Shown piece after piece: positions 1 through 64,000 of a stretch of 64,000 nucleotides of DNA. A program made the translations under genes and the position numbers. This DNA is from Castellaniella sp. MT123. GTDB lineage: Bacteria; Pseudomonadota; Gammaproteobacteria; Burkholderiales; Burkholderiaceae_B. The notes below the pieces were generated by a model that saw nothing but the letters and a program-made list of their open reading frames with translations, did not search any database and was not told where the DNA came from. Within the stretch, counting starts at the first letter, position 1. The number at the start of each line of letters is the position of its first letter. Location: NCBI RefSeq assembly GCF_039614765.1, contig NZ_CP154879.1, positions 1,488,001-1,552,000 on the forward strand. The letters run 5' to 3'.

Positions 1-759
1 CGGGAATGGTGCGCCGAAGGGCACCTGACCCATCTGCCAGGCCCCTTCGACCCGCAGTGGCTGGATGACGCCTGGCTGGTGATCGCAGCGACCAATGATC
101 GACCGCTCAATGCCCGCATCCGGGAAGCGGCCGACGCGCGCCGTATTTTCAGCAATGTCGTGGACGACCCGGTCCTGTCGTCCTTTCAGGTCCCGGCTAT
201 CCTGAACCACGCGCCACTCGTGATCGCCATCTCCACAGCCGGCACAGCCCCCGTCCTGGCCCGACGACTGCGCACACATCTGGAGCCCCTCGTCGATCCG
301 GTCCTCGGCACCCTCGCCCGACTGGCGGGTGAACACCGGCAGGCAATCCGCCAGGCCTACCCGGACATCGGCGCGCGCCGCCGGTTCTTCGATGGGCTGA
401 TCGACGGGCCAGTCCTGGCGTTGCTGCGCCACGGCGACACAGCCCTAGCCGCGCGAACCCTGCTCGATCAGCTATCCGGAAAGGCCGCAGCCGCTTGCCC
501 GCCGCCAAGGATCACCTGGGTCCACCCCTGTCCAATAGATCCGGAATTGCTGACCCTGAAGGCACTGCGCGCCATGAACCATGCCGATCTGATCCTGCAC
601 ACCCTCGGGATCCCGGCATCCCTGCTCTCACTATCCCGCAAGGATGCCGATCGCGCGCTGCTGGATGATGACATCGGCGAGACGAACCCGGGTGTCCGGG
701 ACGCCCTCATCCGGGACAGATACCCGACCCACCGTGACATCGTGGTGCTGGCAGGCTGA
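1..759 (+). CDS. cysG: Siroheme synthase (CysG-type), 5' partial, truncated methyltransferase domain
   Basis: The reading frame is open from base 1, so the true start lies outside the window. The visible N-terminal part matches the NAD-dependent precorrin-2 dehydrogenase/sirohydrochlorin ferrochelatase half of CysG: GPFDPQW, then AATNDRPLN, then the FSNVVDDP and ISTAGTAPVLARRLR segments, followed by the helical dimerisation domain. CysG normally continues into a SAM-dependent uroporphyrinogen-III methyltransferase. Here only about 80 residues of that domain remain. DPELLTLKALRAMNHAD is recognisable, but the preceding glycine-rich SAM loop (usually GAGPGDP) reads HPCPIDP, and the protein stops just before the position of the usual GGDP motif. 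I infer that only oxidation and iron chelation are retained and that the methyltransferase is encoded elsewhere. Confidence 0.85.
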   Translation, partial: REWCAEGHLTHLPGPFDPQWLDDAWLVIAATNDRPLNARIREAADARRIFSNVVDDPVLSSFQVPAILNHAPLVIAISTAGTAPVLARRLRTHLEPLVDPVLGTLARLAGEHRQAIRQAYPDIGARRRFFDGLIDGPVLALLRHGDTALAARTLLDQLSGKAAAACPPPRITWVHPCPIDPELLTLKALRAMNHADLILHTLGIPASLLSLSRKDADRALLDDDIGETNPGVRDALIRDRYPTHRDIVVLAG

Positions 760-809
760 ACCTCAAGCGCGCCGACGGCCTTCGATATTGGCTTGCAGGT
801 CTTCCGACC

Positions 810-838
810 GTGACATTGTCATGGGCTTGCCATATAAT
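810..838 (+). promoter_or_regulatory. Sigma-70 promoter of the marR-FUSC pair
   Basis: A -35 box GTGACA (810-815) is separated by exactly 17 bp from a perfect -10 box TATAAT (833-838). Initiation would be near 845, about 37 bases before the marR ATG. The -10 overlaps the inverted repeat described separately. Confidence 0.75.
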
Positions 839-857
839 TTGAATTGCAAATCAAATT
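836..857. promoter_or_regulatory. Probable MarR operator (inverted repeat)
   Basis: AATTTGA (836-842) and TCAAATT (851-857) are perfect 7-bp inverted arms around an 8-bp centre. The site covers the last -10 bases and the predicted start point. That position and symmetry suit autorepression by the MarR protein encoded just downstream; ligand and affinity are unknown. Confidence 0.7.
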
Positions 858-881
858 AGTTGAACCTCATTTTTTCCCCTT

Positions 882-1373
882 ATGACCTCCTCCCCCGGAC
901 CGCGCGCCCGTTTCGGCATCCGTTTTTCGCTGCTGGCGCGCCGCTGGCACCATGTGCTCGACGCGCATCTCGTGCAGGCGGGGCTCACGGGCGCAACCTG
1001 GGCACCACTGATCCACCTGGACGAAACCGGCGGCGGCATGACCCAGAAAGACCTGGCGCTGCTGGTCGGGGTCGATGGCTCCAGCCTGGTCCGGGTGCTC
1101 GATATCCTCGAACGCCAGGGGCTGATCGAACGGCAGCGCAGCGAAACCGATGGGCGCGCCCGGCTGGTGCATCTCACACCAGAGGGCAAGCGCCATGTGG
1201 CCGACATCCGCCGGGAGCTCGGCCAAGGGGAACGCGCCCTGCTGGCTGACCTATCCGACGATGAAATTCTGGTCCTGTTGCAATGCTTCGATCGCATCGA
1301 CAGCCGGATCACCGACCTTGAAAACACAACAACACGCAACCTCCACCAGAGAACCACCCCCGATGTCCGATAG
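882..1373 (+). CDS. MarR-family transcriptional regulator
   Basis: This 163-residue protein has the winged-helix organisation of MarR regulators. An N-terminal dimerisation helix (FSLLARRWHHVLDAHL) is followed by TQKDLALLVGVDGSSLVRVL as the helix-turn-helix (about residues 54-75), the wing QRSETDGRARLVHLT (about 86-100) and a C-terminal dimerisation helix. The DxR wing signature (DGRARLV) is intact. The stop overlaps the start of the FUSC transporter gene by 11 bases, so the two are translationally coupled and the regulator very likely controls that exporter. A strong promoter with an overlapping palindrome lies directly upstream and indicates autoregulation. The inducer cannot be deduced from the sequence. 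Confidence 0.9.
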   Translation: MTSSPGPRARFGIRFSLLARRWHHVLDAHLVQAGLTGATWAPLIHLDETGGGMTQKDLALLVGVDGSSLVRVLDILERQGLIERQRSETDGRARLVHLTPEGKRHVADIRRELGQGERALLADLSDDEILVLLQCFDRIDSRITDLENTTTRNLHQRTTPDVR

Positions 1374-2505
1374 TCCGACCACGACCGATCACGCGCCAAT
1401 CGCGCTACCTGCCCGCCGACGCGACGCCTTGCGGCAGATCCTGCACACGCGGCGCTTCGAAGAAAGCCTGAAACTGGGCACGCCACCCTCGGTACGCAAT
1501 TCGGCACTCGCGGGTCTGCAGGCGGGGCTGACCACCGCCATCTGCGTGCCCCTGTTCCTGCTCTCGCCCTGGGCGCATCTGGCGGGCTTTGCCTCGTTGG
1601 GCGCGCTGGCAGCGCTGTTCGGGCGCTTCGCCCCTCGGCGCAGCCGCACGGGCATTGTGCTGCAATGCGCCTTCTGGCAGACCTTCGCGGTCTTCGCCAT
1701 GTCGGCGACCGCCTGGCTGGGCTGGTCGCCAGCGGCCCAGTTGGCCTTGATGGCAATTTCCTGCGGCTTCTACCTGCTGATCAGCTTCCGGCACCACTTC
1801 GGCGCACCCGGCCCTCTGATCTTCATCTTCGCAGTCGGTGGCTCGATGACGGACACGCTGGACCTGAGGCAAGTGGCCGAGCGCACACTGGCCACGGCGA
1901 TCGCCGCCGTCTTCGCCTGGCTGATCTGCATCGCCAGTGAATCCTTGCGCCATCCGCCGACGCCGGAGCGAACCTTTCCGAAGGATCCGGAACGGTCCCT
2001 GGGAGAACTGGGCTTCATGGCGATACGCGTGTCGATCGCGGCGTTCATTGTGGTCTATGCCAGCCACGCCCTGGGCATGAACCACCCGGCCTGGGCTGCC
2101 ATGGGGGCCGTCGCCGTCATGCAGGGCAGCCATCTTCACATCAGCATGCACCGCGCTCTGCAGCGGATGGCGGGCACCTTGATCGGTGCAACCCTGGCGT
2201 GGCTGCTGCTCATCCAGCAGCCCCCTGCCTGGCCGATCGTCGTGGCCCTCGTGCTGCTGCAAGTGCTCACCGAAATCATCATCGGCGTGAATTACGGCCT
2301 TGCCCAGACGCTCATCACACCTATGGCGCTGCTGATGACACATCTGGCCGCGCCGACCGCCGCCAGTGCCGCCATGGCGCCCGAACGGGTGATCGATACC
2401 ATCCTGGGCGCCATCGTGGGTATGGTGATCGCGTTGATCCTTTCGAACGCCGACGACCGGCGATCGCTCGCGCATCATCATCAATCCTCGCGCCAGTACG
2501 GCTGA
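1363..2505 (+). CDS. FUSC-family inner-membrane protein (putative aromatic/organic acid exporter)
   Basis: The 380-residue product has two halves, each with several hydrophobic segments, as in the fusaric-acid-resistance/aromatic-acid-exporter (FUSC) family. The first cluster spans about residues 45-195 and the second about 225-365. The second half carries the typical HPAWAAMGAVAVMQGS and RMAGTLIGA stretches. The frame is open further upstream, but ATG 1363, which overlaps the marR stop, gives a normal N terminus. No HlyD-type adaptor or outer-membrane factor is adjacent, so it either acts alone in the inner membrane or recruits partners from elsewhere. MarR control suggests that a small aromatic or weak acid is both inducer and substrate, which is inference. 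Confidence 0.8.
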   Translation: MSDSPTTTDHAPIALPARRRDALRQILHTRRFEESLKLGTPPSVRNSALAGLQAGLTTAICVPLFLLSPWAHLAGFASLGALAALFGRFAPRRSRTGIVLQCAFWQTFAVFAMSATAWLGWSPAAQLALMAISCGFYLLISFRHHFGAPGPLIFIFAVGGSMTDTLDLRQVAERTLATAIAAVFAWLICIASESLRHPPTPERTFPKDPERSLGELGFMAIRVSIAAFIVVYASHALGMNHPAWAAMGAVAVMQGSHLHISMHRALQRMAGTLIGATLAWLLLIQQPPAWPIVVALVLLQVLTEIIIGVNYGLAQTLITPMALLMTHLAAPTAASAAMAPERVIDTILGAIVGMVIALILSNADDRRSLAHHHQSSRQYG

Positions 2506-2515
2506 CAACGGCTAT

Positions 2516-2542
2516 AAAAAAAGGGAAGGCTCACGCCTTCCC
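2516..2542 (-). terminator. Rho-independent terminator of aceA
   Basis: GGGAAGGC (2523-2530) pairs perfectly with GCCTTCCC (2535-2542) around a 4-base loop. On the minus strand the stem is followed by a run of seven T (complement of 2516-2522), so it terminates the aceA transcript about 65 bases past its stop codon. Confidence 0.85.
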
Positions 2543-2606
2543 GAAGCACACCACAGAGGGGGCCCTCTTCCCCCCTGCCCTCTCAACAGATCAGATCATC
2601 CCCCGG

Positions 2607-3926
<1,320 letters not shown>

Positions 3927-4007
3927 GGTGTTGCTCCTGATGGAAAGAGAAAACAAGAAACCGATGCAAAACAGTCTACGCTGATGCTGCAGTGCACATA
4001 GCACTTG

Positions 4008-4023
4008 TATCTTATATAAGATA
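4008..4023. promoter_or_regulatory. 16-bp perfect palindrome at the aceA promoter
   Basis: TATCTTATATAAGATA is perfectly self-complementary with no spacer. It overlaps the proposed aceA -10 box and start point. The form is that of a compact dimeric-repressor site (GntR-type sites often look like this), but the regulator is not identifiable from the window. Confidence 0.6.
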
Positions 4024-4047
4024 GAAAATTTTATTCATAAAAATCAA
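4018..4047 (-). promoter_or_regulatory. aceA: Candidate aceA promoter
   Basis: On the minus strand TTGATT (complement of 4042-4047) is followed after 18 bases by TATCTT (complement of 4018-4023). The -10 lies inside the 16-bp palindrome at 4008-4023. The leader to the aceA ATG would be about 85 bases. Both hexamers are imperfect, so this is tentative. Confidence 0.45.
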
Positions 4048-4060
4048 AATGTTATTAATT

Positions 4061-4081
4061 TAATTTCATGCTATGAAATTA
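4061..4081. promoter_or_regulatory. Inverted repeat TAATTTCAT-N3-ATGAAATTA
   Basis: Perfect 9-bp arms (4061-4069 and 4073-4081) surround GCT. The core TTTCATGCTATGAAA matches the site at 4148-4162 in 13 of 15 positions. The two centres are 84 bp apart, about eight helical turns. Probable operator upstream of the aceA -35. Confidence 0.6.
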
Positions 4082-4124
4082 TTTTCCCATCAATGAAACA
4101 TGATCGGACGCGGCGCAGCATTGA

Positions 4125-4141
4125 TTTTTCATATTGAAAAA
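4125..4141. promoter_or_regulatory. Inverted repeat TTTTTCA-N3-TGAAAAA
   Basis: Seven-base perfect arms around TAT, centred at 4133. It shares the TTTCA/TGAAA arms of the neighbouring palindromes with a shorter spacer. It lies 22 bp (two turns) from the centre of the 4148-4162 site. Confidence 0.5.
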
Positions 4142-4147
4142 CCATAC

Positions 4148-4162
4148 TTTCATGATGTGAAA
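4148..4162. promoter_or_regulatory. Palindrome TTTCA-N5-TGAAA near the queF promoter
   Basis: TTTCATGATGTGAAA has 5-bp perfect arms and the same layout as the core of the 4061-4081 repeat. It ends about 18 bp before the possible queF -10 hexamer, so a protein bound here could affect both divergent genes. Confidence 0.5.
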
Positions 4163-4249
4163 TTTGCCTTGCGCGGGCATTACAATGAACGACCGACCGC
4201 TTGAATTGCACCGCCATGCCGGGTCGAACCCCGATCCAGGATGAACTCC

Positions 4250-5080
4250 ATGCACACATCCACACTCGAACACAGCCCGCTTGGGCACGCCACCGCAGGC
4301 TCCGACCACTATGATCCGGCGCTGCTGTTTCCCATCGCCCGCACCGAAACCCGTGCCGGCCTCGACCTGCCGCAGGCGCCTTATGGGTCCGACATCTGGA
4401 ACGCCTATGAGCTGTCCTGGCTGAACGCCAAGGGCAAGCCGATCGTTGCCATGGGCCGCTTCACGGTGTCGGCCGACAGCCCGAACCTGATCGAATCCAA
4501 GTCCCTCAAGCTCTATCTGAACAGCTTCAACGAAGAGCGCTTCGAATTTCCGGACATCGCGCGCCAGCGCATGTTCACCGACCTGTCACGCGCCTGCGGC
4601 AAACCCGTGCACGTGGAGATCCTGTCGGTGCGGCCGGCCTTCGAGCTCAGCTGCACGCCCCTGCGCGGCACCTGCATCGACGACCAGGATATCGACTTCG
4701 AACCGGTCGATGCGCCGGCCCCCGACAGCCTGACACATTCGCAACCCGCCCCCTTCGTGCGGGAAACGCTGGTCAGCGAACTGCTGAAATCCAATTGCCC
4801 CGTCACGGGCCAGCCCGACTGGGCCAGCCTGCAAATCCGTTATGCGGGTGCGCGCATCGACCATGCCGGGCTGCTGCGCTATATCGTGTCGCTGCGCCGC
4901 TGCCGCGAATTTCACGAGCTGTGCGTGGAAAAGATCTACGGGGAAATCATGGCGCGCTGCGCGCCGGACGAACTGCTGGTGTATGCACGCTATACCCGGC
5001 GCGGCGGGCTGGACATCAATCCGTGGCGGGCGAATTTTCAGCCAGACGAGGTAGGGCAGACGCGGACGTTGCGGCAGTAG
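4250..5080 (+). CDS. queF: NADPH-dependent 7-cyano-7-deazaguanine reductase
   Basis: QueF reduces preQ0 to preQ1 in queuosine tRNA modification. This is the long, two-module (type II) form of about 276 residues. The QueF motif ESKSLKLYLNSFN is in the first module and the catalytic cysteine is in NCPVTGQPD near residue 187. HELCVEKIYGEI and YARYTRRGGLDINP complete the active-site region. ATG 4250 is preferred because CAGGA lies 8 bases upstream. An in-frame ATG at 4241 directly abuts that sequence, which would leave no spacer. No other queuosine gene is nearby. Confidence 0.93.
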   Translation: MHTSTLEHSPLGHATAGSDHYDPALLFPIARTETRAGLDLPQAPYGSDIWNAYELSWLNAKGKPIVAMGRFTVSADSPNLIESKSLKLYLNSFNEERFEFPDIARQRMFTDLSRACGKPVHVEILSVRPAFELSCTPLRGTCIDDQDIDFEPVDAPAPDSLTHSQPAPFVRETLVSELLKSNCPVTGQPDWASLQIRYAGARIDHAGLLRYIVSLRRCREFHELCVEKIYGEIMARCAPDELLVYARYTRRGGLDINPWRANFQPDEVGQTRTLRQ

Positions 5081-5096
5081 GCAGGCCGCGATATCG

Positions 5097-5993
5097 TCAA
5101 TGGCCGCGCGCGATCTGGTCCCGCGCCTGCTGGCGGAATTCGACCGGGCTCAGCCCGGTATGCTTGCGAAAAAAGCGGCTGAAGTACACCTCATCGTCAA
5201 AGCCCAGACGGCCCGCCAGCATCTTGATGGCATCGGATGTATAGACCAGGTCGCGCTGCGCCTCGCGTACCAGGCGGGCGTTGATGACCGCGGACGCCGG
5301 CATCCCCAGGACATCCCGACACAGGCGTGACAGATTTCCCACGGTCATGCCCAGCTCATTCCCATAGGCGGATAAGGCCACATGGTCCCTGAACCGCTGG
5401 TCCACCAATTCACGGAATTTCTGGATCTGCCGCGCCTTGCGGGTGCTGCCTGCCCTCAACGGCAGCCCACGACTGTGGCGGATACGCCCCACTCGCATCA
5501 TCAACGCGGACAAGAGGGACATGCATATTCCCGACTGGCCAACTCGATGGCTGCGGAACTCGGCAAATATCGCTTCGAACAGGGAGGCCAATTCACGAGC
5601 CTCCCGATCATTCTGATCGAACTCCATCACGATTGGCTCACGGACCGCTTGCAGCATATCCGGTTCGGATGCGCCCACCATCAATTCCAGCACATGCTGG
5701 ACCGCCGTGATCACGGGACCATCCACTTCCGGCAGGAATTTGAATAAATGCACTATCTGTTCTGGAATTGACAAAATGCACGGGGCCTTGACATGCCAAA
5801 TCCGGCCGTCGATGCCCACCATTCCACCCCCCTGGGCCAGAAACAGAATTTGTATGAAAGATTCATGCAAATGAGGCTTGATTTCCCAGTTGTTCAGCGA
5901 AGATCGCTTCGGAATGGATTCTATGTGTACAGAATCCACCCAATGATCGAGCCCGTGAGTGGCATATAAACCATAGCTAGGGATTTCCCTCAT
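5097..5993 (-). CDS. AraC/XylS-family regulator, PobR/HpaA-like
   Basis: The 298-residue protein starts at MREIPSYGLYATHG, matching the N terminus of PobR/HpaA-type regulators of hydroxyaromatic catabolism. A cupin-like sensing domain follows, with WEIKPHLHESFIQILFL around residues 33-49 and the SIPEQIVHLFKF segment. The C-terminal double helix-turn-helix (about 195-295) ends with LGFDDEVYFSRFFRKHTGLSP, the AraC signature. The frame extends upstream to 6224, but ATG 5993 with GGAAG before it gives the family-typical start. It is transcribed away from the catabolic operon at 6157. Two direct repeats in the intergenic region fit its expected operator. By family it should be an activator responding to a ring acid or its aromatic product. 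Confidence 0.88.
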   Translation of the reverse strand: MREIPSYGLYATHGLDHWVDSVHIESIPKRSSLNNWEIKPHLHESFIQILFLAQGGGMVGIDGRIWHVKAPCILSIPEQIVHLFKFLPEVDGPVITAVQHVLELMVGASEPDMLQAVREPIVMEFDQNDREARELASLFEAIFAEFRSHRVGQSGICMSLLSALMMRVGRIRHSRGLPLRAGSTRKARQIQKFRELVDQRFRDHVALSAYGNELGMTVGNLSRLCRDVLGMPASAVINARLVREAQRDLVYTSDAIKMLAGRLGFDDEVYFSRFFRKHTGLSPVEFRQQARDQIARGH

Positions 5994-6016
5994 CCTGCTT
6001 CCAGCGTGCGGAGAAA

Positions 6017-6051
6017 ATGCACGAATTGTCCTGTCATATGCATGAATTGTC
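6017..6051 (+). promoter_or_regulatory. AraC/XylS-type operator: two direct repeats, 21-bp period
   Basis: ATGCACGAATTGTC (6017-6030) and ATGCATGAATTGTC (6038-6051) match in 13 of 14 positions and start exactly 21 bp apart, two helical turns. XylS sites have the same organisation, two TGCA-N6 half-sites repeated with 21-bp period. The second repeat ends about 24 bp before a GATAAT -10 candidate at 6076-6081, which has a poor -35, typical of an activator-dependent promoter for the operon starting at 6157. Confidence 0.7.
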
Positions 6052-6156
6052 AATTCAATAGACTTCAAATATCCAGATAATAAATAAATACATGACCTGT
6101 CGGCCTTCTCCCCAATCCGGTGTGGGACGCCGCCAGTCGAATAAACGGAGACAATC

Positions 6157-6987
6157 ATGCAAGACCCCCACTGGCTCGGGCTCCAGGGCCGCGCATATGC
6201 TGTCACGGGCGCAGCCCGCGGCATCGGTCAGGGCATCGTGCAAGCGCTGGCCGATGCCGGCGCCCGCATCGCCCTGCTGGACCACGACGCCGCCGCGTGC
6301 GAGGAAACCGCCGCCGCCCTACGTGCGCAAGGCACCGACGCGACCGCGTTTGCCTGCGACGCATCGGACCCCGACAGCGTCGCCCGAACTGCCGCGGCGG
6401 TACATGACGCTCTGGGCCCTTGCGCCGGGCTGGTAAACAACGCTGGCATCCTGCGGCCCGGCGCCCTCCAGGACGTCGATCTTCAGGAATGGAACCGCGT
6501 ACTGGGCGTCAACCTGACGGGCTACCTGCTGACCGCGCGTGCCTTCGCCGCCCGGATGCGAGACAACGGCGGAGGCAGCATCGTGCACATCGCCTCGATC
6601 TCGGGGAGTTTCCCGCAGACACGCAGCGGCGCCTACAGCGCCAGCAAGGCGGGCGTCATGCTCATGTCGCGCCAGATGGCCGTCGAATGGGGCGCGGACG
6701 GTATCCGCAGCAATACGGTCTGCCCCGGCATGATCCGCACACATCTGTCGGCGGCCTTCTATGCCGAGCCAGGCAACGAACAGCGGCGCGCCGCCATGAC
6801 CGCCAGCCGCCGGGTCGGAGAAACGGCCGACATCGCCAACGCGGCCCTCTTCCTGCTCAGCCCCCGCTCCAGCTACATCAACGCCACCGATCTGGCCGTC
6901 AACGGCGGCATGGACGCCATGCTGATGGACATGGTCCCACGGCCGGGCTTCAACGACACGGCGCCGCGCACAGCAACCCAGCAATGA
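6157..6987 (+). CDS. SDR-family NAD(P)-dependent oxidoreductase (first gene of catabolic operon)
   Basis: A 276-residue classical short-chain dehydrogenase/reductase. The cofactor loop TGAARGIG lies at about 18-25, followed by NNAGI and the catalytic serine in HIASISGS. YSASKAG supplies the Tyr and Lys, and VCPGMIRT follows. The C terminus extends some 25 residues past the usual NGGMDA end. RBS CGGAGA precedes the ATG. It is the first gene after the direct-repeat operator and overlaps the next gene by four bases (ATGA). In context it probably oxidises a ring hydroxyl to a ketone so that the neighbouring flavoprotein can desaturate the ring; this is inference. Confidence 0.88.
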   Translation: MQDPHWLGLQGRAYAVTGAARGIGQGIVQALADAGARIALLDHDAAACEETAAALRAQGTDATAFACDASDPDSVARTAAAVHDALGPCAGLVNNAGILRPGALQDVDLQEWNRVLGVNLTGYLLTARAFAARMRDNGGGSIVHIASISGSFPQTRSGAYSASKAGVMLMSRQMAVEWGADGIRSNTVCPGMIRTHLSAAFYAEPGNEQRRAAMTASRRVGETADIANAALFLLSPRSSYINATDLAVNGGMDAMLMDMVPRPGFNDTAPRTATQQ

Positions 6988-8708
6988 GCATCGACATGAA
7001 CACGACCCCACTGAAAGACAATACGCATTGCGACGTTCTGGTGATCGGCGCCGGTGTCGCCGGATTGACGACCGCGATCGTCGCGGCCAAACAGGGACTG
7101 AAAGTCATCGTGGCCGAAAAGGCGCCGGTATTCGGCGGCACCGCCGCCTATTCCGGTGGCGTGCTCTGGATCCCCGGCAACCACATCGCGCGGGAAGCGG
7201 GCATTCCGGATTCCCGGGACGCGACCCTGACCTACATCCGCAACGAGGCGGGCGCCCATTTCGATCCCGAGGCCACCGACGCCTTTCTGGATACGGCCCC
7301 CGAAATGGCGGAATTCTTCGAACGCGAGACCCATCTTCAATTCGTCCCCACGCTGTACCCGGACTACCACCCGGACCGCGAAGGCGGGGCGCAGCAGGGA
7401 CGATCCATCCTGGCCAAGCCCTTCGACATCCGCGCCCTGGGGTCGGACATGGAGCGCCTGCGCCCGCCTCTGCGCTCAATCACCTTCATCGGCATGATGT
7501 TCAATTCCTCGAACGCGGACATCAAGCACTTTTTCAACGCAACCCGCTCTCTGCCCTCGTTTCTGTACGTCGTCAAACGGCTGGCTGCCCACGTGAAAGA
7601 ACTCGCGCTGTACCGCCGGGGGGTCAACGTCACGAGCGGCAACGCGCTCATGGCCCGCTTGGCGAAAACGGCTCAGGACCTGAACATCCCCGTCCATACG
7701 GACTGCCCTGCGATCAGCCTGATCGAGGAAGACGGCGGGATCACGGGCGCGGTGCTGGCCACGCGGCGCGGCGAAGTCCGCATCCTGGGCGACCGTGCCG
7801 TGGTCCTGGCAGCCGGGGGCTTTCCTCATGATGCCGAGCGCATCCGGAAAATCTACCCGCACCTGCAACGAGGTGGGGAACACTTGTCTCCCACCCCTGC
7901 CGAAAACACCGGAGACGGGATCAGGATGGCCGAGGCACTGGGCGCCTCTCTTGCCATGGACTACCCCAGCGCATCGGCCTGGATGCCCGTTTCCCGCATT
8001 CCGTACGGCCGCGGCCAGTATGGCGCCTTCCCCCACCTGCTGGACCGCTACAAGCCTGGCGTAATCGGCGTCCTGCGCGACGGTCGGCGCTTCACCAACG
8101 AATCGAATTCCTACCACGACGTGGGCCAGGCGATGATCGACGCCTGCGCCCCATCGAAGGAAACGGCGATGTGGCTGATCTGCGACCAGACCACCATCAG
8201 CAAGTACGGTCTGGGCTATGCAAAACCAGCCCCCATTCCCCTGGGGCCAATGCTGCGGCGCGGCTACCTGCACAAGGGACGCACGTTGAAGGAACTGGCG
8301 CAGGCCGCCGGCATCGATCCAGACGGACTCGAAACCACGGTACGCGCCTACAACGAAAATGCGGCAAAAGGCGAAGATCCCCAGTTCCACCGCGGCTCGA
8401 CGGCATTCAACCGCTATCTGGCCGACCCGGAGCACCGGCCCAATCCCTGCGTCGGCCCGATCATCCACGGCCCGTTCTATGCACTGAAGGTCGTGGTGGG
8501 CGATCTGGGGACTTTCGACGGTATCCGCACCACGGTGGTGGGCGAGGTCCTGGATGGCGAATCCAAACCGATCCCGGGCTTGTACGCGGTCGGCAACGAC
8601 CGGGCGAGCATGATGGGCGGCAGTTACCCCGCCGCCGGGATCACGCTCGGACCCAACATGACGTTCAGCTATATCACGGCGCGGCACATCGCCCGGGCCG
8701 GCGCCTGA
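6984..8708 (+). CDS. FAD-dependent oxidoreductase, 3-ketosteroid dehydrogenase (KstD)-like
   Basis: This 574-residue flavoprotein belongs to the fumarate reductase/KstD superfamily. GAGVAGLTTA at 22-31 binds FAD, and GGTAAYSGGVLWIPGN at 51-66 is the KstD-type signature. VVLAAGGF closes the FAD fold, and GLYAVGNDRASMMGG followed by YPAAGITLGPNMTFSY forms the C-terminal FAD site. Such enzymes remove hydrogens next to a ring ketone. An ATG at 6996 is an alternative start. With the preceding SDR this suggests stepwise ring dehydrogenation, for example of an oxo-cyclohexane carboxylate towards an aromatic acid. The substrate is not visible in the sequence, and a steroid substrate is unsupported because no other steroid genes are present. 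Confidence 0.85.
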   Translation: MSIDMNTTPLKDNTHCDVLVIGAGVAGLTTAIVAAKQGLKVIVAEKAPVFGGTAAYSGGVLWIPGNHIAREAGIPDSRDATLTYIRNEAGAHFDPEATDAFLDTAPEMAEFFERETHLQFVPTLYPDYHPDREGGAQQGRSILAKPFDIRALGSDMERLRPPLRSITFIGMMFNSSNADIKHFFNATRSLPSFLYVVKRLAAHVKELALYRRGVNVTSGNALMARLAKTAQDLNIPVHTDCPAISLIEEDGGITGAVLATRRGEVRILGDRAVVLAAGGFPHDAERIRKIYPHLQRGGEHLSPTPAENTGDGIRMAEALGASLAMDYPSASAWMPVSRIPYGRGQYGAFPHLLDRYKPGVIGVLRDGRRFTNESNSYHDVGQAMIDACAPSKETAMWLICDQTTISKYGLGYAKPAPIPLGPMLRRGYLHKGRTLKELAQAAGIDPDGLETTVRAYNENAAKGEDPQFHRGSTAFNRYLADPEHRPNPCVGPIIHGPFYALKVVVGDLGTFDGIRTTVVGEVLDGESKPIPGLYAVGNDRASMMGGSYPAAGITLGPNMTFSYITARHIARAGA

Positions 8709-8740
8709 GGCCGCCAAGCAGCCAACGAGGAGACAATTTC

Positions 8741-9088
8741 ATGCATACCGACAGGACCCTTCCCCTGGTCGATCACAGAATCTACACCATCGCCCTGCGC
8801 AAAATGCCGGAATTCCTGGACGTCTTCGACCGGCTGGCCATGCCGATCCTGCTGGAGACCCTGGGCAACCCGGTCGGCATCTACACCAGCCATGTCGGCC
8901 CGCTCAATCAGGTCGTGCATCTGTGGGCCTACCAAGACCTGGCGGATTACCAGGAACGTTGCCGCCGCCGCGACACCCATCCGGACTTCCCCGCCTACCT
9001 GGAGGCCTCAGGCCATCTGATCGTGGCGCAGGAAACCCGGCTCCTGATGCTTACCCAGCTGCCCAGCATGCAAGGACGCTTCCAATGA
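8741..9088 (+). CDS. NIPSNAP-family protein
   Basis: A 115-residue protein with the NIPSNAP ferredoxin-like fold: DHRIYTIALRKMPEFLDVF at the start, GIYTSHVGPLNQVVHLWAY in the middle and YQERCRRR near the end. AACGAGGAGA precedes the ATG, and the gene overlaps the following SDR by four bases. NIPSNAP proteins resemble dimeric alpha-beta barrel enzymes and often occur in catabolic operons, but their reaction is mostly unknown. Here it may act on a labile ring intermediate or be structural. Confidence 0.8.
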   Translation: MHTDRTLPLVDHRIYTIALRKMPEFLDVFDRLAMPILLETLGNPVGIYTSHVGPLNQVVHLWAYQDLADYQERCRRRDTHPDFPAYLEASGHLIVAQETRLLMLTQLPSMQGRFQ

Positions 9089-9885
9089 CACAGACCTCCA
9101 ATTCGATGCCGGTCACCATCATCACGGGCGCCGCCGCAGGCATCGGCTGGGCGACGGCCCAACTGCTCGCCGCCGAAGGCCACCGCCTTAGCCTGCTGGA
9201 TCTGGCCGGTACCCAGGCCCGTGCGCGCGCCGAGGAACTCGGCCCGAGCCACATCGGGCTCGCCTGCGATGTCGCCTCCGAAGCGGATGTGGGCGAGGCC
9301 ATCGCACGCACCCTGGAGCAGTTCGGACGCATCGACGTCCTGGTCAATAACGCGGGTATCGGCGACCAATCGGCCGCCACCGTGGACCAGACGACCGAAG
9401 GCTTCGACCAGGTTCTGCGCATCCATCTACGCGGCACGTTCCTGATGTGCCGCGCCGTGGCTGCGCACATGCTCGCCCGCAAGCGCGGCGCCATCGTCAA
9501 CCTGAGCTCGATTGCGGGTATGGCCGGCATCCCGGGCCGTAACGCCTATTCCGCCGCCAAGGCCGGCATTGCCGCCATGACGCGCTCGATGGCCTGTGAA
9601 TGGGCGCGAGGCGGCATCCGGGTGAACGCGGTGGCACCGGGGTACACTCGCACGGCCCTGGTGGAGGAACTGGAAGCCCGCTATGCCCTCGACACGCGCA
9701 GCATCGCGGCGCGGACACCCATGGGGCGCCTGGCACGGCCCGAAGAAATCGCGGCCGTCATCGCCTTTCTCGCTTCCGAACGGGCGAGCTACGTCACCGG
9801 CACGACGATCCATGCCGACGGCGGCTGGCTCGCCCTGGGCGCCCCCGAAGATACCCTGGCGCCGCACGGCGACCGATCCACCTAG
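9085..9885 (+). CDS. SDR-family oxidoreductase (second in operon)
   Basis: A 266-residue classical SDR. TGAAAGIG lies near residues 14-21 and CDVASEADV binds the adenine ring. NNAGIGD, NLSSIAGMAG (catalytic Ser), YSAAKAG (Tyr and Lys) and VAPGYTRT follow in order. The start is the ATG overlapping the NIPSNAP stop by four bases; upstream codons in the frame belong to the NIPSNAP region. It is only distantly similar to the first SDR of the operon, so the two probably act on different hydroxyl positions or successive intermediates. The stop codon lies in the AGGAGG of the permease gene that follows. Confidence 0.88.
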   Translation: MTQTSNSMPVTIITGAAAGIGWATAQLLAAEGHRLSLLDLAGTQARARAEELGPSHIGLACDVASEADVGEAIARTLEQFGRIDVLVNNAGIGDQSAATVDQTTEGFDQVLRIHLRGTFLMCRAVAAHMLARKRGAIVNLSSIAGMAGIPGRNAYSAAKAGIAAMTRSMACEWARGGIRVNAVAPGYTRTALVEELEARYALDTRSIAARTPMGRLARPEEIAAVIAFLASERASYVTGTTIHADGGWLALGAPEDTLAPHGDRST

Positions 9886-9900
9886 GAGGCTGTGAGCACA

Positions 9901-10752
9901 ATGCTTGCCATCAACATCATCAACGGCCTGGTCTACGGCGCCCTGCTGGCCATCGTCGCCTCTGGGCTGGCCCTGATCTACGGCCTGCGGCGCGTCGTCA
10001 ACTTCGCCCACGGATCGCTATACATGCTGGGCGCCTACATCGGCTACTCCGTCGCGATCCACGCGGGCTTCTGGGCCGCGTTGATCGCCGCGCCCTTGGC
10101 CATGTTTCTCATCGGCGTCCTGCTCGACCGCTACGGCCTGAGGCTGCTGCGCGACTATGACCCGCTCAGCGTGATCCTGGTTACGTTCGGCCTGCTGCTG
10201 ATCGTCGAGGACCTGGTGCAGACAATCTGGGGCAAAGGCAATCTCTCGCTGGCCGAGCCGGACATCCTGAGCCATTCGGTGGACATCGCGGGAATGACAC
10301 TTCCCGCGTACCGGATCGCAGTGGTCGTCGTCGGCGTCCTGGTCGCGATCGGGCTGACGTTCTGGCTGCACAAAACCCGCATGGGACTCTTTGTGCGGGC
10401 ATCGAGCACCGACCCCGCCACCACCGCCATGCAAGGCGTCAATACGGACCGCCTCAGCGCCTTCGTGGTCGGTCTGGGGACCGCGCTCGCCGGCTTTGCC
10501 GGCATCGTGACGGCCCCCTTCCTGTCCCTGTCACCGACCATGGGCAGCAGCGTCCTCATCGATTCGTTCATGGTCGTCGTGATCGGCGGCCTGGGCAGCC
10601 TGCCGGGCGCGTTCCTCTCCGCCCTGGTCCTGGGCCAGGTTCAAACGCTGGGAGCCACGTATCTCCCCGAAATATCGGCCTCCCTGCCCTTCATCCTGAT
10701 GATTGCCATCCTGATCTGGAGGCCGGCTGGCATCGCCGGAAACCGCACATGA
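9901..10752 (+). CDS. LIV-type ABC transporter permease (LivH family)
   Basis: A hydrophobic protein of about 283 residues starting MLAINIINGLVYGALLAIV, the usual LivH N terminus. It has the RRVVNFAHGSLYMLG segment (about 31-45) and the GLGSLPGAFLSALVLG loop towards the end. AGGAGG at 9884-9889 overlaps the stop of the SDR gene. It lies 11 bases from ATG 9901 but only 2 from the alternative GTG 9892, so ATG 9901 is preferred. It forms an inner-membrane channel with the next gene, with which it overlaps by four bases. Confidence 0.9.
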   Translation: MLAINIINGLVYGALLAIVASGLALIYGLRRVVNFAHGSLYMLGAYIGYSVAIHAGFWAALIAAPLAMFLIGVLLDRYGLRLLRDYDPLSVILVTFGLLLIVEDLVQTIWGKGNLSLAEPDILSHSVDIAGMTLPAYRIAVVVVGVLVAIGLTFWLHKTRMGLFVRASSTDPATTAMQGVNTDRLSAFVVGLGTALAGFAGIVTAPFLSLSPTMGSSVLIDSFMVVVIGGLGSLPGAFLSALVLGQVQTLGATYLPEISASLPFILMIAILIWRPAGIAGNRT

Positions 10753-11747
10753 GCACACTGTTTCGCCCCAACCGGCTGACGCTGACGACGATAGGCTGCG
10801 TCGCCCTGACCGTGGCCCTCGGTCAGATCATCAGTTCCGCAACAGTCCTTTCGATCCTGACTCAGGCGGCCATCTTCGCGTTGTTTGCCACCGGCGTGGG
10901 CGTCCTGCTGAAACAGAACGGCATGGTGAGCTTCGGCCACGCCGCATTTTTCGGACTAAGCGCGTATGGGATCGCCATCTGCCTGCAGGAGACCAGCCTC
11001 CCGGCCGAGCTCATCATCCTGATCAGCCTGGCTGCCACCGCGATATTCGCATTCGTCCTGGCCCTGGTCATCGTGCGCGTCCCCGGCATCGCATTCGCCA
11101 TGCTCACTCTGGCTTTTGGCCAACTGTTCTACCAATTGGCGCTGAAATCCCGCAGCCTGACCGGCGGCGCGGACGGCATCAGCATCGCCTGGCCGGATAC
11201 GCTGTTCGGCATCCCGACTTCGACGCTCCTGGACAACAGCGTCATCTTCACCATCAGCGGGGTCATTCTTGTCCTGACCCTGGCACTCCTGGCGTGTCTG
11301 CACCGGAGCCGGTTCGGCCAGACGACCGAGGCGATACGGGACAATCCGGAACGCGCCGCCTTCATCGGCATCCGCCCCACTCTCCCGCGAGCCTTGATCT
11401 TCACGCTATCGGCCGTGATCACCGCGGCGGCCGGCATCCTCGCTTCCTTCAATTCCGGGTTCATCTCCCCCGACAGCCTGCACTGGAGCGTCTCGGGAAC
11501 CGTGCTCATGATGGTCGTCGTAGGCGGCTACTGGAATGTCACGGGTCCAGCGCTGGGGGCCGTCATTTACATCGTCGCCAAAGATCTCATCGGAGACCTG
11601 TCCACACATTGGCTGTCGCTATTCGGCGCCCTGCTGATCGTGATCGTCGTATTCGCGGAAAACGGCTTGAGCGGCGCATTGCGTACGCTCGCCGCCCGCA
11701 CACGCCGCTCCGCCGCCCCCAACATCTCCAGTCAAGAAGCCTCATGA
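10749..11747 (+). CDS. LIV-type ABC transporter permease (LivM family)
   Basis: A 332-residue polytopic membrane protein with the LivM hallmarks GMVSFGHAAFFGLSAYG (about 57-73), RSRFGQTTEAIRDNPERA (the cytoplasmic loop that contacts the ATPases) and VVGGYWNVTGPALGA. It overlaps both the upstream permease and the downstream ATPase by four bases, so the five transport genes form one translationally coupled unit. In LIV-type importers specificity comes from the binding protein, and many members carry aromatic or alicyclic acids rather than amino acids. Confidence 0.9.
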   Translation: MSTLFRPNRLTLTTIGCVALTVALGQIISSATVLSILTQAAIFALFATGVGVLLKQNGMVSFGHAAFFGLSAYGIAICLQETSLPAELIILISLAATAIFAFVLALVIVRVPGIAFAMLTLAFGQLFYQLALKSRSLTGGADGISIAWPDTLFGIPTSTLLDNSVIFTISGVILVLTLALLACLHRSRFGQTTEAIRDNPERAAFIGIRPTLPRALIFTLSAVITAAAGILASFNSGFISPDSLHWSVSGTVLMMVVVGGYWNVTGPALGAVIYIVAKDLIGDLSTHWLSLFGALLIVIVVFAENGLSGALRTLAARTRRSAAPNISSQEAS

Positions 11748-12469
11748 TGGATGAAAAAATGATCCTCAAAGTCACCGACGCGGCTGTCCACTACGGCGGC
11801 GTGAAGGCCGTGGACGGTGTGTCCTTCGCCCTGAACCCGGGCGAAATCCACGGTCTGATCGGTCCCAATGGCGCAGGAAAGTCCACCGTCATCGATGCCA
11901 TCAGCGGACGGCGCGGCCTGACGCGCGGCAACATACACCTGGCGGGTCAGGACATCACACGCTTGAGTGTGATCGACCGGCGCAGGCTAGGGCTGGCCCG
12001 ATCCTTCCAGCGGACCAGCATATTCCCGAAGATGTCCGTCTGCGATCAGATCGGGTTGGCCGCCCACAAAGTCGGCGCCGAAGCACCCGAGCAGGATGCG
12101 CGGCACGTCATGGATCAGCTCGATCTGTCGGGGGTGGCCAACGCCGTCGCCGGGAGTCTGGGCTACGGCCAGCAACGCCGACTCGATCTGGCACTGGCAT
12201 TGGTAGGCCGGCCCATCGTACTGCTGCTGGATGAACCCATGGCCGGCCTGTCCCCCCAGGAATCCACCGATCTGGCGACCCACCTGCAGAAGCTCACCAA
12301 AGATTGGGGCGTCTCCATCCTGCTGGTGGAACACGACACCGACACGCTGTTCAGCATCTCGAATTCCGTCACGGTATTCGAGCTCGGACACATCATCGCC
12401 AGTGGCCGGCCCGATGACGTCAGAATCCAACCGCGCGTCCGCGAAGCCTACCTGGGGAGCGCCGCATGA
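11744..12469 (+). CDS. LIV-type ABC transporter ATP-binding protein (LivG family)
   Basis: A 241-residue ATPase with Walker A GPNGAGKS, Walker B IVLLLDEPMAGL and the switch histidine in LVEHD. The signature motif reads LGYGQQRRL where LivG proteins usually have LSYGQQRRL, a mild deviation. The start ATG overlaps the LivM stop; ATGs three and fifteen bases downstream are alternatives. Energises import of the operon's substrate together with the following ATPase. Confidence 0.9.
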   Translation: MMDEKMILKVTDAAVHYGGVKAVDGVSFALNPGEIHGLIGPNGAGKSTVIDAISGRRGLTRGNIHLAGQDITRLSVIDRRRLGLARSFQRTSIFPKMSVCDQIGLAAHKVGAEAPEQDARHVMDQLDLSGVANAVAGSLGYGQQRRLDLALALVGRPIVLLLDEPMAGLSPQESTDLATHLQKLTKDWGVSILLVEHDTDTLFSISNSVTVFELGHIIASGRPDDVRIQPRVREAYLGSAA

Positions 12470-13164
12470 AAACTCTGCTTCACATGAGCGACGTCCATGC
12501 CTACTATGGCGCGGCACACATTCTGCACGGCCTCAGCCTGCAAGTCGCCGAAGGCGAACGGGTCGCATTGATCGGACGCAACGGGGTGGGCAAAACCACC
12601 ACGGTCAACGCCCTGTTGGGCATCGCCCGCCTCGGATCCGGCGAGATCCGACTGAACGGCACGCTCGTGCGCAAGGCGCTGCCCTACACCCCCGCCCAGT
12701 TCCAGGTCGCCATCGTCCCTCAAGGACGGTGCATCATCCCCAACCTGACGATCGAGGAAAACCTGCTGCTGGGATCGGCAAGCCGGCATCCAGGCCCCTG
12801 GAATCTGTCGGAAATCCACCGCCTGTTCCCCATCTTGAAGGAACGCGCACGCACGCCCGGCACCGCGCTTTCAGGCGGCCAGCAGCAGATGCTGGCCATC
12901 GGACGCGCCCTGATGGCCAACCCCAGGCTCATGATTCTCGACGAACCCACCGAAGGACTCGCGCCGGTCGTCGTCGACCAACTGGCGGACACCCTGAACC
13001 AGGTGACCCGTCAGGGAACGGCCATCCTGCTCATCGAGCAGAACCTCGGGCTGGTGGCCCGCACGACCTCACGCTATTACGCCGTCGAAAAGGGCCGCAT
13101 CACCGCCGGCGGTGCCGTCGATTCCACCAACCTCGAGGCGCTTCACAACCACATCGCAGTCTGA
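12466..13164 (+). CDS. LIV-type ABC transporter ATP-binding protein (LivF family)
   Basis: A 232-residue ATPase with Walker A GRNGVGKTT, Q-loop IVPQGRCIIPNLT, signature LSGGQQQMLAIGRAL and Walker B RLMILDEPTEGLAP, all as in LivF. It overlaps the LivG-like gene by four bases and is followed after 29 bases by the binding-protein gene. The pair of ATPases is complete and shows no damage. Confidence 0.92.
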   Translation: MKTLLHMSDVHAYYGAAHILHGLSLQVAEGERVALIGRNGVGKTTTVNALLGIARLGSGEIRLNGTLVRKALPYTPAQFQVAIVPQGRCIIPNLTIEENLLLGSASRHPGPWNLSEIHRLFPILKERARTPGTALSGGQQQMLAIGRALMANPRLMILDEPTEGLAPVVVDQLADTLNQVTRQGTAILLIEQNLGLVARTTSRYYAVEKGRITAGGAVDSTNLEALHNHIAV

Positions 13165-13193
13165 TTGAAACCCACCACCCAGGAGACAACGAC

Positions 13194-14387
13194 ATGACAA
13201 GCAACCCATTCAAACTTTCACTCGTGACCTTCGCGGTCGCCGCCGGCCTGATCGGCGCAGGCGCGCAGGCAGCCGACAAAGATCCGATCCGGATCGGCGC
13301 AGTGACCTCCTTATCCGGCGTATTCGCGCAACAGGGGGAGGAAGTCCTGCGCGCCATCCAGTTCGCTGTGGATGAAGCCAATGCCAACGGCGGCATCAAT
13401 GGCCGCCAAGTGCTGATCAAGACCGGAGACGACGAAAGCACTCCCAAGGAGGGTCTGCAAGCATCCGAGAAACTTGCCCGCGATGGCTACAAGTTCCTCA
13501 TCGGCCCTATCGCATCGTCCATCACCATGGCCGTCGGCCAGAATCTCAACCGCTGGGACGCCATGCTCGTGGCCACGGTCAGCAAGAGCGACAAGATCAC
13601 CGGCGACACCTGCAAGCCCAGGCTGTTCCGGACCAATCACTCGGACGCCATGGACGTGGCCATGTTCGATCAGTGGACGAAGGACATTTCGCAAAAGAAT
13701 TTCGCCATCATCGCGGCCGACTATGCCTGGGGCCACGACTCCGCAAAGACTTTCACCAAGGCCGCGGAGGCCCAGAACAAGAAGGTCTCCCTGACGCTTT
13801 TCCCGCCGCTGGGCACCAAGGATTTCGCCCCCTACATCTCCCAGATCAAAGCCGACCCGACGATCGATGGGCTATGGGTAGCACTCGTCGGCAGCGACCT
13901 CATCGCCTATGCCAAACAGGCGCAGAGCTTCGGGCTCACGTCGAAGACGACGCTGGGCCACGCCATGATCATGAACTTTGCGGTCAACGCAACCGGCGAC
14001 GCCATGAAGGGAATCGAGGGCAACATGGAATACGGCTCCGGGATCGACACCCCAAGAAACAAAGCTTTCGTCAAAGCCTGGGAGGCCAAATTCCATCGGG
14101 TGCCGACCGACAACGAGGGTTCGGCATATAACGGAATGGAAGCCATTTTCGCCGGCGTGAAAAAAGCCGACAGCGTAGATCCCGGCAAGGTCTCCAAGGC
14201 ACTGGGCGGTCTGCAATACGACACCGTCTATGGCCCCGCCACCATGCGCGCGGCCGACCATCAACTGGTAATCCCGAACTACGTGGGCGAAGTCAAGGAA
14301 GTCGACGGCGTGCTGCGGCCGACGATCATTCACAGTTTCCCTGCCTCGCTCGTGCCGGAACCTTCGGGCGAATGCAAGATGCGCTGA
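13194..14387 (+). CDS. Periplasmic substrate-binding protein of the LIV-type importer
   Basis: A 397-residue type-I periplasmic binding protein (Leu/Ile/Val-binding family). A Sec signal peptide spans roughly residues 1-25 and ends at GAGAQAAD. The mature domain begins IRIGAVTSLSGVFAQQGEE and contains FAVDEANANGGINGR and DDESTPKEGLQASEKL. AGGAGA lies 8 bases before the ATG. It is the last gene of the operon starting at 6157. The position in a ring-oxidation operon suggests a cyclic carboxylic acid as ligand, but the binding residues cannot be interpreted by eye. Confidence 0.9.
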   Translation: MTSNPFKLSLVTFAVAAGLIGAGAQAADKDPIRIGAVTSLSGVFAQQGEEVLRAIQFAVDEANANGGINGRQVLIKTGDDESTPKEGLQASEKLARDGYKFLIGPIASSITMAVGQNLNRWDAMLVATVSKSDKITGDTCKPRLFRTNHSDAMDVAMFDQWTKDISQKNFAIIAADYAWGHDSAKTFTKAAEAQNKKVSLTLFPPLGTKDFAPYISQIKADPTIDGLWVALVGSDLIAYAKQAQSFGLTSKTTLGHAMIMNFAVNATGDAMKGIEGNMEYGSGIDTPRNKAFVKAWEAKFHRVPTDNEGSAYNGMEAIFAGVKKADSVDPGKVSKALGGLQYDTVYGPATMRAADHQLVIPNYVGEVKEVDGVLRPTIIHSFPASLVPEPSGECKMR

Positions 14388-14466
14388 CACAGCGTGCGCA
14401 TCTCCCCGGCTGGCGCAGCGGGGCGTGCGGCCCCCCAGGCAACCTTCCTGGATCCCGCAGACGGGC

Positions 14467-15036
14467 CTACACCCGGCTGCGCATCTCCGGCCAGGCCTTT
14501 TTCAGGTAATAGCACATCGACCAGACGGTCAGGATGGCGGCAACCACGATGAGGATCTGGCCGACAACACGTGTGGAAATGCCTTCCAGGGGCTGCCAGT
14601 ACAGCAAGCAAGGAATGGCGATCATCTGGGCGGCGGTCTTGAACTTCCCCAACGTATGCACGGCGACGCTGCTGCTGGCACCGATCTTGGCCATCCATTC
14701 GCGCAGCGCGGAAATGGTCAGTTCGCGCCCGATGATGACCAGGGCGATCACCAGATCGACGCGTCCCAGATCCAGCAGGATCAACAAGGCCGCCACCACC
14801 ATCAGCTTATCGGCCACGGGATCCAGGAAGGCACCGAAGACGGATGTCTGATTCCAGCGCCGGGCCAGATAACCGTCGAACCAATCGGTCACGGCCGCCA
14901 CGATGAATGCGACGGCGGCCACGCTGTCGCGCCAGCCCGACCCCATCCAGGCGTCCGGCAAATAGAACAATCCCACGAGCAGCGGGATCATGGCGATACG
15001 CAGCCAGGTCAGGGCAATGGGAATGTTGAGCGGCAT
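14467..15036 (-). CDS. pgsA: CDP-diacylglycerol-glycerol-3-phosphate 3-phosphatidyltransferase
   Basis: This 189-residue inner-membrane enzyme commits CDP-diacylglycerol to phosphatidylglycerol synthesis. It carries the CDP-alcohol phosphotransferase signature DG-x2-AR-x8-G-x3-D-x3-D as DGYLARRWNQTSVFGAFLDP followed by VADK. About five hydrophobic segments surround it. It follows uvrC after 13 bases and converges with the LIV-type operon from the other side. Confidence 0.95.
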   Translation of the reverse strand: MPLNIPIALTWLRIAMIPLLVGLFYLPDAWMGSGWRDSVAAVAFIVAAVTDWFDGYLARRWNQTSVFGAFLDPVADKLMVVAALLILLDLGRVDLVIALVIIGRELTISALREWMAKIGASSSVAVHTLGKFKTAAQMIAIPCLLYWQPLEGISTRVVGQILIVVAAILTVWSMCYYLKKAWPEMRSRV

Positions 15037-15049
15037 GATAGGCGTAATA

Positions 15050-16873
15050 CTACCTTAAGGCGTGGTAAATGCGCTCCGCCAGCTGACGGGAAATGCCTTC
15101 GACGCCGGACAGTTCGTCGATGCTGGCATCCACGACCCCGGAAAACCCGCCGAAACGTGCCAGCAGCTTCTGCCGGCGGTGCTGGCCGACGCCTTCGATT
15201 TCCTCTAGTCGGGACACGTTGCGCGCCTTGGCGCGGCGCGCCCGCATGCCGGTGATGGCGAAGCGATGCGCCTCGTCGCGCACCTCGGCCACCAGCATCA
15301 GGGCGGCGGACTCCACCCCCAGGGCCACGGACGGCCTGCCATCGACGAAGACCAGGGTTTCCAGACCAACCTTGCGGTGGTCGCCCTTTTTCACGCCCAC
15401 GATGCGGCTGGCGTCCAGGCCGAGTTCTTCGAAAACCTGGCGAGCGACGTTGACCTGCCCTTCCCCGCCATCGATCAAGACAATGTCGGGCAGGGCGACA
15501 TCGCCGTCGGCGACCCGGGCATACCGCCGGGTCAACGCCTGACGCATGGCAGCATAGTCGTCGCCCGGCTCGATCCCCGCGATGTTGAAGCGCCGGTACA
15601 GCGAATGCTGCATGGCGTGGTCCTTGTAGACCACGCAGGACGCCTGGGTGGCTTCGCCCGCGGTGTGGCTGATGTCGAAGCATTCGATGCTCAGGGCATC
15701 CAGGGCATCGTCATCCGTGTCCAGGTCGAGCTCCACCGCCAGCGCGCGGGTGCGCGCCTCGCGCGCGCTGGATTCGGAAAGGCGCTGCGCGAGCGCCAGG
15801 CGGGCATTGCGCTGCGCCTGTTCCAGCCAGGAACGGCGCGCGCCCTGCGGCCGGGTCAGCACACGGATCTTGTGCCCGTGCTGTTCGGCCAGCATGACGA
15901 TCAGGTCGGGATCCGGCAAGGCGTGGGAACACACCAGGACCGGCGGCACCGGATTGTCGGCATAGTGCTGGGCGATGAAAGCGGCCAGCACCTCTTCGGC
16001 GGGTTCGTCCTGGGTCTGGGTGGGAAATAGGGGTTTGTCCCCCAGGTGACGCCCGGCCCGCACCATGGCCAGATTGACGCAAACACGGCCACCCGACAGT
16101 TCAATGGCGATGATGTCGGCGCTGTCGTCCCCGACCTGCTCCATGGTCTGTTGCTGGAGGACCTTGGCCAGGGCCCGCATCTGATCGCGCAGCACGGCGG
16201 CCTGCTCGAAATCCTGACGTTCGGCGGCCGCCGTCATGCGCTGCTCGATGTCTTCCAGCACCTCGGTGGTGCGGCCTTCCAGGAACCGGATCGCGCGCTC
16301 GACGTCGGCCTGGTAGTCTTCCAGGGAGATCTTGCCGACGCAGGGCGCCGAGCAGCGCCCGATCTGATACAGCAGGCAGGGCCGCGTGCGATGCGCGTAG
16401 ACGCTGTCTTCGCAGGTACGCAGCTTGAAGACCTTCTGCAGGATCTGGATGGTCTCGCGCACGGCCCAGCTGTTCGGATAGGGACCGAAGAAATGCCCCT
16501 TGCCCTGCGTACTGCCCCGGTAATAGACGATGCGTGGGGCCTCGTGATCCGTGATGTGCAGATAGGGGTAGGACTTGTCGTCCCGGAACAGGATGTTGTA
16601 GCGCGGCTTCAGGCGCTTGATCAGGTTGTTTTCGAGGATCAGCGCTTCGGCTTCGGTGCGCGTGACCGTGACCTCGGTGCGCACCACCCGCGCCAGCATG
16701 TGCTCGATGCGCGGGCCGTGGCCGGTCTTCTGGAAGTACGAGCTGACGCGGCGCTTCAGGTCGCGCGCCTTGCCGACATACAACACCTCGCCGTCGACAT
16801 CGAGATGTCGGTAGACCCCCGGCAGATGCGGCAGGTCAGCCAGAAAGGTTTTCAGATCGAAGGCTTCGGGCAC
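15050..16873 (-). CDS. uvrC: Excinuclease ABC subunit C
   Basis: UvrC (607 residues) makes both incisions in nucleotide excision repair. The N-terminal GIY-YIG nuclease begins [12 protein letters not shown] and continues with [12 protein letters not shown] (about 14-60). A UvrB-binding UVR segment lies near 205-240. The RNase-H-like endonuclease has FDISHTAGE and VLIDGGEGQ, and helix-hairpin-helix repeats follow ([30 protein letters not shown]). The start overlaps the nagZ stop by 38 bases. No LexA box is visible here. Confidence 0.96.
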
Positions 16874-17882
16874 GGAGATATCTCGGATCGGACAACAGGC
16901 CGGCCCAGTCGGATGACGGACGGGTCGGCATCAGGCGGCGGATGCGGTGCACGGCCCGCGGGTCCAGGGGCCGATCGGCCAGCGCGGCCAGCAGTTCATC
17001 GGCCAGATCAGGCCGGTTGCAGACCAGCACCATGTCGCACCCCGCATCCAGGGCGGCACGCGCACGCGCCCGGATATCGCCCGCCACGCTGGCGCCTTCC
17101 ATGGTCAGATCGTCGGAAAACACCACGCCGTCGTAGGCGAACTGCTCACGCAGGATGCCGGTCACCCAGCGGCTGGAAAAACCGGCGGGTTCGGGCGCAA
17201 CCTGCGGGTAGATGACATGGGCGGGCATCACCGCCGGCAGCACCAGGTCACCCAGCCAGCCATAGGGCGCCGCGTCGGCGTTCAGAATCTCGGCCAGAGG
17301 CCGGTCATCGACCGGAATCGCCAGGTGCGAGTCCGCAGCCACCGCCCCATGCCCCGGAAAATGCTTGCCGCACGCCGCCATGCCCGCCTGGGCCAGCCCC
17401 TGGATCAGCGCGCGCGCCAGCAGGGACACGACGGCGGGGTCTTCATGAAAAGCACGATTGCCGATCACCTGGCTGACTTCGTAATCCAGATCGAGCACCG
17501 GTGTGAAACTGAAATCCACGCCGCAGGCGCGCAGTTCACTGGCCAGCACGAACCCCGTTTCGGTTGCGCCATGCAGGGCCGCCTGCGGATCCTGGTCGTA
17601 CCACCGGCCGAAGACACGCATGGCGGGCAAGGGTGTGAAGCCATCGGTGCGGAAACGCTGCACCCGCCCGCCTTCGTGGTCCACCGCGATCAGCAGCGGC
17701 TCGTCGCGCGCGGCGTGGATCTCGGCGCACAGATGGGTCAACTGGGCGCGGTCCGAAAAGTTGCGGGTAAACAGGATCACGCCGCCCACTTGCGGGTGAC
17801 GCAGGCGCAGGCGTTCCGCGTCGCTCAGTTCCAGACCGTCGATGTCGACCATGACGGGACCGGGGGGCAAGGATTTCTGCAT
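16836..17882 (-). CDS. nagZ: Beta-N-acetylhexosaminidase (peptidoglycan recycling)
   Basis: NagZ (348 residues) removes N-acetylglucosamine from anhydromuropeptides in the cytoplasm. Glycoside hydrolase family 3 features are clear: [16 protein letters not shown], the catalytic loop [14 protein letters not shown] and the nucleophile aspartate in [12 protein letters not shown] 17882 gives the family N terminus (MVDIDG follows shortly); the frame is open upstream to 18017 but those residues are atypical. The ribosome-binding sequence is weak. Its 3' end overlaps uvrC. Confidence 0.95.
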
Positions 17883-17964
17883 GGGCGCGATTTCCGATGG
17901 GATCAGAGGATGAGGGGGTGCTCGGGTCAGCCATCGTAGCGCATCCGCGCCCACCCAACGCCGC

Positions 17965-18384
17965 TTACGCCTGGTCCCGAGGCAGGTTTTCCACCACGAC
18001 GAATGCGGCCACCACATCGGACTCGTCGGTCATCGAGACGTGCGCCGGTCCGAAGCGCGCATCGTACCAGTCCTTCAGCGGGCCGGACAGGTGGATTTCC
18101 GGAGCACCGCCGCGACGATTGATGATCTGCACCCGCGACCAGGTCATGGGCATGTGGATGCCCAGGCCGATCGCCTTGGAAAAAGCTTCCTTGGCCGCAA
18201 AGCGCGTAGCCAGATACAGGATGCCGCGCCGGGGGTCGCGCGCCTGGCGGCGGGCATGAACCAGCTGTTCGTCGGTGCCCAGAATACGCCGCACGAAACG
18301 CCCGCCGTGGCGCGCATGGATGCGCTCGATGCGATCGACCCGCAGCAAGTCGGTGCCGATGCCTGCGATGCTGCCACTACCCAT
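17965..18384 (-). CDS. acpS: Holo-[acyl-carrier-protein] synthase
   Basis: AcpS (139 residues) transfers 4'-phosphopantetheine from CoA to apo-ACP. The signature [13 protein letters not shown] (residues 8-20, metal-binding Asp) and the second motif [13 protein letters not shown] (about 61-73) are intact. It sits upstream of nagZ with an 82-base gap. The pdxJ gene that often precedes acpS in proteobacteria is absent here; orn takes that place. Confidence 0.94.
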
Positions 18385-18450
18385 CCCGGGGCTCCTGGAA
18401 AATCAGACGGAGACAACGCCGCGCACAAGGCGCGGGAGGCCGTGACGCGC

Positions 18451-18999
18451 TCATAGCCGCAGGAAATGTTCCCGGTAGTGCTTGAGTTCGTTGATCGATT
18501 CCTGGATGTCGGCGAGCGCCTCGTGTTTGCTGGCCTTGGTGAAGCTGCGATAGACCTCGGGCTTCCAGCGCAAGGACAGTTCCTTCAGGGTGCTGACGTC
18601 CAGATTGCGGTAGTGAAAATAGGCTTCCAGGCGCGGCATGTACTTCACCATGAAGCGCCGGTCCTGGCCGATGGTGTTGCCGCACATGGGAGACTTCCCG
18701 GACGGCACCAGGGGCGCCAGGAATTCCAGCAGCACGTCCTCCGCCTGGGACTCGGTCAGGGTCGATGCCTTGACCTTGTCGATCAGACCGCTCTTGCCAT
18801 GCGTAGACTGGTTCCATTTGTCCATGGCGTCCAGCACGGCCTTGTCCTGATGGATCACCAGCACCGGCGCCTGGGCCACCACGGTCAGGTCGGGCTCGGT
18901 CACAATCAGGGCGACTTCCAAAATGCGCTCCTTTTCAGGGTCCAGCCCGGACATTTCCATGTCCAGCCAGATCAGGCGCTGATCGTTCGCAGCCATCAC
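18451..18999 (-). CDS. orn: Oligoribonuclease
   Basis: Orn (182 residues) degrades 2-5-nt RNA remnants, including pGpG from cyclic-di-GMP turnover. It is a DEDDh exonuclease: [10 protein letters not shown] supplies the first two acidic residues, [10 protein letters not shown] the third and [15 protein letters not shown] the His and last Asp. It diverges from the M48 protease gene, with 51 bases between the two starts. Confidence 0.96.
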
Positions 19000-19050
19000 C
19001 TATAATCCTTTGAATCAAAAACCTGATTTTCGCACACTGACCAGACAGAC

Positions 19051-20295
19051 ATGCTGACCATTCTGTTCCTTGCCTGCCTGATCGGCGATCTGCTGATACG
19101 CTACTGGCTGGCCCGTCGTCAAATCCGTCACGTCCAGGCGCACCGCAACGACATCCCCGCCGCCTTTGCGGGACGCATCGGCCTGCGCAGCCATCACCGC
19201 GCGGCGGACTACACCGTGGCGCGCTGCCAGCTTGCCATGATCGAACGCATCGTCGAGGCCGGGATCCTGCTGGCCCTGACACTCCTGGGCGGGCTTCAAG
19301 CATACGACCTGTTCCTTGGGCGTCACATCGAATCCGAACTCTGGCGCCAGATGGCCCTGGTCGCCGGCGTCCTGGCCCTGCTGGGAACGATCGGGCTGGC
19401 CTTCTCCGCCTGGCGCACCTTCCGTCTGGAGGCCCGGTACGGCTTCAACCGCATGACCCCTCGCCTGTTCGTCACCGACGCGATCAAGATGTTGCTCGTC
19501 ACCCTGATCCTGGGCGCGCCGCTGCTGGCGGCGATCCTGTGGGTCATGGGGGCGGCGAGCACCAACTGGGCCTGGTGGGCCTGGGGGTTGTGGGTCGGGT
19601 TCAATCTGCTGGTGCTCTGGCTGTATCCCAGCTTCATCGCCCCCATCTTCAACCACTTCACGCCATTGGACGACCCGGAACTCAGCCAGCGCATCCATGC
19701 CCTCGCCCAGCGCTGCCACTTCGGCCTGTCCGGCCTGTTCGTGATGGACGGATCCCGACGCTCGGCGCACGGCAACGCCTACTTCACCGGCTTTGGCCGC
19801 CACCGCCGCATCGTGTTCTTCGATACGCTGCTCTCGCGCCTGGATGCCAACGAGGTCGAAGCCGTCCTGGCCCACGAACTGGGACACTTCGCCCACCACC
19901 ACATCCTGCGGCGCATCGTGGTCAGCCTCATTTCGGCGGGCCTGCTGCTGCAGCTGCTGGCCTGGCTTTCCACACAACTGTGGTTCTATACCGGCCTGGG
20001 GATCATCCCGCAGCTGGGCCGCCCCAATGACGGGCTGGCCCTGGTCCTGTTCATGCTGACCCTGCCAGTGTTCACGTTCTGGTTCACACCGATCGCCAGC
20101 CTGCTGTCGCGCCGCGACGAATTCCAGGCCGACCGCTACGCGGTCCGGCAATGCGGAGCCGATCCGCTCAGCAGCGCGCTGGTCAAGCTCTACGACGACA
20201 ATGCAGCCACGCTGACCCCGGATCCGCTCCACTCCGCCTGGTACGACAGTCATCCGTCAGCCGCCGTGCGTATCGCCCACCTGCGCCATGACTGA
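19051..20295 (+). CDS. M48-family membrane metalloprotease (Ste24/CAAX protease-like)
   Basis: A 414-residue integral membrane zinc protease. The HExxH motif is in AHELGHFAHHH near residue 274, and the third ligand glutamate is in SRRDEFQADRYA near 355. Several hydrophobic segments precede the active site, and two more follow it, as in Ste24-type enzymes. Bacterial members are thought to act in membrane protein quality control. The stop overlaps rsgA by eight bases, so the two are translated together. Confidence 0.9.
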   Translation: MLTILFLACLIGDLLIRYWLARRQIRHVQAHRNDIPAAFAGRIGLRSHHRAADYTVARCQLAMIERIVEAGILLALTLLGGLQAYDLFLGRHIESELWRQMALVAGVLALLGTIGLAFSAWRTFRLEARYGFNRMTPRLFVTDAIKMLLVTLILGAPLLAAILWVMGAASTNWAWWAWGLWVGFNLLVLWLYPSFIAPIFNHFTPLDDPELSQRIHALAQRCHFGLSGLFVMDGSRRSAHGNAYFTGFGRHRRIVFFDTLLSRLDANEVEAVLAHELGHFAHHHILRRIVVSLISAGLLLQLLAWLSTQLWFYTGLGIIPQLGRPNDGLALVLFMLTLPVFTFWFTPIASLLSRRDEFQADRYAVRQCGADPLSSALVKLYDDNAATLTPDPLHSAWYDSHPSAAVRIAHLRHD

Positions 20296-21187
20296 CGCGA
20301 CGCAGCCGGGCCGGGTCATCGCGGCTCACGGACGCCATTACCGCGTAGCCATCGACCACACTGACGTGCTGCGCCACTGCTACACCCGGGGCAAGAAAGC
20401 CGGCCCCGCGGTCGGCGACCACGTGCTGATCCGCCCGGAAGGCCACCTGGAAGGCGTCATCACCGAGATCCTGCCGCGCCGTAATCTGTTCTACCGGTCG
20501 GACGCCCAACGCAGCAAGCTGTTTGCCGCCAACATCGATCAGCTGCTGCTGGTGCTGGCAGCAGAGCCCGAATTCTCGGACGACCTGCTGGGCCGCGCCA
20601 TGGTGGCCGCCAGCAGCGCGGGTATCCAGATCCGCATCGTGCTGAACAAGGCCGACCTGCCATCGACCGCGGCCGCGCGCGCGCGTCTGGCCTCGACCGA
20701 GGCGCTGGGCGTGCCGCTGACCCTGATCAGCGCACTGGATACGGCACAGGTCCATGAACGCCTGGAGCCCCTGCTTCGAGGCCGCTGCACCCTGCTGCTG
20801 GGCCAAAGCGGCATGGGTAAATCCACGCTGCTGAACGCGCTGGTGCCGGAAGCCGGGGCAGCCACCCGGGCCCATTCAGAAGCGCTGGGCACCGGGCGTC
20901 ATACAACCACCCAGACCCGCCTGTACACCCTGCCCGGCGGCGGCGACCTGATCGACTCGCCCGGATTCCAGGCCTTCGGACTGCAGCACCTGAGCCCTGA
21001 CGAGATCGAACAGGGCTTTCCGGAATTCGCCCCCGCCATCGCCCAGTGCCGCTTTTACAACTGCACCCATCAGCACGAGCCCGGCTGCGGGGTACTGGCA
21101 GCCGTGGCGCGGGGCGACATTTCGACAGACCGGCATGCGCTCTATATGCGCATCCTGGCGGAAAACAAAGCCGCGCAGCGGTATTGA
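20288..21187 (+). CDS. rsgA: Ribosome small-subunit-dependent GTPase A
   Basis: RsgA (299 residues) is a circularly permuted GTPase that helps late 30S maturation. An N-terminal OB fold is followed by G4 (LNKADLP), then G1 (GQSGMGKSTLLNAL), then G3 (DSPGFQ), the permuted order that defines the family. The zinc domain C-x4-C-x-H-x5-C appears as CRFYNCTHQHEPGC near the end. It overlaps the M48 protease gene. Confidence 0.95.
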   Translation: MTDATQPGRVIAAHGRHYRVAIDHTDVLRHCYTRGKKAGPAVGDHVLIRPEGHLEGVITEILPRRNLFYRSDAQRSKLFAANIDQLLLVLAAEPEFSDDLLGRAMVAASSAGIQIRIVLNKADLPSTAAARARLASTEALGVPLTLISALDTAQVHERLEPLLRGRCTLLLGQSGMGKSTLLNALVPEAGAATRAHSEALGTGRHTTTQTRLYTLPGGGDLIDSPGFQAFGLQHLSPDEIEQGFPEFAPAIAQCRFYNCTHQHEPGCGVLAAVARGDISTDRHALYMRILAENKAAQRY

Positions 21188-21202
21188 TGCCGGACCGCTG
21201 AA

Positions 21203-21949
21203 TTAATCGCGCGGCACCCCGGACAGCCCCGCCGAAGCCGCCAGAAAATGGTAGAAGTTGCGCACCAGGATCGCCGTGGCGCCCCAGATGAAATACGACT
21301 GCCAACGGATCGAAAAATAGCATCGACCATGGCCCCAGGCGGTCTGCAGCTGATGCAGGCAATGCTGCGCCGGATCCATCAGGACTTCTAGCGGCACCTC
21401 GAAGACCTCGGCGACCTCGGCCTGATCGGCCACGATGTGAAATCCGGGCAACAGTTCCCCCACGACCGGCGTCATCAGGAAATGCGTGGTCGTCAGCAGC
21501 GCGGGCTGCACCCCGATGACGTGCACGAATTGCCTTTCGACACCGATTTCCTCGCGGGTTTCCCGGATGGCTGCAGCCACTGGGTCTGGATCCGAGGCCT
21601 CGATGCGCCCCCCCGGAAAGCTGATCTGACCCGCATGGTCGTGCAGGTGCGCCGCGCGCCGCGTGAACAGTACCCGCAAGCCCTGATCTCGCTGGATCAG
21701 GGGCATCAGGACCGCTGCCTGGCGCGCTTGCGCGTAGGCCGCACCCCCGGGAAGGAAGGCCTGGGCAAACAAAGGATCGACTTGCCAGTCGACGGCGTGC
21801 GTAAAGGCCTGCCGGATGTAATCCAGCTGCAGACACTCGGGAGGTAGGGATGGCAGCGGTGTGCCGGGCAGAATGGGTTGGACGGTCGGGTCAAAGCCCG
21901 CTGATCGTCGGGTATCCAGAGAGGGGATCGGAGGCGTCATGACTTCCAC
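21203..21949 (-). CDS. Nudix hydrolase, CoA pyrophosphatase-like (NudL)
   Basis: A 248-residue protein with an intact Nudix box: GGRIEASDPDPVAAAIRETR followed by EEIGV, about residues 117-141. The UPF0035 element PLIQRDQGLRVLFTRRA and HAGQISFPGG just before it are typical of NudL/CoA diphosphatases. An ATG nine bases downstream (21940) is an equally plausible start. It converges with rsgA and lies just downstream of the rplS terminator. Confidence 0.88.
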   Translation of the reverse strand: MEVMTPPIPSLDTRRSAGFDPTVQPILPGTPLPSLPPECLQLDYIRQAFTHAVDWQVDPLFAQAFLPGGAAYAQARQAAVLMPLIQRDQGLRVLFTRRAAHLHDHAGQISFPGGRIEASDPDPVAAAIRETREEIGVERQFVHVIGVQPALLTTTHFLMTPVVGELLPGFHIVADQAEVAEVFEVPLEVLMDPAQHCLHQLQTAWGHGRCYFSIRWQSYFIWGATAILVRNFYHFLAASAGLSGVPRD

Positions 21950-21970
21950 AAAAATGGCCGTGAACCCAAA

Positions 21971-21998
21971 ACAAAGGCACCCTGACGGGTGCCTTTGT
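21971..21998 (-). terminator. Rho-independent terminator of rplS
   Basis: ACAAAGGCACCC (21971-21982) and GGGTGCCTTTGT (21987-21998) form a perfect 12-bp stem with a TGAC loop. On the minus strand it lies about 20 bases past the rplS stop, and TTTT follows the stem. Confidence 0.85.
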
Positions 21999-22018
21999 GT
22001 GGAATGACCCGATCAGGA

Positions 22019-22390
22019 TCAGACGGCCTTGCGGACCAGTTTTTCCTTGATGCGAGCGGCCTTGCCCGTCCGGCTGCGCAGATAGTACAGCTTAGCACGG
22101 CGGACATCGCCCCGGCGCAGGACCTCGATCGAGGCGATCTGCGGGGAATACAGCTGGAACGTGCGTTCCACGGCCTCGCCGGAGGAGATCTTGCGCACGG
22201 TGAAGGCGGAATTCAGGCCACGATTGCGGCGGGCGATGACCACGCCTTCGTAGGCCTGGGCGCGCTTGCGCGTGCCTTCGACGACGTTGACGCTGACGAT
22301 CACGGTGTCGCCAGGGCCGAATTCGGGGATGGTGCGGCCTTCGGTCAGGCGCGCGATTTCTTCTTGTTCGAGGGTTTCGATCAGATTCAA
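22019..22390 (-). CDS. rplS: 50S ribosomal protein L19
   Basis: L19 (123 residues) sits at the 30S-50S interface. The sequence is family-typical: [40 protein letters not shown] and [20 protein letters not shown]. It is normally the last gene of rpsP-rimM-trmD-rplS. Here those genes are missing and the next gene upstream on the same strand is the LexA-box membrane protein at 22471-22728, so rplS may be expressed from its own promoter in the 80-base gap. Confidence 0.97.
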
Positions 22391-22470
22391 GGTAGGCTCC
22401 GAGGCATCTTGGAGATGGCTGTCGATGGAATTGGTGCCATGCCAGAGGATGCGGTAAACATGCGATTATA

Positions 22471-22728
22471 TCAGAACCCAGCGGCCGCACCGAGCCACAT
22501 GAAGCCGGGAATCATGGCCGCCCAGATCAGGACCATGAGAACGTCGGTAGCCGCGGACCACAGCGTCCGCCAGGCGATACGCCGGATACGGGCGACGCGC
22601 CGCGGACGGCGCACCGGGCGTACGGCGCGCGCGGCGCATGCACAATCGGACTTCGGCCGGCGAAAGCCGCCCTGGTTCCCCTGCCCCACCAATGCCCATG
22701 CACCGGGCCATGTGGATGTGATTGCCAT
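22471..22728 (-). CDS. Small basic membrane protein behind a tandem LexA-box promoter (unrecognised)
   Basis: An 85-residue protein I do not recognise. Residues 1-21 are neutral. Residues 22-54 are strongly basic and include a CAC near residue 30. Residues 57-82 form one hydrophobic segment (LMVLIWAAMIPGFMWLGAAA) ending Gly-Phe, so it is probably a single-pass membrane protein with its charged part in the cytoplasm. CAGGAGA lies just before the ATG, which makes translation likely. Two LexA boxes cover its promoter. Known SOS-induced small membrane proteins include division inhibitors such as SidA and toxins such as TisB. A comparable role is inference, because there is no visible similarity to those peptides. 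Confidence 0.65.
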   Translation of the reverse strand: MAITSTWPGAWALVGQGNQGGFRRPKSDCACAARAVRPVRRPRRVARIRRIAWRTLWSAATDVLMVLIWAAMIPGFMWLGAAAGF

Positions 22729-22792
22729 GCTTGTCTCCTGGATGAATGCTGGCCGGAAGGGATCAAATCGGGATTGATACCGACGGCATAGA

Positions 22793-22808
22793 CTGGTGTT
22801 CTATACAG
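22793..22808. promoter_or_regulatory. LexA-like box 2 (CTGG-N8-ACAG)
   Basis: CTGG (22793-22796), eight bases, ACAG (22805-22808): seven of the eight conserved LexA positions. It overlaps the proposed -10 of the 22728 gene and begins 27 bp from box 1. Confidence 0.65.
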
Positions 22809-22827
22809 TGTTTTTGATACTGTACAA
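22800..22827 (-). promoter_or_regulatory. Candidate promoter of the small membrane protein gene
   Basis: On the minus strand TTGTAC (complement of 22822-22827) precedes TATAGA (complement of 22800-22805) by 16 bases. The hexamers are only fair, but one LexA box lies on each of them, which is the expected layout for repression. Confidence 0.5.
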
Positions 22828-22835
22828 AACAACAG
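22820..22835. promoter_or_regulatory. LexA box 1 (exact CTGT-N8-ACAG)
   Basis: CTGT (22820-22823) and ACAG (22832-22835) are separated by eight bases, identical to the LexA consensus half-sites shared by E. coli and Burkholderiales. The flanking TA before CTGT and T after ACAG also fit the extended consensus. Confidence 0.8.
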
Positions 22836-22912
22836 TCATTGAAGCAAGCAGAAAATGGCCGGGATGACGTTGCGGGTCGACGCGGGAATACCCCCGATGG
22901 GCCTTGCCCAAT

Positions 22913-22942
22913 GAAAAGCCCAGGCAAAAACCTGGGCTTTTC
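22913..22942 (-). terminator. Rho-independent terminator after the peroxiredoxin gene
   Basis: GAAAAGCCCAGG (22913-22924) and CCTGGGCTTTTC (22931-22942) form a perfect 12-bp stem with a 6-base loop, 18 bases past the peroxiredoxin stop. The symmetric A/T ends could let it work in both directions. Confidence 0.85.
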
Positions 22943-22960
22943 GAAGCTACGCCGATCCGG

Positions 22961-23602
22961 TTACCGATCCGGCTGCGGCGTGGTGCGCAGATACGGACGG
23001 ATCTCCTTGTAGCCCTTCGGGAATTTTTCCTTCAGGACGGCGGGATCCTTGATCGACGGCGCGATGATCACGTCCTCGCCGGGTTTCCAGTTCACGGGCG
23101 TCGCGACGCTGTAGTTGTCGGTCAGCTGCAGCGAATCCAGGGCGCGCAGGATCTCGTCGAAATTGCGCCCCGTGCTGGCCGGATAAGTCAGGATCAGGCG
23201 GATTTTCTTGGCCGGATCGATGACAAAGACGGAACGCACCGTCGCCGTCGTGCTGGCGTTCGGGTGGATCATGTCATAGAGCGTGGCGACCTTGCGGTCC
23301 TCGTCGGCCAGGATCGGGTACTGGACATTGGCCTTCTGCGTATCGTTGATGTCCTTGATCCAGTCGATATGGGACTGCTTGCCGTCCACCGACACCGCGA
23401 TCACCTTGGCGCCGCGCTTGGCAAAGTCACCTGAAACGATGGCGGTATAGCCCAGCTCGGTGGTGCAAACCGGGGTGAAGTCGGCCGGGTGGGAAAACAG
23501 TACCCCCCAGCTATTGCCCAACCATTCATGAAATTTGATTTTCCCCAGGGAGGATTCCTGTTCGAAATCAGGGGCGACATCGCCCAGACGTAACGTGGCC
23601 AT
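22961..23602 (-). CDS. Peroxiredoxin, 1-Cys (Prx6) type
   Basis: A 213-residue thiol peroxidase. The peroxidatic cysteine is in HPADFTPVCTTE near residue 46, and the long C-terminal domain (NYSVATPVNWKPGEDVIIAP) marks the Prx6/AhpC2 class. ATG 23602 is chosen because AGGAG lies six bases before it; upstream ATGs at 23608 and 23626 have no properly spaced site. It is monocistronic, with its own terminator, and would reduce hydrogen peroxide and organic peroxides in the cytoplasm. Confidence 0.93.
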   Translation of the reverse strand: MATLRLGDVAPDFEQESSLGKIKFHEWLGNSWGVLFSHPADFTPVCTTELGYTAIVSGDFAKRGAKVIAVSVDGKQSHIDWIKDINDTQKANVQYPILADEDRKVATLYDMIHPNASTTATVRSVFVIDPAKKIRLILTYPASTGRNFDEILRALDSLQLTDNYSVATPVNWKPGEDVIIAPSIKDPAVLKEKFPKGYKEIRPYLRTTPQPDR

Positions 23603-23717
23603 CAGCATCTCCTGTTTTCCAAGCACCCGCCACCGGGACGATCCAGGCAGCGGATGGTTTAAACATTTAAGATTCTTGCAGAATATAGGATACGACTGAA
23701 ATATAACGACGTTATAA

Positions 23718-25538
23718 CTATATCTGAGCCTGTCTCACATAACGATCCGCCAGACAGCCGTCCTGGATGGCGGACCCGAGCGCAGCCGCGCGCGGCAACA
23801 CGTGCACCGCATACTGCACGGCGGTCGAGATCTTGTTGGCCAGGAACGGATCCGTGGCACCTGCCTGAATCCCCGCGGCCGCCGCCAGCGCGGCACGCCC
23901 CAGCTGCCAGCCGGCATGCGCGGTACCGGCCAGCATCAGGCAGGGCACGCTGCCGGTGAAGACGCCCCGAATGTCGTCACGCACGTGGGCCAGTACGAAT
24001 GCGACCGCGGCGTCGTAGGCTTGGGCCGCAGCTTCCAGCCTGCCGGCGATCAGACCCAGGGCCTCGGCGTGGACACCCTGCGCGGCGTGCAGCGCAGCCA
24101 CGGTTTCCCGCATGCCGGCGATTTGCCCCCGGGCGACCTGCCCCCCGTCGCGCACGATCTTGCGGCCGATGAAATCATTGGCCTGGATGGCCGTCGTGCC
24201 TTCATAGATGGGCAGGATCCGGGCGTCGCGGTAATACTGGGCCGCCCCGGTTTCCTCGATGAAGCCCATCCCGCCATGCACCTGGACGCCCAGCGACGCG
24301 ACTTCGATGGATGATTCGGTGGAAAAAGCCTTGACGATGGGCACGCAGTATTCGTAGATCGCCTGGGCCTCCGCCCGGGTGGCCACATCGGCGGCATGGG
24401 TCGCCTTGTCCCGATAACCGGCGGCCACATAGGCCACCGCGCGCGCGCCTTCGGTCAGCCCGCGCATGATGCCCAGCATACGGGCCACGTCCGGGTGACG
24501 GGCGATCGGCACGGGGCCCGCCGAGCCTTCCAGCGCATTGCCCTGGACTCGCTCGGCCGCATAGGCCGAGGCGTGCTGCAGCGCCCGCTCGGACACGGCA
24601 ACGCCCTGCAGACCCACCGCATAACGGGCCGCGTTCATCATGATGAACATGGCTTCCAGGCCCCGGTTTTCCGCGCCGATCAGATAGCCGACGGCCCCTT
24701 GGCCGACCTCGCCCTTCTCTGACCCATAGAGCAGCACCGCCGTCGGGCTGCCGTGAATACCCAGCTTGTGTTCCAGCGATGCGCAATAGACGTCGTTGCG
24801 GGCACCCAGGCTGCCGTCGTCGTTCACCAGGAACTTCGGCACGATAAAGAGTGAAATGCCCTTGACGCCCTTGACGCCCTTGGGCGCATCGGGCGTGCGC
24901 GCCAGCACGAGATGAATGATGTTGTCGGCCATGTCGTGATCCCCATAGGTAATGAAGATCTTCTGGCCCGTGATGCGGTAGCTGCCGTCATCCTGACGAA
25001 GGGCCCGGGTTTTCAGCAAGGCCAGGTCGGACCCGGCCTGCGGCTCGGTCAGGTTCATGGTCCCCGTCCAGCGGCCTTCCAGCAGCGGCGGAATGAAACG
25101 GGCCTTCTGCTCGTCCGAACCCACGATCGTCAGGGCTTCGATCACGCCATCGGTCAGCAAAGGACACAGCGAGAACGCCAAATTCCCCGCATTGATGCTT
25201 TCCGTGGCCGGGGCCGAGATCAGCTTGGGCAGGCCCTGCCCACCGAATTCAGTCTCGTGCGCCAAGCCTTGCCAACCGCCCTGGACGAATGCCTGAAAGG
25301 CGGCACGAAAACCGGGCGTGGTCTGGACGGCGCCGTCCCGCCACTGGGCCGGCTGGGTATCCCCGGTACGATTCAGCGGCGCGATTTCCTGTTCGACGAA
25401 ACGGGCGTTTTCCTCGAGCACGGCATCCACAAGGTCTTCTGAAACCTCTTCGAAACCGGGCAGCGCCAGCACGCCTTGCAGATCGGCCAGCTCGCGCAGA
25501 ATGAAACGGATATCCTGGGTGGGAACCTGGTATGTCAT
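23718..25538 (-). CDS. Acyl-CoA dehydrogenase (large, DmdC/AidB-like type)
   Basis: A 606-residue FAD enzyme of the large acyl-CoA dehydrogenase group. The N-terminal extension FILRELADLQGVL is typical. TEPQAGSDLALLKT and ITGQKIFITYGDHD form the FAD/substrate region, and VHGGMGFIEETGAAQYYRDAR lies close to the active site. The catalytic glutamate is in ILPIYEGTTAIQANDFIGRK near residue 430. A C-terminal helical domain of about 150 residues completes the length. It lies 94 bases downstream of etfA on the same strand, so the electron acceptor ETF is encoded in the same cluster. The acyl chain specificity cannot be told. Confidence 0.9.
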   Translation of the reverse strand: MTYQVPTQDIRFILRELADLQGVLALPGFEEVSEDLVDAVLEENARFVEQEIAPLNRTGDTQPAQWRDGAVQTTPGFRAAFQAFVQGGWQGLAHETEFGGQGLPKLISAPATESINAGNLAFSLCPLLTDGVIEALTIVGSDEQKARFIPPLLEGRWTGTMNLTEPQAGSDLALLKTRALRQDDGSYRITGQKIFITYGDHDMADNIIHLVLARTPDAPKGVKGVKGISLFIVPKFLVNDDGSLGARNDVYCASLEHKLGIHGSPTAVLLYGSEKGEVGQGAVGYLIGAENRGLEAMFIMMNAARYAVGLQGVAVSERALQHASAYAAERVQGNALEGSAGPVPIARHPDVARMLGIMRGLTEGARAVAYVAAGYRDKATHAADVATRAEAQAIYEYCVPIVKAFSTESSIEVASLGVQVHGGMGFIEETGAAQYYRDARILPIYEGTTAIQANDFIGRKIVRDGGQVARGQIAGMRETVAALHAAQGVHAEALGLIAGRLEAAAQAYDAAVAFVLAHVRDDIRGVFTGSVPCLMLAGTAHAGWQLGRAALAAAAGIQAGATDPFLANKISTAVQYAVHVLPRAAALGSAIQDGCLADRYVRQAQI

Positions 25539-25594
25539 CGCAATTCCTGTGAAAGGCGGAATCCAAGCAGAAGCGACGATTCCGCGTGATGCAA

Positions 25595-25619
25595 CACGGG
25601 CCCCGTTGCGGGGCCCGTG
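25595..25619 (-). terminator. GC-rich hairpin between etfA and the acyl-CoA dehydrogenase gene
   Basis: CACGGGCCCC (25595-25604) and GGGGCCCGTG (25610-25619) form a perfect 10-bp stem. Only a short T stretch follows on the minus strand, so it may act as a partial terminator or as an RNA-stabilising element that sets the ratio of ETF to dehydrogenase. Confidence 0.5.
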
Positions 25620-25632
25620 GCAGCGAGCAGGG

Positions 25633-26562
25633 TCAGAGCGCCTTGACCAGTTCGGGCACGGCCTCGAACAGATCGGCCACCAGACCGTAGTCGGCTACAC
25701 CAAAGATCGGCGCCTCGGCGTCCTTGTTGATGGCCACGATCACCTTCGAGTCCTTCATCCCGGCCAGATGCTGGATCGCCCCGGAAATACCCACGGCGAT
25801 GTACAGCTGCGGCGCGACGATCTTGCCCGTCTGGCCGACCTGCCAGTCGTTGGGAGCATAGCCCGCATCCACCGCCGCGCGCGAAGCACCCAGCGCCGCC
25901 CCGAGCTTGTCGGCCAGCGGGTCCAGGATCTTGAAGTTTTCCGCGCTGCCCAGACCGCGCCCGCCCGACACCACCACGGAGGCGGCGGCCAGTTCGGGGC
26001 GATCGCTCTTGGCCAGTTCCCGGCCCACGAAGGACGATTTCCCGAAATCGGCCACCGCATCCACCGATTCGATGGCGGCGGCGCCGCCCGTGGCCGCCAC
26101 CGGGTCGAAGGCGGTCGTACGCACCGTGATCACTTTCTTCGCGTCGTTGGACTGCACGGTCGCCAGCGCATTGCCCGCATAGATGGGGTGCACGAACGTG
26201 TCGGCGGATTCGACGGCGACGATGTCGGACACCTGGGCGACGTCGAGCTTGGCCGCGACGCGCGGTGCCACGTTCTTGCCCGCCGCTGTGGCGGCAAACA
26301 GGATGTGGCTGTAGCCGCCGGCCAGCGCCAGCACCTGGGCCGCCAGATTTTCGGCCAGGCCATTGGCCAGCGCCGCGCCATCGGCGAGCAGAACCTTGGC
26401 CACGGAAGCCAGCTGAGCCGCCTGTTCGGCCACGGCGCGGGCGCCGGAGCCCGCCACCAGCACGTGGATGTCCCCACCCAGGGCTGTAGCGGCCGCAACG
26501 ACGTTGCGGGTCGCGACGCCCAGCTGGGCGTTGTCATGTTCGGCAATAACCAGAATGCTCAT
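25633..26562 (-). CDS. etfA: Electron transfer flavoprotein alpha subunit
   Basis: EtfA (309 residues) begins [13 protein letters not shown] and ends with the FAD-binding half: [56 protein letters not shown] and FAVPELV-like terminal helices. The ATG directly abuts the etfB stop (TAAATG), so the two subunits are made together. The heterodimer carries electrons from acyl-CoA dehydrogenases to ETF-ubiquinone oxidoreductase. Confidence 0.96.
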
Positions 26563-27312
26563 TTACACCACCTTCGCTTCGTTCTTGAGTTTGTCCACCA
26601 GGGTCGCGACGTCGGGCACGATCACGCCAGCCGAGCGGGTCGGCGGCTCGGTCACCTTCAGGGTCTTCAGGCGCGGGGCGGCATCGACGCCCAGGTCCGC
26701 GGGGGACACGGTGTCCAGCGGCTTTTTCTTGGCTTTCATGATGTTGGGCAACGTCACGTAGCGCGGCTCGTTCAGACGCAGGTCGGTGGTCACGATGGCC
26801 GGCAACGCCAGGCTGAGCGTCTCCAGCCCGCCATCGACCTCGCGGGTGACCTGCACGCGATCGCCCTGGATTTCGACCTTGCTGGCGTTGGTGGCCTGAG
26901 GCCAGTCCAGCAACGCGGCCAGCATCTGACCGGTCTGGTTCGCGTCGTCATCGATGGCCTGCTTGCCCAGGATGACGAGCCCAGGCTGTTCCTTTTGGGC
27001 CAGCGCGGCCAGGATCTTCGCCACAGCCAGCGGCTGCAGTTCGGCATCGGTCTGCACCAGGATGCCGCGATCGGCCCCGATGGCCATGGCCGTGCGCAGG
27101 GTTTCCTGGCACTGCGCGACCCCGCAGGATACGGCGACGACTTCCGTGGCTGCGCCCTTTTCCTTCAGGCGAGTGGCTTCCTCGATCGCGATTTCGTCGA
27201 ACGGATTCATGGACATCTTGACGTTGGCGATGTCCACGCCAGTGTGATCGGATTTGACGCGTACCTTGACGTTGTAGTCAACGACACGCTTGACCGGTAC
27301 CAGGACCTTCAT
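26563..27312 (-). CDS. etfB: Electron transfer flavoprotein beta subunit
   Basis: EtfB (249 residues) starts [19 protein letters not shown] and carries the AMP-binding and docking elements: [38 protein letters not shown] and [16 protein letters not shown]. An open frame runs upstream to 27531, but ATG 27312 is the family start. It is followed without a gap by etfA and then by the acyl-CoA dehydrogenase, a beta-oxidation electron-transfer cluster. Confidence 0.96.
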
Positions 27313-27388
27313 CGAGCTAACTCCAAATGAAAAAGAAAAAGAAATGACGGTTGCAACCAGCGGCTGAATGCGGATTGGCGCGTCTTCA

Positions 27389-28312
27389 TCAGTAACCCCC
27401 CAGCACCCGCACATGCGCCACGGCGCTGCGTCCCAGGGCGGACAGGTCATAGCCGCCTTCGAGGAAGCTGACGATCCGTCCCTGCGCGGACTCGGCGGCC
27501 AGCTCGACCAGACGTTCGGTGATCCAGGCATAATCCGCCTCGACCAGTTTCAGGCTGCCCATGTCGTCTTCACGATGGGCATCGAATCCCGCCGACACCA
27601 GGATCAGCTCGGGTTGAAATCCCCGCAACGCGGGCAGCCAACGCTGTTCTACGACATCGCGCACGACTCGCCCATCGGAATAGGCGTCCACGGGGATATT
27701 GATCATGTTGGGCCCCGGATTCTCCTGGCGGGTGTCGGGAAACAGCGGATATTGGTAGAAACTGCACATCATGACCCGGTCTTCGTGCAAAAAGACTTCC
27801 TCGGTGCCATTGCCATGATGCACGTCAAAGTCCACAATCGCGACACGATTGAACCCGTACCGGTCCAGCGCATAGCGGGCCGCGACGGCGATGTTGTTGA
27901 AAAAGCAGAACCCCAGCGCCTGCCCGGGCCGCGCATGATGCCCCGGGGGACGGATGGCGCAAAAGGCAGTCCTGGCATGACCCTCCATGATCTCGTCGAG
28001 TGCAGTCAGCCCCGCCCCGGCGGCCGCCCAGGCGGCTTCCAGGGTTTCCGGGTTCATGATGGTGTCGGGGTCCACCGGAAAATACCCGTGTGCCGGCGCA
28101 TGCTGGCGCAGAAAGGACAGGTATTCCGGCGTATGCACCCTCAGCACGTCGTCCGGTGCGGCCGGACGGGCCTGGCGCTGGCACAGGAAATCCATCAGCC
28201 CGCTGGCGGCCAACTGATCGGCCACGGCATCCAGCCGCTGTGGGCATTCAGGATGCCACGCGCCCATTTCATGCAGGCGGCAGGCGGGATGAGTAATATA
28301 GAGCGTCTCCAT
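27389..28312 (-). CDS. Histone deacetylase-family amidohydrolase (AcuC/APAH-like)
   Basis: A 307-residue arginase/deacetylase-fold zinc enzyme. [13 protein letters not shown] holds the catalytic histidines, [13 protein letters not shown] the metal ligands and [15 protein letters not shown] the further ligand and substrate loop. Bacterial relatives deacetylate acetylpolyamines or acetyl-lysine on enzymes such as acetyl-CoA synthetase. It lies upstream of etfB on the same strand, with 76 bases between. Its start is only 10 bases from the divergent mltB start, so each promoter must lie inside the other gene. Confidence 0.9.
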
Positions 28313-28322
28313 AAGGGCGATT

Positions 28323-29480
28323 ATGTTCAGACCAACCCGTATTTTGCAAGTTGCCGTAGCGTCGCTGTTTCTGGCTGGTTGTGCCACCAGCAACGGAGGC
28401 CACGGAGCCAGCGCCGCTGGTCCTATGAATCAACAGAATCAAACGACCGTTTCAAACGATCGTATTAATTCTAGCAGAAACGGGAACTCGGGCAGGCCGG
28501 AATCCGGACCTGGCGATTTTCTGGATGCCCAAGGGCACTTGATCCCCGAGGTCCTGGCCTTCGCCCAGGAAACAGCCAAAACACGTCAAGTGCCGTTCAA
28601 TAACGTCGAATCGCTGCTGAAGTCCGCGCGATACGACACAACCGCGGTGCGCCTGATGACGCCGCCGCCCCGTACCGGTCGTATCCGCCGCGCCTGGCTC
28701 AGCTACCGAAAACGCCACGTCGACCCGATCCGCATCCGCCGGGGCGTCGAATTCTGGCAGGCGCACCGCCAGACCCTGGACCGGGTCAGCGCCCTGACCG
28801 GTGTTCCGGCCTCAATCATGGTGGCCATCATCGGCATCGAAACGGTCTATGGCCAATATACCGGCGACCACCGGGTGCTGGACACACTTACGACCTTGGG
28901 GTTTCGCTACCCTGATTCAAACCGGCCAGAACGCCAGACCATGTTTCGCAATCAGTTGGCCGACCTGATCGTGCTGGATTATCAGGGGGTGCTGGATGCC
29001 CGCACGGTCGAGGGCTCGTTCGCCGGCGCAATGGGATTGCCGCAATTCATGCCGGGCAGCCTGATGCACTACGCTGTCAGCCACGACGGCGGCAAACAGG
29101 TCGATCTGACCAACACCGACGACGCGATCGCTTCCGTCGGCAATTTCTTGAAACTGCACGGCTGGGTGCGCGACGTCCCCGCATTCGCCCCCGTCAGGCT
29201 GCCAGCCAACGCGGGCGATCTGACCCAGGACGGCCTGGACCCCCTGAGCGACTGGACCCATCTGGAAGCCGAAGGCGCACGGGCGCTGCCGGGTGGCGGA
29301 ACACGCTGGCAATCGCAGCCTCTGGGGGTGATCGACCTGCAGGACGAAATCCGGGGCACGCACGAATACCGCTGCGCCACCCCGAACTTTTTTGCCATTA
29401 CAAAATACAACCGCAGCTATTTTTATGCGGCATCCGTGGCCGATCTGGCCAGCGAGATCACGAACCGGATGGGTTCCTGA
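28323..29480 (+). CDS. mltB: Membrane-bound lytic murein transglycosylase B
   Basis: A 385-residue lipoprotein. The signal peptide ends in the lipobox LAGC (Cys at about 20). The catalytic glutamate is in IIGIETVYGQYTG near residue 178. LDTLTTLGFRYP, SFAGAMGLPQFMPGS and DAIASVGNFLKLHGW are the SltB-family motifs. It cleaves glycan strands to 1,6-anhydromuropeptides, which NagZ (encoded in this window) later recycles. Asn/Ser/Gly-rich residues 22-60 form a linker from the outer membrane. Confidence 0.94.
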   Translation: MFRPTRILQVAVASLFLAGCATSNGGHGASAAGPMNQQNQTTVSNDRINSSRNGNSGRPESGPGDFLDAQGHLIPEVLAFAQETAKTRQVPFNNVESLLKSARYDTTAVRLMTPPPRTGRIRRAWLSYRKRHVDPIRIRRGVEFWQAHRQTLDRVSALTGVPASIMVAIIGIETVYGQYTGDHRVLDTLTTLGFRYPDSNRPERQTMFRNQLADLIVLDYQGVLDARTVEGSFAGAMGLPQFMPGSLMHYAVSHDGGKQVDLTNTDDAIASVGNFLKLHGWVRDVPAFAPVRLPANAGDLTQDGLDPLSDWTHLEAEGARALPGGGTRWQSQPLGVIDLQDEIRGTHEYRCATPNFFAITKYNRSYFYAASVADLASEITNRMGS

Positions 29481-29515
29481 GCATCCCGGCGCCCACCAGG
29501 ACGCCGGGTGAAGGA

Positions 29516-30421
29516 TCAGCCAAACACGCCGGTGGACAGATACCGGTCGCCGCGATCGCAGACAATGAACACGATCGTGGCGTCACGCACCGTCGCGGCC
29601 ACCCGAAGCGCGGCAACCGCCGCGCCGGCCGACGAAATCCCGCCGAAAATGCCTTCTTCGGCCGCCAGGCGCCGTGCCATGGACTCGGCCTCTTCCTGCG
29701 TGATCGGTTCGAAGGCGTCGACCTGGGCTGGATGATAGATGCTGGGCTGGTAGGCTTCCGGCCATTTGCGGATGCCCGGGATGTGGGCGCCCTCGGCGGG
29801 CTGGGCACCGATGACCCGGATGGCGGGATTGCGCTCGCGCAGGTAGGAACCCACGCCCATGATCGTGCCTGTCGTGCCCATGGCGCTGACGAAATGCGTC
29901 ACCTGGCCATCGGTCTGTTCCCAGATCTCGGGCCCAGTGGTTTCCCGGTGAGCACGTGGATTGTCCTCATTGGAGAACTGGTCCAGCACGACACCCTTGC
30001 CCTCGGCCTGCATGCGCAGGGCCTCGTCGCGGGCGAATTCCATGCCGCCCTGGTCGGCAGGCGTCAGGATCAGTTCGGCCCCGTAGGCCGTCATGGCCGC
30101 GCAGCGTTCCTGTGACGAGTTGTCGGGCATCAGCAGGATCATGTGATATCCCCGCACTGCGGCGGCCATGGCCAGGGCGATCCCGGTATTGCCGCTGGTG
30201 GCCTCGATGAGGGTGTCGCCCGGCCGGATGTCACCGCGCAATTCCGCTTGGCGGATCATGCAGAGCGCAGCCCGGTCCTTGACCGAGCCGGCCGGATTAT
30301 TGCCTTCGAGCTTGGCCAGGATGACGTTGCCGCGTGCCGCGCCGAATGCTTCGGGCAGACGTTGCAAACGCACCAGAGGGGTGGAGCCGACGATGTCTTC
30401 GATGGTGGGATAGGTTTTCAT
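29516..30421 (-). CDS. cysM: Cysteine synthase B (O-acetylserine sulfhydrylase)
   Basis: CysM (301 residues) makes cysteine from O-acetylserine and sulfide or thiosulfate. The PLP lysine is in NNPAGSVKDRAALCMI near residue 42. EATSGNTGIALAMAA binds the substrate, MGTTGTIMGVGSYLRE is the phosphate loop, and GISSAGAAVAALRVA lies near the end. The start MKTYPTIED at 30421 is family-typical; an ATG twelve bases upstream (30433) is possible. Neither has a strong ribosome site. Confidence 0.94.
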   Translation of the reverse strand: MKTYPTIEDIVGSTPLVRLQRLPEAFGAARGNVILAKLEGNNPAGSVKDRAALCMIRQAELRGDIRPGDTLIEATSGNTGIALAMAAAVRGYHMILLMPDNSSQERCAAMTAYGAELILTPADQGGMEFARDEALRMQAEGKGVVLDQFSNEDNPRAHRETTGPEIWEQTDGQVTHFVSAMGTTGTIMGVGSYLRERNPAIRVIGAQPAEGAHIPGIRKWPEAYQPSIYHPAQVDAFEPITQEEAESMARRLAAEEGIFGGISSAGAAVAALRVAATVRDATIVFIVCDRGDRYLSTGVFG

Positions 30422-30598
30422 GGACAAAATCATACACCCGGCCAACGCGGTCGGCCGGGCTTGTCCGTCAGACAAATAAGCTTATCGATCCAGGTCATAT
30501 GCGCACCCGTGCGAAGGCCATCGACCCGCGCACAAACCCGGAGCGCACTCCCTCGAACCATACCGTCCGGCCCATTCACGAATCGACCGGACGGGACA

Positions 30599-31057
30599 TT
30601 ACCGTTTCTGTGAGGACACCCTGCCCGCCGGCGCGACCTTTGTGGCGTCGGCCGCCTGCCGCTCCTGGGCGCCTTGTCCCGACAGACGCATGCCCCCGCC
30701 ATCGATGGTCAACCCGGCGGACTGCAAGGTCTGGGCACGGCGCGGCCCGATGCCGCGCACCCGGTCGGACAGATCCGCGAAGGACAGATATTTCCCGCCA
30801 CGGGTCCGCTCGTCGAGGATGACCTGGGCCGTCTTGGAGCCAATGCCCCGGACGCCTTTCAGCTGATCCAGGGTTGCCGTATTGAGATCGACGGCACCGG
30901 CCGTTCCCGCCCAGGTCAGGGCGGCCAGGCTGGCGGCCCTGACGGTACGGGACAATCGCGGGGCGGCGGGCAGACGCCAGTGCCGGCCACGCGGCTGGCT
31001 GGACGGCACGGCGTCCGGCCGGGCCTGGGCGACGGTGTTATGCAGGAAGGGGTTCAT
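30599..31057 (-). CDS. ComEA-like helix-hairpin-helix protein
   Basis: A 152-residue protein with a signal-anchor-like stretch (SLAALTWAGTAGAVDLN, about residues 42-58) and then one helix-hairpin-helix pair: LNTATLDQLKGVRGIGSKTA followed by LSDRVRGIGPRRAQTLQSAG. This is the DNA-binding core of ComEA, the periplasmic receptor used in DNA uptake. CAGGAG lies before ATG 31057. The tail after the HhH is low-complexity and probably unstructured. Whether it acts in competence is unknown; no comEC is nearby. Confidence 0.8.
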   Translation of the reverse strand: MNPFLHNTVAQARPDAVPSSQPRGRHWRLPAAPRLSRTVRAASLAALTWAGTAGAVDLNTATLDQLKGVRGIGSKTAQVILDERTRGGKYLSFADLSDRVRGIGPRRAQTLQSAGLTIDGGGMRLSGQGAQERQAADATKVAPAGRVSSQKR

Positions 31058-31193
31058 AACGGAGCTCCTGTCGAATTGAAAGAGGTCCGTCCATGATGCC
31101 GGCAACGCCGCGCCGGCGGTCGATGCCTTGATCGGTTTTGTCACTGCGGAAAAACCGAACCTGTCGGATCGGCAAGCGCTGGCCCGACCGCCG

Positions 31194-32192
31194 CTATCGC
31201 AACTGCCCGCCTTCGAGCAGGCACTGGACGTAGGCGCTGACGCCGGTCTGCACGTCGCAGAACGCCCCTGTGTATCCCGCCGCCCGCAACTGGCCGAGGT
31301 TCGCTTGGGTGTGGCTCTGATAGCGCCCCTTCAGGTCGTCCGGAAACGGGATGTAGCGCAGTTGACCGCCCGCCACCAGTTCTTCCAGCGGCAGGGCCAG
31401 CTGGCCGCGGTGTACCCGCAGGCTGTTGACCACGGACTGCGCCACGTCGTTGAACGGCTGGGCGCGTCCGGTGCCACAGTTGAAGATGCCCGAGACTTCG
31501 GGATGATCCAGAAAATGCAGATTCACCCGCACGACGTCATCGATGTAGACGAAATCGCGCTGCTGCCCCCCGTCGGGATAACCGTCCCAGCCGCCGAACA
31601 GGCGCACGTGGCCTTCTTCCACATACTGGTTCATGTTGTGAAAGGCGACCGAAGCCATGCGGCCTTTATGCTGTTCGTGGGGACCATAGACGTTGAAATA
31701 CCGCAGACCCACGACCTGGGCGGTGAGTTTGTCCATGCGGCGCCGCAGCACCTGATCGAACAGCAGCTTGGAATAGCCGTAGACGTTCAACGGAGATTCA
31801 TTGGCGGGATCCTCGACATAGCGCGGGCCGGCGCCATAGACAGCCGCCGAGGACGCATACAGGAACGGGATTTCACGGTCCTGGCAGTATTCGAAGAGTT
31901 CCAGCGTGACGCGGAAGTTGTTGTCCATCATGTACTGGCCGTTGCGCTCGGTCGTGTCCGAGCAGGCCCCCTGATGGAACACGGCATCCGGACGGGGCAG
32001 CTCGCCCGTCAGGACGCGGCGGCGGAATTCGTCCTTGTGCAGATAATCGCCAATCCGCAGATCGACCAGATTGCGGAATTTGTCGCCGTCGGTCAGATCG
32101 TCGACCGCCAGAATGTCCGAAATACCGCGGGCATTGAGCCCGCGTACCAGGTTGCTGCCGATGAAGCCGGCCGCGCCGGTGACTACGATCAT
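31194..32192 (-). CDS. hldD: ADP-L-glycero-D-manno-heptose 6-epimerase
   Basis: HldD (332 residues) makes the last step of the LPS-core heptose precursor. NADP binding [15 protein letters not shown] is at the N terminus. [12 protein letters not shown] and YASSAAVYG lie in the active site, and the catalytic YGYSKLLFD follows near residue 139. [20 protein letters not shown] completes the signature. Its ATG overlaps the hldA stop by four bases, so kinase and epimerase are coupled. Confidence 0.96.
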
Positions 32193-33124
32193 GATGACAA
32201 CTCCTCTGCCGTCACAATGGATGTTCCCAGTTTGCCGACGACGATGCCACCGGCCCGGTTGGCCCACAGCATCGCATCGTACCAGTCCAGGCCCGCTGCC
32301 CGGGTGACGGCCAACGTGGCCAGTACGGTGTCCCCCGCCCCGGAGACGTCGAAGACTTCGTGGGCCTGGGCATCGGCATGCTGGCGACCCGCCGCCGTGT
32401 ACAGGGTCATGCCCTGTTCCGAGCGGGTGACCAACAGCGCCTCGAGGTTCAGTTCCTGACGCATCGCCTGGGCGCGGCGGGTCAGGTCGTCTTCGGAGTC
32501 CCAACGGCCGACCGCATCCTGCATCTCGCTGCGATTGGGCGTGACCAGCGTGGCGCCCTGGTAACGTCGATATTGGTGCCCCTTGGGATCGACCAGCACC
32601 GGGACACCCGCATCTCGGGCCGCCTGGATCAGGGGCTCCACACGCGCCAGCGCGCCTTTTGCGTAGTCCGACAGGACCAGCAGGTCGTAATCCGCCAGAG
32701 CCGCGCGAAATTCCGTATCCAGGGCATCCAGCGCCTGGGAACCGGGGCCCTGTTCGAAATCGACACGCAACAACTGCTGCTGGCGCCCTAGCACACGCAT
32801 CTTCAGCGTCGTGTCCATGCCTTCGGCGTCTTCGACCAGCCCGTCATGGATGCCCGACCCACGCACTAGCGCCCGGACCCGCGCCCCCGCCTCGTCGGAA
32901 CCCACGATCCCCATGAGCCCAACCTGTGCGCCCAGGGCCGCGATGTTCCGGGCGACGTTCGCCGCGCCACCCAGACGATCCTCGCGCCGGGCGACTCGCA
33001 CCACGGGGACGGGCGCCTCCGGCGAAATGCGGTCCACCTCGCCGAACCAGTAGCGGTCCAGCATGATGTCACCCACCACCAGAATCCGCGCCGCATGAAC
33101 GGCCGACGCCGGAAACAGCTTCAT
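32189..33124 (-). CDS. hldA: D-beta-D-heptose 7-phosphate kinase (RfaE domain I only)
   Basis: A 311-residue PfkB-family kinase equal to the first half of E. coli Hld[21 protein letters not shown] opens the protein, [17 protein letters not shown] is the first PfkB signature, and [15 protein letters not shown] supplies the catalytic base near residue 256. The adenylyltransferase half is absent, as in other betaproteobacteria where it is a separate gene, and it is not in this window. Start and stop both overlap neighbours (lapB and hldD) by four bases. Confidence 0.95.
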
Positions 33125-34338
33125 CGAATTTCCTCCAGGCGTCGAGGCCGATAGGTTTCCCAGGCATTGCATCCCGGGCATTGCCAGTAATAGCGGCGAG
33201 CTTCGAACCCGCACTGACTGCAGGCATAGCGATCGAGCCGCTGGGTATGTTTGTGAATCAGGCTGCGCAGCAGACCGAGGTCCAGATCGGCACCCGGGAT
33301 CAGGCTGTTGCGCGTGCCGTGGTCGCCTTCCTGGGACAGCTCGACTTCCAGCAGGCGATCGAGCCCCAGCAGCGAGGGATGGGCCCGCAACGCCTGACGG
33401 GCAAAGGACCAGGCCGGCTCCACGCCATCCCGGGCGCGCAAGGCGCGAAAGACGACATTGAACAAGTCCAGGGTCGGCATCATCGCATATTGCGCCCGGA
33501 GCAACTCGAGACATTCCTCGGCGCGCCCCAGGATTGTGCAGCAGGCCAGCAAAGGCTCGGCCACCAGCCCCGCGTATTCCGGCGCGGTGTTCAGGACATC
33601 CCGCAGTTGCACGCGTTGCGCTTCGACATCCCCGCGTCTGGCGGACCACTGGGCGCGCAACAGACGGATGCGGGTCTCGGAGGCCGGCGTGGCGCCGTTC
33701 TGACGTGCGGCGTTTTCAGCCGCATCCAGAGCCAGGGCGGCAGCATCGAAATCGACCGGATCGGATTCCAGCAGCACCTGGGCACGCTCGCAGTGATAGT
33801 GGGCGAGCTGCGGCACCGGTTCGTCGGCGCGGCCGCGCAGCTGTTGAACAGCCTCGATGGCTCGCGGCCAGTCGTGCTCGGATTCGTAAATGCGGATCAG
33901 GGCACGGATGGCTTCCTGGGCGTGGCGCGTATGCGCGATGGCCTGGAAACCGTGTTCCGCCCGATCGAGCATCCCGGCCTTCAGGAAATCCTGGGCAAGT
34001 TCAAACTGCGCATTCTCGCGGTCGGCCAATGGCAGGTCCTCGCGGGAAAGCAGGCTTTGATGCACACGGATCGCCCGCTCGATCTCGCCTCGGCGTCGAA
34101 ACAGGCTGCCCAGCGCAAAGTGCAGTTCCGTGGTTTCGGGGTCGAGCTTGGCCACCTCGATGAACGCGTCGATGGCGCGGTCAGGCTCTTCGTTCAGCAG
34201 GAAATTCAGGCCTCTGAAGTAGGAATCGGGCAATGTCCGTGTTTCCGACAGCATCTGCCGGAAATCGAAACGCGCCGCGAGCCATCCCAGGCCGAACAGG
34301 ACCGGGACGATGATCAGCCACCAGGGTTCGAAATCCAC
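33121..34338 (-). CDS. lapB: Lipopolysaccharide assembly protein B
   Basis: LapB/YciM (405 residues) is a cytoplasmic TPR protein anchored by an N-terminal helix (WWLIIVPVLFGLGWLAA). About seven to nine TPR units fill residues 45-350. A rubredoxin-like metal domain closes the protein (CSQCGF then CPGCNAW). LapB promotes FtsH degradation of LpxC and so tunes LPS synthesis. Here it sits directly before hldA-hldD, joining LPS control to core-sugar synthesis. Confidence 0.95.
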   Translation of the reverse strand: MDFEPWWLIIVPVLFGLGWLAARFDFRQMLSETRTLPDSYFRGLNFLLNEEPDRAIDAFIEVAKLDPETTELHFALGSLFRRRGEIERAIRVHQSLLSREDLPLADRENAQFELAQDFLKAGMLDRAEHGFQAIAHTRHAQEAIRALIRIYESEHDWPRAIEAVQQLRGRADEPVPQLAHYHCERAQVLLESDPVDFDAAALALDAAENAARQNGATPASETRIRLLRAQWSARRGDVEAQRVQLRDVLNTAPEYAGLVAEPLLACCTILGRAEECLELLRAQYAMMPTLDLFNVVFRALRARDGVEPAWSFARQALRAHPSLLGLDRLLEVELSQEGDHGTRNSLIPGADLDLGLLRSLIHKHTQRLDRYACSQCGFEARRYYWQCPGCNAWETYRPRRLEEIR

Positions 34339-34353
34339 GCGAGTCCTGCCCGG

Positions 34354-34677
34354 TCAGAGTGGAGCCAGGGGCGCCACGGTTTCCGGGATGACAGGCCCGG
34401 ACGTCGACAACGGATGCGCGAGCGCATCCTGGGCACGGGATAGTTCGCGCCGTAAGCGGTTGATCTCGCGCCGTCGGCGCAGCACCGCGGTGAACGCCAC
34501 CAGCAGGCCGAAGACCACGCCCAGCACGAAAGCCGCGAGCATCACCACGATCAGGGGCACCTGATGCAGCACTCGATCGGAGAAGAAGCCGACATCCACC
34601 GGTGCCGTGTTTTTCAGGGCAAAAAGCAGCACGATGACGAAGATCACCAGGCGCAACAGCCAGACCAGATAGCGCAT
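34354..34677 (-). CDS. lapA: Lipopolysaccharide assembly protein A domain protein
   Basis: A 107-residue inner-membrane protein with two hydrophobic helices (LLRLVIFVIVLLFAL and VPLIVVMLAAFVLGVVFGLL) and a basic coiled-coil tail RRRREINRLRRELSRAQ, the LapA (DUF1049) layout. ATG 34677 has AGGAG nine bases upstream. It is followed by lapB after 15 bases, the usual pair. Confidence 0.9.
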   Translation of the reverse strand: MRYLVWLLRLVIFVIVLLFALKNTAPVDVGFFSDRVLHQVPLIVVMLAAFVLGVVFGLLVAFTAVLRRRREINRLRRELSRAQDALAHPLSTSGPVIPETVAPLAPL

Positions 34678-34794
34678 ATGCCACGCTCCTCGAGACGGAA
34701 TCCCGACATTGTAAGGGGAAAAAAATCGGCGACCCGCGGGCCGCCGATTCAATCCAGTCTGAAATCATCCACGGGGATGATTTCGTATCCGGAG

Positions 34795-35154
34795 TCATTC
34801 ATTGTAAAGACGCATCTGATACAAGTCCGCGACCGTCGCTGGTTCATCCGGGTCACCGGCATCCGGCCCCAGATCCACCCGCTCGCGCAATTCCTTGCCG
34901 GGCTTGAAGTGCGGCACCAGTTTGGCTGGCACCAGCACTTTTTCGCCGGATTTCGGATTGCGCCCGACACGCGGCTGGCGCTGCGACAACGAGAAGCTGC
35001 CAAAGCCGCGAATCTCGATGCGCTGGCCCTGGGCCAGCGCATCGGACATCGCGTCCAGTACCGTTTTCACTGCCAGGTCCATATCGCGGATCGCCAGTTG
35101 TGGATAGCGACCCGCCAGCATGGCAATGAGCTCGGACTTGGTCAGACCAGGCAT
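34795..35154 (-). CDS. ihfB: Integration host factor beta subunit
   Basis: IhfB (119 residues) is a DNA-bending histone-like protein. [30 protein letters not shown] and the beta-arm [15 protein letters not shown] with its minor-groove proline are clear. A C-terminal extension of about 25 acidic residues ([14 protein letters not shown]) goes beyond the E. coli length of 94. Its ATG shares a base with the rpsA stop (TGATG), a translational coupling also seen in other proteobacteria. Confidence 0.95.
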
Positions 35155-36866
35155 CAGTTGTCGCGCTGCTGATCGAGTTTGGCCTTCAGCAGGGCACCCA
35201 GATTGGTGGTCCCCGAGGAGGCGCTGGCTTCGGTCATACGCTGGATGGTCTCGGCCGTTTCCGCATTGTCGCGCGCCTTGATCGACAGCTGGATCGAACG
35301 CACCTTGCGGTCGATGTTGACGATCATGGTTTCGACTTGGTCACCCGCATGCAGCACGGTGGTCGCGTCTTCGACGCGGCCGGCGGAGATTTCAGATGCG
35401 CGCAGGTAGCCTTCGACGTCCACGGACAGGGTCACGACCGCGCCCTTGGGCTCGACGGATTTCACCGTGCCGGAGAGGACGGCACCCTTGTCGTAAGTGG
35501 CCACGAAGTTGTTGAACGGATCGCCTTCGAGCTGCTTGACGCCCAGGGAGATGCGTTCCTTGTCGGTGTCGATACCCAGCACCACGGCGTCGAGCTCGTC
35601 GCCCTTCTTGAAGTTGCGCACGGCTTCTTCGCCGGTTTCCGTCCAGGAGATGTCGGACAGATGCACCAGGCCGTCGATACCGCCCGGCAGACCAACGAAC
35701 ACGCCGAAGTCGGTGATGGACTTGATCGCGCCGTGGACCTTGTCGCCACGCTTGAAGTTGGCGGCGAAGTCTTCCCACGGATTGGGGCGGCACTGCTTCA
35801 TGCCCAGCGAGATGCGGCGGCGATCCTCGTCGATTTCGAGGACCATGACTTCGACTTCCTCGCCCAGGGTGACGACCTTGCGCGGATCGACGTTCTTGTT
35901 GGTCCAGTCCATTTCGGAGACGTGCACCAGACCCTCGATGCCGGCTTCGACTTCGACGAACGCGCCGTAGTCGGTCAGGTTGGTGACCTTGCCGAACAGG
36001 CGGGTGCCTTGCGGGTAGCGGCGGCCCAGGCCGATCCAGGGATCTTCGCCCAGTTGCTTGACGCCCAGCGACACGCGCTGCTTTTCCTGGTCGAACTTGA
36101 GGACCTTGGCTTCGATTTCCTGACCCACCTGAAGGACTTCGGAGGGGTGGCGGACACGACGCCAGGCCATGTCGGTGATGTGCAGCAGGCCATCGATGCC
36201 GCCCAGGTCGACGAACGCGCCGTAGTCGGTGATGTTCTTCACGATGCCCTTGACCACCGCACCTTCGTGCAGGTTCTCGAGCAGCTTTTCGCGTTCCTCG
36301 CCCATGCTGGCTTCGAGCACGGCACGGCGCGACAGCACGACGTTGTTGCGCTTGCGGTCGAGCTTGATGACCTTGAATTCGAGGGTCTTGCCTTCGTAGG
36401 GGGTGGTGTCCTTGACGGGACGCAGATCGACCAGCGAACCGGGCAGGAACGCGCGGATGCCGTTGGTCATGACCGTCAGGCCGCCCTTGACCTTGCCGGT
36501 GATGGTGCCGTTGACCAGTTCGCCGGATTCCAGGGCTTGTTCCAGCTGCAGCCAGGCCGACAGGCGCTTGGCACGGTCACGCGACAGGATGGTGTCGCCA
36601 TAGCCGTTTTCCAGGGAATCGATGGCCACGGACACGAAATCGCCGTCCTGGACTTCCAGTTCGCCCTGATCGTTCAGGAATTCTTCCAGGGGGATGTAGG
36701 CTTCGGACTTCAGGCCTGCATTGACCACGACGAAATTGTGGTCGACGCGCACGACTTCGGCCGAAATGACCTCGCCGGAGCGCATGTTCTGATCCTTGAT
36801 GCTTGCGGCAAACAGATCGGCAAAGCTTTCGCCGCCCAGCGCGGCTTCGGTGGTAAGGGTGGACAT
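35154..36866 (-). CDS. rpsA: 30S ribosomal protein S1
   Basis: S1 (570 residues) has six OB-fold S1 repeats. The first two bind the ribosome ([20 protein letters not shown]) and the later ones bind [43 protein letters not shown] and [20 protein letters not shown] are the most regular. ATG 36866 starts the conserved MSTLTTEA; the open frame begins ten codons earlier. The Shine-Dalgarno is weak, as is usual for the self-regulated rpsA, and a GCCCC/GGGGC hairpin lies in the leader (36883-36894). Confidence 0.97.
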
Positions 36867-36973
36867 GAACAGTAATCCATACGCCCCGAGGGGCAATCAT
36901 GACACGCCAGGATTTCCCCGGCGGAGTGAGCAAAAATCCCGCATGACGGCAGCCGGAAGACCGACAGGATCCG

Positions 36974-38962
36974 TCAGGCGGGCCCGCGTGCCGACCAGAG
37001 GTCGAGCACCTGTTGGACAACATCATCGATCCCGGCATGGGACGAATCGATCGTCACCGCACCCGCTGCCGCAACAAGCGGCGCATGTGCGCGATCCCGA
37101 TCCCGTGCATCACGGGCGCGAAGATCACTTAAAAGGTCGTCTAGATTAGCAGAAATTCCCTTGCCACTCAACTGCTTATGGCGCCTTCGGGCGCGCACGT
37201 GGACATCGGCGTCGAGGAAAATTTTCAGCGACGCATCGGGAAAGACGACGCTGCCCATATCCCGCCCGTCCGCGACCAGGCCCGGTGCCTGGCGGAATTC
37301 GCGCTGACGCGCGAGCAGCGCCTCGCGCACCGCCGGCCAGGCAGCCACTCGGGAGGCCAGATTGCCGATCTCTTCCTGGCGGATCCGCCTGGAGACGTCT
37401 TCGCCACCCATCAGGATGGCGCCGGACTCGAAACGCACGTCCAGGTCACGGGCCAGGCGTGCCGCCTGCCTTTCGTCGGATCCATCGCCGCCCGCCCCCA
37501 GGATGGCCAGCGCCGTGAGCCGGTAGAGCGCGCCGCTGTCCAGCGCGTGCCAGCCCAGATGCTCGGCCACACGCTGGGCGATGGTGCCCTTGCCCGAGGC
37601 GGTCGGCCCGTCGATCGTGATAACCGGCGCACCGGATGCATCCTGCAGCAGGCCCTGAAAATCCCTGAAATAGGCTGGATAAGTCTTGGCGACGCAGTCC
37701 GGATCCAGGATCGTGACAGGCACGGGACCGAACGCCGCCAGCGAAAAGCACATGGCCATCCGGTGATCGTCGTAGGTACGGATCTCGGCGGCCTGCCACT
37801 GCCCGGCCGTCAGCGGATGAACGGTCAGGCTGTCCTCGTCGGATTCCACATGGGCACCCAGACGGGTCAGTTCGGCATGCATGGCCGCGATCCGGTCCGT
37901 TTCCTTCACCCGCCAACTGGCGATGTTGCGCAGGCGGCAGGGGCCGTCGGCGTACAGCGCCAGGACGGCCGCCGTCATGGCCGCGTCCGGAATGAGATTG
38001 AAATCCCGGTCGAATGCCCGCAGACGCGCGCCGTCGGCCACCACCCCGCCCTGGACGACCACAGCGTCGGATTCGTAACGAACATCGGCTCCCAGGGCCT
38101 CGACGACTTCGGCGAAGGCCAGGTCGCCCTGGATGCTGTCGCGGCCCATGCCTTCGATGCGGATCGGCCCGCCGGCAATCGCCCCCAGCCCGAGAAAATA
38201 GGAAGCCGAGGAGGCGTCGCCCTCGATGCGGTAGCGGCCGGGACTGCGATAGCGGGCACCCGCCGGGATCGTGAAGCGATCCCAGCCCTCGCGCTGGACG
38301 GTGACGCCGAAACGCGCCATCAGGTTCAGCGTGATGAGGATGTAGGGTTTGGAAATCAGGGGCCCGTCCAGTTCGATCACGACGTCGCGGCCAGTACGCC
38401 CGGCGGCGACCGGCGCGGCCATCAGCAGCGCCGTCAGGAACTGGCTGGAGACCGAGCCGCGCACGCGGATCGGCTGATCCGGATGCAACGCGCCCTGCCC
38501 GATCCGCAGCGGCGGATAGCCGTCCTGCGTCTCGTATCCGACTGCGCAGCCCAGCCCCCGCAGGGCCTCGACCAGATCGCCGATCGGCCGCTCGTGCATG
38601 CGCGGCACGCCCGACAGCCGGTAGTCCCCGCCCATGACGGCCAGCACGGCCGTCAACGGCCGGAACGCGGTGCCCGCATTCCCCAGGAACAGGTCCGCCC
38701 GCCGTTGGGGCCAGATGCTCGAACCGGTCACGCGCAGCCCACCCGAATCCAGCGCATGCAGATCGACGCCCAAAGTCCGCAGCGCCGCGACCATCACACG
38801 GGTATCGTCGGAATCCAGCAGACCGTCGAGTTGGGTGGTGCCGTCGGCGAGCGCCGCCAGCAGCAGCGCGCGGTTGGAGATGCTTTTGGAACCTGGCAGG
38901 ACGACGGTTCCGCTCGCCCGGACAGACGGCTTCAGGGTCAAAAAAGGTGTTCGATCGTTCAT
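36974..38962 (-). CDS. aroA-cmk: Fused EPSP synthase / cytidylate kinase
   Basis: One continuous frame of 662 residues holds two complete enzymes. Residues 1 to about 440 are 3-phosphoshikimate 1-carboxyvinyltransferase ([65 protein letters not shown]). From about 445 the protein is cytidylate kinase ([20 protein letters not shown] as P-loop, [23 protein letters not shown]). The junction is [19 protein letters not shown]. The two genes are adjacent but separate in many relatives. The start overlaps tyrA by four bases, and rpsA follows after 107 bases. Confidence 0.95.
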
Positions 38963-39852
38963 GGCATTTGGCTGCGGCCACCCCAGAAGCGACGGGCCAG
39001 CGCGGATTGATCCAGCAGGGCTTCCAGAGTACCTGGATGCGTGTCGTCCTCGAGCGCCGCGCGCCAGATCTTCAGGACCTGCTCGAAGTCGTCGAGTTCA
39101 CGCAACACGGCTGCACGATTGGAAAAAAAGATGTCGCGCCAGACCTCGGGGGACCCGGCCGCGATGCGTGTGAAATCCCGAAAGCCCGTCCCCGCCAGGT
39201 TGAGCCGAGTGTCGGCGTCCTGAGTATGGACCACCTGCCCCATGTAGACCGCGGACAGGAAATGCGGCAGATGGCTGACGCTGGCCAGCGCCTGATCATG
39301 GGCGACCGGATCCATCAGCAGCACACGGGCACCACAGGCTTCCCAGATGCGGATCAGGCGATGCTGCACGGCGCCGGGCGTCTCGTCGAAGGGCGTCAGA
39401 ACGACCTTGCATCCGTGGTAGAGCAAGGGGTCGGCGGCTTCGGGGCCGGTCATCTCCGACCCGGCGACGGGATGCCCGGGGATGAATTGCGGATGGCGAT
39501 CCCCCAGGATATCCCGCGCCAGCCGGGCGACGTCGGACTTGGTGCTGCCCGCGTCCGTCACCAGTGTGCCGGGGCGCAGCAGCGGCGCCAAGGTCTTCAG
39601 GATGGCGGGCATGGCCCCGATCGGGGTCGCCAGAAAGATCAGATCGGCCTGGGCGGCAGCCTGACTCAGGTCGGCGACCTCGTCGATCAATCCCAGTTCG
39701 CGGGCACGCCGCAGCGATGCCGGCTGGCGCCCCACCCCCAGAACCCGCCCGACCTGTCCCACCCGACGCAAGGCGGCTGCGAAGGATCCGCCGATCAGGC
39801 CGGTTCCGACGACCGCCAGGACAGGGACCAGAGGGTCGGGAACACTGGTCAT
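38959..39852 (-). CDS. tyrA: Prephenate dehydrogenase
   Basis: TyrA (297 residues) converts prephenate to 4-hydroxyphenylpyruvate. The NAD loop is [15 protein letters not shown] (about 14-28). [36 protein letters not shown] and [12 protein letters not shown] form the active site, with the catalytic histidine in GHPVAGSE. There is no fused chorismate mutase or ACT domain. It overlaps hisC and aroA-cmk by four bases on each side. Confidence 0.94.
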
Positions 39853-40961
39853 GTGCCGAGAATATCCGACAGCGCCTCGACGAAGCGGGCATTTTCCTGC
39901 GGCAACCCGATGCTGACCCGCAGATGCTGCGGCAGACCATCGCCCGCCACGGGCCGGACGATGATGCCCCGGCGCAGCAGTTCCGTATTGATACGCGGCG
40001 CGTCGCCGACCCTGACCAGGACGAAGTTCGTGTGGCTGGGCACGAAATCCAGCCCGAGCGATTTGAACGCGCCCTGCAACTGGGCCCGACCATCACGATT
40101 CAACGCATAAGTGCGCGCCAGGAAATCGGTGTCGGCCAGCGCCACCCGTGCGGCCAGTTGCGCCAAGACATTGACGTTGAAAGGCTGGCGCACCCGGTTC
40201 AGCAAATCGGTCAGGGGCGGCTGGGCCAGTGCGTAACCCACCCGCAATCCGGCCAGCCCGTACGCCTTCGAAAAGGTGCGGGTCACGATCAGGTTGGGAT
40301 ATTCCTGAACCCACCGGGCGCTATCGACCCGTTCTGCCGGATCCAGGTAGTCGTCGTAGGCTTCGTCCAGCAGAACAGTCACGCGTTCGCCGTGACGCGA
40401 CCGCACGGCGTCCAGAAAGGCCTTGACCTGATCAGCCGGCACGTGGGTGCCGGTCGGGTTGTTCGGATTCGCAATGAACACCAGGCGGGTGTCATCGGCG
40501 ATCGCGTCCAGCATGGCGGGCAGGTCATGGCCGTAATCCCGGGCTGGCACCATCAGATGACGCGCGCCGCGCGCCTGGGTCGCCAGTCGATACACTGCGA
40601 ACGCATGCTGCGCGTAGACCGCCGATGTGCCCTCGTCCAGCAAGGCCAGCGAAGCCAGTTCCAGCAGGTCGTTCGAACCATTGCCCAGCGTGATCCAGCT
40701 GGCCGGCACGGCATGACGCGCGGAGAGATCGGCCTTCAGGTCAAAGCCGTTGGGATCCGGATAACGCCCCTGCAGGGTACCCGCCGCTTCGCTGAGCGCT
40801 TCGCGCACCCGGCCGGAGCAACCCAGCGGATTCTCGTTGGAGGCCAGCTTGATGATGCTGGCCGGATCCAGACCGAATTCCCGGGCGAGTTCCTCGATGG
40901 GCTTTCCCGGTTGATAGGGCGCGATTGCGCGGACGTGTTCAGGCGCCAGGGACTGAGTCAT
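39849..40961 (-). CDS. hisC: Histidinol-phosphate aminotransferase
   Basis: A 370-residue fold-type I aminotransferase. IKLASNENPLGCS binds substrate, FIANPNNPTGTHVP and LLDEAYDDYLDPAER hold PLP, and the Schiff-base lysine is in TRTFSKAYGLAGLRVGYALA near residue 237. Here, between pheA and tyrA, it may serve mainly as an aromatic aminotransferase in phenylalanine and tyrosine synthesis, as is common for HisC paralogues in such clusters. That role is inferred from position only. Confidence 0.92.
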   Translation of the reverse strand: MTQSLAPEHVRAIAPYQPGKPIEELAREFGLDPASIIKLASNENPLGCSGRVREALSEAAGTLQGRYPDPNGFDLKADLSARHAVPASWITLGNGSNDLLELASLALLDEGTSAVYAQHAFAVYRLATQARGARHLMVPARDYGHDLPAMLDAIADDTRLVFIANPNNPTGTHVPADQVKAFLDAVRSRHGERVTVLLDEAYDDYLDPAERVDSARWVQEYPNLIVTRTFSKAYGLAGLRVGYALAQPPLTDLLNRVRQPFNVNVLAQLAARVALADTDFLARTYALNRDGRAQLQGAFKSLGLDFVPSHTNFVLVRVGDAPRINTELLRRGIIVRPVAGDGLPQHLRVSIGLPQENARFVEALSDILGT

Positions 40962-40973
40962 GAAAGCATCACC

Positions 40974-42062
40974 TCATTGCCGGGGATAGGAACCCAGAAT
41001 TTTGAAAAAAGCGACTTGCTGGCGCAATTCGGCGAGGGCCTGGCTGACAGGCTCGTCCTGGTGGTGACCCAGCAGGTCGACGTAAAAGTAATATTCCCAC
41101 TGGCCGGTGCGGGCGGGTCGCGACTCGAACCGGGTCATGGAGACGTCGTGCCGCGACAACGGCGCCAGCATCTCGTAGACCGCGCCGGCTCGGTTGGGCA
41201 CCGCCAGGATCAGGCTGGTCTTGTCCCGCCCAGTCGGGCCGGCATCGTGGGGCCCCACCGCCAGGAAACGGGTCTGGTTCTGCGGATCGTCCTGAATGCC
41301 ATTGACCACAGCGCTCAGCCCCCAGGCCGCCGCCGCGGCATCGCCCGCGATCGCGGCACAAGCGGGATCGTCGGCGGCCATTCGGGCCGCCTGGGCGTTG
41401 CTGGCCACTGGCAGGCGCTCCAGCCCCGGATGGTTGCGGCTGAGCCATCCCTGGCACTGGGCCAGCGCCTGGGGATGTCCCAACACCTGCCGCACGCCTT
41501 CCAGGCCGCCGGTCAGGGTCAGCAGATTGTGATGGATGCGGATGGTGCGCTCGCCCAGGACTTTCAGCGAGGAATTGAGCAACAGGTCGAGACTGCGGTT
41601 GACCGCGCCCTCGGTGGAGTTTTCCACCGGCACCATGCCGACATCCGCCTGTCCGGCCTCGACCACGCGAAAGACCTCGTCGAACGAGTCGCAGCGCAGC
41701 CCGGTGATGGCCTGGCCGAAATGCTCGTAGGCCGCCTGTTCGGAAAACGAGCCCTGCGGCCCCAGAAATGCCACGGTCAGCACGCTTTCGAGCCCCCGGC
41801 AGGCGGAAATGATCTGTCCCCAGATCGCCGCCACCGCCGCCTCGGGAATCGGTCCCATATTGACCGACTGCAGGCGGCGGATGATCAGCGCCTCGCGTTC
41901 AGGCTTGAGAATGGGCCCGCTAGCATCGAATCGTTTTTTTACGTCGCCCACCTGCAGGGCAGCCTGGGCACGCTGATTCAGCAGCACCAGGATCTGCTCG
42001 TCGAGCGTATCGATCCGGGCCCGCAGAGGTTCGAGGCTGGACTTCAAGTCCTGATCAGCCAT
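40974..42062 (-). CDS. pheA: Chorismate mutase / prephenate dehydratase
   Basis: The bifunctional P-protein (362 residues). An AroQ chorismate mutase covers about residues 1-95 ([34 protein letters not shown]). The dehydratase domain has [31 protein letters not shown] and the NQTRFLAVG threonine motif. A C-terminal ACT domain has [20 protein letters not shown], the phenylalanine-sensing ESRP element, so feedback inhibition should be intact. It overlaps serC by eight bases. Confidence 0.96.
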
Positions 42063-43185
42063 GACGCGCCTCGAAATCCCGCAGGAAGTCGATCAGCACC
42101 TGAACACCCTCGAAGGGCATGGCATTGTAGAGGGACGCCCGCATGCCGCCGACGGCCTTGTGTCCCTTGAGCGCAAGCAGGCCGGCCGCTTCCGATTGCG
42201 CCAGGAAGGTGGCGTTGAGCGATTCGTCCCGCAGGAAGAAAGGCACATTCATGCGCGAGCGCACTGCCGGATGAATGCGGCTTTCATACAAGGACGATCC
42301 GTCCAGATAGCCGTACAGCGCAGCAGCCTTGCGCGTGCTGGCCACGTCCATAGCCGCCACGCCGCCGTTGCGCAGCAGCCATTTGAACACCAGCCCCGCC
42401 ATATAGATGGCGTAAGTCGGCGGCGTATTGAACATGGATTGCGCCCCGGCGACATTGGTATAGTCGAAGACCGAAGGGCAATGCGGCAAAGCATGGCCAA
42501 GCAGGTCTTTACGCACGAACACCAGCGTGACGCCGGCGGGGCCGGCATTTTTCTGGGCGCCGGCGTAGACTAGGCCAAGCTTCGAAAAATCGATGGACCG
42601 CGACAGGATGTTCGACGACATGTCGGCGACCAGCGGCACGTCCGGCGCGCCCAGGCTCGCCATGTCGGGCATTACCGCCTGCTCGACACCACCGATCGTC
42701 TCGTTGGCACACAGATGCAGATAGGCCGCATCGGGCCGCACGCGCCATTGATCCTGGGCCGGCAACCAGCACCACGCACCGTAGCGGCGGCCATCGAAAT
42801 CGGCTTCGGATTCAGCGGTGGCCGCGACGGCGATGTCGCCGTAGCGCTGCGCCTCGTTCCAGGACTTGCGCGCCCAATGCCCGCTGAGCACATAGTCGGC
42901 GCGGCCGCGTCCCGCGCGGCCGATCAGGTTCAGCGGAATCACAGCATTCTGCGCCGACGCGCCGCCCTGCATGAAAAGGACCTCGAAATCGTCGGGCACC
43001 GCCAGCAGCGCGCGCAGGTCGGCTTCCGCCTCGTCGCGAATGCGGCTGTAGTGCTTGCCACGATGGCTCATTTCCATGACCGACATGCCGCTGCCTTGCC
43101 AGTCGCACAAGTCGGCGGCGGCCTGTTGCAGGACTTCCAGAGGCATGGTCGAGGGGCCGGCCGCAAAATTCCACGGGCGATTCAT
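42055..43185 (-). CDS. serC: Phosphoserine aminotransferase
   Basis: SerC (376 residues) acts in serine and pyridoxal phosphate synthesis. It begins [17 protein letters not shown]. The PLP lysine is in [20 protein letters not shown] near residue 210, and [19 protein letters not shown] is family-typical. It lies 15 bases downstream of gyrA and overlaps pheA, so gyrA-serC-pheA-hisC-tyrA-aroA/cmk may be one transcription unit. Confidence 0.96.
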
Positions 43186-43200
43186 GAAGGATCCTTAAGT

Positions 43201-45885
43201 TCAAGTCGAAGAAGAATCATTGGACGAGCCGGCAACATCGGGTGCCGCGCCGCCATCGGGGCCGGCCGCGCCCGAGGCGGGATCCGTGGCATCGCCGGAT
43301 TCGGAATCGTCCTCGTCCGCATCGCTTTCGGCGACCCGGCGCACGCCGGACAGGCGGCTGTCCTGATCGACATTGATCAGGGTGACCCCCTGGGTAGCAC
43401 GGCCCATCTCGCGGATCTCGGCGACCCGGGTACGAACCAGAACGCCGCCGGTCGTGATCAGCATGATCTCGTCTTCGGGCTGGACCAGCACGGCGCTGAC
43501 GACCTTGCCGTTGCGCGTCGAGGTCTGAATCGCGATCATGCCTTTGGTGCCGCGGCCATGGCGCGTATATTCGACGATGGAGGTGCGCTTGCCATAGCCA
43601 TTTCCCGTGGCCGTCAACACGCTTTGCGTTTCGTCTTCCGCAACCAGCAGGGCGATCACGGACTGGCTGTCATCCAGCGACATGCCGCGCACGCCGCGCG
43701 CCGTGCGACCCATCGGGCGCACGTCGTTCTCGTCGAACCGCACCGCCTTGCCGGCGTCCGAGAACAGCATCACGTCATGCTGGCCGTCGGTCAGTTCGGC
43801 ACCGATCAGGTAGTCGCCCTCGTCCAGGCCCACGGCGATGATGCCGGCCTTGCGCGGGTTGGAGAAGTCCGATAGCGGGGTCTTCTTCACGGTACCCCGC
43901 GACGTGGCCATGAAGACGTAATGATCGTCGCTGAAGCCCTTGACTGTCAGCACGGCGGTGATGGTCTCGCCATCGACCAGGGGGAACATGTTGACGATGG
44001 GGCGGCCACGTGAATTGCGCGAACCCTGGGGCACTTCCCAGACCTTCAGCCAGTAGACACGGCCACGATCGGAGAAGCACAGCAGATAATCGTGCGTATT
44101 GGCGATGAACAACTGGTCGATCCAGTCGTCATCCTTCATCGTGGTGGCCTGCTTGCCGCGCCCGCCCCGTTTTTGCGAACGATATTCGGACAGCGGCTGG
44201 CTCTTGATGTAGCCGCTACGCGACAAGGTCACCACCATGTCCATCGGGGTAATCAGGTCTTCGGTTTCCAGCTCGGTCGCGTTGAACTCGATTTCCGAAC
44301 GGCGCGGATCGGCGGCGCCGGAGAATTCCGCCCGGATGGCCTGGAGTTCGTCGCCGATGATGGTCGTGACGCGTTCCGGCCTGGCCAGGATGTCCAGCAG
44401 GTCGGCGATCGTGTCCATGATCTCGCGGTATTCGCCGACGATCTTGTCCTGTTCCAGGCCAGTCAGGCGCTGCAGGCGCATGTTCAGGATTTCCTGGGCC
44501 TGGACCTCGGACAGGCAGTACTGTCCATCGGACTGCAGGCCGTACTGTGGCTCCAGTCCTTCGGGACGGTAGGCTGTGCGCCCGCCGGAGGCGATGTTGG
44601 CGTCTGCACGGGCCAGCATTTCCCGGACCAGGGACGAATCCCAACTGCGTTCCATCAGGGCCTGACGCGCCACGGGCGGCGTCGGAGCGGCCTTGATGAT
44701 GGCGATGAAGTCGTCGATATTGGCCAGCGCCACGGCCAGGCCTTCCAGCACATGGCCACGTTCGCGCGCCTTGCGCAACTGGAAAATAGTGCGACGGGTG
44801 ACGACTTCACGGCGATGCTGCAGGAAGTATTCCACCATTTGCTTCAGGTTCAGCAGGCGCGGCTGGCCATCGACCAGCGCCACCATGTTCATGCCGAAAG
44901 TTTCCTGCAGCTGCGTGTTCTTGTAGAGGTTGTTCAGGACGACCTCGGGGACCTCGCCGCGTTTGAGTTCGATGACCAGGCGCATGCCGTCCTTGTCGGA
45001 CTCGTCGCGGATGTCGGAGATGCCCTCGATTTTCTTCTCGTTGACCAGTTCGGCGATGCGTTCCTGCAGGGATTTTTTGTTCACCTGGTAAGGAATGGCA
45101 TCGACCACGATGGCCTGCCGGTTACCGTGCGTGAGGTCTTCGAAATGGGTCTTGGCGCGCATGATGACGCGGCCGCGCCCGGTACGGTAGCCCTCGCGCA
45201 CGCCGGACATGCCGTAGATGATGCCGCCCGTCGGGAAATCCGGCGCGGGGATGCGCTCGATGAGCTCGTCGATGGTGCAATCCGGGTTGCGCAGGCAGTA
45301 CAGACAGCCTTCGACGACCTCGGATAGATTGTGCGGCGGAATATTGGTGGCCATGCCCACCGCGATCCCGGCGCTGCCGTTGACCAGCAGATTGGGCAAC
45401 CGCGACGGCAGCAGCAGGGGTTCCTGCTCGCTGCCATCATAGTTGGGGCCAAAATCCACTGTGTCCTGGTCGATGTCCGCCAGCAATTCGTGGGCGATCT
45501 TGGACAGCCGGACTTCCGTGTAGCGCATCGCGGCCGCGTTGTCGCCATCGATCGAGCCGAAGTTGCCCTGCCCGTCCACCAGCATGTAGCGCAGGGAAAA
45601 ATCCTGGGCCATGCGCACCATGGTTTCATAGACCGCCGAATCGCCGTGCGGGTGATATTTACCAATCACGTCGCCGACGATACGGGCGGATTTCTTGTAT
45701 GCCCGATTCCAGTCGTTGTTCAGCTCGTGCATCGCAAAGAGCACGCGCCGATGTACGGGCTTGAGCCCGTCGCGCACATCGGGCAATGCGCGTCCCACGA
45801 TCACGCTCATCGCGTAATCCAGATAACTGCGGCGCATTTCGACTTCGAGCGAAATGGGCAACGTCTCTTTGGCAAAGGATTCCAT
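43201..45885 (-). CDS. gyrA: DNA gyrase subunit A
   Basis: GyrA (894 residues) carries the DNA breakage-reunion domain and the wrapping C-terminal domain. The catalytic tyrosine is in [14 protein letters not shown] near residue 123. The quinolone region reads [18 protein letters not shown], with the usual Ser at the main resistance position and Glu at the second. The GyrA box QKRGGRGK begins the beta-pinwheel. The C terminus is an acidic, low-complexity tail of about 45 residues ending in serines. Confidence 0.97.
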
Positions 45886-45934
45886 GTATATGTCCGAAAC
45901 CTACAGGCGTGAAACAAGTGGGGGCCAATCGTTG

Positions 45935-45940
45935 ATTCTA
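45935..45940 (-). promoter_or_regulatory. gyrA: Extended -10 of gyrA
   Basis: Minus strand reads TGATAGAAT, an extended -10 (TG-n-TAGAAT) about 50 bases before the gyrA ATG. No good -35 is present at 17 bp. The 6-bp inverted repeat at 45950-45964 covers that position. Confidence 0.45.
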
Positions 45941-46175
45941 TCATTCACCCCGATGTCCCATCGGTTGCACCGGCTATCGGCGGTGAAACGTCGCCGCGAC
46001 TCTTTTATCCCACCAGACGTTGCAAAAATCCCACAGCCTGATGGCCTGGTCCCAGGAAATCGCGCCAAGTGCGCATACCTGAGCATCAACACTTAACTCC
46101 ACCGGGAAAAATGCCTTAAGATTTCGGCTAACACGCACCAAACCCAGCGCAATTCATAGTTTTCCAACTGGACAT

Positions 46176-46184
46176 TGCTATACT
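46176..46184 (+). promoter_or_regulatory. Extended -10 of the ompA-like gene
   Basis: TGCTATACT fits an extended -10 (TG-n-TATACT). Initiation would be near 46191, giving a leader of about 68 bases before ATG 46259. The -35 region is poor. Confidence 0.5.
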
Positions 46185-46258
46185 GGAATCGTTCTTTCGA
46201 GATGCGGCGGGGGTTCGCTGCGGTCACTTTCAAGCATCATGCTCAAACGAGGAGAAAC

Positions 46259-46828
46259 ATGAACAAACCCTCCAAAATCGCAATCGGACTCGCCATTGCT
46301 GCCATGGCTGCCGTGGGTACCGCGTCGGCTTCCGACAACGTGACCAACGTCGACGGTCACGTCTGGAAGGATGCCAGCGGCCAGAACTGCTGGCGCGATG
46401 CATTCTGGACGCCGGCCACCGCCGCTGAAGGCTGCGGCAAGCCCGTCGCCGAAGCCCCAGTCGTCGCCCCGACCGCCAGCAAGGTCGTCCTGAACGCCGA
46501 CACCTTCTTCGACTTCGACAAGTCCACGATCAAGCCCGAAGGCAAACAGGTCCTGGATCAGGTCGCCCAACAGGCCAGTTCCATCAATCTGGAAACCATC
46601 ATTGCCGTGGGTCATACCGACTCCATCGGTACGGTGGCCTACAACCAGAAACTGTCCGAACGCCGCGCCAACTCGGTCAAGCAATACCTGATCAGCAAGG
46701 GCGTCCCGGCTGACCGCATCTACGCCGAAGGCAAAGGCAAGAGCAGCCCGGTCGCTTCGAACAAAACCCGCGAAGGTCGCGCCAAGAACCGTCGCGTGGA
46801 AATCGAAATCGTCGGCACCCGCAAATAA
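46259..46828 (+). CDS. OmpA-family outer-membrane/peptidoglycan-binding protein
   Basis: A 189-residue secreted protein. The signal peptide ends at about residue 24 (VGTASASDN). A short Cys-containing segment follows (GQNCWRDAFW and AAEGCGKPV, possibly one disulfide), and then the OmpA C-terminal domain: FFDFDKSTIKPEGKQVLDQV, AVGHTDSIGTVAYNQKLSER, GKSSPVASNKTREGRAKNRR. Peptidoglycan-binding Asp and Arg are present. There is no beta-barrel, so it resembles the short OmpA proteins abundant in Bordetella and relatives. RBS GAGGAGA is strong, in keeping with high expression. Confidence 0.93.
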   Translation: MNKPSKIAIGLAIAAMAAVGTASASDNVTNVDGHVWKDASGQNCWRDAFWTPATAAEGCGKPVAEAPVVAPTASKVVLNADTFFDFDKSTIKPEGKQVLDQVAQQASSINLETIIAVGHTDSIGTVAYNQKLSERRANSVKQYLISKGVPADRIYAEGKGKSSPVASNKTREGRAKNRRVEIEIVGTRK

Positions 46829-46874
46829 TCCGGTTGGCCGCACGAGTCGCCCCGCCTCTGGCGGGGCGGGACCC

Positions 46875-46898
46875 AAGGCTCCGCGCGTGCGGGGCCTT
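46875..46898 (+). terminator. Probable terminator of the ompA-like gene
   Basis: AAGGCTCCGC (46875-46884) pairs with GCGGGGCCTT (46889-46898) through ten pairs including one G-U, loop GCGT, followed by GTTCATTT. A second stem CCCCGCC/GGCGGGG (46850-46866) lies just before it. Confidence 0.6.
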
Positions 46899-46919
46899 GT
46901 TCATTTCAGGATACCCATC

Positions 46920-47627
46920 ATGCAAACCGCCAACGTCGACCAGGCAGAACTCGACAAATTCAGCGCGCTGGCTTCCACCTGGTGGGATCCGCAAGGTGAA
47001 CTGAAAACACTGCACGACATCAACCCCCTGCGGCTGGACTGGATCCGCACCCAGGTGGGGACGTTGGCCGGCTGCCGGGTGCTCGATGTGGGCTGCGGAG
47101 GCGGCCTGCTGGCGGAGGCCATGGCGGCCGAAGGCGCGCAGGTGACGGGCATCGACCTGGCCTCCCAATCCCTGCAGATCGCCCGCCTGCACGGGCATGA
47201 ATCCGGCGTCCAGGTGCAATATCAATGCATCAGCGCCGAAGACTATGCCGCACAGCAGCCTGGCCAGTTCGATCTGGTGACATGCATGGAACTGCTGGAA
47301 CATGTGCCGGATCCCGCCTCGGTGGTGAACGCCTGCGCGCGTCTGGTGCGCCCGGGCGGGCTGGTGTGCTTTTCCACCTTGAACCGCAATCCCAAGTCCT
47401 TCCTGCTGGCAATCGTGGCTGCGGAATACCTGCTGCGCATGGTCCCCCGGGGCACGCACAGCTACGAACAGTTCATCACTCCCAGTGAACTGGCCTCGGC
47501 CGCACGCGCATCCGGCCTGGAAATCGCCGCGCTCAGCGGTATCCAGTATCAGCCGCTGACGCGGCTCTATCACTTGTCGGCGGACGCGGGTGTGAACTAC
47601 CTGATGGCCGCCCGCCGCCCGGACTAG
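46920..47627 (+). CDS. ubiG: Ubiquinone biosynthesis O-methyltransferase
   Basis: UbiG (235 residues) performs both O-methylations in ubiquinone synthesis. FSALASTWWDPQGELKTLH and INPLRLDWI form the N terminus, VLDVGCGGGLLAEAMA is the SAM site near residue 59, and TCMELLEHVPDP and STLNRNPKSFLLAI follow. ATG 46920 is the family start. The phosphoglycolate phosphatase gene follows after 21 bases, a pairing common in beta- and gammaproteobacteria. Confidence 0.95.
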   Translation: MQTANVDQAELDKFSALASTWWDPQGELKTLHDINPLRLDWIRTQVGTLAGCRVLDVGCGGGLLAEAMAAEGAQVTGIDLASQSLQIARLHGHESGVQVQYQCISAEDYAAQQPGQFDLVTCMELLEHVPDPASVVNACARLVRPGGLVCFSTLNRNPKSFLLAIVAAEYLLRMVPRGTHSYEQFITPSELASAARASGLEIAALSGIQYQPLTRLYHLSADAGVNYLMAARRPD

Positions 47628-47648
47628 GGCCTGCTCAGACTCATCCCC

Positions 47649-48332
47649 ATGCCGAACCACCTGATCCTGTTCGATTTCGACGGCACCCTGGCCGATACCG
47701 CTCCCGACCTGGCTGCCGCCGCCAACCGCCAGCGGCAGTATCGCGATCTGCCGCCGCTGCCCTACGAGGACTTGCGCCCCCATGCGTCCCAAGGCGCGCG
47801 CGGCCTGCTGAGAGCCGCGCTGGGCATGATGCCGGAAGACCCCGAATACGCCGCCACGCGCCAGCGGTTCCTGGATGACTATGCCCAGGCCATGCTGGTC
47901 CACACCTGCCTGTTTCCCGGCGTGGAGACGCTGCTGGATCGGCTGGCCAGACAGACCCTGGCCTGGGGAATCGTCACCAACAAGGTCGAGTCCCTGGCGC
48001 TCCCGATCGTACGCCATCTGGCGCTCGACACGCGCTGCACGGTGACTGTGGGGGGTGACACGACACCCTACACCAAGCCACACCCTGAGCCTCTGCTGCA
48101 TGCCGCCCGCCAGGCCGGCGTCAGCCCCGAACGCTGCATCTACATCGGCGACGATGCCCGCGACATCCAGGCGGGCAAGGCCGCCGGGATGGCGACCGTC
48201 GCAGCCGCTTATGGCTACTGTTCCCTGGATGACCCGGCGCGCTGGGACGCGGACGCCATCGCCCTGTCCCCCGCGGATCTGTGGCCGATCATCGAGCGCT
48301 GGGCTGTGCGCGATAGGATCCGGCAGCCGTAA
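47649..48332 (+). CDS. gph: Phosphoglycolate phosphatase (HAD family)
   Basis: A 227-residue HAD hydrolase. Motif I LFDFDGTLADTAPDLAAA is at the start, WGIVTNKVESLALPIV is motif II, the lysine is in TPYTKPHPEPLLHA, and YIGDDARDIQAGKAAGM is the acidic motif. Removes 2-phosphoglycolate, which arises from DNA repair. Cotranscribed with ubiG. Confidence 0.9.
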   Translation: MPNHLILFDFDGTLADTAPDLAAAANRQRQYRDLPPLPYEDLRPHASQGARGLLRAALGMMPEDPEYAATRQRFLDDYAQAMLVHTCLFPGVETLLDRLARQTLAWGIVTNKVESLALPIVRHLALDTRCTVTVGGDTTPYTKPHPEPLLHAARQAGVSPERCIYIGDDARDIQAGKAAGMATVAAAYGYCSLDDPARWDADAIALSPADLWPIIERWAVRDRIRQP

Positions 48333-48351
48333 ATTTTCTGCAAGGAACCAC

Positions 48352-49341
48352 ATGGCATCATCCCCTATCCGCATCGGTATCGCCGGCTACGGCAACCTGG
48401 GACGCGGCGCACAGGCCGCCATCGCCTGCCACCCGGACATGCATCTGGCCGGCATCTTCACCCGCCGTCCCGCAACCACCCTGTCCGTCGGTAATTCGAC
48501 GGTACCGGTCTGGCCACTGGCCGACGCGGCCGCTCACCGGGACGAGATCGACGTGCTGATCCTGTGCGGGGGCTCGAAGGACGACTTGCCTGTCCAGGGC
48601 CCCGAACTGGCCCAATGGTTCACCACGGTGGACAGCTACGACACCCACGCCCGTATTCCACAGTATTTCGAGGCTGTGGACACCGTCGCCCGAACGCACG
48701 GCAACTTGTCCATTCTGGCGGTAGGCTGGGACCCGGGCCTGTTCTCCATCAACCGTCTGATGGGCGAAGCCATTCTGCCGGGCGGCGCCACCTATACCTT
48801 CTGGGGCAAGGGGCTGAGCCAGGGCCATTCCGACGCCATCCGCCGGGTACCGGGCGTGGCGGGCGGCGTGCAGTACACCATTCCAGTCCCGCAGGCCGTC
48901 GAACGGGTCCGATCCGGCGAGCAGCCGCAACTGGGCACGCGCGACAAGCACACCCGTGAATGCTATGTCGTCCTGCAGCCCGGCGCCGATGCGCGGCAGG
49001 TGGAACAGGCCATCGTCACCATGCCCGATTATTTTGCGGATTACGACACTCGGGTCCATTTCATCGATGCCGACACATTGCGGCGCGAACATGCCGGCAT
49101 GCCGCATGGCGGGTTCGTGATCCGCAGCGGCCAGTCCGGCAGCGGCGACTCGCAGGTGATGGAATATTCCCTGAAGCTCGCCAGCAATCCAGGGTTCACC
49201 TCCAGCGTGCTGGTGGCCTATGCCCGGGCCGCCTGGCGCATGAAGGCCGCGGGGGAAACCGGCGCACGCACGGTATTCGACGTGGCGCCCGGCCTGCTCT
49301 CCCCGAAATCGGCTGCGGATCTGCGTCGCGAGCTGCTGTAA
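48352..49341 (+). CDS. ddh: meso-Diaminopimelate D-dehydrogenase
   Basis: A 329-residue NADPH enzyme that reductively aminates L-tetrahydrodipicolinate to meso-diaminopimelate in one step, bypassing the succinylase route. IRIGIAGYGNLGRGAQAAI is the cofactor loop. LCGGSKDDLPVQGPELA, SYDTHARIPQY, VGWDPGLFSINRLMGEAILP and WGKGLSQGHSDAIRRVPGV are the substrate-site segments. The length is right for the family. Its transcription follows gph by 19 bases. Ddh is scattered in Gram-negatives and was probably spread by transfer, though base composition here looks native. Confidence 0.9.
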   Translation: MASSPIRIGIAGYGNLGRGAQAAIACHPDMHLAGIFTRRPATTLSVGNSTVPVWPLADAAAHRDEIDVLILCGGSKDDLPVQGPELAQWFTTVDSYDTHARIPQYFEAVDTVARTHGNLSILAVGWDPGLFSINRLMGEAILPGGATYTFWGKGLSQGHSDAIRRVPGVAGGVQYTIPVPQAVERVRSGEQPQLGTRDKHTRECYVVLQPGADARQVEQAIVTMPDYFADYDTRVHFIDADTLRREHAGMPHGGFVIRSGQSGSGDSQVMEYSLKLASNPGFTSSVLVAYARAAWRMKAAGETGARTVFDVAPGLLSPKSAADLRRELL

Positions 49342-49401
49342 GCCGTCGGTCGGACCGGCGATTCCGCCGCCCTGAGGCATCGGGGATTGGAGTACCTTTA
49401 T

Positions 49402-49430
49402 GGGTGCCGCCCGCCCTGACGGCGGTACCC
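49402..49430 (+). terminator. Hairpin between ddh and the DUF924 gene
   Basis: GGGTGCCGCC (49402-49411) pairs with GGCGGTACCC (49421-49430), ten pairs with one G-U. No T run follows, so it may be an attenuator or a leader structure rather than a true terminator. Confidence 0.35.
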
Positions 49431-49453
49431 AGCCAATACCTACCGGGGATGCC

Positions 49454-50017
49454 ATGAACCACACGCCACAGACTGTTCCGACCCTGCGCCACGCCGCCCA
49501 GGCTGTGGTGGATTTCTGGCGCGAGGCGGGGCCCGGCAAGTGGTTCGCCAAAAATGCATCCTTCGATGCGACCTTCCGCAGCCGGTTCTATGACGCGCAC
49601 TATGCGGCGGCCCGTCAGGAGCTCGAAGACTGGCTGACGCAGCCAGTCTCGGCCCTGGCTCTGATCCTGTTGCTGGACCAGTATCCGCGCAATGCCTTCC
49701 GGGGAACCGGCCACATGTTCGCCACCGACGGACTGGCCCTGGCCTACGCGCGCCGCAGCCTGGGTTTTCTGGACCAGTTCGAGCCGGATCTGCGCAAGTT
49801 CATTTGCCTGCCGTTCATGCACTCCGAAAACCTGGCCGTGCAGGAAGAAAGCCTCAACCTGTACCGTCTGCGCGTCCCGGATGCTCTGCGCCATGCCACC
49901 GAGCACCGCAACATCATCGTCCGCTTCGGCCGGTTCCCGCACCGCAACGCGGCACTGGGCCGCATCACCACTCCAGAGGAACAGGCATTCCTCAACAACG
50001 GCGGATTCGCGGGGTAG
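49454..50017 (+). CDS. DUF924-family protein
   Basis: A 187-residue cytoplasmic protein with the DUF924 (YbgF-unrelated, TPR-like) pattern: VVDFWREAGPGKWFAKNASF, LALILLLDQYPRNAFRGTG, FICLPFMHSENLAVQEES and RFGRFPHRNAALGRI. The family has conserved His, Asp and Arg residues suggesting an enzyme, but no established reaction. It stands between ddh and a small AhpD-like gene; a link is not evident. Confidence 0.85.
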   Translation: MNHTPQTVPTLRHAAQAVVDFWREAGPGKWFAKNASFDATFRSRFYDAHYAAARQELEDWLTQPVSALALILLLDQYPRNAFRGTGHMFATDGLALAYARRSLGFLDQFEPDLRKFICLPFMHSENLAVQEESLNLYRLRVPDALRHATEHRNIIVRFGRFPHRNAALGRITTPEEQAFLNNGGFAG

Positions 50018-50108
50018 GGGGCTCCTCCCTGACACCAGCAAGGGATCCCTGGCCGGTCGGGACAGCCAGGTCTATGATGACAAGAGAATCCAGACACAGG
50101 AGCTTTCC

Positions 50109-50459
50109 ATGGATACAACACCCATGTACCCCCATGCCACTGCCGAACTGGCCAAACGCCGGGCGGAACTCGCACCGGAACCGCTGGCCGCCTTCAAGGC
50201 ATTCAGCAAGGCAGTCTTCGCACCCGGCGCCCTCGACACCAAGACCAAGCAACTCATCGCCGTCGCCGTCGCCCACGTCACCCAGTGCCCGTATTGCATC
50301 AAAGGCCACGCAGAAGGGGCCTCGCGCGCGGGCGCGACGGATGCCGAAATCATGGAGGCCATCTGGGTCGCGGCGGAAATGCGGGCGGGCGGCGCATACG
50401 CGCACTCCAATCTGGCACTGCAGGCACTCGAAGGCCTGCACGGGCACTCGCACGCATAG
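50109..50459 (+). CDS. AhpD/carboxymuconolactone decarboxylase-family protein
   Basis: A 116-residue AhpD-like protein with the redox motif CPYCIKGH near residue 59 (C-x2-C-x3-H), preceded by LDTKTKQLIAVAVAHVTQ. The two cysteines and the histidine match alkylhydroperoxidase-type members rather than true decarboxylases. CACAGGAG precedes the ATG. It lies 140 bases before the ECF sigma factor gene and could belong to the same stress response, but the shared promoter motif is not found upstream of it. Confidence 0.85.
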   Translation: MDTTPMYPHATAELAKRRAELAPEPLAAFKAFSKAVFAPGALDTKTKQLIAVAVAHVTQCPYCIKGHAEGASRAGATDAEIMEAIWVAAEMRAGGAYAHSNLALQALEGLHGHSHA

Positions 50460-50541
50460 TCGTCCGCATGAGGGCCGCGGGCCGGGCACGCGACACCGCC
50501 GAATGCCCGCCCGCGGGACGGGACACCTCCGGCGACAGCCG

Positions 50542-50574
50542 GTGAAACGTTTCCCGGGGTACCGTCATCCAATG
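50542..50574 (+). promoter_or_regulatory. ECF-type promoter of the sigma factor gene
   Basis: GTGAAACG (50542-50549), 16 bases, CATCCAATG (50566-50574). The same two elements with the same spacing occur on the minus strand at 52402-52434; 25 of the 33 positions agree. The ATG at 50572 lies inside the -10 element, which argues against it as the start codon and for GTG 50599. Confidence 0.7.
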
Positions 50575-50598
50575 GCACCACCGGAATTAGGAGACGAT

Positions 50599-51330
50599 GT
50601 GGACACCCAGATTCAACACGACTTCGCAAAGGCCGACGATCTCTCGCTGATCGCCTATTGCAGGGCCGGCCACCTGGCCGCCTTCGACATCCTGATGCGC
50701 CGGCACAACCAGCAGCTCTACCGCGCGGCCCGCAGCATCCTGCACGATGAAGCCGAGGCCGAGGATGCCGTGCAGGATGCCTGGTGGAAAGCCTTCCAGC
50801 ATCTTGGCGACTTCCGGGCTGATGCCCAACCGGCGACCTGGCTGACCCGCATCACCGTCAACGAGGCCCTGATGCGCCGTCGACGAAACAAATCGCGCGA
50901 AGCTCACATCCAATCGGCATACCAGGCTTCCAACGAGCAGGACCGCATGCTTCCTCCCGGCTCCAATGTCCCCGCCCCCGACACGGCGCGCCCAGACCAA
51001 TCGGCTTGGCGTGCGGAACTGCGGCAGCGAATCGAGCAGCACATCGACGCGCTGCCCGACATCTACCGGACCGTGTTCATGTTGCGCGGGGTCGAGGAAA
51101 TGCCGGCCGCCGAGGTCGCCCAGGTGCTGGGCATGCCCGAGGCGACCGTGCGGGTGCGTTTCATGCGGGCACGCCACCTGCTGCAGACCGCCATGCGGCA
51201 GGAATTCGATCCAAAGGCCGCTGGCGCCTTTTCATTCGCGGGCGAGCGCTGCGACCGGATCGTGGCCGGCGTGCACGTGCGGATGCGCGCAGCGGGACTC
51301 CTGCCGGGCCCGACGGACAACACACACTGA
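50599..51330 (+). CDS. ECF-type RNA polymerase sigma factor
   Basis: A 243-residue group 4 sigma factor. Region 2 runs from LIAYCRAGHLAAFDILMRRH to EDAVQDAWWKAFQHLGDFRA and TWLTRITVNEALMRRR. A linker of about 40 residues follows, then region 4 (DALPDIYRTVFMLRGVEEMP, AAEVAQVLGMPEATVRVRFM). A conserved C-terminal tail (FSFAGERCDRIVAGVHVRMR) goes beyond the usual end. GTG 50599 with AGGAG five bases before it is preferred, because the upstream ATG falls in the predicted promoter. No anti-sigma gene is adjacent, so control may rely on the tail or on a distant partner. Probable targets are itself and the operon at 52359. Confidence 0.9.
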   Translation: MDTQIQHDFAKADDLSLIAYCRAGHLAAFDILMRRHNQQLYRAARSILHDEAEAEDAVQDAWWKAFQHLGDFRADAQPATWLTRITVNEALMRRRRNKSREAHIQSAYQASNEQDRMLPPGSNVPAPDTARPDQSAWRAELRQRIEQHIDALPDIYRTVFMLRGVEEMPAAEVAQVLGMPEATVRVRFMRARHLLQTAMRQEFDPKAAGAFSFAGERCDRIVAGVHVRMRAAGLLPGPTDNTH

Positions 51331-51404
51331 AAGGCCCGTCCCACCCAGGAGGTGAAATGGGCCCTTCAGGCCGCGCCAGGCGATGAGTCCCGGCCAGGTT
51401 GGGG

Positions 51405-51929
51405 TCAATCGACGTGACCGGTCTTCAAGATGTCGGCCACCGTGGGAAAGTTCGCCAGGGCCACGGCGGGCAGTTTGGTATCGGTCGCCGCATAAGGCTC
51501 GACACCAGCCGGCGCCTCGCCCACGATGATCCGCCCGACCATCCCCGCCATCTCGTGCGGGATGCAGAAATAGTCATAGACACCGGGCACATCCAGCACC
51601 GTCGCAAAGGACTGATCAGGCAGCAGATAGCCGGAATTCCAGGGGGTGGCCGCAGCGGGAATCCGCAGGGGCTTGCCGTTGTCGGGATGATAGGCGGTCG
51701 TCGTGTGCGCACTGCCCGCCTGCCGGTTCACCCAGCGCACTGTCTGTCCAGGCCGGATCAGCAGCCCCCGGGGCCGGAACCAGACGCGGGCACCATCCGG
51801 CGTCCCGGACATCTCGATGACCACCTCGTCAGCGGCACCGGCCCGCCGGATCAGGGCTGCCGTCAGCAACAGTCCGCCACCGGACGCCAGCAGGCGCCGC
51901 CGTCCCGGATTGAAGGGGATGGTGTTCAT
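51405..51929 (-). CDS. Plastocyanin/azurin-like cupredoxin
   Basis: A 174-residue exported blue-copper-type protein. The N terminus RRRLLASGGGLLLTAALI looks like a Tat- or Sec-type signal (twin Arg within RRR). The copper ligands are the His in GSAHTTTAY and the Cys, His and Met in DYFCIPHEMAGM, the usual cupredoxin set. It starts one base after the stop of the TTHB210-like gene and so is in the same operon. Residues 135-174 extend past the copper site. It may shuttle electrons or bind copper in the periplasm. Confidence 0.85.
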   Translation of the reverse strand: MNTIPFNPGRRRLLASGGGLLLTAALIRRAGAADEVVIEMSGTPDGARVWFRPRGLLIRPGQTVRWVNRQAGSAHTTTAYHPDNGKPLRIPAAATPWNSGYLLPDQSFATVLDVPGVYDYFCIPHEMAGMVGRIIVGEAPAGVEPYAATDTKLPAVALANFPTVADILKTGHVD

Positions 51930-51930
51930 A

Positions 51931-52359
51931 TCATTTGGCCACGCGGCTTTCCCCGGACACCGGTACATTCCACAGGACGATGTGGATATGCGGCTCTTCA
52001 ACGCCCGGGTGACCGGCGTTGTACTGGATGTCCACGTGATCGACCTTGCCGGCCGGCGCCTTCAGATCCTGCAAGTTCATACCCGCCTTCATCTGCGAGA
52101 TCGGAATCATGTAGGTGGTGGTGACCAGATGGCCTTTGTGGTCATAACCCAGAAACGGCCCTGCCGGGATGGTCGACGGGTCAACGAACAACTGCCCCAG
52201 GCCAGGAATGAAGCTGGGCAGCTTGACCAGGGAACTGACGGCCTTGTAGGGGGCGGCGGGCGGCGCCTTCATCACTGAAGTCTGTGCGGCCAGCGCACCG
52301 GCGGAACCCACGGAAAGCACCAAGGCGGCGGCGGCCGCCATCAACATTGAACGTTTCAT
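51931..52359 (-). CDS. TTHB210-like (DUF5602) exported protein
   Basis: A 142-residue protein with a Sec signal peptide (MLMAAAAALVLSVGSAGALA). The mature part has SLVKLPSFIPGLGQLFVDP and GKVDHVDIQYNAGHPGVEEP followed by HIHIVLW. I recognise this pattern as the TTHB210-like family, whose Thermus thermophilus founder is controlled by an ECF sigma factor; the assignment is by memory of the family and not by search. GGGAG precedes ATG 52359. The His-rich EPHIHIVLW segment could bind metal. It is the first gene of the pair controlled by the ECF-type promoter at 52402-52434. Confidence 0.65.
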   Translation of the reverse strand: MKRSMLMAAAAALVLSVGSAGALAAQTSVMKAPPAAPYKAVSSLVKLPSFIPGLGQLFVDPSTIPAGPFLGYDHKGHLVTTTYMIPISQMKAGMNLQDLKAPAGKVDHVDIQYNAGHPGVEEPHIHIVLWNVPVSGESRVAK

Positions 52360-52401
52360 CTGAATCTCCCGAAGCACGCAGCGAAAATCGCTGGTTTCGT
52401 G

Positions 52402-52434
52402 CATTGGATGCGGACATCCCGGAAGCCGTTTCAC
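52402..52434 (-). promoter_or_regulatory. ECF-type promoter of the TTHB210-like/cupredoxin operon
   Basis: Read on the minus strand: GTGAAACG (52434-52427), 16 bases, CATCCAATG (52410-52402). Both elements are identical to those before the sigma factor gene. The leader to ATG 52359 would be about 35 bases. Confidence 0.7.
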
Positions 52435-52540
52435 GATCGTTGCCGTGTCCGGGCACGAGACTTCATCTTCCAGTATGAAGCTTCAATGAAACAGGACGCC
52501 ATGCTACGATCCCAGGCATTGTCAACCACCCCGATCCCCC

Positions 52541-52906
52541 ATGACAGACACGTCCACGCCTTACCACGCCAACGCAGCCGACAACCTGCGCTCGGCCCGC
52601 AATCTGGCCCTGGTGGTCTATGCCCTGCAGGTTGCCGGATTCTTTCTGGGCGGCGTCCCCTCTGTGATCGGTGTGATCATCAATTACGTCAAGCGCGGCG
52701 ACGTCCAGGGCACCTGGGTGGAATCGCATTTCCGCTGGCAGATCCGCACCTTCTGGTTCGGCCTGTTGTGGGGGGTGATCGGCGCCATCCTGGTGTTCGC
52801 CTATGTCGGTGTCGTCATCCTGGCGGTCAACACCGTCTGGATCATCTACCGGATCGTGAAGGGCTGGCTGCGTCTGAACGACAACCAGCCCATGTACCAG
52901 AACTGA
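52541..52906 (+). CDS. DUF4870-like small membrane protein
   Basis: A 121-residue protein with three hydrophobic segments (LALVVYALQVAGFFLG, FGLLWGVIGAILVFAYVG, VVILAVNTVWIIYRIV) separated by the short polar loop NYVKRGDVQGTWVESHFRWQ. The loop resembles the DUF4870/Tic20-like family (VKRxxA/G-x-W-x-ESHFRWQ). No function can be given. It diverges from the TTHB210-like operon. Confidence 0.75.
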   Translation: MTDTSTPYHANAADNLRSARNLALVVYALQVAGFFLGGVPSVIGVIINYVKRGDVQGTWVESHFRWQIRTFWFGLLWGVIGAILVFAYVGVVILAVNTVWIIYRIVKGWLRLNDNQPMYQN

Positions 52907-52963
52907 ACGATCGCCGGGGCAACCGCCTCTGGAAACCATCGTGGGACCGCAGGCCCCGCGTGG

Positions 52964-53752
52964 TCAGGGCACCTTGGCCAGCCAGGCCTCGGTGCCGAAT
53001 TTTTCCCCGATCAGGCGTTCGGCCGCCGCCTGCTCGTCCGGCGTCAGCGCCCCGTCGCGCAGCCCGTTGCGGCGCCGGAAGGTATCCACCATGTGCTGGA
53101 TGACCACTTCGCGCGCTAACCCCGTCTGGCTGCGCAGAGGATCGACCCGCTTGGCCGCCGACGTCGTGCCCTTGTCCGACAGCTTTTCCCGACCGACGCG
53201 CAGCACCTGCAGCATCTTCGTGGCGTCGATATCGTAGGCCATGGTGACATGGTGCAGCACGGCTCCGCCGCGCCGGGCCTGGGCGGCCCCGCCAATCTTG
53301 CCGCCTTCGGATGTGATGTCGTTCAGGGGCTGATACCAGGCTCTGATGCCCAGGTCGCCCAGCGCCTGCAGGACAAAGTCGTCCATGCAGGCATAGGCAT
53401 CCTGGAAACTCATGCCTTCCACCAGCGACAGCGGCGCATAGATCGAATAGGTGATGGTGTTGCCCGGTTCGACAAACATCGCGCCGCCACCGCTGATGCG
53501 GCGCACCACCTGAATCCCGTGCGCCTGGGCGGCCTGCGCATCGACTTCATTTTTCAGGGACTGGAAGATCCCGATCACCACCGCCGGCGCCGCCCATTCC
53601 CAGATCCGCAGGGTCGGCGCACGCCGGCCGGCAGCAACTTCGTCGAGCAGGACCTGATCCAACGCCATGTGCCGCAGCGGCATCAGCGGCCCGGGGTGAA
53701 CGAGCTGCCAGTCGAAATCCGTCCACTGGCTACGAATCGATGTCTCGTTCAT
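52964..53752 (-). CDS. lplA: Lipoate-protein ligase, catalytic domain
   Basis: A 262-residue LplA catalytic domain that attaches lipoate to E2 subunits. MALDQVLLDEVAAGR, WEWAAPAVVIGIFQSLKNEV, VRRISGGGAMFVEPGNTITY (lipoate loop) and the lysine motif GGKIGGAAQARRGGAVLHH are present. The accessory C-terminal domain found in E. coli LplA is not part of this chain but is encoded by the preceding gene, which overlaps by four bases. Confidence 0.9.
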   Translation of the reverse strand: MNETSIRSQWTDFDWQLVHPGPLMPLRHMALDQVLLDEVAAGRRAPTLRIWEWAAPAVVIGIFQSLKNEVDAQAAQAHGIQVVRRISGGGAMFVEPGNTITYSIYAPLSLVEGMSFQDAYACMDDFVLQALGDLGIRAWYQPLNDITSEGGKIGGAAQARRGGAVLHHVTMAYDIDATKMLQVLRVGREKLSDKGTTSAAKRVDPLRSQTGLAREVVIQHMVDTFRRRNGLRDGALTPDEQAAAERLIGEKFGTEAWLAKVP

Positions 53753-54054
53753 GCCAGCGCCCGCTGAATAACGACGGCAATCCCTTCGGGACTCAGGCCG
53801 AACATCTGGACGTCGGCGTCCAGGGCGCCCCGGACCGCGTCCGCCAGATGCCCGGCATCCGTACCGCAAGGCAGCCCTTCGAGGGCGGCATTGATGGCAT
53901 CGAGCGCCTCGGGGGGTTCCAGAAAGAAATCGCCCGACAGCCGCACGTCTTTCAGCCGTCCCTCATTGACCCGCAGGTCGACCACCACCAGTTTGCCGCC
54001 GGGAATCTTGTATTCCCCATGGCCGCTCCTGGGATTCCTGGTCGTATCGTTCAT
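53749..54054 (-). CDS. Lipoate-protein ligase accessory (C-terminal) domain as a separate protein
   Basis: A 101-residue protein matching the LplA accessory domain: EYKIPGGKLVVVDLRVNEGR, DVRLSGDFFLEPPEALDAIN, ALEGLPCGTDAGHLADAVR. Its stop overlaps the ATG of the catalytic-domain gene (ATGA), so both parts are produced together. The arrangement resembles the two-protein LplA/LplB ligase known from Thermoplasma; function as a heterodimer is inferred. Confidence 0.8.
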   Translation of the reverse strand: MNDTTRNPRSGHGEYKIPGGKLVVVDLRVNEGRLKDVRLSGDFFLEPPEALDAINAALEGLPCGTDAGHLADAVRGALDADVQMFGLSPEGIAVVIQRALA

Positions 54055-54176
54055 CCGTTTTTCCCGTCAGTGTGCCGCCATTATGAACGGGATCGACACG
54101 CCACAGCAGTCCATCCGGACAGCCCGACGGCAAATGTCAACGTCGCCCGCCACCTGAGCCGGACGCGCCGCAAGGT

Positions 54177-55229
54177 TCAGGGGTGATGCGAAGTCATGGT
54201 GTGCCCATGCAGGGGATACAGCGAGTTCGACGCACGGGCCGACTGAAAGTAAATATCGGGCAGCGCCAGACTGCGCGCTGCCAACAGGTCGGGACGCAGG
54301 GCGATCAGATAATCGCGGTTGGCCTCGGGCGCGGGCAGCGGCTGGCCGGACCTGACGGACTGCAGGGCCCGCAAGGCCTGGTGCGCAGCCTGCTCGCCCA
54401 GACCCCGCGCGGAAGGCACCACGGCCAGCGCGCCACCACCCGCCACAAACGACTCGCGGCTGCCGATCACCAGGGGCTTCGAGGTCCGCTCGGTCCAGTC
54501 CGCCAGAACGGCGGTCTCGACATCTTCCGCGCTGCCCGGCGCCTTGGGCAAGCCACCCGTGCTCAGGACCAGCAGGACGTCGGCGTCCTCACCGGCCGCC
54601 TGCACGGCAGTTTGCCAGTCGACATAGTCATTGACCAAGTCAACCCCCAGCAGACGGTCAGGTCCCCAATCGAAGTCCCGCACCTGCCGCGCCTCGGCGC
54701 GCCCGGTTGGATCATTGATACCCAGCGCCCGGATGCGCACCGGACGGCCCAGGAAGCGCGTAATCTCGAGAACCTGGCCCAGCGGTAGCGATTCCAGCAC
54801 ACCCGTGACATTGCGCGCCGACGGGTAGCCGAACTCGGCGGGCTCCTCGCCCATGGCATAGACCAGACGGGGGGCCGGACTGCCCGCATAATGCCGGCCG
54901 ACGAATTCCTGGGCTTCCTCGCCCACCGTCACGACCACGTCCGGGTTCCAGCCATCGATCATTTCGCGGCTGCGGCGACTCGCCGCCATCCACTGCCGGG
55001 TACTGAGATGCTGGGAAAACAGCATGTAGTGCCAGCGCACGGAGTTCGGCTCCAGATTGCGGGCCAGTTCCTTGCGAAAGCCCGCGTCAAACGCCTTTTC
55101 CCAGGCGCCGTCCTCGGAAAAACTGTGCAGGATCAGCAGGCGCGGCTTCTGGTGGTTGAACACCACCAGCAAAGACAGCAGCAACACCACCAGGATTCCC
55201 GCGCACACCACGGCCAGCCGGTTTTTCAT
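54177..55229 (-). CDS. ABC_sub_bind-like periplasmic protein with N-terminal membrane anchor
   Basis: A 350-residue protein with one N-terminal hydrophobic helix (LAVVCAGILVVLLLSLLVVF) and a periplasmic-binding-type domain (PF04392-like): RLLILHSFSEDGAWEKAFDA, PDVVVTVGEEAQEFVGRHYA, RLVYAMGEEPAEFGYPSARN, VTGVLE. Such domains also serve as sensors of histidine kinases. It starts seven bases after the stop of the SLC13-type permease, so it is probably a partner of that permease rather than of an ABC transporter. No ATPase or ABC permease is nearby. Confidence 0.7.
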   Translation of the reverse strand: MKNRLAVVCAGILVVLLLSLLVVFNHQKPRLLILHSFSEDGAWEKAFDAGFRKELARNLEPNSVRWHYMLFSQHLSTRQWMAASRRSREMIDGWNPDVVVTVGEEAQEFVGRHYAGSPAPRLVYAMGEEPAEFGYPSARNVTGVLESLPLGQVLEITRFLGRPVRIRALGINDPTGRAEARQVRDFDWGPDRLLGVDLVNDYVDWQTAVQAAGEDADVLLVLSTGGLPKAPGSAEDVETAVLADWTERTSKPLVIGSRESFVAGGGALAVVPSARGLGEQAAHQALRALQSVRSGQPLPAPEANRDYLIALRPDLLAARSLALPDIYFQSARASNSLYPLHGHTMTSHHP

Positions 55230-55236
55230 GGCATCC

Positions 55237-57081
55237 TCAGTACAGCCCCAGCCACTTCCAGTACGGAATCGAGGCATAGGCCAGCACGATCCGCAATGGA
55301 TTCAGCCACCAGGCATAGCGGAAAAACAGCATCTCGTCACAACGCGACCGCAGCCCCGCAGCCAGCGCCTGCTGCAGGGCCGAATTCTGATGCGGCATGA
55401 ACCAGATGTCGGAAAATAACGACGCCAGAAAGACCACCAGCCAGGGATGGATCCCCTGTTCCAGCCCGATCGGCATCAGCACGGTCACCGCCAGGATCAT
55501 GCCCGCAGTCAGCGGCAGCACCAGGCGCAAGGCAACCGTCACCACGAGCGCCAGCAGGATGAACCACCCCAGGCTACCCCCCACCCAGTCCAGATGATGG
55601 CCGATCGCCTGGATCATCAGGACGTCCAGCCCCAGGTAATGGATCGCCTCGGTCAGTCCATCCAGGCAGAGCAGGAAGAAGATCAGCGGCCAGTCGATCT
55701 GTGTCTTGAACGCCCCCTTGTTGAACAGCCCCAGGATCAGCAGGCCAATCAGCACGAAGCCCGCCAGCCAGGCGGTCTGCGACTGATGCCACTGCGGAAC
55801 GATCGCACCCAGCAGAAATACCAGGAATGCCAGCGCCGCAACCCATTCCGGAGCCCGCAACGGCCCCAGCAAAGTCATCTGAGCCTGGATCCGCGCGACG
55901 GGCAGGGGCCTGCTGACCTCGGCGCGAAACAGAAACCGCATCGCGAGCGCGTGGACACCCAACAGCCCCACGGCGACGACCGCTGCACTCACCAGCCACC
56001 CCAGGCCCTGGTATTCGGCACGCACCTGCGTCGGCAGGCTGACGAACGCGGCCAGATTGGAGGATTTGGCCGTCAGCAGCAAGGGCGAAAACAGGGTCGC
56101 CCCGGTGAACACCGCAATCATCAAGGCGCTGGCCTCGCGGCTTTGGGCACGCGCGCCCAGGCTGTCGTCCATTTCCCGGTACAACGGCAGGAGCAGTGCC
56201 AGACGCGCATTGGCGGACGGCATCACGATCGACAGCAGAAAACCGAACAGCGTGAGCGCCGCCCGATGCCAGAAGGCGGAGTCGGGCAGACGGACCAGCA
56301 CCCACAGCATGAATCGATAGGCCAGTCCGGAGCTGACCATGACCGCGGCCAGCGCATAGACCCCCAGCAACAGGAGAAACGTACGTGAATAGAATCCGTG
56401 CAACGCCACGTCGGCCGGCACCAGATCGATGAACAACATGGCCACCACCGCCATGATGGGCGGAATGAATTCGTCGACCAGAGCGAACAGCCACATCAGC
56501 GCCGTCAGCGTGAACAGACCCAGATAGACCGCCGCCTGGGGCGGCAGCCCCGCACGATCCGCCAGCCACCAGACCAACGGCGGAACCACCAGGGCGGCAC
56601 CCCAGCCGATCCGCTGCCTCCAGGGCAACGGACGGGCTGCGGCCACAGGCACGGGCGGATGGGCGGGAGGCGAAAGCTCGCCTAATCGCGCCGCCAGACC
56701 GAGCAACGCGCCGGATTTCAGCGGCGGATTGTGTGACGCGAGTTCGAGCAGGGCCGCGCGCGCCACCCGGACGGCGGCAACCGGGGTCACCGCACGCGCA
56801 TTCGTCAGATGATGGGCATGGGTCGCGCTGTCTGCAAATGCCTCGGCGCCAAAGGCGTCCCCAGCACCCAGCGGCGCGGATGCGCGCGTCGACGCGAGTT
56901 CGACCTGACCTTCGAGAATCCAGTAGGCATGCCGCGCCTGATCGCCTGCCCTGTAGATTTCGTCGCCCGCCGCGAAGTCACAGGACTCGGTGGCGGCAAG
57001 CAGCCGGGCGCGATCCAGCGGCGAAAACTGGGCGAGCAGCGGGTGTTCCTGAATGGTGATGGCGAGTCGATCAGCCTGCAT
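55237..57081 (-). CDS. SLC13/DASS-type permease with N-terminal cyclic-nucleotide-binding domain
   Basis: A 614-residue protein. Residues 1-120 form a cNMP-binding-like domain (FSPLDRARLLAATESCDFAA, AYWILEGQVELAS, GAGDAFGAEAF, NARAVTPVAAVRVARAALLE). A proline-rich linker follows. From about residue 165 there are 11-13 membrane segments with SLC13-type hairpins (ALVDEFIPPIMAVVAMLFID, MPSANARLALLLPLY, MPHQNSALQQALA). The Asn-rich substrate motif is seen as SIVMPSANAR. Anion import gated by a bound cyclic nucleotide is an inference from domain order. ATG 57081 is preferred over far-upstream starts that run into the tRNA. Confidence 0.8.
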   Translation of the reverse strand: MQADRLAITIQEHPLLAQFSPLDRARLLAATESCDFAAGDEIYRAGDQARHAYWILEGQVELASTRASAPLGAGDAFGAEAFADSATHAHHLTNARAVTPVAAVRVARAALLELASHNPPLKSGALLGLAARLGELSPPAHPPVPVAAARPLPWRQRIGWGAALVVPPLVWWLADRAGLPPQAAVYLGLFTLTALMWLFALVDEFIPPIMAVVAMLFIDLVPADVALHGFYSRTFLLLLGVYALAAVMVSSGLAYRFMLWVLVRLPDSAFWHRAALTLFGFLLSIVMPSANARLALLLPLYREMDDSLGARAQSREASALMIAVFTGATLFSPLLLTAKSSNLAAFVSLPTQVRAEYQGLGWLVSAAVVAVGLLGVHALAMRFLFRAEVSRPLPVARIQAQMTLLGPLRAPEWVAALAFLVFLLGAIVPQWHQSQTAWLAGFVLIGLLILGLFNKGAFKTQIDWPLIFFLLCLDGLTEAIHYLGLDVLMIQAIGHHLDWVGGSLGWFILLALVVTVALRLVLPLTAGMILAVTVLMPIGLEQGIHPWLVVFLASLFSDIWFMPHQNSALQQALAAGLRSRCDEMLFFRYAWWLNPLRIVLAYASIPYWKWLGLY

Positions 57082-57119
57082 CGGGGGTACGGAACCAGAA
57101 TGTTTGAAGCACTGTAACC

Positions 57120-57150
57120 AAAAAACCCGCCATGTTGGGAAACATGCGGG
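57120..57150 (-). terminator. Terminator downstream of tRNA-Ser
   Basis: CCCGCCATGTT (57126-57136) pairs with AACATGCGGG (57141-57150) with one bulged C and a GGGA loop. On the minus strand the stem is followed by six T (complement of 57120-57125). Confidence 0.8.
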
Positions 57151-57161
57151 CTTTTCGATGA

Positions 57162-57253
<92 letters not shown>

Positions 57254-57316
57254 GGATCGACTGCGGTCAAGCCGTGCATTCTAGCATAAAAAACACAGCA
57301 CTCTGGTGCACCAGCA

Positions 57317-57345
57317 TTGCTGGAAGCTGACAAACCACTTATAGT
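57317..57345 (+). promoter_or_regulatory. Sigma-70 promoter of the EF-hand membrane protein gene
   Basis: TTGCTG (57317-57322), 17 bases, TATAGT (57340-57345). Initiation near 57352 leaves a leader of about 27 bases containing GGAGG. Confidence 0.65.
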
Positions 57346-57378
57346 GAAACAAGGCGTAGCAAACAGTTGGAGGACACC

Positions 57379-57741
57379 ATGAACATCCAAGCGCTGCATT
57401 TCATGCTCGACGCCGACGGCAATGGCGTCATTGCGGGCTGGGAAATCCTCGCGGCCCTGAAGTGGTTCTTCACGCTACCAGGCCGCCTGCTGGTCGAAGG
57501 CCTGGGCAACATCCCCATCATCGCCGATGCCTTCGGCATCCAGGCGTCACAGGCCACAGGCTACGCCAGTTTTCACGGTTTGCTGGCAACCGGATCCAGC
57601 CTGGTGTTCTGGGTCCTCGTCCTGTATTTGCTGACCCGCATCGGTTCCAGTCACGAGGACGACAGCGCCCCTATCGCACCGCCCGCCGTACCCGGCATGC
57701 CCCACTATCGCGGGCCGAAACACCGGAACCACACTGGCTGA
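57379..57741 (+). CDS. Small membrane protein with an EF-hand loop (unrecognised)
   Basis: A 120-residue protein without a known name. Residues 11-22 (DADGNGVIAGWE) fit the canonical EF-hand calcium loop at every ligand position: D1, D3, N5, G6, I8, E12. One or two hydrophobic stretches follow (ILAALKWFFTLPGRLLVEGL) and a clear membrane helix (SSLVFWVLVLYLLTRIG, about 78-94). The tail is polar and proline-rich. TTGGAGGACACC places a good ribosome site before ATG 57379. Ca-binding is plausible but unproven, since single EF loops in bacteria can be degenerate. Confidence 0.75.
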   Translation: MNIQALHFMLDADGNGVIAGWEILAALKWFFTLPGRLLVEGLGNIPIIADAFGIQASQATGYASFHGLLATGSSLVFWVLVLYLLTRIGSSHEDDSAPIAPPAVPGMPHYRGPKHRNHTG

Positions 57742-57756
57742 CATGACACGCGCGAC

Positions 57757-57777
57757 GCGGCGGGACTGGCCCGCCGC
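57757..57777 (+). terminator. Hairpin between the EF-hand gene and serS
   Basis: GCGGCGGG (57757-57764) and CCCGCCGC (57770-57777) form a perfect 8-bp stem between two converging genes. No T run is present on either side, so termination efficiency is uncertain. Confidence 0.35.
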
Positions 57778-57818
57778 ATCGGCCCTGCACGATCACCCTG
57801 CGGACATGGGCAAGACGC

Positions 57819-59282
<1,464 letters not shown>

Positions 59283-59327
59283 TTAAATTAAATGATCGAA
59301 CCCCGATTTCAACGAACACACTGACTC

Positions 59328-59936
59328 ATGCAGGACATCATCCGCTTCATCGCCGCCCAAGAACTGCAACCCACCCCGTGGAAGAACGGGGGCGGCGTCA
59401 CCCGCCAGATCGTCATCCACCCGGCTGATGCCAGCGCCGACGATTTCATCTGGCGCATCAGTGCCGCCGACGTGGCGTCGGCTGGCCCCTTTTCGTACTG
59501 GGAGGACATCGACCGCATCCTGGTTCTGACCGAAGGCGGGCCCATGCGCCTGATCCGCACGGATACCGGCCGGGAAACGCTGCTGGAAGCCGGCACACGG
59601 CTGTATTTCGCAGGCGAAACGCCCTACACCGCCGAACTGCCGGCCGGCCCCGTGCGGGATTTCAACCTGATGCTGCGCCGCAAACAGGCCCATGGCTGTG
59701 TGGACATGCGCAGCGGCCACCAGAAATTGCCCCTGCGTCCCGGCGACACCATCCTGCATTGCGTGCAGGGCCGGTATCAGGCCGATCTGCCGGCGCATCT
59801 GGGTGGACGGCGCATTCTGGACACCGGCGACACACTGCACATCACGCTGGACTACGTGCCGTTTTTCACCCTGGATCTGAGCCCGCTGACGCCGGATGCC
59901 CGGCTGGTGGATGCCCGGGTGAATCTGTATCCCTGA
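59328..59936 (+). CDS. HutD/Ves-family cupin protein
   Basis: A 202-residue double-cupin-like protein with the family motif PTPWKNGGGVTRQIVIHP near residue 15, then FIWRISAADVASAGPFSYWE and FNLMLRRKQAHG. HutD proteins are linked to histidine utilisation in pseudomonads, where they are thought to limit Hut expression, but no hut gene is nearby. Its function here is therefore open. It stands alone between serS and the racemase gene. Confidence 0.85.
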   Translation: MQDIIRFIAAQELQPTPWKNGGGVTRQIVIHPADASADDFIWRISAADVASAGPFSYWEDIDRILVLTEGGPMRLIRTDTGRETLLEAGTRLYFAGETPYTAELPAGPVRDFNLMLRRKQAHGCVDMRSGHQKLPLRPGDTILHCVQGRYQADLPAHLGGRRILDTGDTLHITLDYVPFFTLDLSPLTPDARLVDARVNLYP

Positions 59937-60013
59937 TCCAACGAGATCGGTGCGACCCGGGCCGAAACTTCGTCGAGGACGACATGCGGGTCGGTCTCAT
60001 CGAGCCAGCCGCA

Positions 60014-60709
60014 TCAGCAACCCAGCGCAGTCTCCGCCGCCGCCCGTGCATGAATTGCCGTGGTATCGAACAGCGGGACGCCGGCATCTTTCTGCCCGAC
60101 CAGCAGGGAAATTTCGGTACAGCCCAGGATGATGCCTTGGGCGCCGCGGTCGGCCAGGCGCTGCATCACCACGCGATAGGCTTGACGCGAGGCATCTTCG
60201 ATGCGGCCTAGGCACAGTTCTTCGTAGATCACGCGGTGGACGAGCGCCCGATCCTCCGGAGTCGGCACCAGCACCTCGATGCCGTGGGCATCCTGCAGAC
60301 GGTCACGGTAGAACGCCTGTTCCATGGTGAAAGCGGTACCCAGCAGCCCAATACGGCTCAAGCCAGCCTGGCGGATCACGGCTGCCGTCGGGTCGGCGAT
60401 ATGCAGCAGCGGGATCCGAACGGCCGTCTCGATGGCGGGCGCGACCTTGTGCATGGTGTTGGTGCACAGCACCAGGAAATCCGCACCGGCACGTTCCAGG
60501 GCACTGGCCGCATTCGCCAGGACGACGCCGGCGGCATCCCAGTCGCCCCGGTGCTGCAACTGCTCGATTTCAGCAAAATCAACACTATAGAGGACTATCC
60601 TGGCAGAATGGAGGCCGCCCAGCCGGGCCTTCACGGCTTCGTTGATCTGGCGGTAATACGGCACGGTGGATTCCCAGCTCATGCCGCCGATCAGGCCAAT
60701 GGTTTTCAT
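60014..60709 (-). CDS. Aspartate/glutamate racemase-family protein
   Basis: A 231-residue PLP-independent racemase homologue. TIGLIGGMSWESTVPYYRQI opens the protein, LVLCTNTMHKVAPAIE carries the first catalytic cysteine and IILGCTEISLLVGQKDAG the second. Both cysteines are present, so it should be active, on aspartate or a related acid. GGAGGGGG precedes ATG 60709, inside the end of rarA four bases upstream, so it is cotranscribed with rarA. Confidence 0.88.
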   Translation of the reverse strand: MKTIGLIGGMSWESTVPYYRQINEAVKARLGGLHSARIVLYSVDFAEIEQLQHRGDWDAAGVVLANAASALERAGADFLVLCTNTMHKVAPAIETAVRIPLLHIADPTAAVIRQAGLSRIGLLGTAFTMEQAFYRDRLQDAHGIEVLVPTPEDRALVHRVIYEELCLGRIEDASRQAYRVVMQRLADRGAQGIILGCTEISLLVGQKDAGVPLFDTTAIHARAAAETALGC

Positions 60710-60713
60710 GGTT

Positions 60714-62117
60714 TCAGCCCCCTCCCGCTTCCTCATCCCACTTTCGCAGCTGTGACAGCTTCTCGCCGATCTTGATTTCCAGCCCGCGGGGCGCTGGCTG
60801 ATACCAGCCTGGTTCAACCATGCCATCGGGCAGGTAGGTTTCGCCCGCCGCATAGGCATTGGGCTCGTCGTGGGCATACCGGTACTCATGCCCATAACCC
60901 AGTTCCTTCATCAGCTTGGTCGGGGCATTGCGCAGATGCACGGGTACCTCGCGGCTCTTGTCCTGCTTGACGAAGGCGCGGGCCTGGTTGTAGGCCATAT
61001 AGCCGGCGTTGCTCTTGGCTGCGATAGCCAGGTAGATGACGGCCTGCCCCAGCGCCAGTTCGCCTTCCGGCGAACCCAGACGTTCATAGGTGGCCGCCGC
61101 ATCGTTGGCGATCTGCAGGGCGCGGGGGTCGGCCAGGCCGATGTCTTCCCAGGCCATGCGAACAATGCGCCGCGCCAGGTAGCGCGGATCCGCGCCGCCA
61201 TCCAGCATCCGGGTCAGCCAGTACAGGGCGGCATCGGGGTGGGATCCGCGCACGGATTTGTGCAGAGCGGAAATCTGATCGTAGAAGTTGTCGCCGCCCT
61301 TGTCGAAACGACGAGCATTCAGGGTCAGCGCGTTCTGAATGAAACCGGCATCGATCCGCGTGATGCCGCTGGCGCCGGCCGCGGTCTGGCACTGTTCCAG
61401 CAGATTCAGCAGGCGCCGGGCGTCGCCGTCGGCATAACCGACCAGCGTATCGACGGCCAAATCGTCGAATGCCAGGTCCCCCATGGCCTGCGTGCGCGCC
61501 CGTTGCGCGAGCAGCCGCAATTCGTCTTCTGTCAGGGACTTCAGGACATAGACCTGGGCGCGCGACAGCAGGGCCGAATTGACCTCGAAGGACGGGTTTT
61601 CCGTCGTCGCGCCGATAAACGTCACCAAGCCGCTTTCGACAAATGGCAACAGCGCATCCTGCTGGGATTTGTTGAAGCGGTGGATTTCATCCACGAACAG
61701 GATGGTGGGCTGGCCTCCGGCCCGATTCTGTTCGGCCTGGGCCATGGCGGCGCGAATGTCCTTGACGCCCGAGAACACGGCGGACAAGGCGATGAAGGCG
61801 CAATCGAAGGCGCTGGCGGTCAGCCGCGCCAGGGTGGTCTTGCCCACGCCCGGCGGCCCCCAGAAAATCATGGAATGCGGCTTGCCGGACTGGAAGGCCA
61901 GCCGCAGCGGCTTGCCCTCGCCCAGCAGGTGGGACTGGCCGATGACCTCGTCCAGGGACTTCGGACGTAATGCCTCGGCCAGCGGGGCATTGACGGCTGG
62001 CCCCGGCGGGGATGACGCGGCCGGCCCCCGGCCGGGAACGCCGCCTGGGGCACTTCCGGAAAATCCGGCGGCACCTGGGTCCGGCGCATCCCCCAGCAGG
62101 TCACCCTGTGTCGCCAT
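60714..62117 (-). CDS. rarA: Replication-associated recombination protein A (AAA+ ATPase)
   Basis: RarA/MgsA (467 residues) acts at stalled replication forks. A Gly/Pro/Ala-rich N-terminal stretch of about 45 residues precedes the AAA+ core: IGQSHLLGEGKPLRLAFQSG, Walker A WGPPGVGKTTLARL, Walker B LFVDEIHRFNKSQQDALLP, sensor 1 FIGATTENPSFEVN and arginine finger SALLSRA. The C-terminal tetramerisation domain has ARRIVRMAWEDIGLADPRAL. Its ATG shares a base with the lolA stop (TGATG). Confidence 0.96.
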   Translation of the reverse strand: MATQGDLLGDAPDPGAAGFSGSAPGGVPGRGPAASSPPGPAVNAPLAEALRPKSLDEVIGQSHLLGEGKPLRLAFQSGKPHSMIFWGPPGVGKTTLARLTASAFDCAFIALSAVFSGVKDIRAAMAQAEQNRAGGQPTILFVDEIHRFNKSQQDALLPFVESGLVTFIGATTENPSFEVNSALLSRAQVYVLKSLTEDELRLLAQRARTQAMGDLAFDDLAVDTLVGYADGDARRLLNLLEQCQTAAGASGITRIDAGFIQNALTLNARRFDKGGDNFYDQISALHKSVRGSHPDAALYWLTRMLDGGADPRYLARRIVRMAWEDIGLADPRALQIANDAAATYERLGSPEGELALGQAVIYLAIAAKSNAGYMAYNQARAFVKQDKSREVPVHLRNAPTKLMKELGYGHEYRYAHDEPNAYAAGETYLPDGMVEPGWYQPAPRGLEIKIGEKLSQLRKWDEEAGGG

Positions 62118-62821
62118 CAGTTCATCTTCACCAGATCGGCGCCCTTGGGCACGGTGAACTGGAACTGGCCGGCGGGGATCGCGGGGTTGGCCTTCAGATC
62201 CGAAAACTGGATGCGCGACGTCTGGCCAAAGGCATCCAGCAGTTCCAGGCGACGCGGCAGGCCGTCCGTAAAGCCGATGTCGGCATGCACGAACCCGGCA
62301 TCCGGTGTTTTCGGGACGGCGCGCAGCCACTGCAGGCCGTCCCGATCGGGTTGCAGTTGCAGATTGAAGGCCTCGTCCAGCGAACCGGAGCCGAACAGCA
62401 GGGCCGCGGGCGATGCGCCGATCGCCTGGCCTGCCTTGCGCTCGGTGACTTGTTCCAGGTCTGGATCATATTGATAGACGTGCTGCCCGTCGGACACGAT
62501 CAGTTGGGCATAGGGCTTGAGCACCTGCCAGCGGAACTTTCCCGGGCGCTGAAAGGCAAAGGTGCCGTTCTGGACACGTTTGGTGCCGTCCGTTGCCGCC
62601 TGTTCCTGGCGGAACTGTCCGGTGGCGGACTTGACCTTTTCCACGAAGGACTGCAACTGGATCTGGGCACTGTCGACTGCCGCAGCCACCCCTGGCAGGC
62701 CCAGCAGCCCGGCCAGCAAGGCCCCCGCGCACAGCGCTCGGCAACGGCCTGACAGGGCCGGACCCGGCAGCCGGCGCCCGGCTTCGGAACCCATATGACG
62801 ATTCAGGAAAAGCGATTTCAT
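62117..62821 (-). CDS. lolA: Outer-membrane lipoprotein carrier protein
   Basis: LolA (234 residues) ferries lipoproteins across the periplasm. The signal peptide is long, with a basic N region and a hydrophobic core (LCAGALLAGLLGLPGVAAA) ending near residue 48. FRQEQAATDGTKRVQNGTFA, RPGKFRWQVLKPYAQLIVSD and VYQYDPDLEQVTERK follow. ATG 62821 with GGAAAGAA upstream is used; ATG 62794 would give a more ordinary signal length. ftsK-lolA-rarA is a conserved order. Confidence 0.94.
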   Translation of the reverse strand: MKSLFLNRHMGSEAGRRLPGPALSGRCRALCAGALLAGLLGLPGVAAAVDSAQIQLQSFVEKVKSATGQFRQEQAATDGTKRVQNGTFAFQRPGKFRWQVLKPYAQLIVSDGQHVYQYDPDLEQVTERKAGQAIGASPAALLFGSGSLDEAFNLQLQPDRDGLQWLRAVPKTPDAGFVHADIGFTDGLPRRLELLDAFGQTSRIQFSDLKANPAIPAGQFQFTVPKGADLVKMN

Positions 62822-62861
62822 CTGACGTTCTTTCCGATTGAATGCTTCGATCTTCGACGCG

Positions 62862-64000
62862 CTACTCGTCTTCGCCGCCCGCCTGGGCCGGCACCAGAAT
62901 GTCCCGGTTGCCGTTGGGCTGCTGCGGGCTCACCAGCCCGGAACGTTCCATCTGCTCCAGAATCCGGGCCGAACGGTTGTAGCCAATGCGCAGATTGCGC
63001 TGCACGAAGGAAATCGACGCCCGCCGGCTGCGCATCACGACCTCGACCGCCTGATCGTACAGGGGATCGTTTTCCTGGTCGACGAAACCGGTCACGGAAC
63101 TGACACCATCGCCGGTTTCACCTTCCGCCGCGCCTTCCAGCAAACCCTCGACATAGTCCGGCTCGCCGGACTCCTTCAGGGTCTCGACGACGCGGTGGAC
63201 CTCGTCATCATGCACGAAAGCCCCGTGCACACGGGTCGGCACGCTGGTGCCCGGCGGTTGATACAGCATGTCACCCTGACCCAGCAGTGCTTCGGCCCCC
63301 ATCTGATCCAGGATGGTGCGCGAATCGATCTTGGACGACACCTGAAAGGCGATGCGCGTGGGGATGTTGGCCTTGATCAGGCCGGTGATCACATCCACGC
63401 TGGGACGCTGGGTAGCCAGGATCAGGTGAACCCCGGCCGCCCGCGCTTTTTGCGCCAGACGGGCGATGAGTTCTTCGACCTTCTTGCCCACCACCATCAT
63501 CAGATCGGCCAATTCGTCGATCACCACCACGATCATGGGCAGCGTGCCCAGCGGTTCAGGCGCATCGGGCGTCAGCGAGAACGGATTGGGAATGGGCTGT
63601 TCCTGCTTTTGCGCCTCACGGATTTTGGCGTTGTAGCCAGACAGGTTGCGCACCCCGAGCTTGCTCATGAGCTTGTAGCGCCGTTCCATTTCAGCCACGC
63701 ACCAGTTCAGCGCATTGGCCGCGTGCCGCATGTCGGTCACCACCGGTGCCAGCAGATGGGGGATGCCCTCGTAGACGGACATTTCCAGCATCTTCGGGTC
63801 GATCAGGATCAAGCGCACCTGACTCGCGTCCGCCTTATAGAGCAGCGACAGGATCATGGCGTTGATTCCGACGGATTTGCCGGAACCGGTGGTGCCCGCC
63901 ACCAGCAAATGAGGCATTTTCGCCAGATCGACCACCACAGGATTACCGGCGATGTCCTTGCCCAGCGCCATGGTCAGCAGCGACGCGCTGCTGTGATAAA
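62862..64000 (-). CDS. ftsK: DNA translocase FtsK, C-terminal part (5' partial at window edge)
   Basis: The frame is open to base 64000, so the membrane and linker domains lie outside. What is seen (about 379 residues) is the RecA-like motor and the gamma domain. [20 protein letters not shown] leads to Walker [16 protein letters not shown]; Walker B is [39 protein letters not shown] and [20 protein letters not shown] follow. The C-terminal winged helix ([34 protein letters not shown]) reads KOPS on DNA. Confidence 0.97.

Follow-up and report, generated by a model that had tools for sequence, protein, structure and literature searches.

A putative self-amplifying orphan ECF sigma factor regulon for exported metalloproteins in Castellaniella and other Proteobacteria

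An ECF sigma factor gene and a convergent operon for a TTHB210-like protein and a cupredoxin stand behind identical promoter elements in Castellaniella sp. MT123. Comparison with relatives revealed a shared motif, its co-occurrence with the sigma gene, a conserved gene set, a short C-terminal tail on the sigma factor and no recognisable adjoining anti-sigma gene. Based on these sequence comparisons we propose, with a probability of roughly 0.87, that the locus is an orphan ECF regulon that amplifies itself, serves exported metalloproteins and is restrained via the tail or an upstream signal. We infer that the sigma factor would recognise (T)GAAACG-N16-CATCCAATG directly and would transcribe two units: its own gene, in a positive feedback loop, and the convergent operon, whose products are a TTHB210-like protein and a type-1 copper protein, both exported. 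Sigma activity may be controlled by the cysteine-bearing tail or by an upstream signal instead of an anti-sigma factor, and the regulon may serve in envelope copper/redox stress. More broadly, the sigma factor would represent an orphan ECF lineage (PRK11922 type, F-x-G-x-R-C tail) using one promoter in Beta- and Alphaproteobacteria, where it probably serves the sigma gene and one module: TTHB210-cupredoxin, DUF4142-cupredoxin, Ferritin_2 or DUF2231.

The promoter pair described in the initial annotation, two identical elements with equal N16 spacing and 25 of 33 matching bases, was confirmed in the window (the whole stretch of 64,000 nucleotides analysed) at its coordinates and on both strands. 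Pattern search placed the predicted ECF-type promoter GTGAAACG-N16-CATCCAATG before the sigma gene at 50542..50574 on the plus strand, an arrangement shared with many related sigma genes; its counterpart before the TTHB210-like/cupredoxin operon lies at 52402..52434 on the minus strand and is conserved among the named loci. The 25 equal bases comprise 17/17 element bases and 8/16 spacer bases, and the flanks agree at 6/20 positions upstream and 2/20 downstream. The -10 element ends 24 nt before the GTG start of the sigma gene (50599); for the TTHB210-like gene the distance to the ATG (52359) is 42 nt. An ECF architecture is evident in the motif (AAC in the -35, spacing of 16-17, a CATC-type -10), and in its sequence it corresponds to the autoregulated promoter with AAC in the -35 that is typical of the group. 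A sigma-70 promoter as an alternative driver was not found in 50450-52550.

The window contains two exact matches to GTGAAACG-N16-CATCCAATG (0 in 100 dinucleotide-preserving shuffles), and the genome scan suggested by the initial annotation returned exactly these two sites, before the sigma gene and before the operon, in all 3,366,678 bases of the Castellaniella genome (reversed control, 0). Relaxing the pattern gave 6 places versus 2 control matches with up to three mismatches, and 8 places versus 18 reversed-control matches with a pattern of up to two mismatches. A wider regulon in this genome was therefore rejected and, with no relaxed matches clearly exceeding chance, we claim no target beyond the two perfect sites; one three-mismatch place (G000:C1:3212426) lacked a convincing gene behind it. 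The earlier view of a self-contained regulon thus stands for the Castellaniella genome at high stringency, but not for relatives, in which Ferritin_2, DUF4142 and DUF2231 genes, encoding exported or membrane proteins, stand behind the same motif.

The first gene of the operon (51931..52359, minus strand) encodes an exported TTHB210-like (DUF5602) protein with four invariant histidines. Its proposed identity was borne out by homology to PDB 3vg8 (phmmer E 1.6e-22; also a Foldseek comparison with 3vg8), and its score against PF18197 (DUF5602) was 25.5 bits in one run, under the cut-off of 26.6, and 27.5 bits, over it, in another. The PDB and Pfam entries label TTHB210 a hypothetical protein, and we know of no function assigned to TTHB210-like proteins. 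A Pfam RskA_C match on this protein (E 0.019) was taken as chance. The second gene (51405..51929, minus strand) encodes a plastocyanin/pseudoazurin-like cupredoxin with a twin-arginine-type N-terminus (PF00127, 1.6e-9). Its putative copper ligands His75, Cys122, His125 and Met130 are invariant in 21/21 aligned cupredoxins, that is, the window and 20 of the 33 named loci having the gene; the copper protein predicted earlier is a cupredoxin of plastocyanin type, all four type-1 ligand positions being present. The operon converges with the sigma gene, and between them lies a hairpin-forming stretch at 51328..51368 (no strand assigned); folding of 51328-51410 gave a z of -2.16, with 9/200 shuffles folding as well. 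No classical terminator was matched between the two genes, only this hairpin without a clear T tract. Upstream of the sigma gene is a carboxymuconolactone decarboxylase (CMD) family gene (50109..50459, plus strand; PF02627, 2.8e-22), which is also present in all four named Castellaniella loci having the sigma gene and is preceded by no motif copy in the window.

Conservation of the motif in orthologous loci had been set in advance as a test that could refute the proposal, and the motif was found in two classes of Proteobacteria. Defined by a -35 core of GAAC or AAAC, a spacing of 16-17, a -10 with at most one mismatch and a position no more than 200 nt before the TTHB210-like gene, it occurs in 31/35 named loci (with an exact -10 in 19), compared with 8/7332 control windows and 2/3500 shuffled upstream regions; loci from the same genus or family do not count as independent samples here. 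Only degenerate motifs occur in the other four (L026, L031, L046 and L047), and some Pusillimonas-type loci (L028, L029, L031 and L032) have none before the sigma gene itself. Across 101 genomes of the family, a stricter pattern gave 12 matches in 10 genomes (reversed control, 0), all of them among the 20 genomes with a TTHB210-like gene and none among the 81 without it. A broader pattern gave 26 matches versus 2 in the control, and for 23 of the 26 a sigma or TTHB210-like gene follows on the same strand no more than 1.5 kb downstream. By genome, the broader pattern was matched in 20/38 sigma-positive versus 1/63 sigma-negative members of the family, the remaining 18/38 sigma-positive genomes having no exact pattern match.

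The association extends to an alphaproteobacterial order, where the pattern occurs in 5/150 genomes (control, 0), all five among the 11 having the sigma gene; 6/11 sigma-positive genomes have no exact match. In the 19 sigma-bearing loci among the named alphaproteobacterial ones, the sigma, TTHB210-like and cupredoxin genes form one apparent operon. Among plasmid loci the motif was found in 7/7 with the sigma gene and 0/9 without it, and in the rhizobial plasmids without the motif a histidine-kinase gene replaces the sigma gene. Moreover, in Castellaniella genome G631 the closest sigma gene and the TTHB210-like operon are on separate contigs and the operon still has the motif, indicating that linked duplication alone does not account for the motif.

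The sigma gene occupies 50599..51330 on the plus strand and encodes 243 aa from a GTG start, a small correction, as the ATG at 50597 lies in another frame. Matches over cut-off to Sigma70_r2 (PF04542, 8e-16) and Sigma70_r4_2 (PF08281, 8e-14) provide the region 2 and region 4 that characterise ECF (group 4) sigma factors; the protein scores 256 bits against the NCBIfam NF008888/PRK11922 equivalog (cut-off 204) and aligns to structures of E. coli sigmaE, SigW and AlgU. Region 4 is followed by about 40 aa up to the C-terminus, in which relatives have in common a short F-x-G-x-R-C tail. Its Cys218 is the only invariant cysteine among 27 sigma sequences, and a helix at 216-231 is predicted with confidence in the AlphaFold model. 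Among the matches listed, structural alignments of the sigma factor stop at about residue 210. In the sigma tree, four context labels required 15 changes (shuffled mean 26.7), some of the labels being drawn from short loci with flanks of about 1.5 kb, and two sets of identical rows being labelled differently. One gene module per sigma clade was not upheld with this number of changes, and the tree suggests exchange of gene modules between related sigma factors. Genome G631 holds a second, weaker sigma match, and the genomes also encode other ECF sigma factors.

Within the sigma gene lies a putative promoter-like site, GAAACA-N16-CATCCAATC (50885..50915, plus strand), whose -35 and -10 cores are conserved at codon level. 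It is exact in 8/9 Castellaniella sigma genes, each genome contributing one and a same-species genome being left out, compared with a maximum of 3/9 in 2000 synonymous-codon shuffles. Among 70 invariant residue columns in 13 genes (Met and Trp left out), the codon is invariant in two only, Asn97 AAC and Gln105 CAA, and these form the -35 and -10 cores, despite CAA being the minority Gln codon in the nine genes (27 CAA, 69 CAG). Sites with at most one mismatch occur in 14/80 sigma sequences in sense and 0/80 in antisense, a set that includes near-copies of one genome. An in-frame ATG (Met117) follows 31 nt past the site in 7/10 genomes examined and would open a hypothetical reading frame of 127 aa (50947..51330, plus strand) carrying region 4 and the tail. 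If the sigma factor recognised this site, the Met117 product could act as a built-in anti-sigma brake in Castellaniella by occupying core RNA polymerase or the -35 elements, and the resulting negative loop would stand in for a separate anti-sigma gene; we consider this quite unlikely. The chances are about even that the site simply reflects codon bias and the conserved R-N-K-x-R-x-x-x-I-Q-S peptide: the peptide alone fixes part of it, the exact site is absent in relatives just beyond Castellaniella, the -10 variant ending in C entered the consensus only after being seen, and the genes compared have common descent. The shuffles, the two invariant codons and the strand bias all speak against that explanation.

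The initial annotation had also claimed that no anti-sigma gene adjoins the sigma gene, and none was recognisable in 31 sigma-bearing named loci, where HxxxCxxC motifs within 3 kb and co-directional ORFs were collected and scanned with Pfam. HxxxCxxC matches were limited to the CMD gene, in four Castellaniella loci, and to one ORF each in L032, L041, L051 and L056; 17 mechanical ORFs in 13 loci run in the direction of the sigma gene and begin no more than 80 nt behind it. None of these ORFs matched an anti-sigma family in Pfam, and Pfam matches were confined to CMD, an ORF of the beta-lactamase family and a GntR regulator. We rejected the CMD gene as an anti-sigma candidate, its product being of the CMD family (PF02627), and likewise the other HxxxCxxC ORFs, which have no Pfam match except the GntR regulator in L056. 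The adjacent anti-sigma gene of a canonical ECF system is therefore not recognisable here. It could instead have moved elsewhere in the genome, as might be expected from Thermus, where the TTHB210 gene adjoins sigE and an annotated anti-sigma gene; the Pfam-negative neighbourhoods of the 31 loci and the conserved tail, absent from Thermus SigE, argue against this, and we regard it as somewhat unlikely.

ECF genes can be under the control of other factors. That another regulator or a different ECF sigma factor binds both sites, with the present sigma factor merely a target, has a partial precedent in the orphan ECF gene ecfQ of B. japonicum, for which control by an unknown transcription factor is assumed (PMC3420878), and 3/20 genomes with a TTHB210-like gene have no sigma match at the cut-off used (E 1e-25), but this is very improbable, given that a motif of ECF architecture follows the sigma family through genomes and plasmids and is retained by related sigma factors with different partner genes.

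Most ECF sigma factors are understood via their anti-sigma factors. The self-amplifying orphan regulon proposed here would belong to a lineage whose promoter and exported metal/redox targets are retained across two proteobacterial classes with no recognisable adjoining anti-sigma gene. Combined with a one-cysteine tail, this makes it testable how an orphan, self-amplifying sigma factor stays off, a question that a small regulon of two promoters suits well. TTHB210-like proteins in turn gain a regulatory context in Proteobacteria. Among the matches listed from openly licensed literature, no description of the regulon or the internal site appeared.

Several known systems resemble parts of this arrangement. 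ECF41 sigma factors have no anti-sigma gene, tie activity to a C-terminal extension and control a very small regulon through a conserved promoter (PMC3426412). Likewise, none could be recognised next to the sigma gene here, its activity may depend on a C-terminal tail, the regulon is very small with a conserved promoter, and a CMD gene is a neighbour in Castellaniella. However, ECF41 has a large fused (SnoaL-like) C-terminal extension and the promoter TGTCACA-n16-CGTC, in contrast to a short tail without such a Pfam match and TGAAACG-N16-CATCCAATG here. CorE and CorE2 (ECF238) and OrbS (ECF243) are described as orphan ECF sigma factors that sense metal through a C-terminal region containing cysteine (PMC8999054, PMC9023288), CorE controlling copper genes (PMC10141476). 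The likeness lies in an orphan ECF sigma factor with a C-terminal cysteine; ECF238 and OrbS carry cysteine clusters, CorE with an additional C-x-C in the linker, unlike the single invariant tail cysteine here, which sets the present protein apart from ECF238. DUF4142-cupredoxin-sigma operons on Rhizobium and Caballeronia plasmids share a related sigma factor, the same motif and an exported protein with a cupredoxin, but the exported protein differs and the cupredoxin is shorter.

The closest comparison is pTT27 of Thermus thermophilus HB8, where, as here, an ECF sigma gene lies beside a TTHB210 homologue, with a ferritin-like gene nearby as a further likeness. TTHB210 is an experimentally shown SigE target, and the sigE/TTHB210 locus presumably carries the gene numbers TTHB210-212. 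There TTHB210 is divergent from, and adjoins, sigE and its anti-sigma gene, TTHB212 being identified as anti-sigE (PMC4153023). The annotated anti-sigma gene is in line with sigE, whereas none is recognisable here; moreover, the 8.4 kb shown contain no cupredoxin match, Thermus SigE is short (187 aa) and lacks the F-x-G-x-R-C tail, and the locus has no match to the motif. Related targets thus appear in three wirings: an anti-sigma factor and no tail in Thermus, a tail and no anti-sigma gene seen in Proteobacteria, and a histidine-kinase gene and no motif on rhizobial plasmids.

The motif GTGAAACG-N16-CATCCAATG, which the initial annotation had placed before both an ECF sigma factor gene and a TTHB210-like/cupredoxin operon, is present as an exact match at 50542-50574 on the plus strand (sigma side) and at 52434-52402 on the minus strand (operon side). 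The two 33-mers share 25 bases, comprising all 17 element bases and 8 of the 16 spacer bases. The proposed genome scan has now been run and returned these two sites only; neither the window nor the 3,366,678-base genome holds another exact match. Because the elements are alike and the flanks are not (6/20 and 2/20 identical bases), the pair looks as two independent promoters of one sigma factor would, rather than like a recent duplication.

The sigma gene runs from a GTG codon at 50599 to 51330 and encodes 243 amino acids with regions 2 and 4 present. Its product matches NCBIfam PRK11922 (256 bits, cut-off 204), a model that is also matched by 27/27 sequences in an alignment of related sigma factors (E 1e-20 or better). 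The convergent operon encodes a cupredoxin (PF00127) and a TTHB210-like protein that matches PDB 3vg8 (phmmer 1.6e-22, Foldseek 5e-8) and appears to carry a Sec signal. Within subsets that we chose from 35 named loci, His108, 117, 124 and 126 are invariant across 22 aligned TTHB210-like proteins and retained in the Thermus protein too; all 21 aligned cupredoxins share the residues at the four type-1 copper ligand positions as well as a twin-arginine pair. Where the sigma and cupredoxin genes converge, the stretch between them (51328-51368) forms a stable hairpin that has no clear T tract; read-through past it would yield antisense RNA.

A lack of motif conservation in orthologous loci was one of the outcomes that the initial annotation said would refute its proposal; the motif is kept in most of these loci. 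The 35 named loci are the result of one protein query, and the nearest is a Castellaniella locus (L023) whose TTHB210-like protein is 100% identical to that of the window. In 31/35 loci the 200 nt preceding the TTHB210-like gene contain the pattern (G/A)AAC-N16/17-CATC(C/T)AATG, allowing up to one -10 mismatch, compared with 8/7332 windows of the same loci and 2/3500 shuffled upstream sequences; 19 of the 35 have no -10 mismatch, and degenerate forms are visible by eye in the four that lack the motif. Betaproteobacteria mostly carry TGAAAC or similar with a spacing of 17, and Alphaproteobacteria mostly GGGAAC with a spacing of 16.

Across 101 genomes of the family, TGAAACR-N16-CATCYAATG matched 12 times in 10 genomes (control 0), namely in 10/20 TTHB210-positive versus 0/81 TTHB210-negative genomes. 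GRAACG-N16-CATCYAATG gave 26 matches in 21 genomes (control 2), found in 20/38 sigma-positive and 1/63 sigma-negative genomes, and 23 of these matches precede a sigma or a TTHB210-like gene. In an alphaproteobacterial order the motif occurred in 5/150 genomes (control 0), all five among the 11 that are sigma-positive. Since the exact pattern is absent from 18/38 (family) and 6/11 (alphaproteobacterial order) sigma-positive genomes, these patterns are specific, not complete. A slightly wider pattern produced 28 matches in 10 Castellaniella genomes versus one control match.

The gene set is likewise conserved. A sigma factor of this family lies inside the fetched stretch at 31/35 named loci (the sigma gene is cut in L026 and broken in L055), a cupredoxin is present at 33/35, and 17 of the 20 family genomes carrying a TTHB210-like gene have the sigma factor. 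At the alphaproteobacterial named loci with sigma it is the third gene in 19/19 cases, following the cupredoxin by 5-74 nt. The four named Castellaniella loci having it (L023, L027, L030 and L033) share the convergent arrangement of the window.

Loci that are split or lack the sigma factor serve as natural tests of this association. In Castellaniella genome G631 the TTHB210-like operon on contig C57 retains the motif, and the closest sigma lies on contig C1, convergent to a motif-bearing DUF2231 operon; one additional, weaker sigma match is present. Among 16 plasmid loci the motif (at most one mismatch) was found in 7/7 with sigma and 0/9 without. Six of these nine are rhizobial (L137, L138, L146, L147, L148 and L151) and carry a histidine kinase gene behind the cupredoxin gene (HisKA and HATPase_c in L138; the others by tblastn), together with another conserved element that includes a GAAAT...ATTTC dyad and stands some 100-150 nt before the TTHB210-like gene. 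In these plasmids the same targets seem to have been rewired to another regulator. A Microvirga plasmid (L141) has three motif-like copies (at most one mismatch) at 1426, 2471 and 4909, preceding the TTHB210-like gene, a glycosylhydrolase gene behind the cupredoxin gene, and sigma. In Thioclava L150 (4351-5262) a short cupredoxin match follows the TTHB210-like gene and stops at an IS6 transposase gene; sigma and motif were not found in its 8.3 kb.

Related sigma factors without a TTHB210-like gene keep the motif before their own gene or other exported or membrane protein genes. These encode Ferritin_2 (L117, L118, L122, L123 and L128), DUF2231 (L063, L110 and L192), DUF4142 (L112) and DUF4142-cupredoxin, with Pfam matches for L117 (1.2e-35), L063 (3.8e-24) and L112 (3.4e-39) and the remaining members named by tblastn or reading. 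A ferritin-like gene lies behind the anti-sigma gene in Thermus (L136, 1936-2556), and a Ferritin_2 gene lies behind sigma in Alcaligenaceae relatives; the association may be old. In Castellaniella G088 the motif (L185; C37:176776-176806, minus strand) precedes the probable start of a DUF1775 gene by ~33 nt; we take this gene to be YcnI-type, and a CopC-domain gene follows it. At this stringency the control gave one chance match, and L185 may mark a target linked to copper or may have arisen by chance. The TTHB210-like gene of this genome (L015) has no motif at one mismatch.

The sigma gene itself contains a further site in sense orientation, GAAACA-N16-CATCCAATC (50885-50915). This site is exact in 8/9 Castellaniella genomes when one same-species genome is omitted (9/10 when it is counted), and shuffling synonymous codons in the nine genes gave at most 3/9 in 2000 trials, figures to be read knowing that the genes share descent and that the -10 variant was admitted after being seen. 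Across 13 related genes, 70 invariant residue columns (Met and Trp excluded) include just two invariant codons, Asn97 AAC and Gln105 CAA, which are the -35 and -10 cores of the site; in the nine Castellaniella genes it holds 4 of 8 invariant codons (79 columns). Sites with at most one mismatch occur in sense in 14/80 sigma sequences, near-copies included, and in antisense in 0/80. An in-frame ATG (Met117) follows 31 nt after the site in 7/10 genomes, with AGGA before it in 5/7, and Met at this position also occurs in relatives without the exact site. With up to two mismatches the own genome has 8 such places versus 18 in the reversed control, so the site does not stand out there alone.

Taken together, the comparisons strongly support the promoter step as read from sequence; that the sigma recognises these promoters directly, as well as its signal and its off-switch, we infer. 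In the most likely chain, a signal would raise or free a small amount of sigma, holoenzyme would initiate at both promoters, sigma would climb in a positive loop, and the exported His-rich protein and copper protein would then be produced. Copper or oxidative stress is a plausible signal because of the gene products and the motif before the DUF1775/CopC pair in G088, the latter with the reservations given above.

That no neighbouring anti-sigma is recognised, as initially annotated, holds across the 31 sigma-bearing named loci: neither an HxxxCxxC scan nor 17 co-directional ORFs behind sigma gave a Pfam anti-sigma family match. An unusual or unlinked anti-sigma is possible. F-x-G-x-R-C follows region 4 in 75/76 proteobacterial rows (68 distinct sequences), the exception being C-x-G-x-R-C in L141; it is invariant in the 27 aligned sequences and leads into a confidently predicted helix (216-231). 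By analogy with orphan ECF factors that have regulatory C-terminal extensions, this tail, perhaps via Cys218, may help to set sigma activity.

Autoregulated ECF sigma factors and tailed orphan ECF sigma factors are known kinds. As far as literature searches show, three things are new: that this tailed orphan lineage keeps its promoter and its targets, the TTHB210-cupredoxin regulon proposed for Proteobacteria, and the conservation of the site inside the sigma gene. In Thermus, sigE and an annotated anti-sigma gene adjoin TTHB210, whereas no anti-sigma was recognised at the sigma-bearing named proteobacterial loci; Thermus SigE (187 aa) stops after region 4, whereas the proteobacterial factors extend into the tail. 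A carboxymuconolactone decarboxylase family gene, upstream of sigma in Castellaniella (50109-50459 in the window), is described at ECF41 loci as well, but the Castellaniella gene has no motif in front. In the available portions of their descriptions, ECF41 (PMC3426412), CorE (PMC8999054) and OrbS (PMC9023288) are orphan ECF factors under control of a C-terminal extension, and the F-x-G-x-R-C tail does not appear there.
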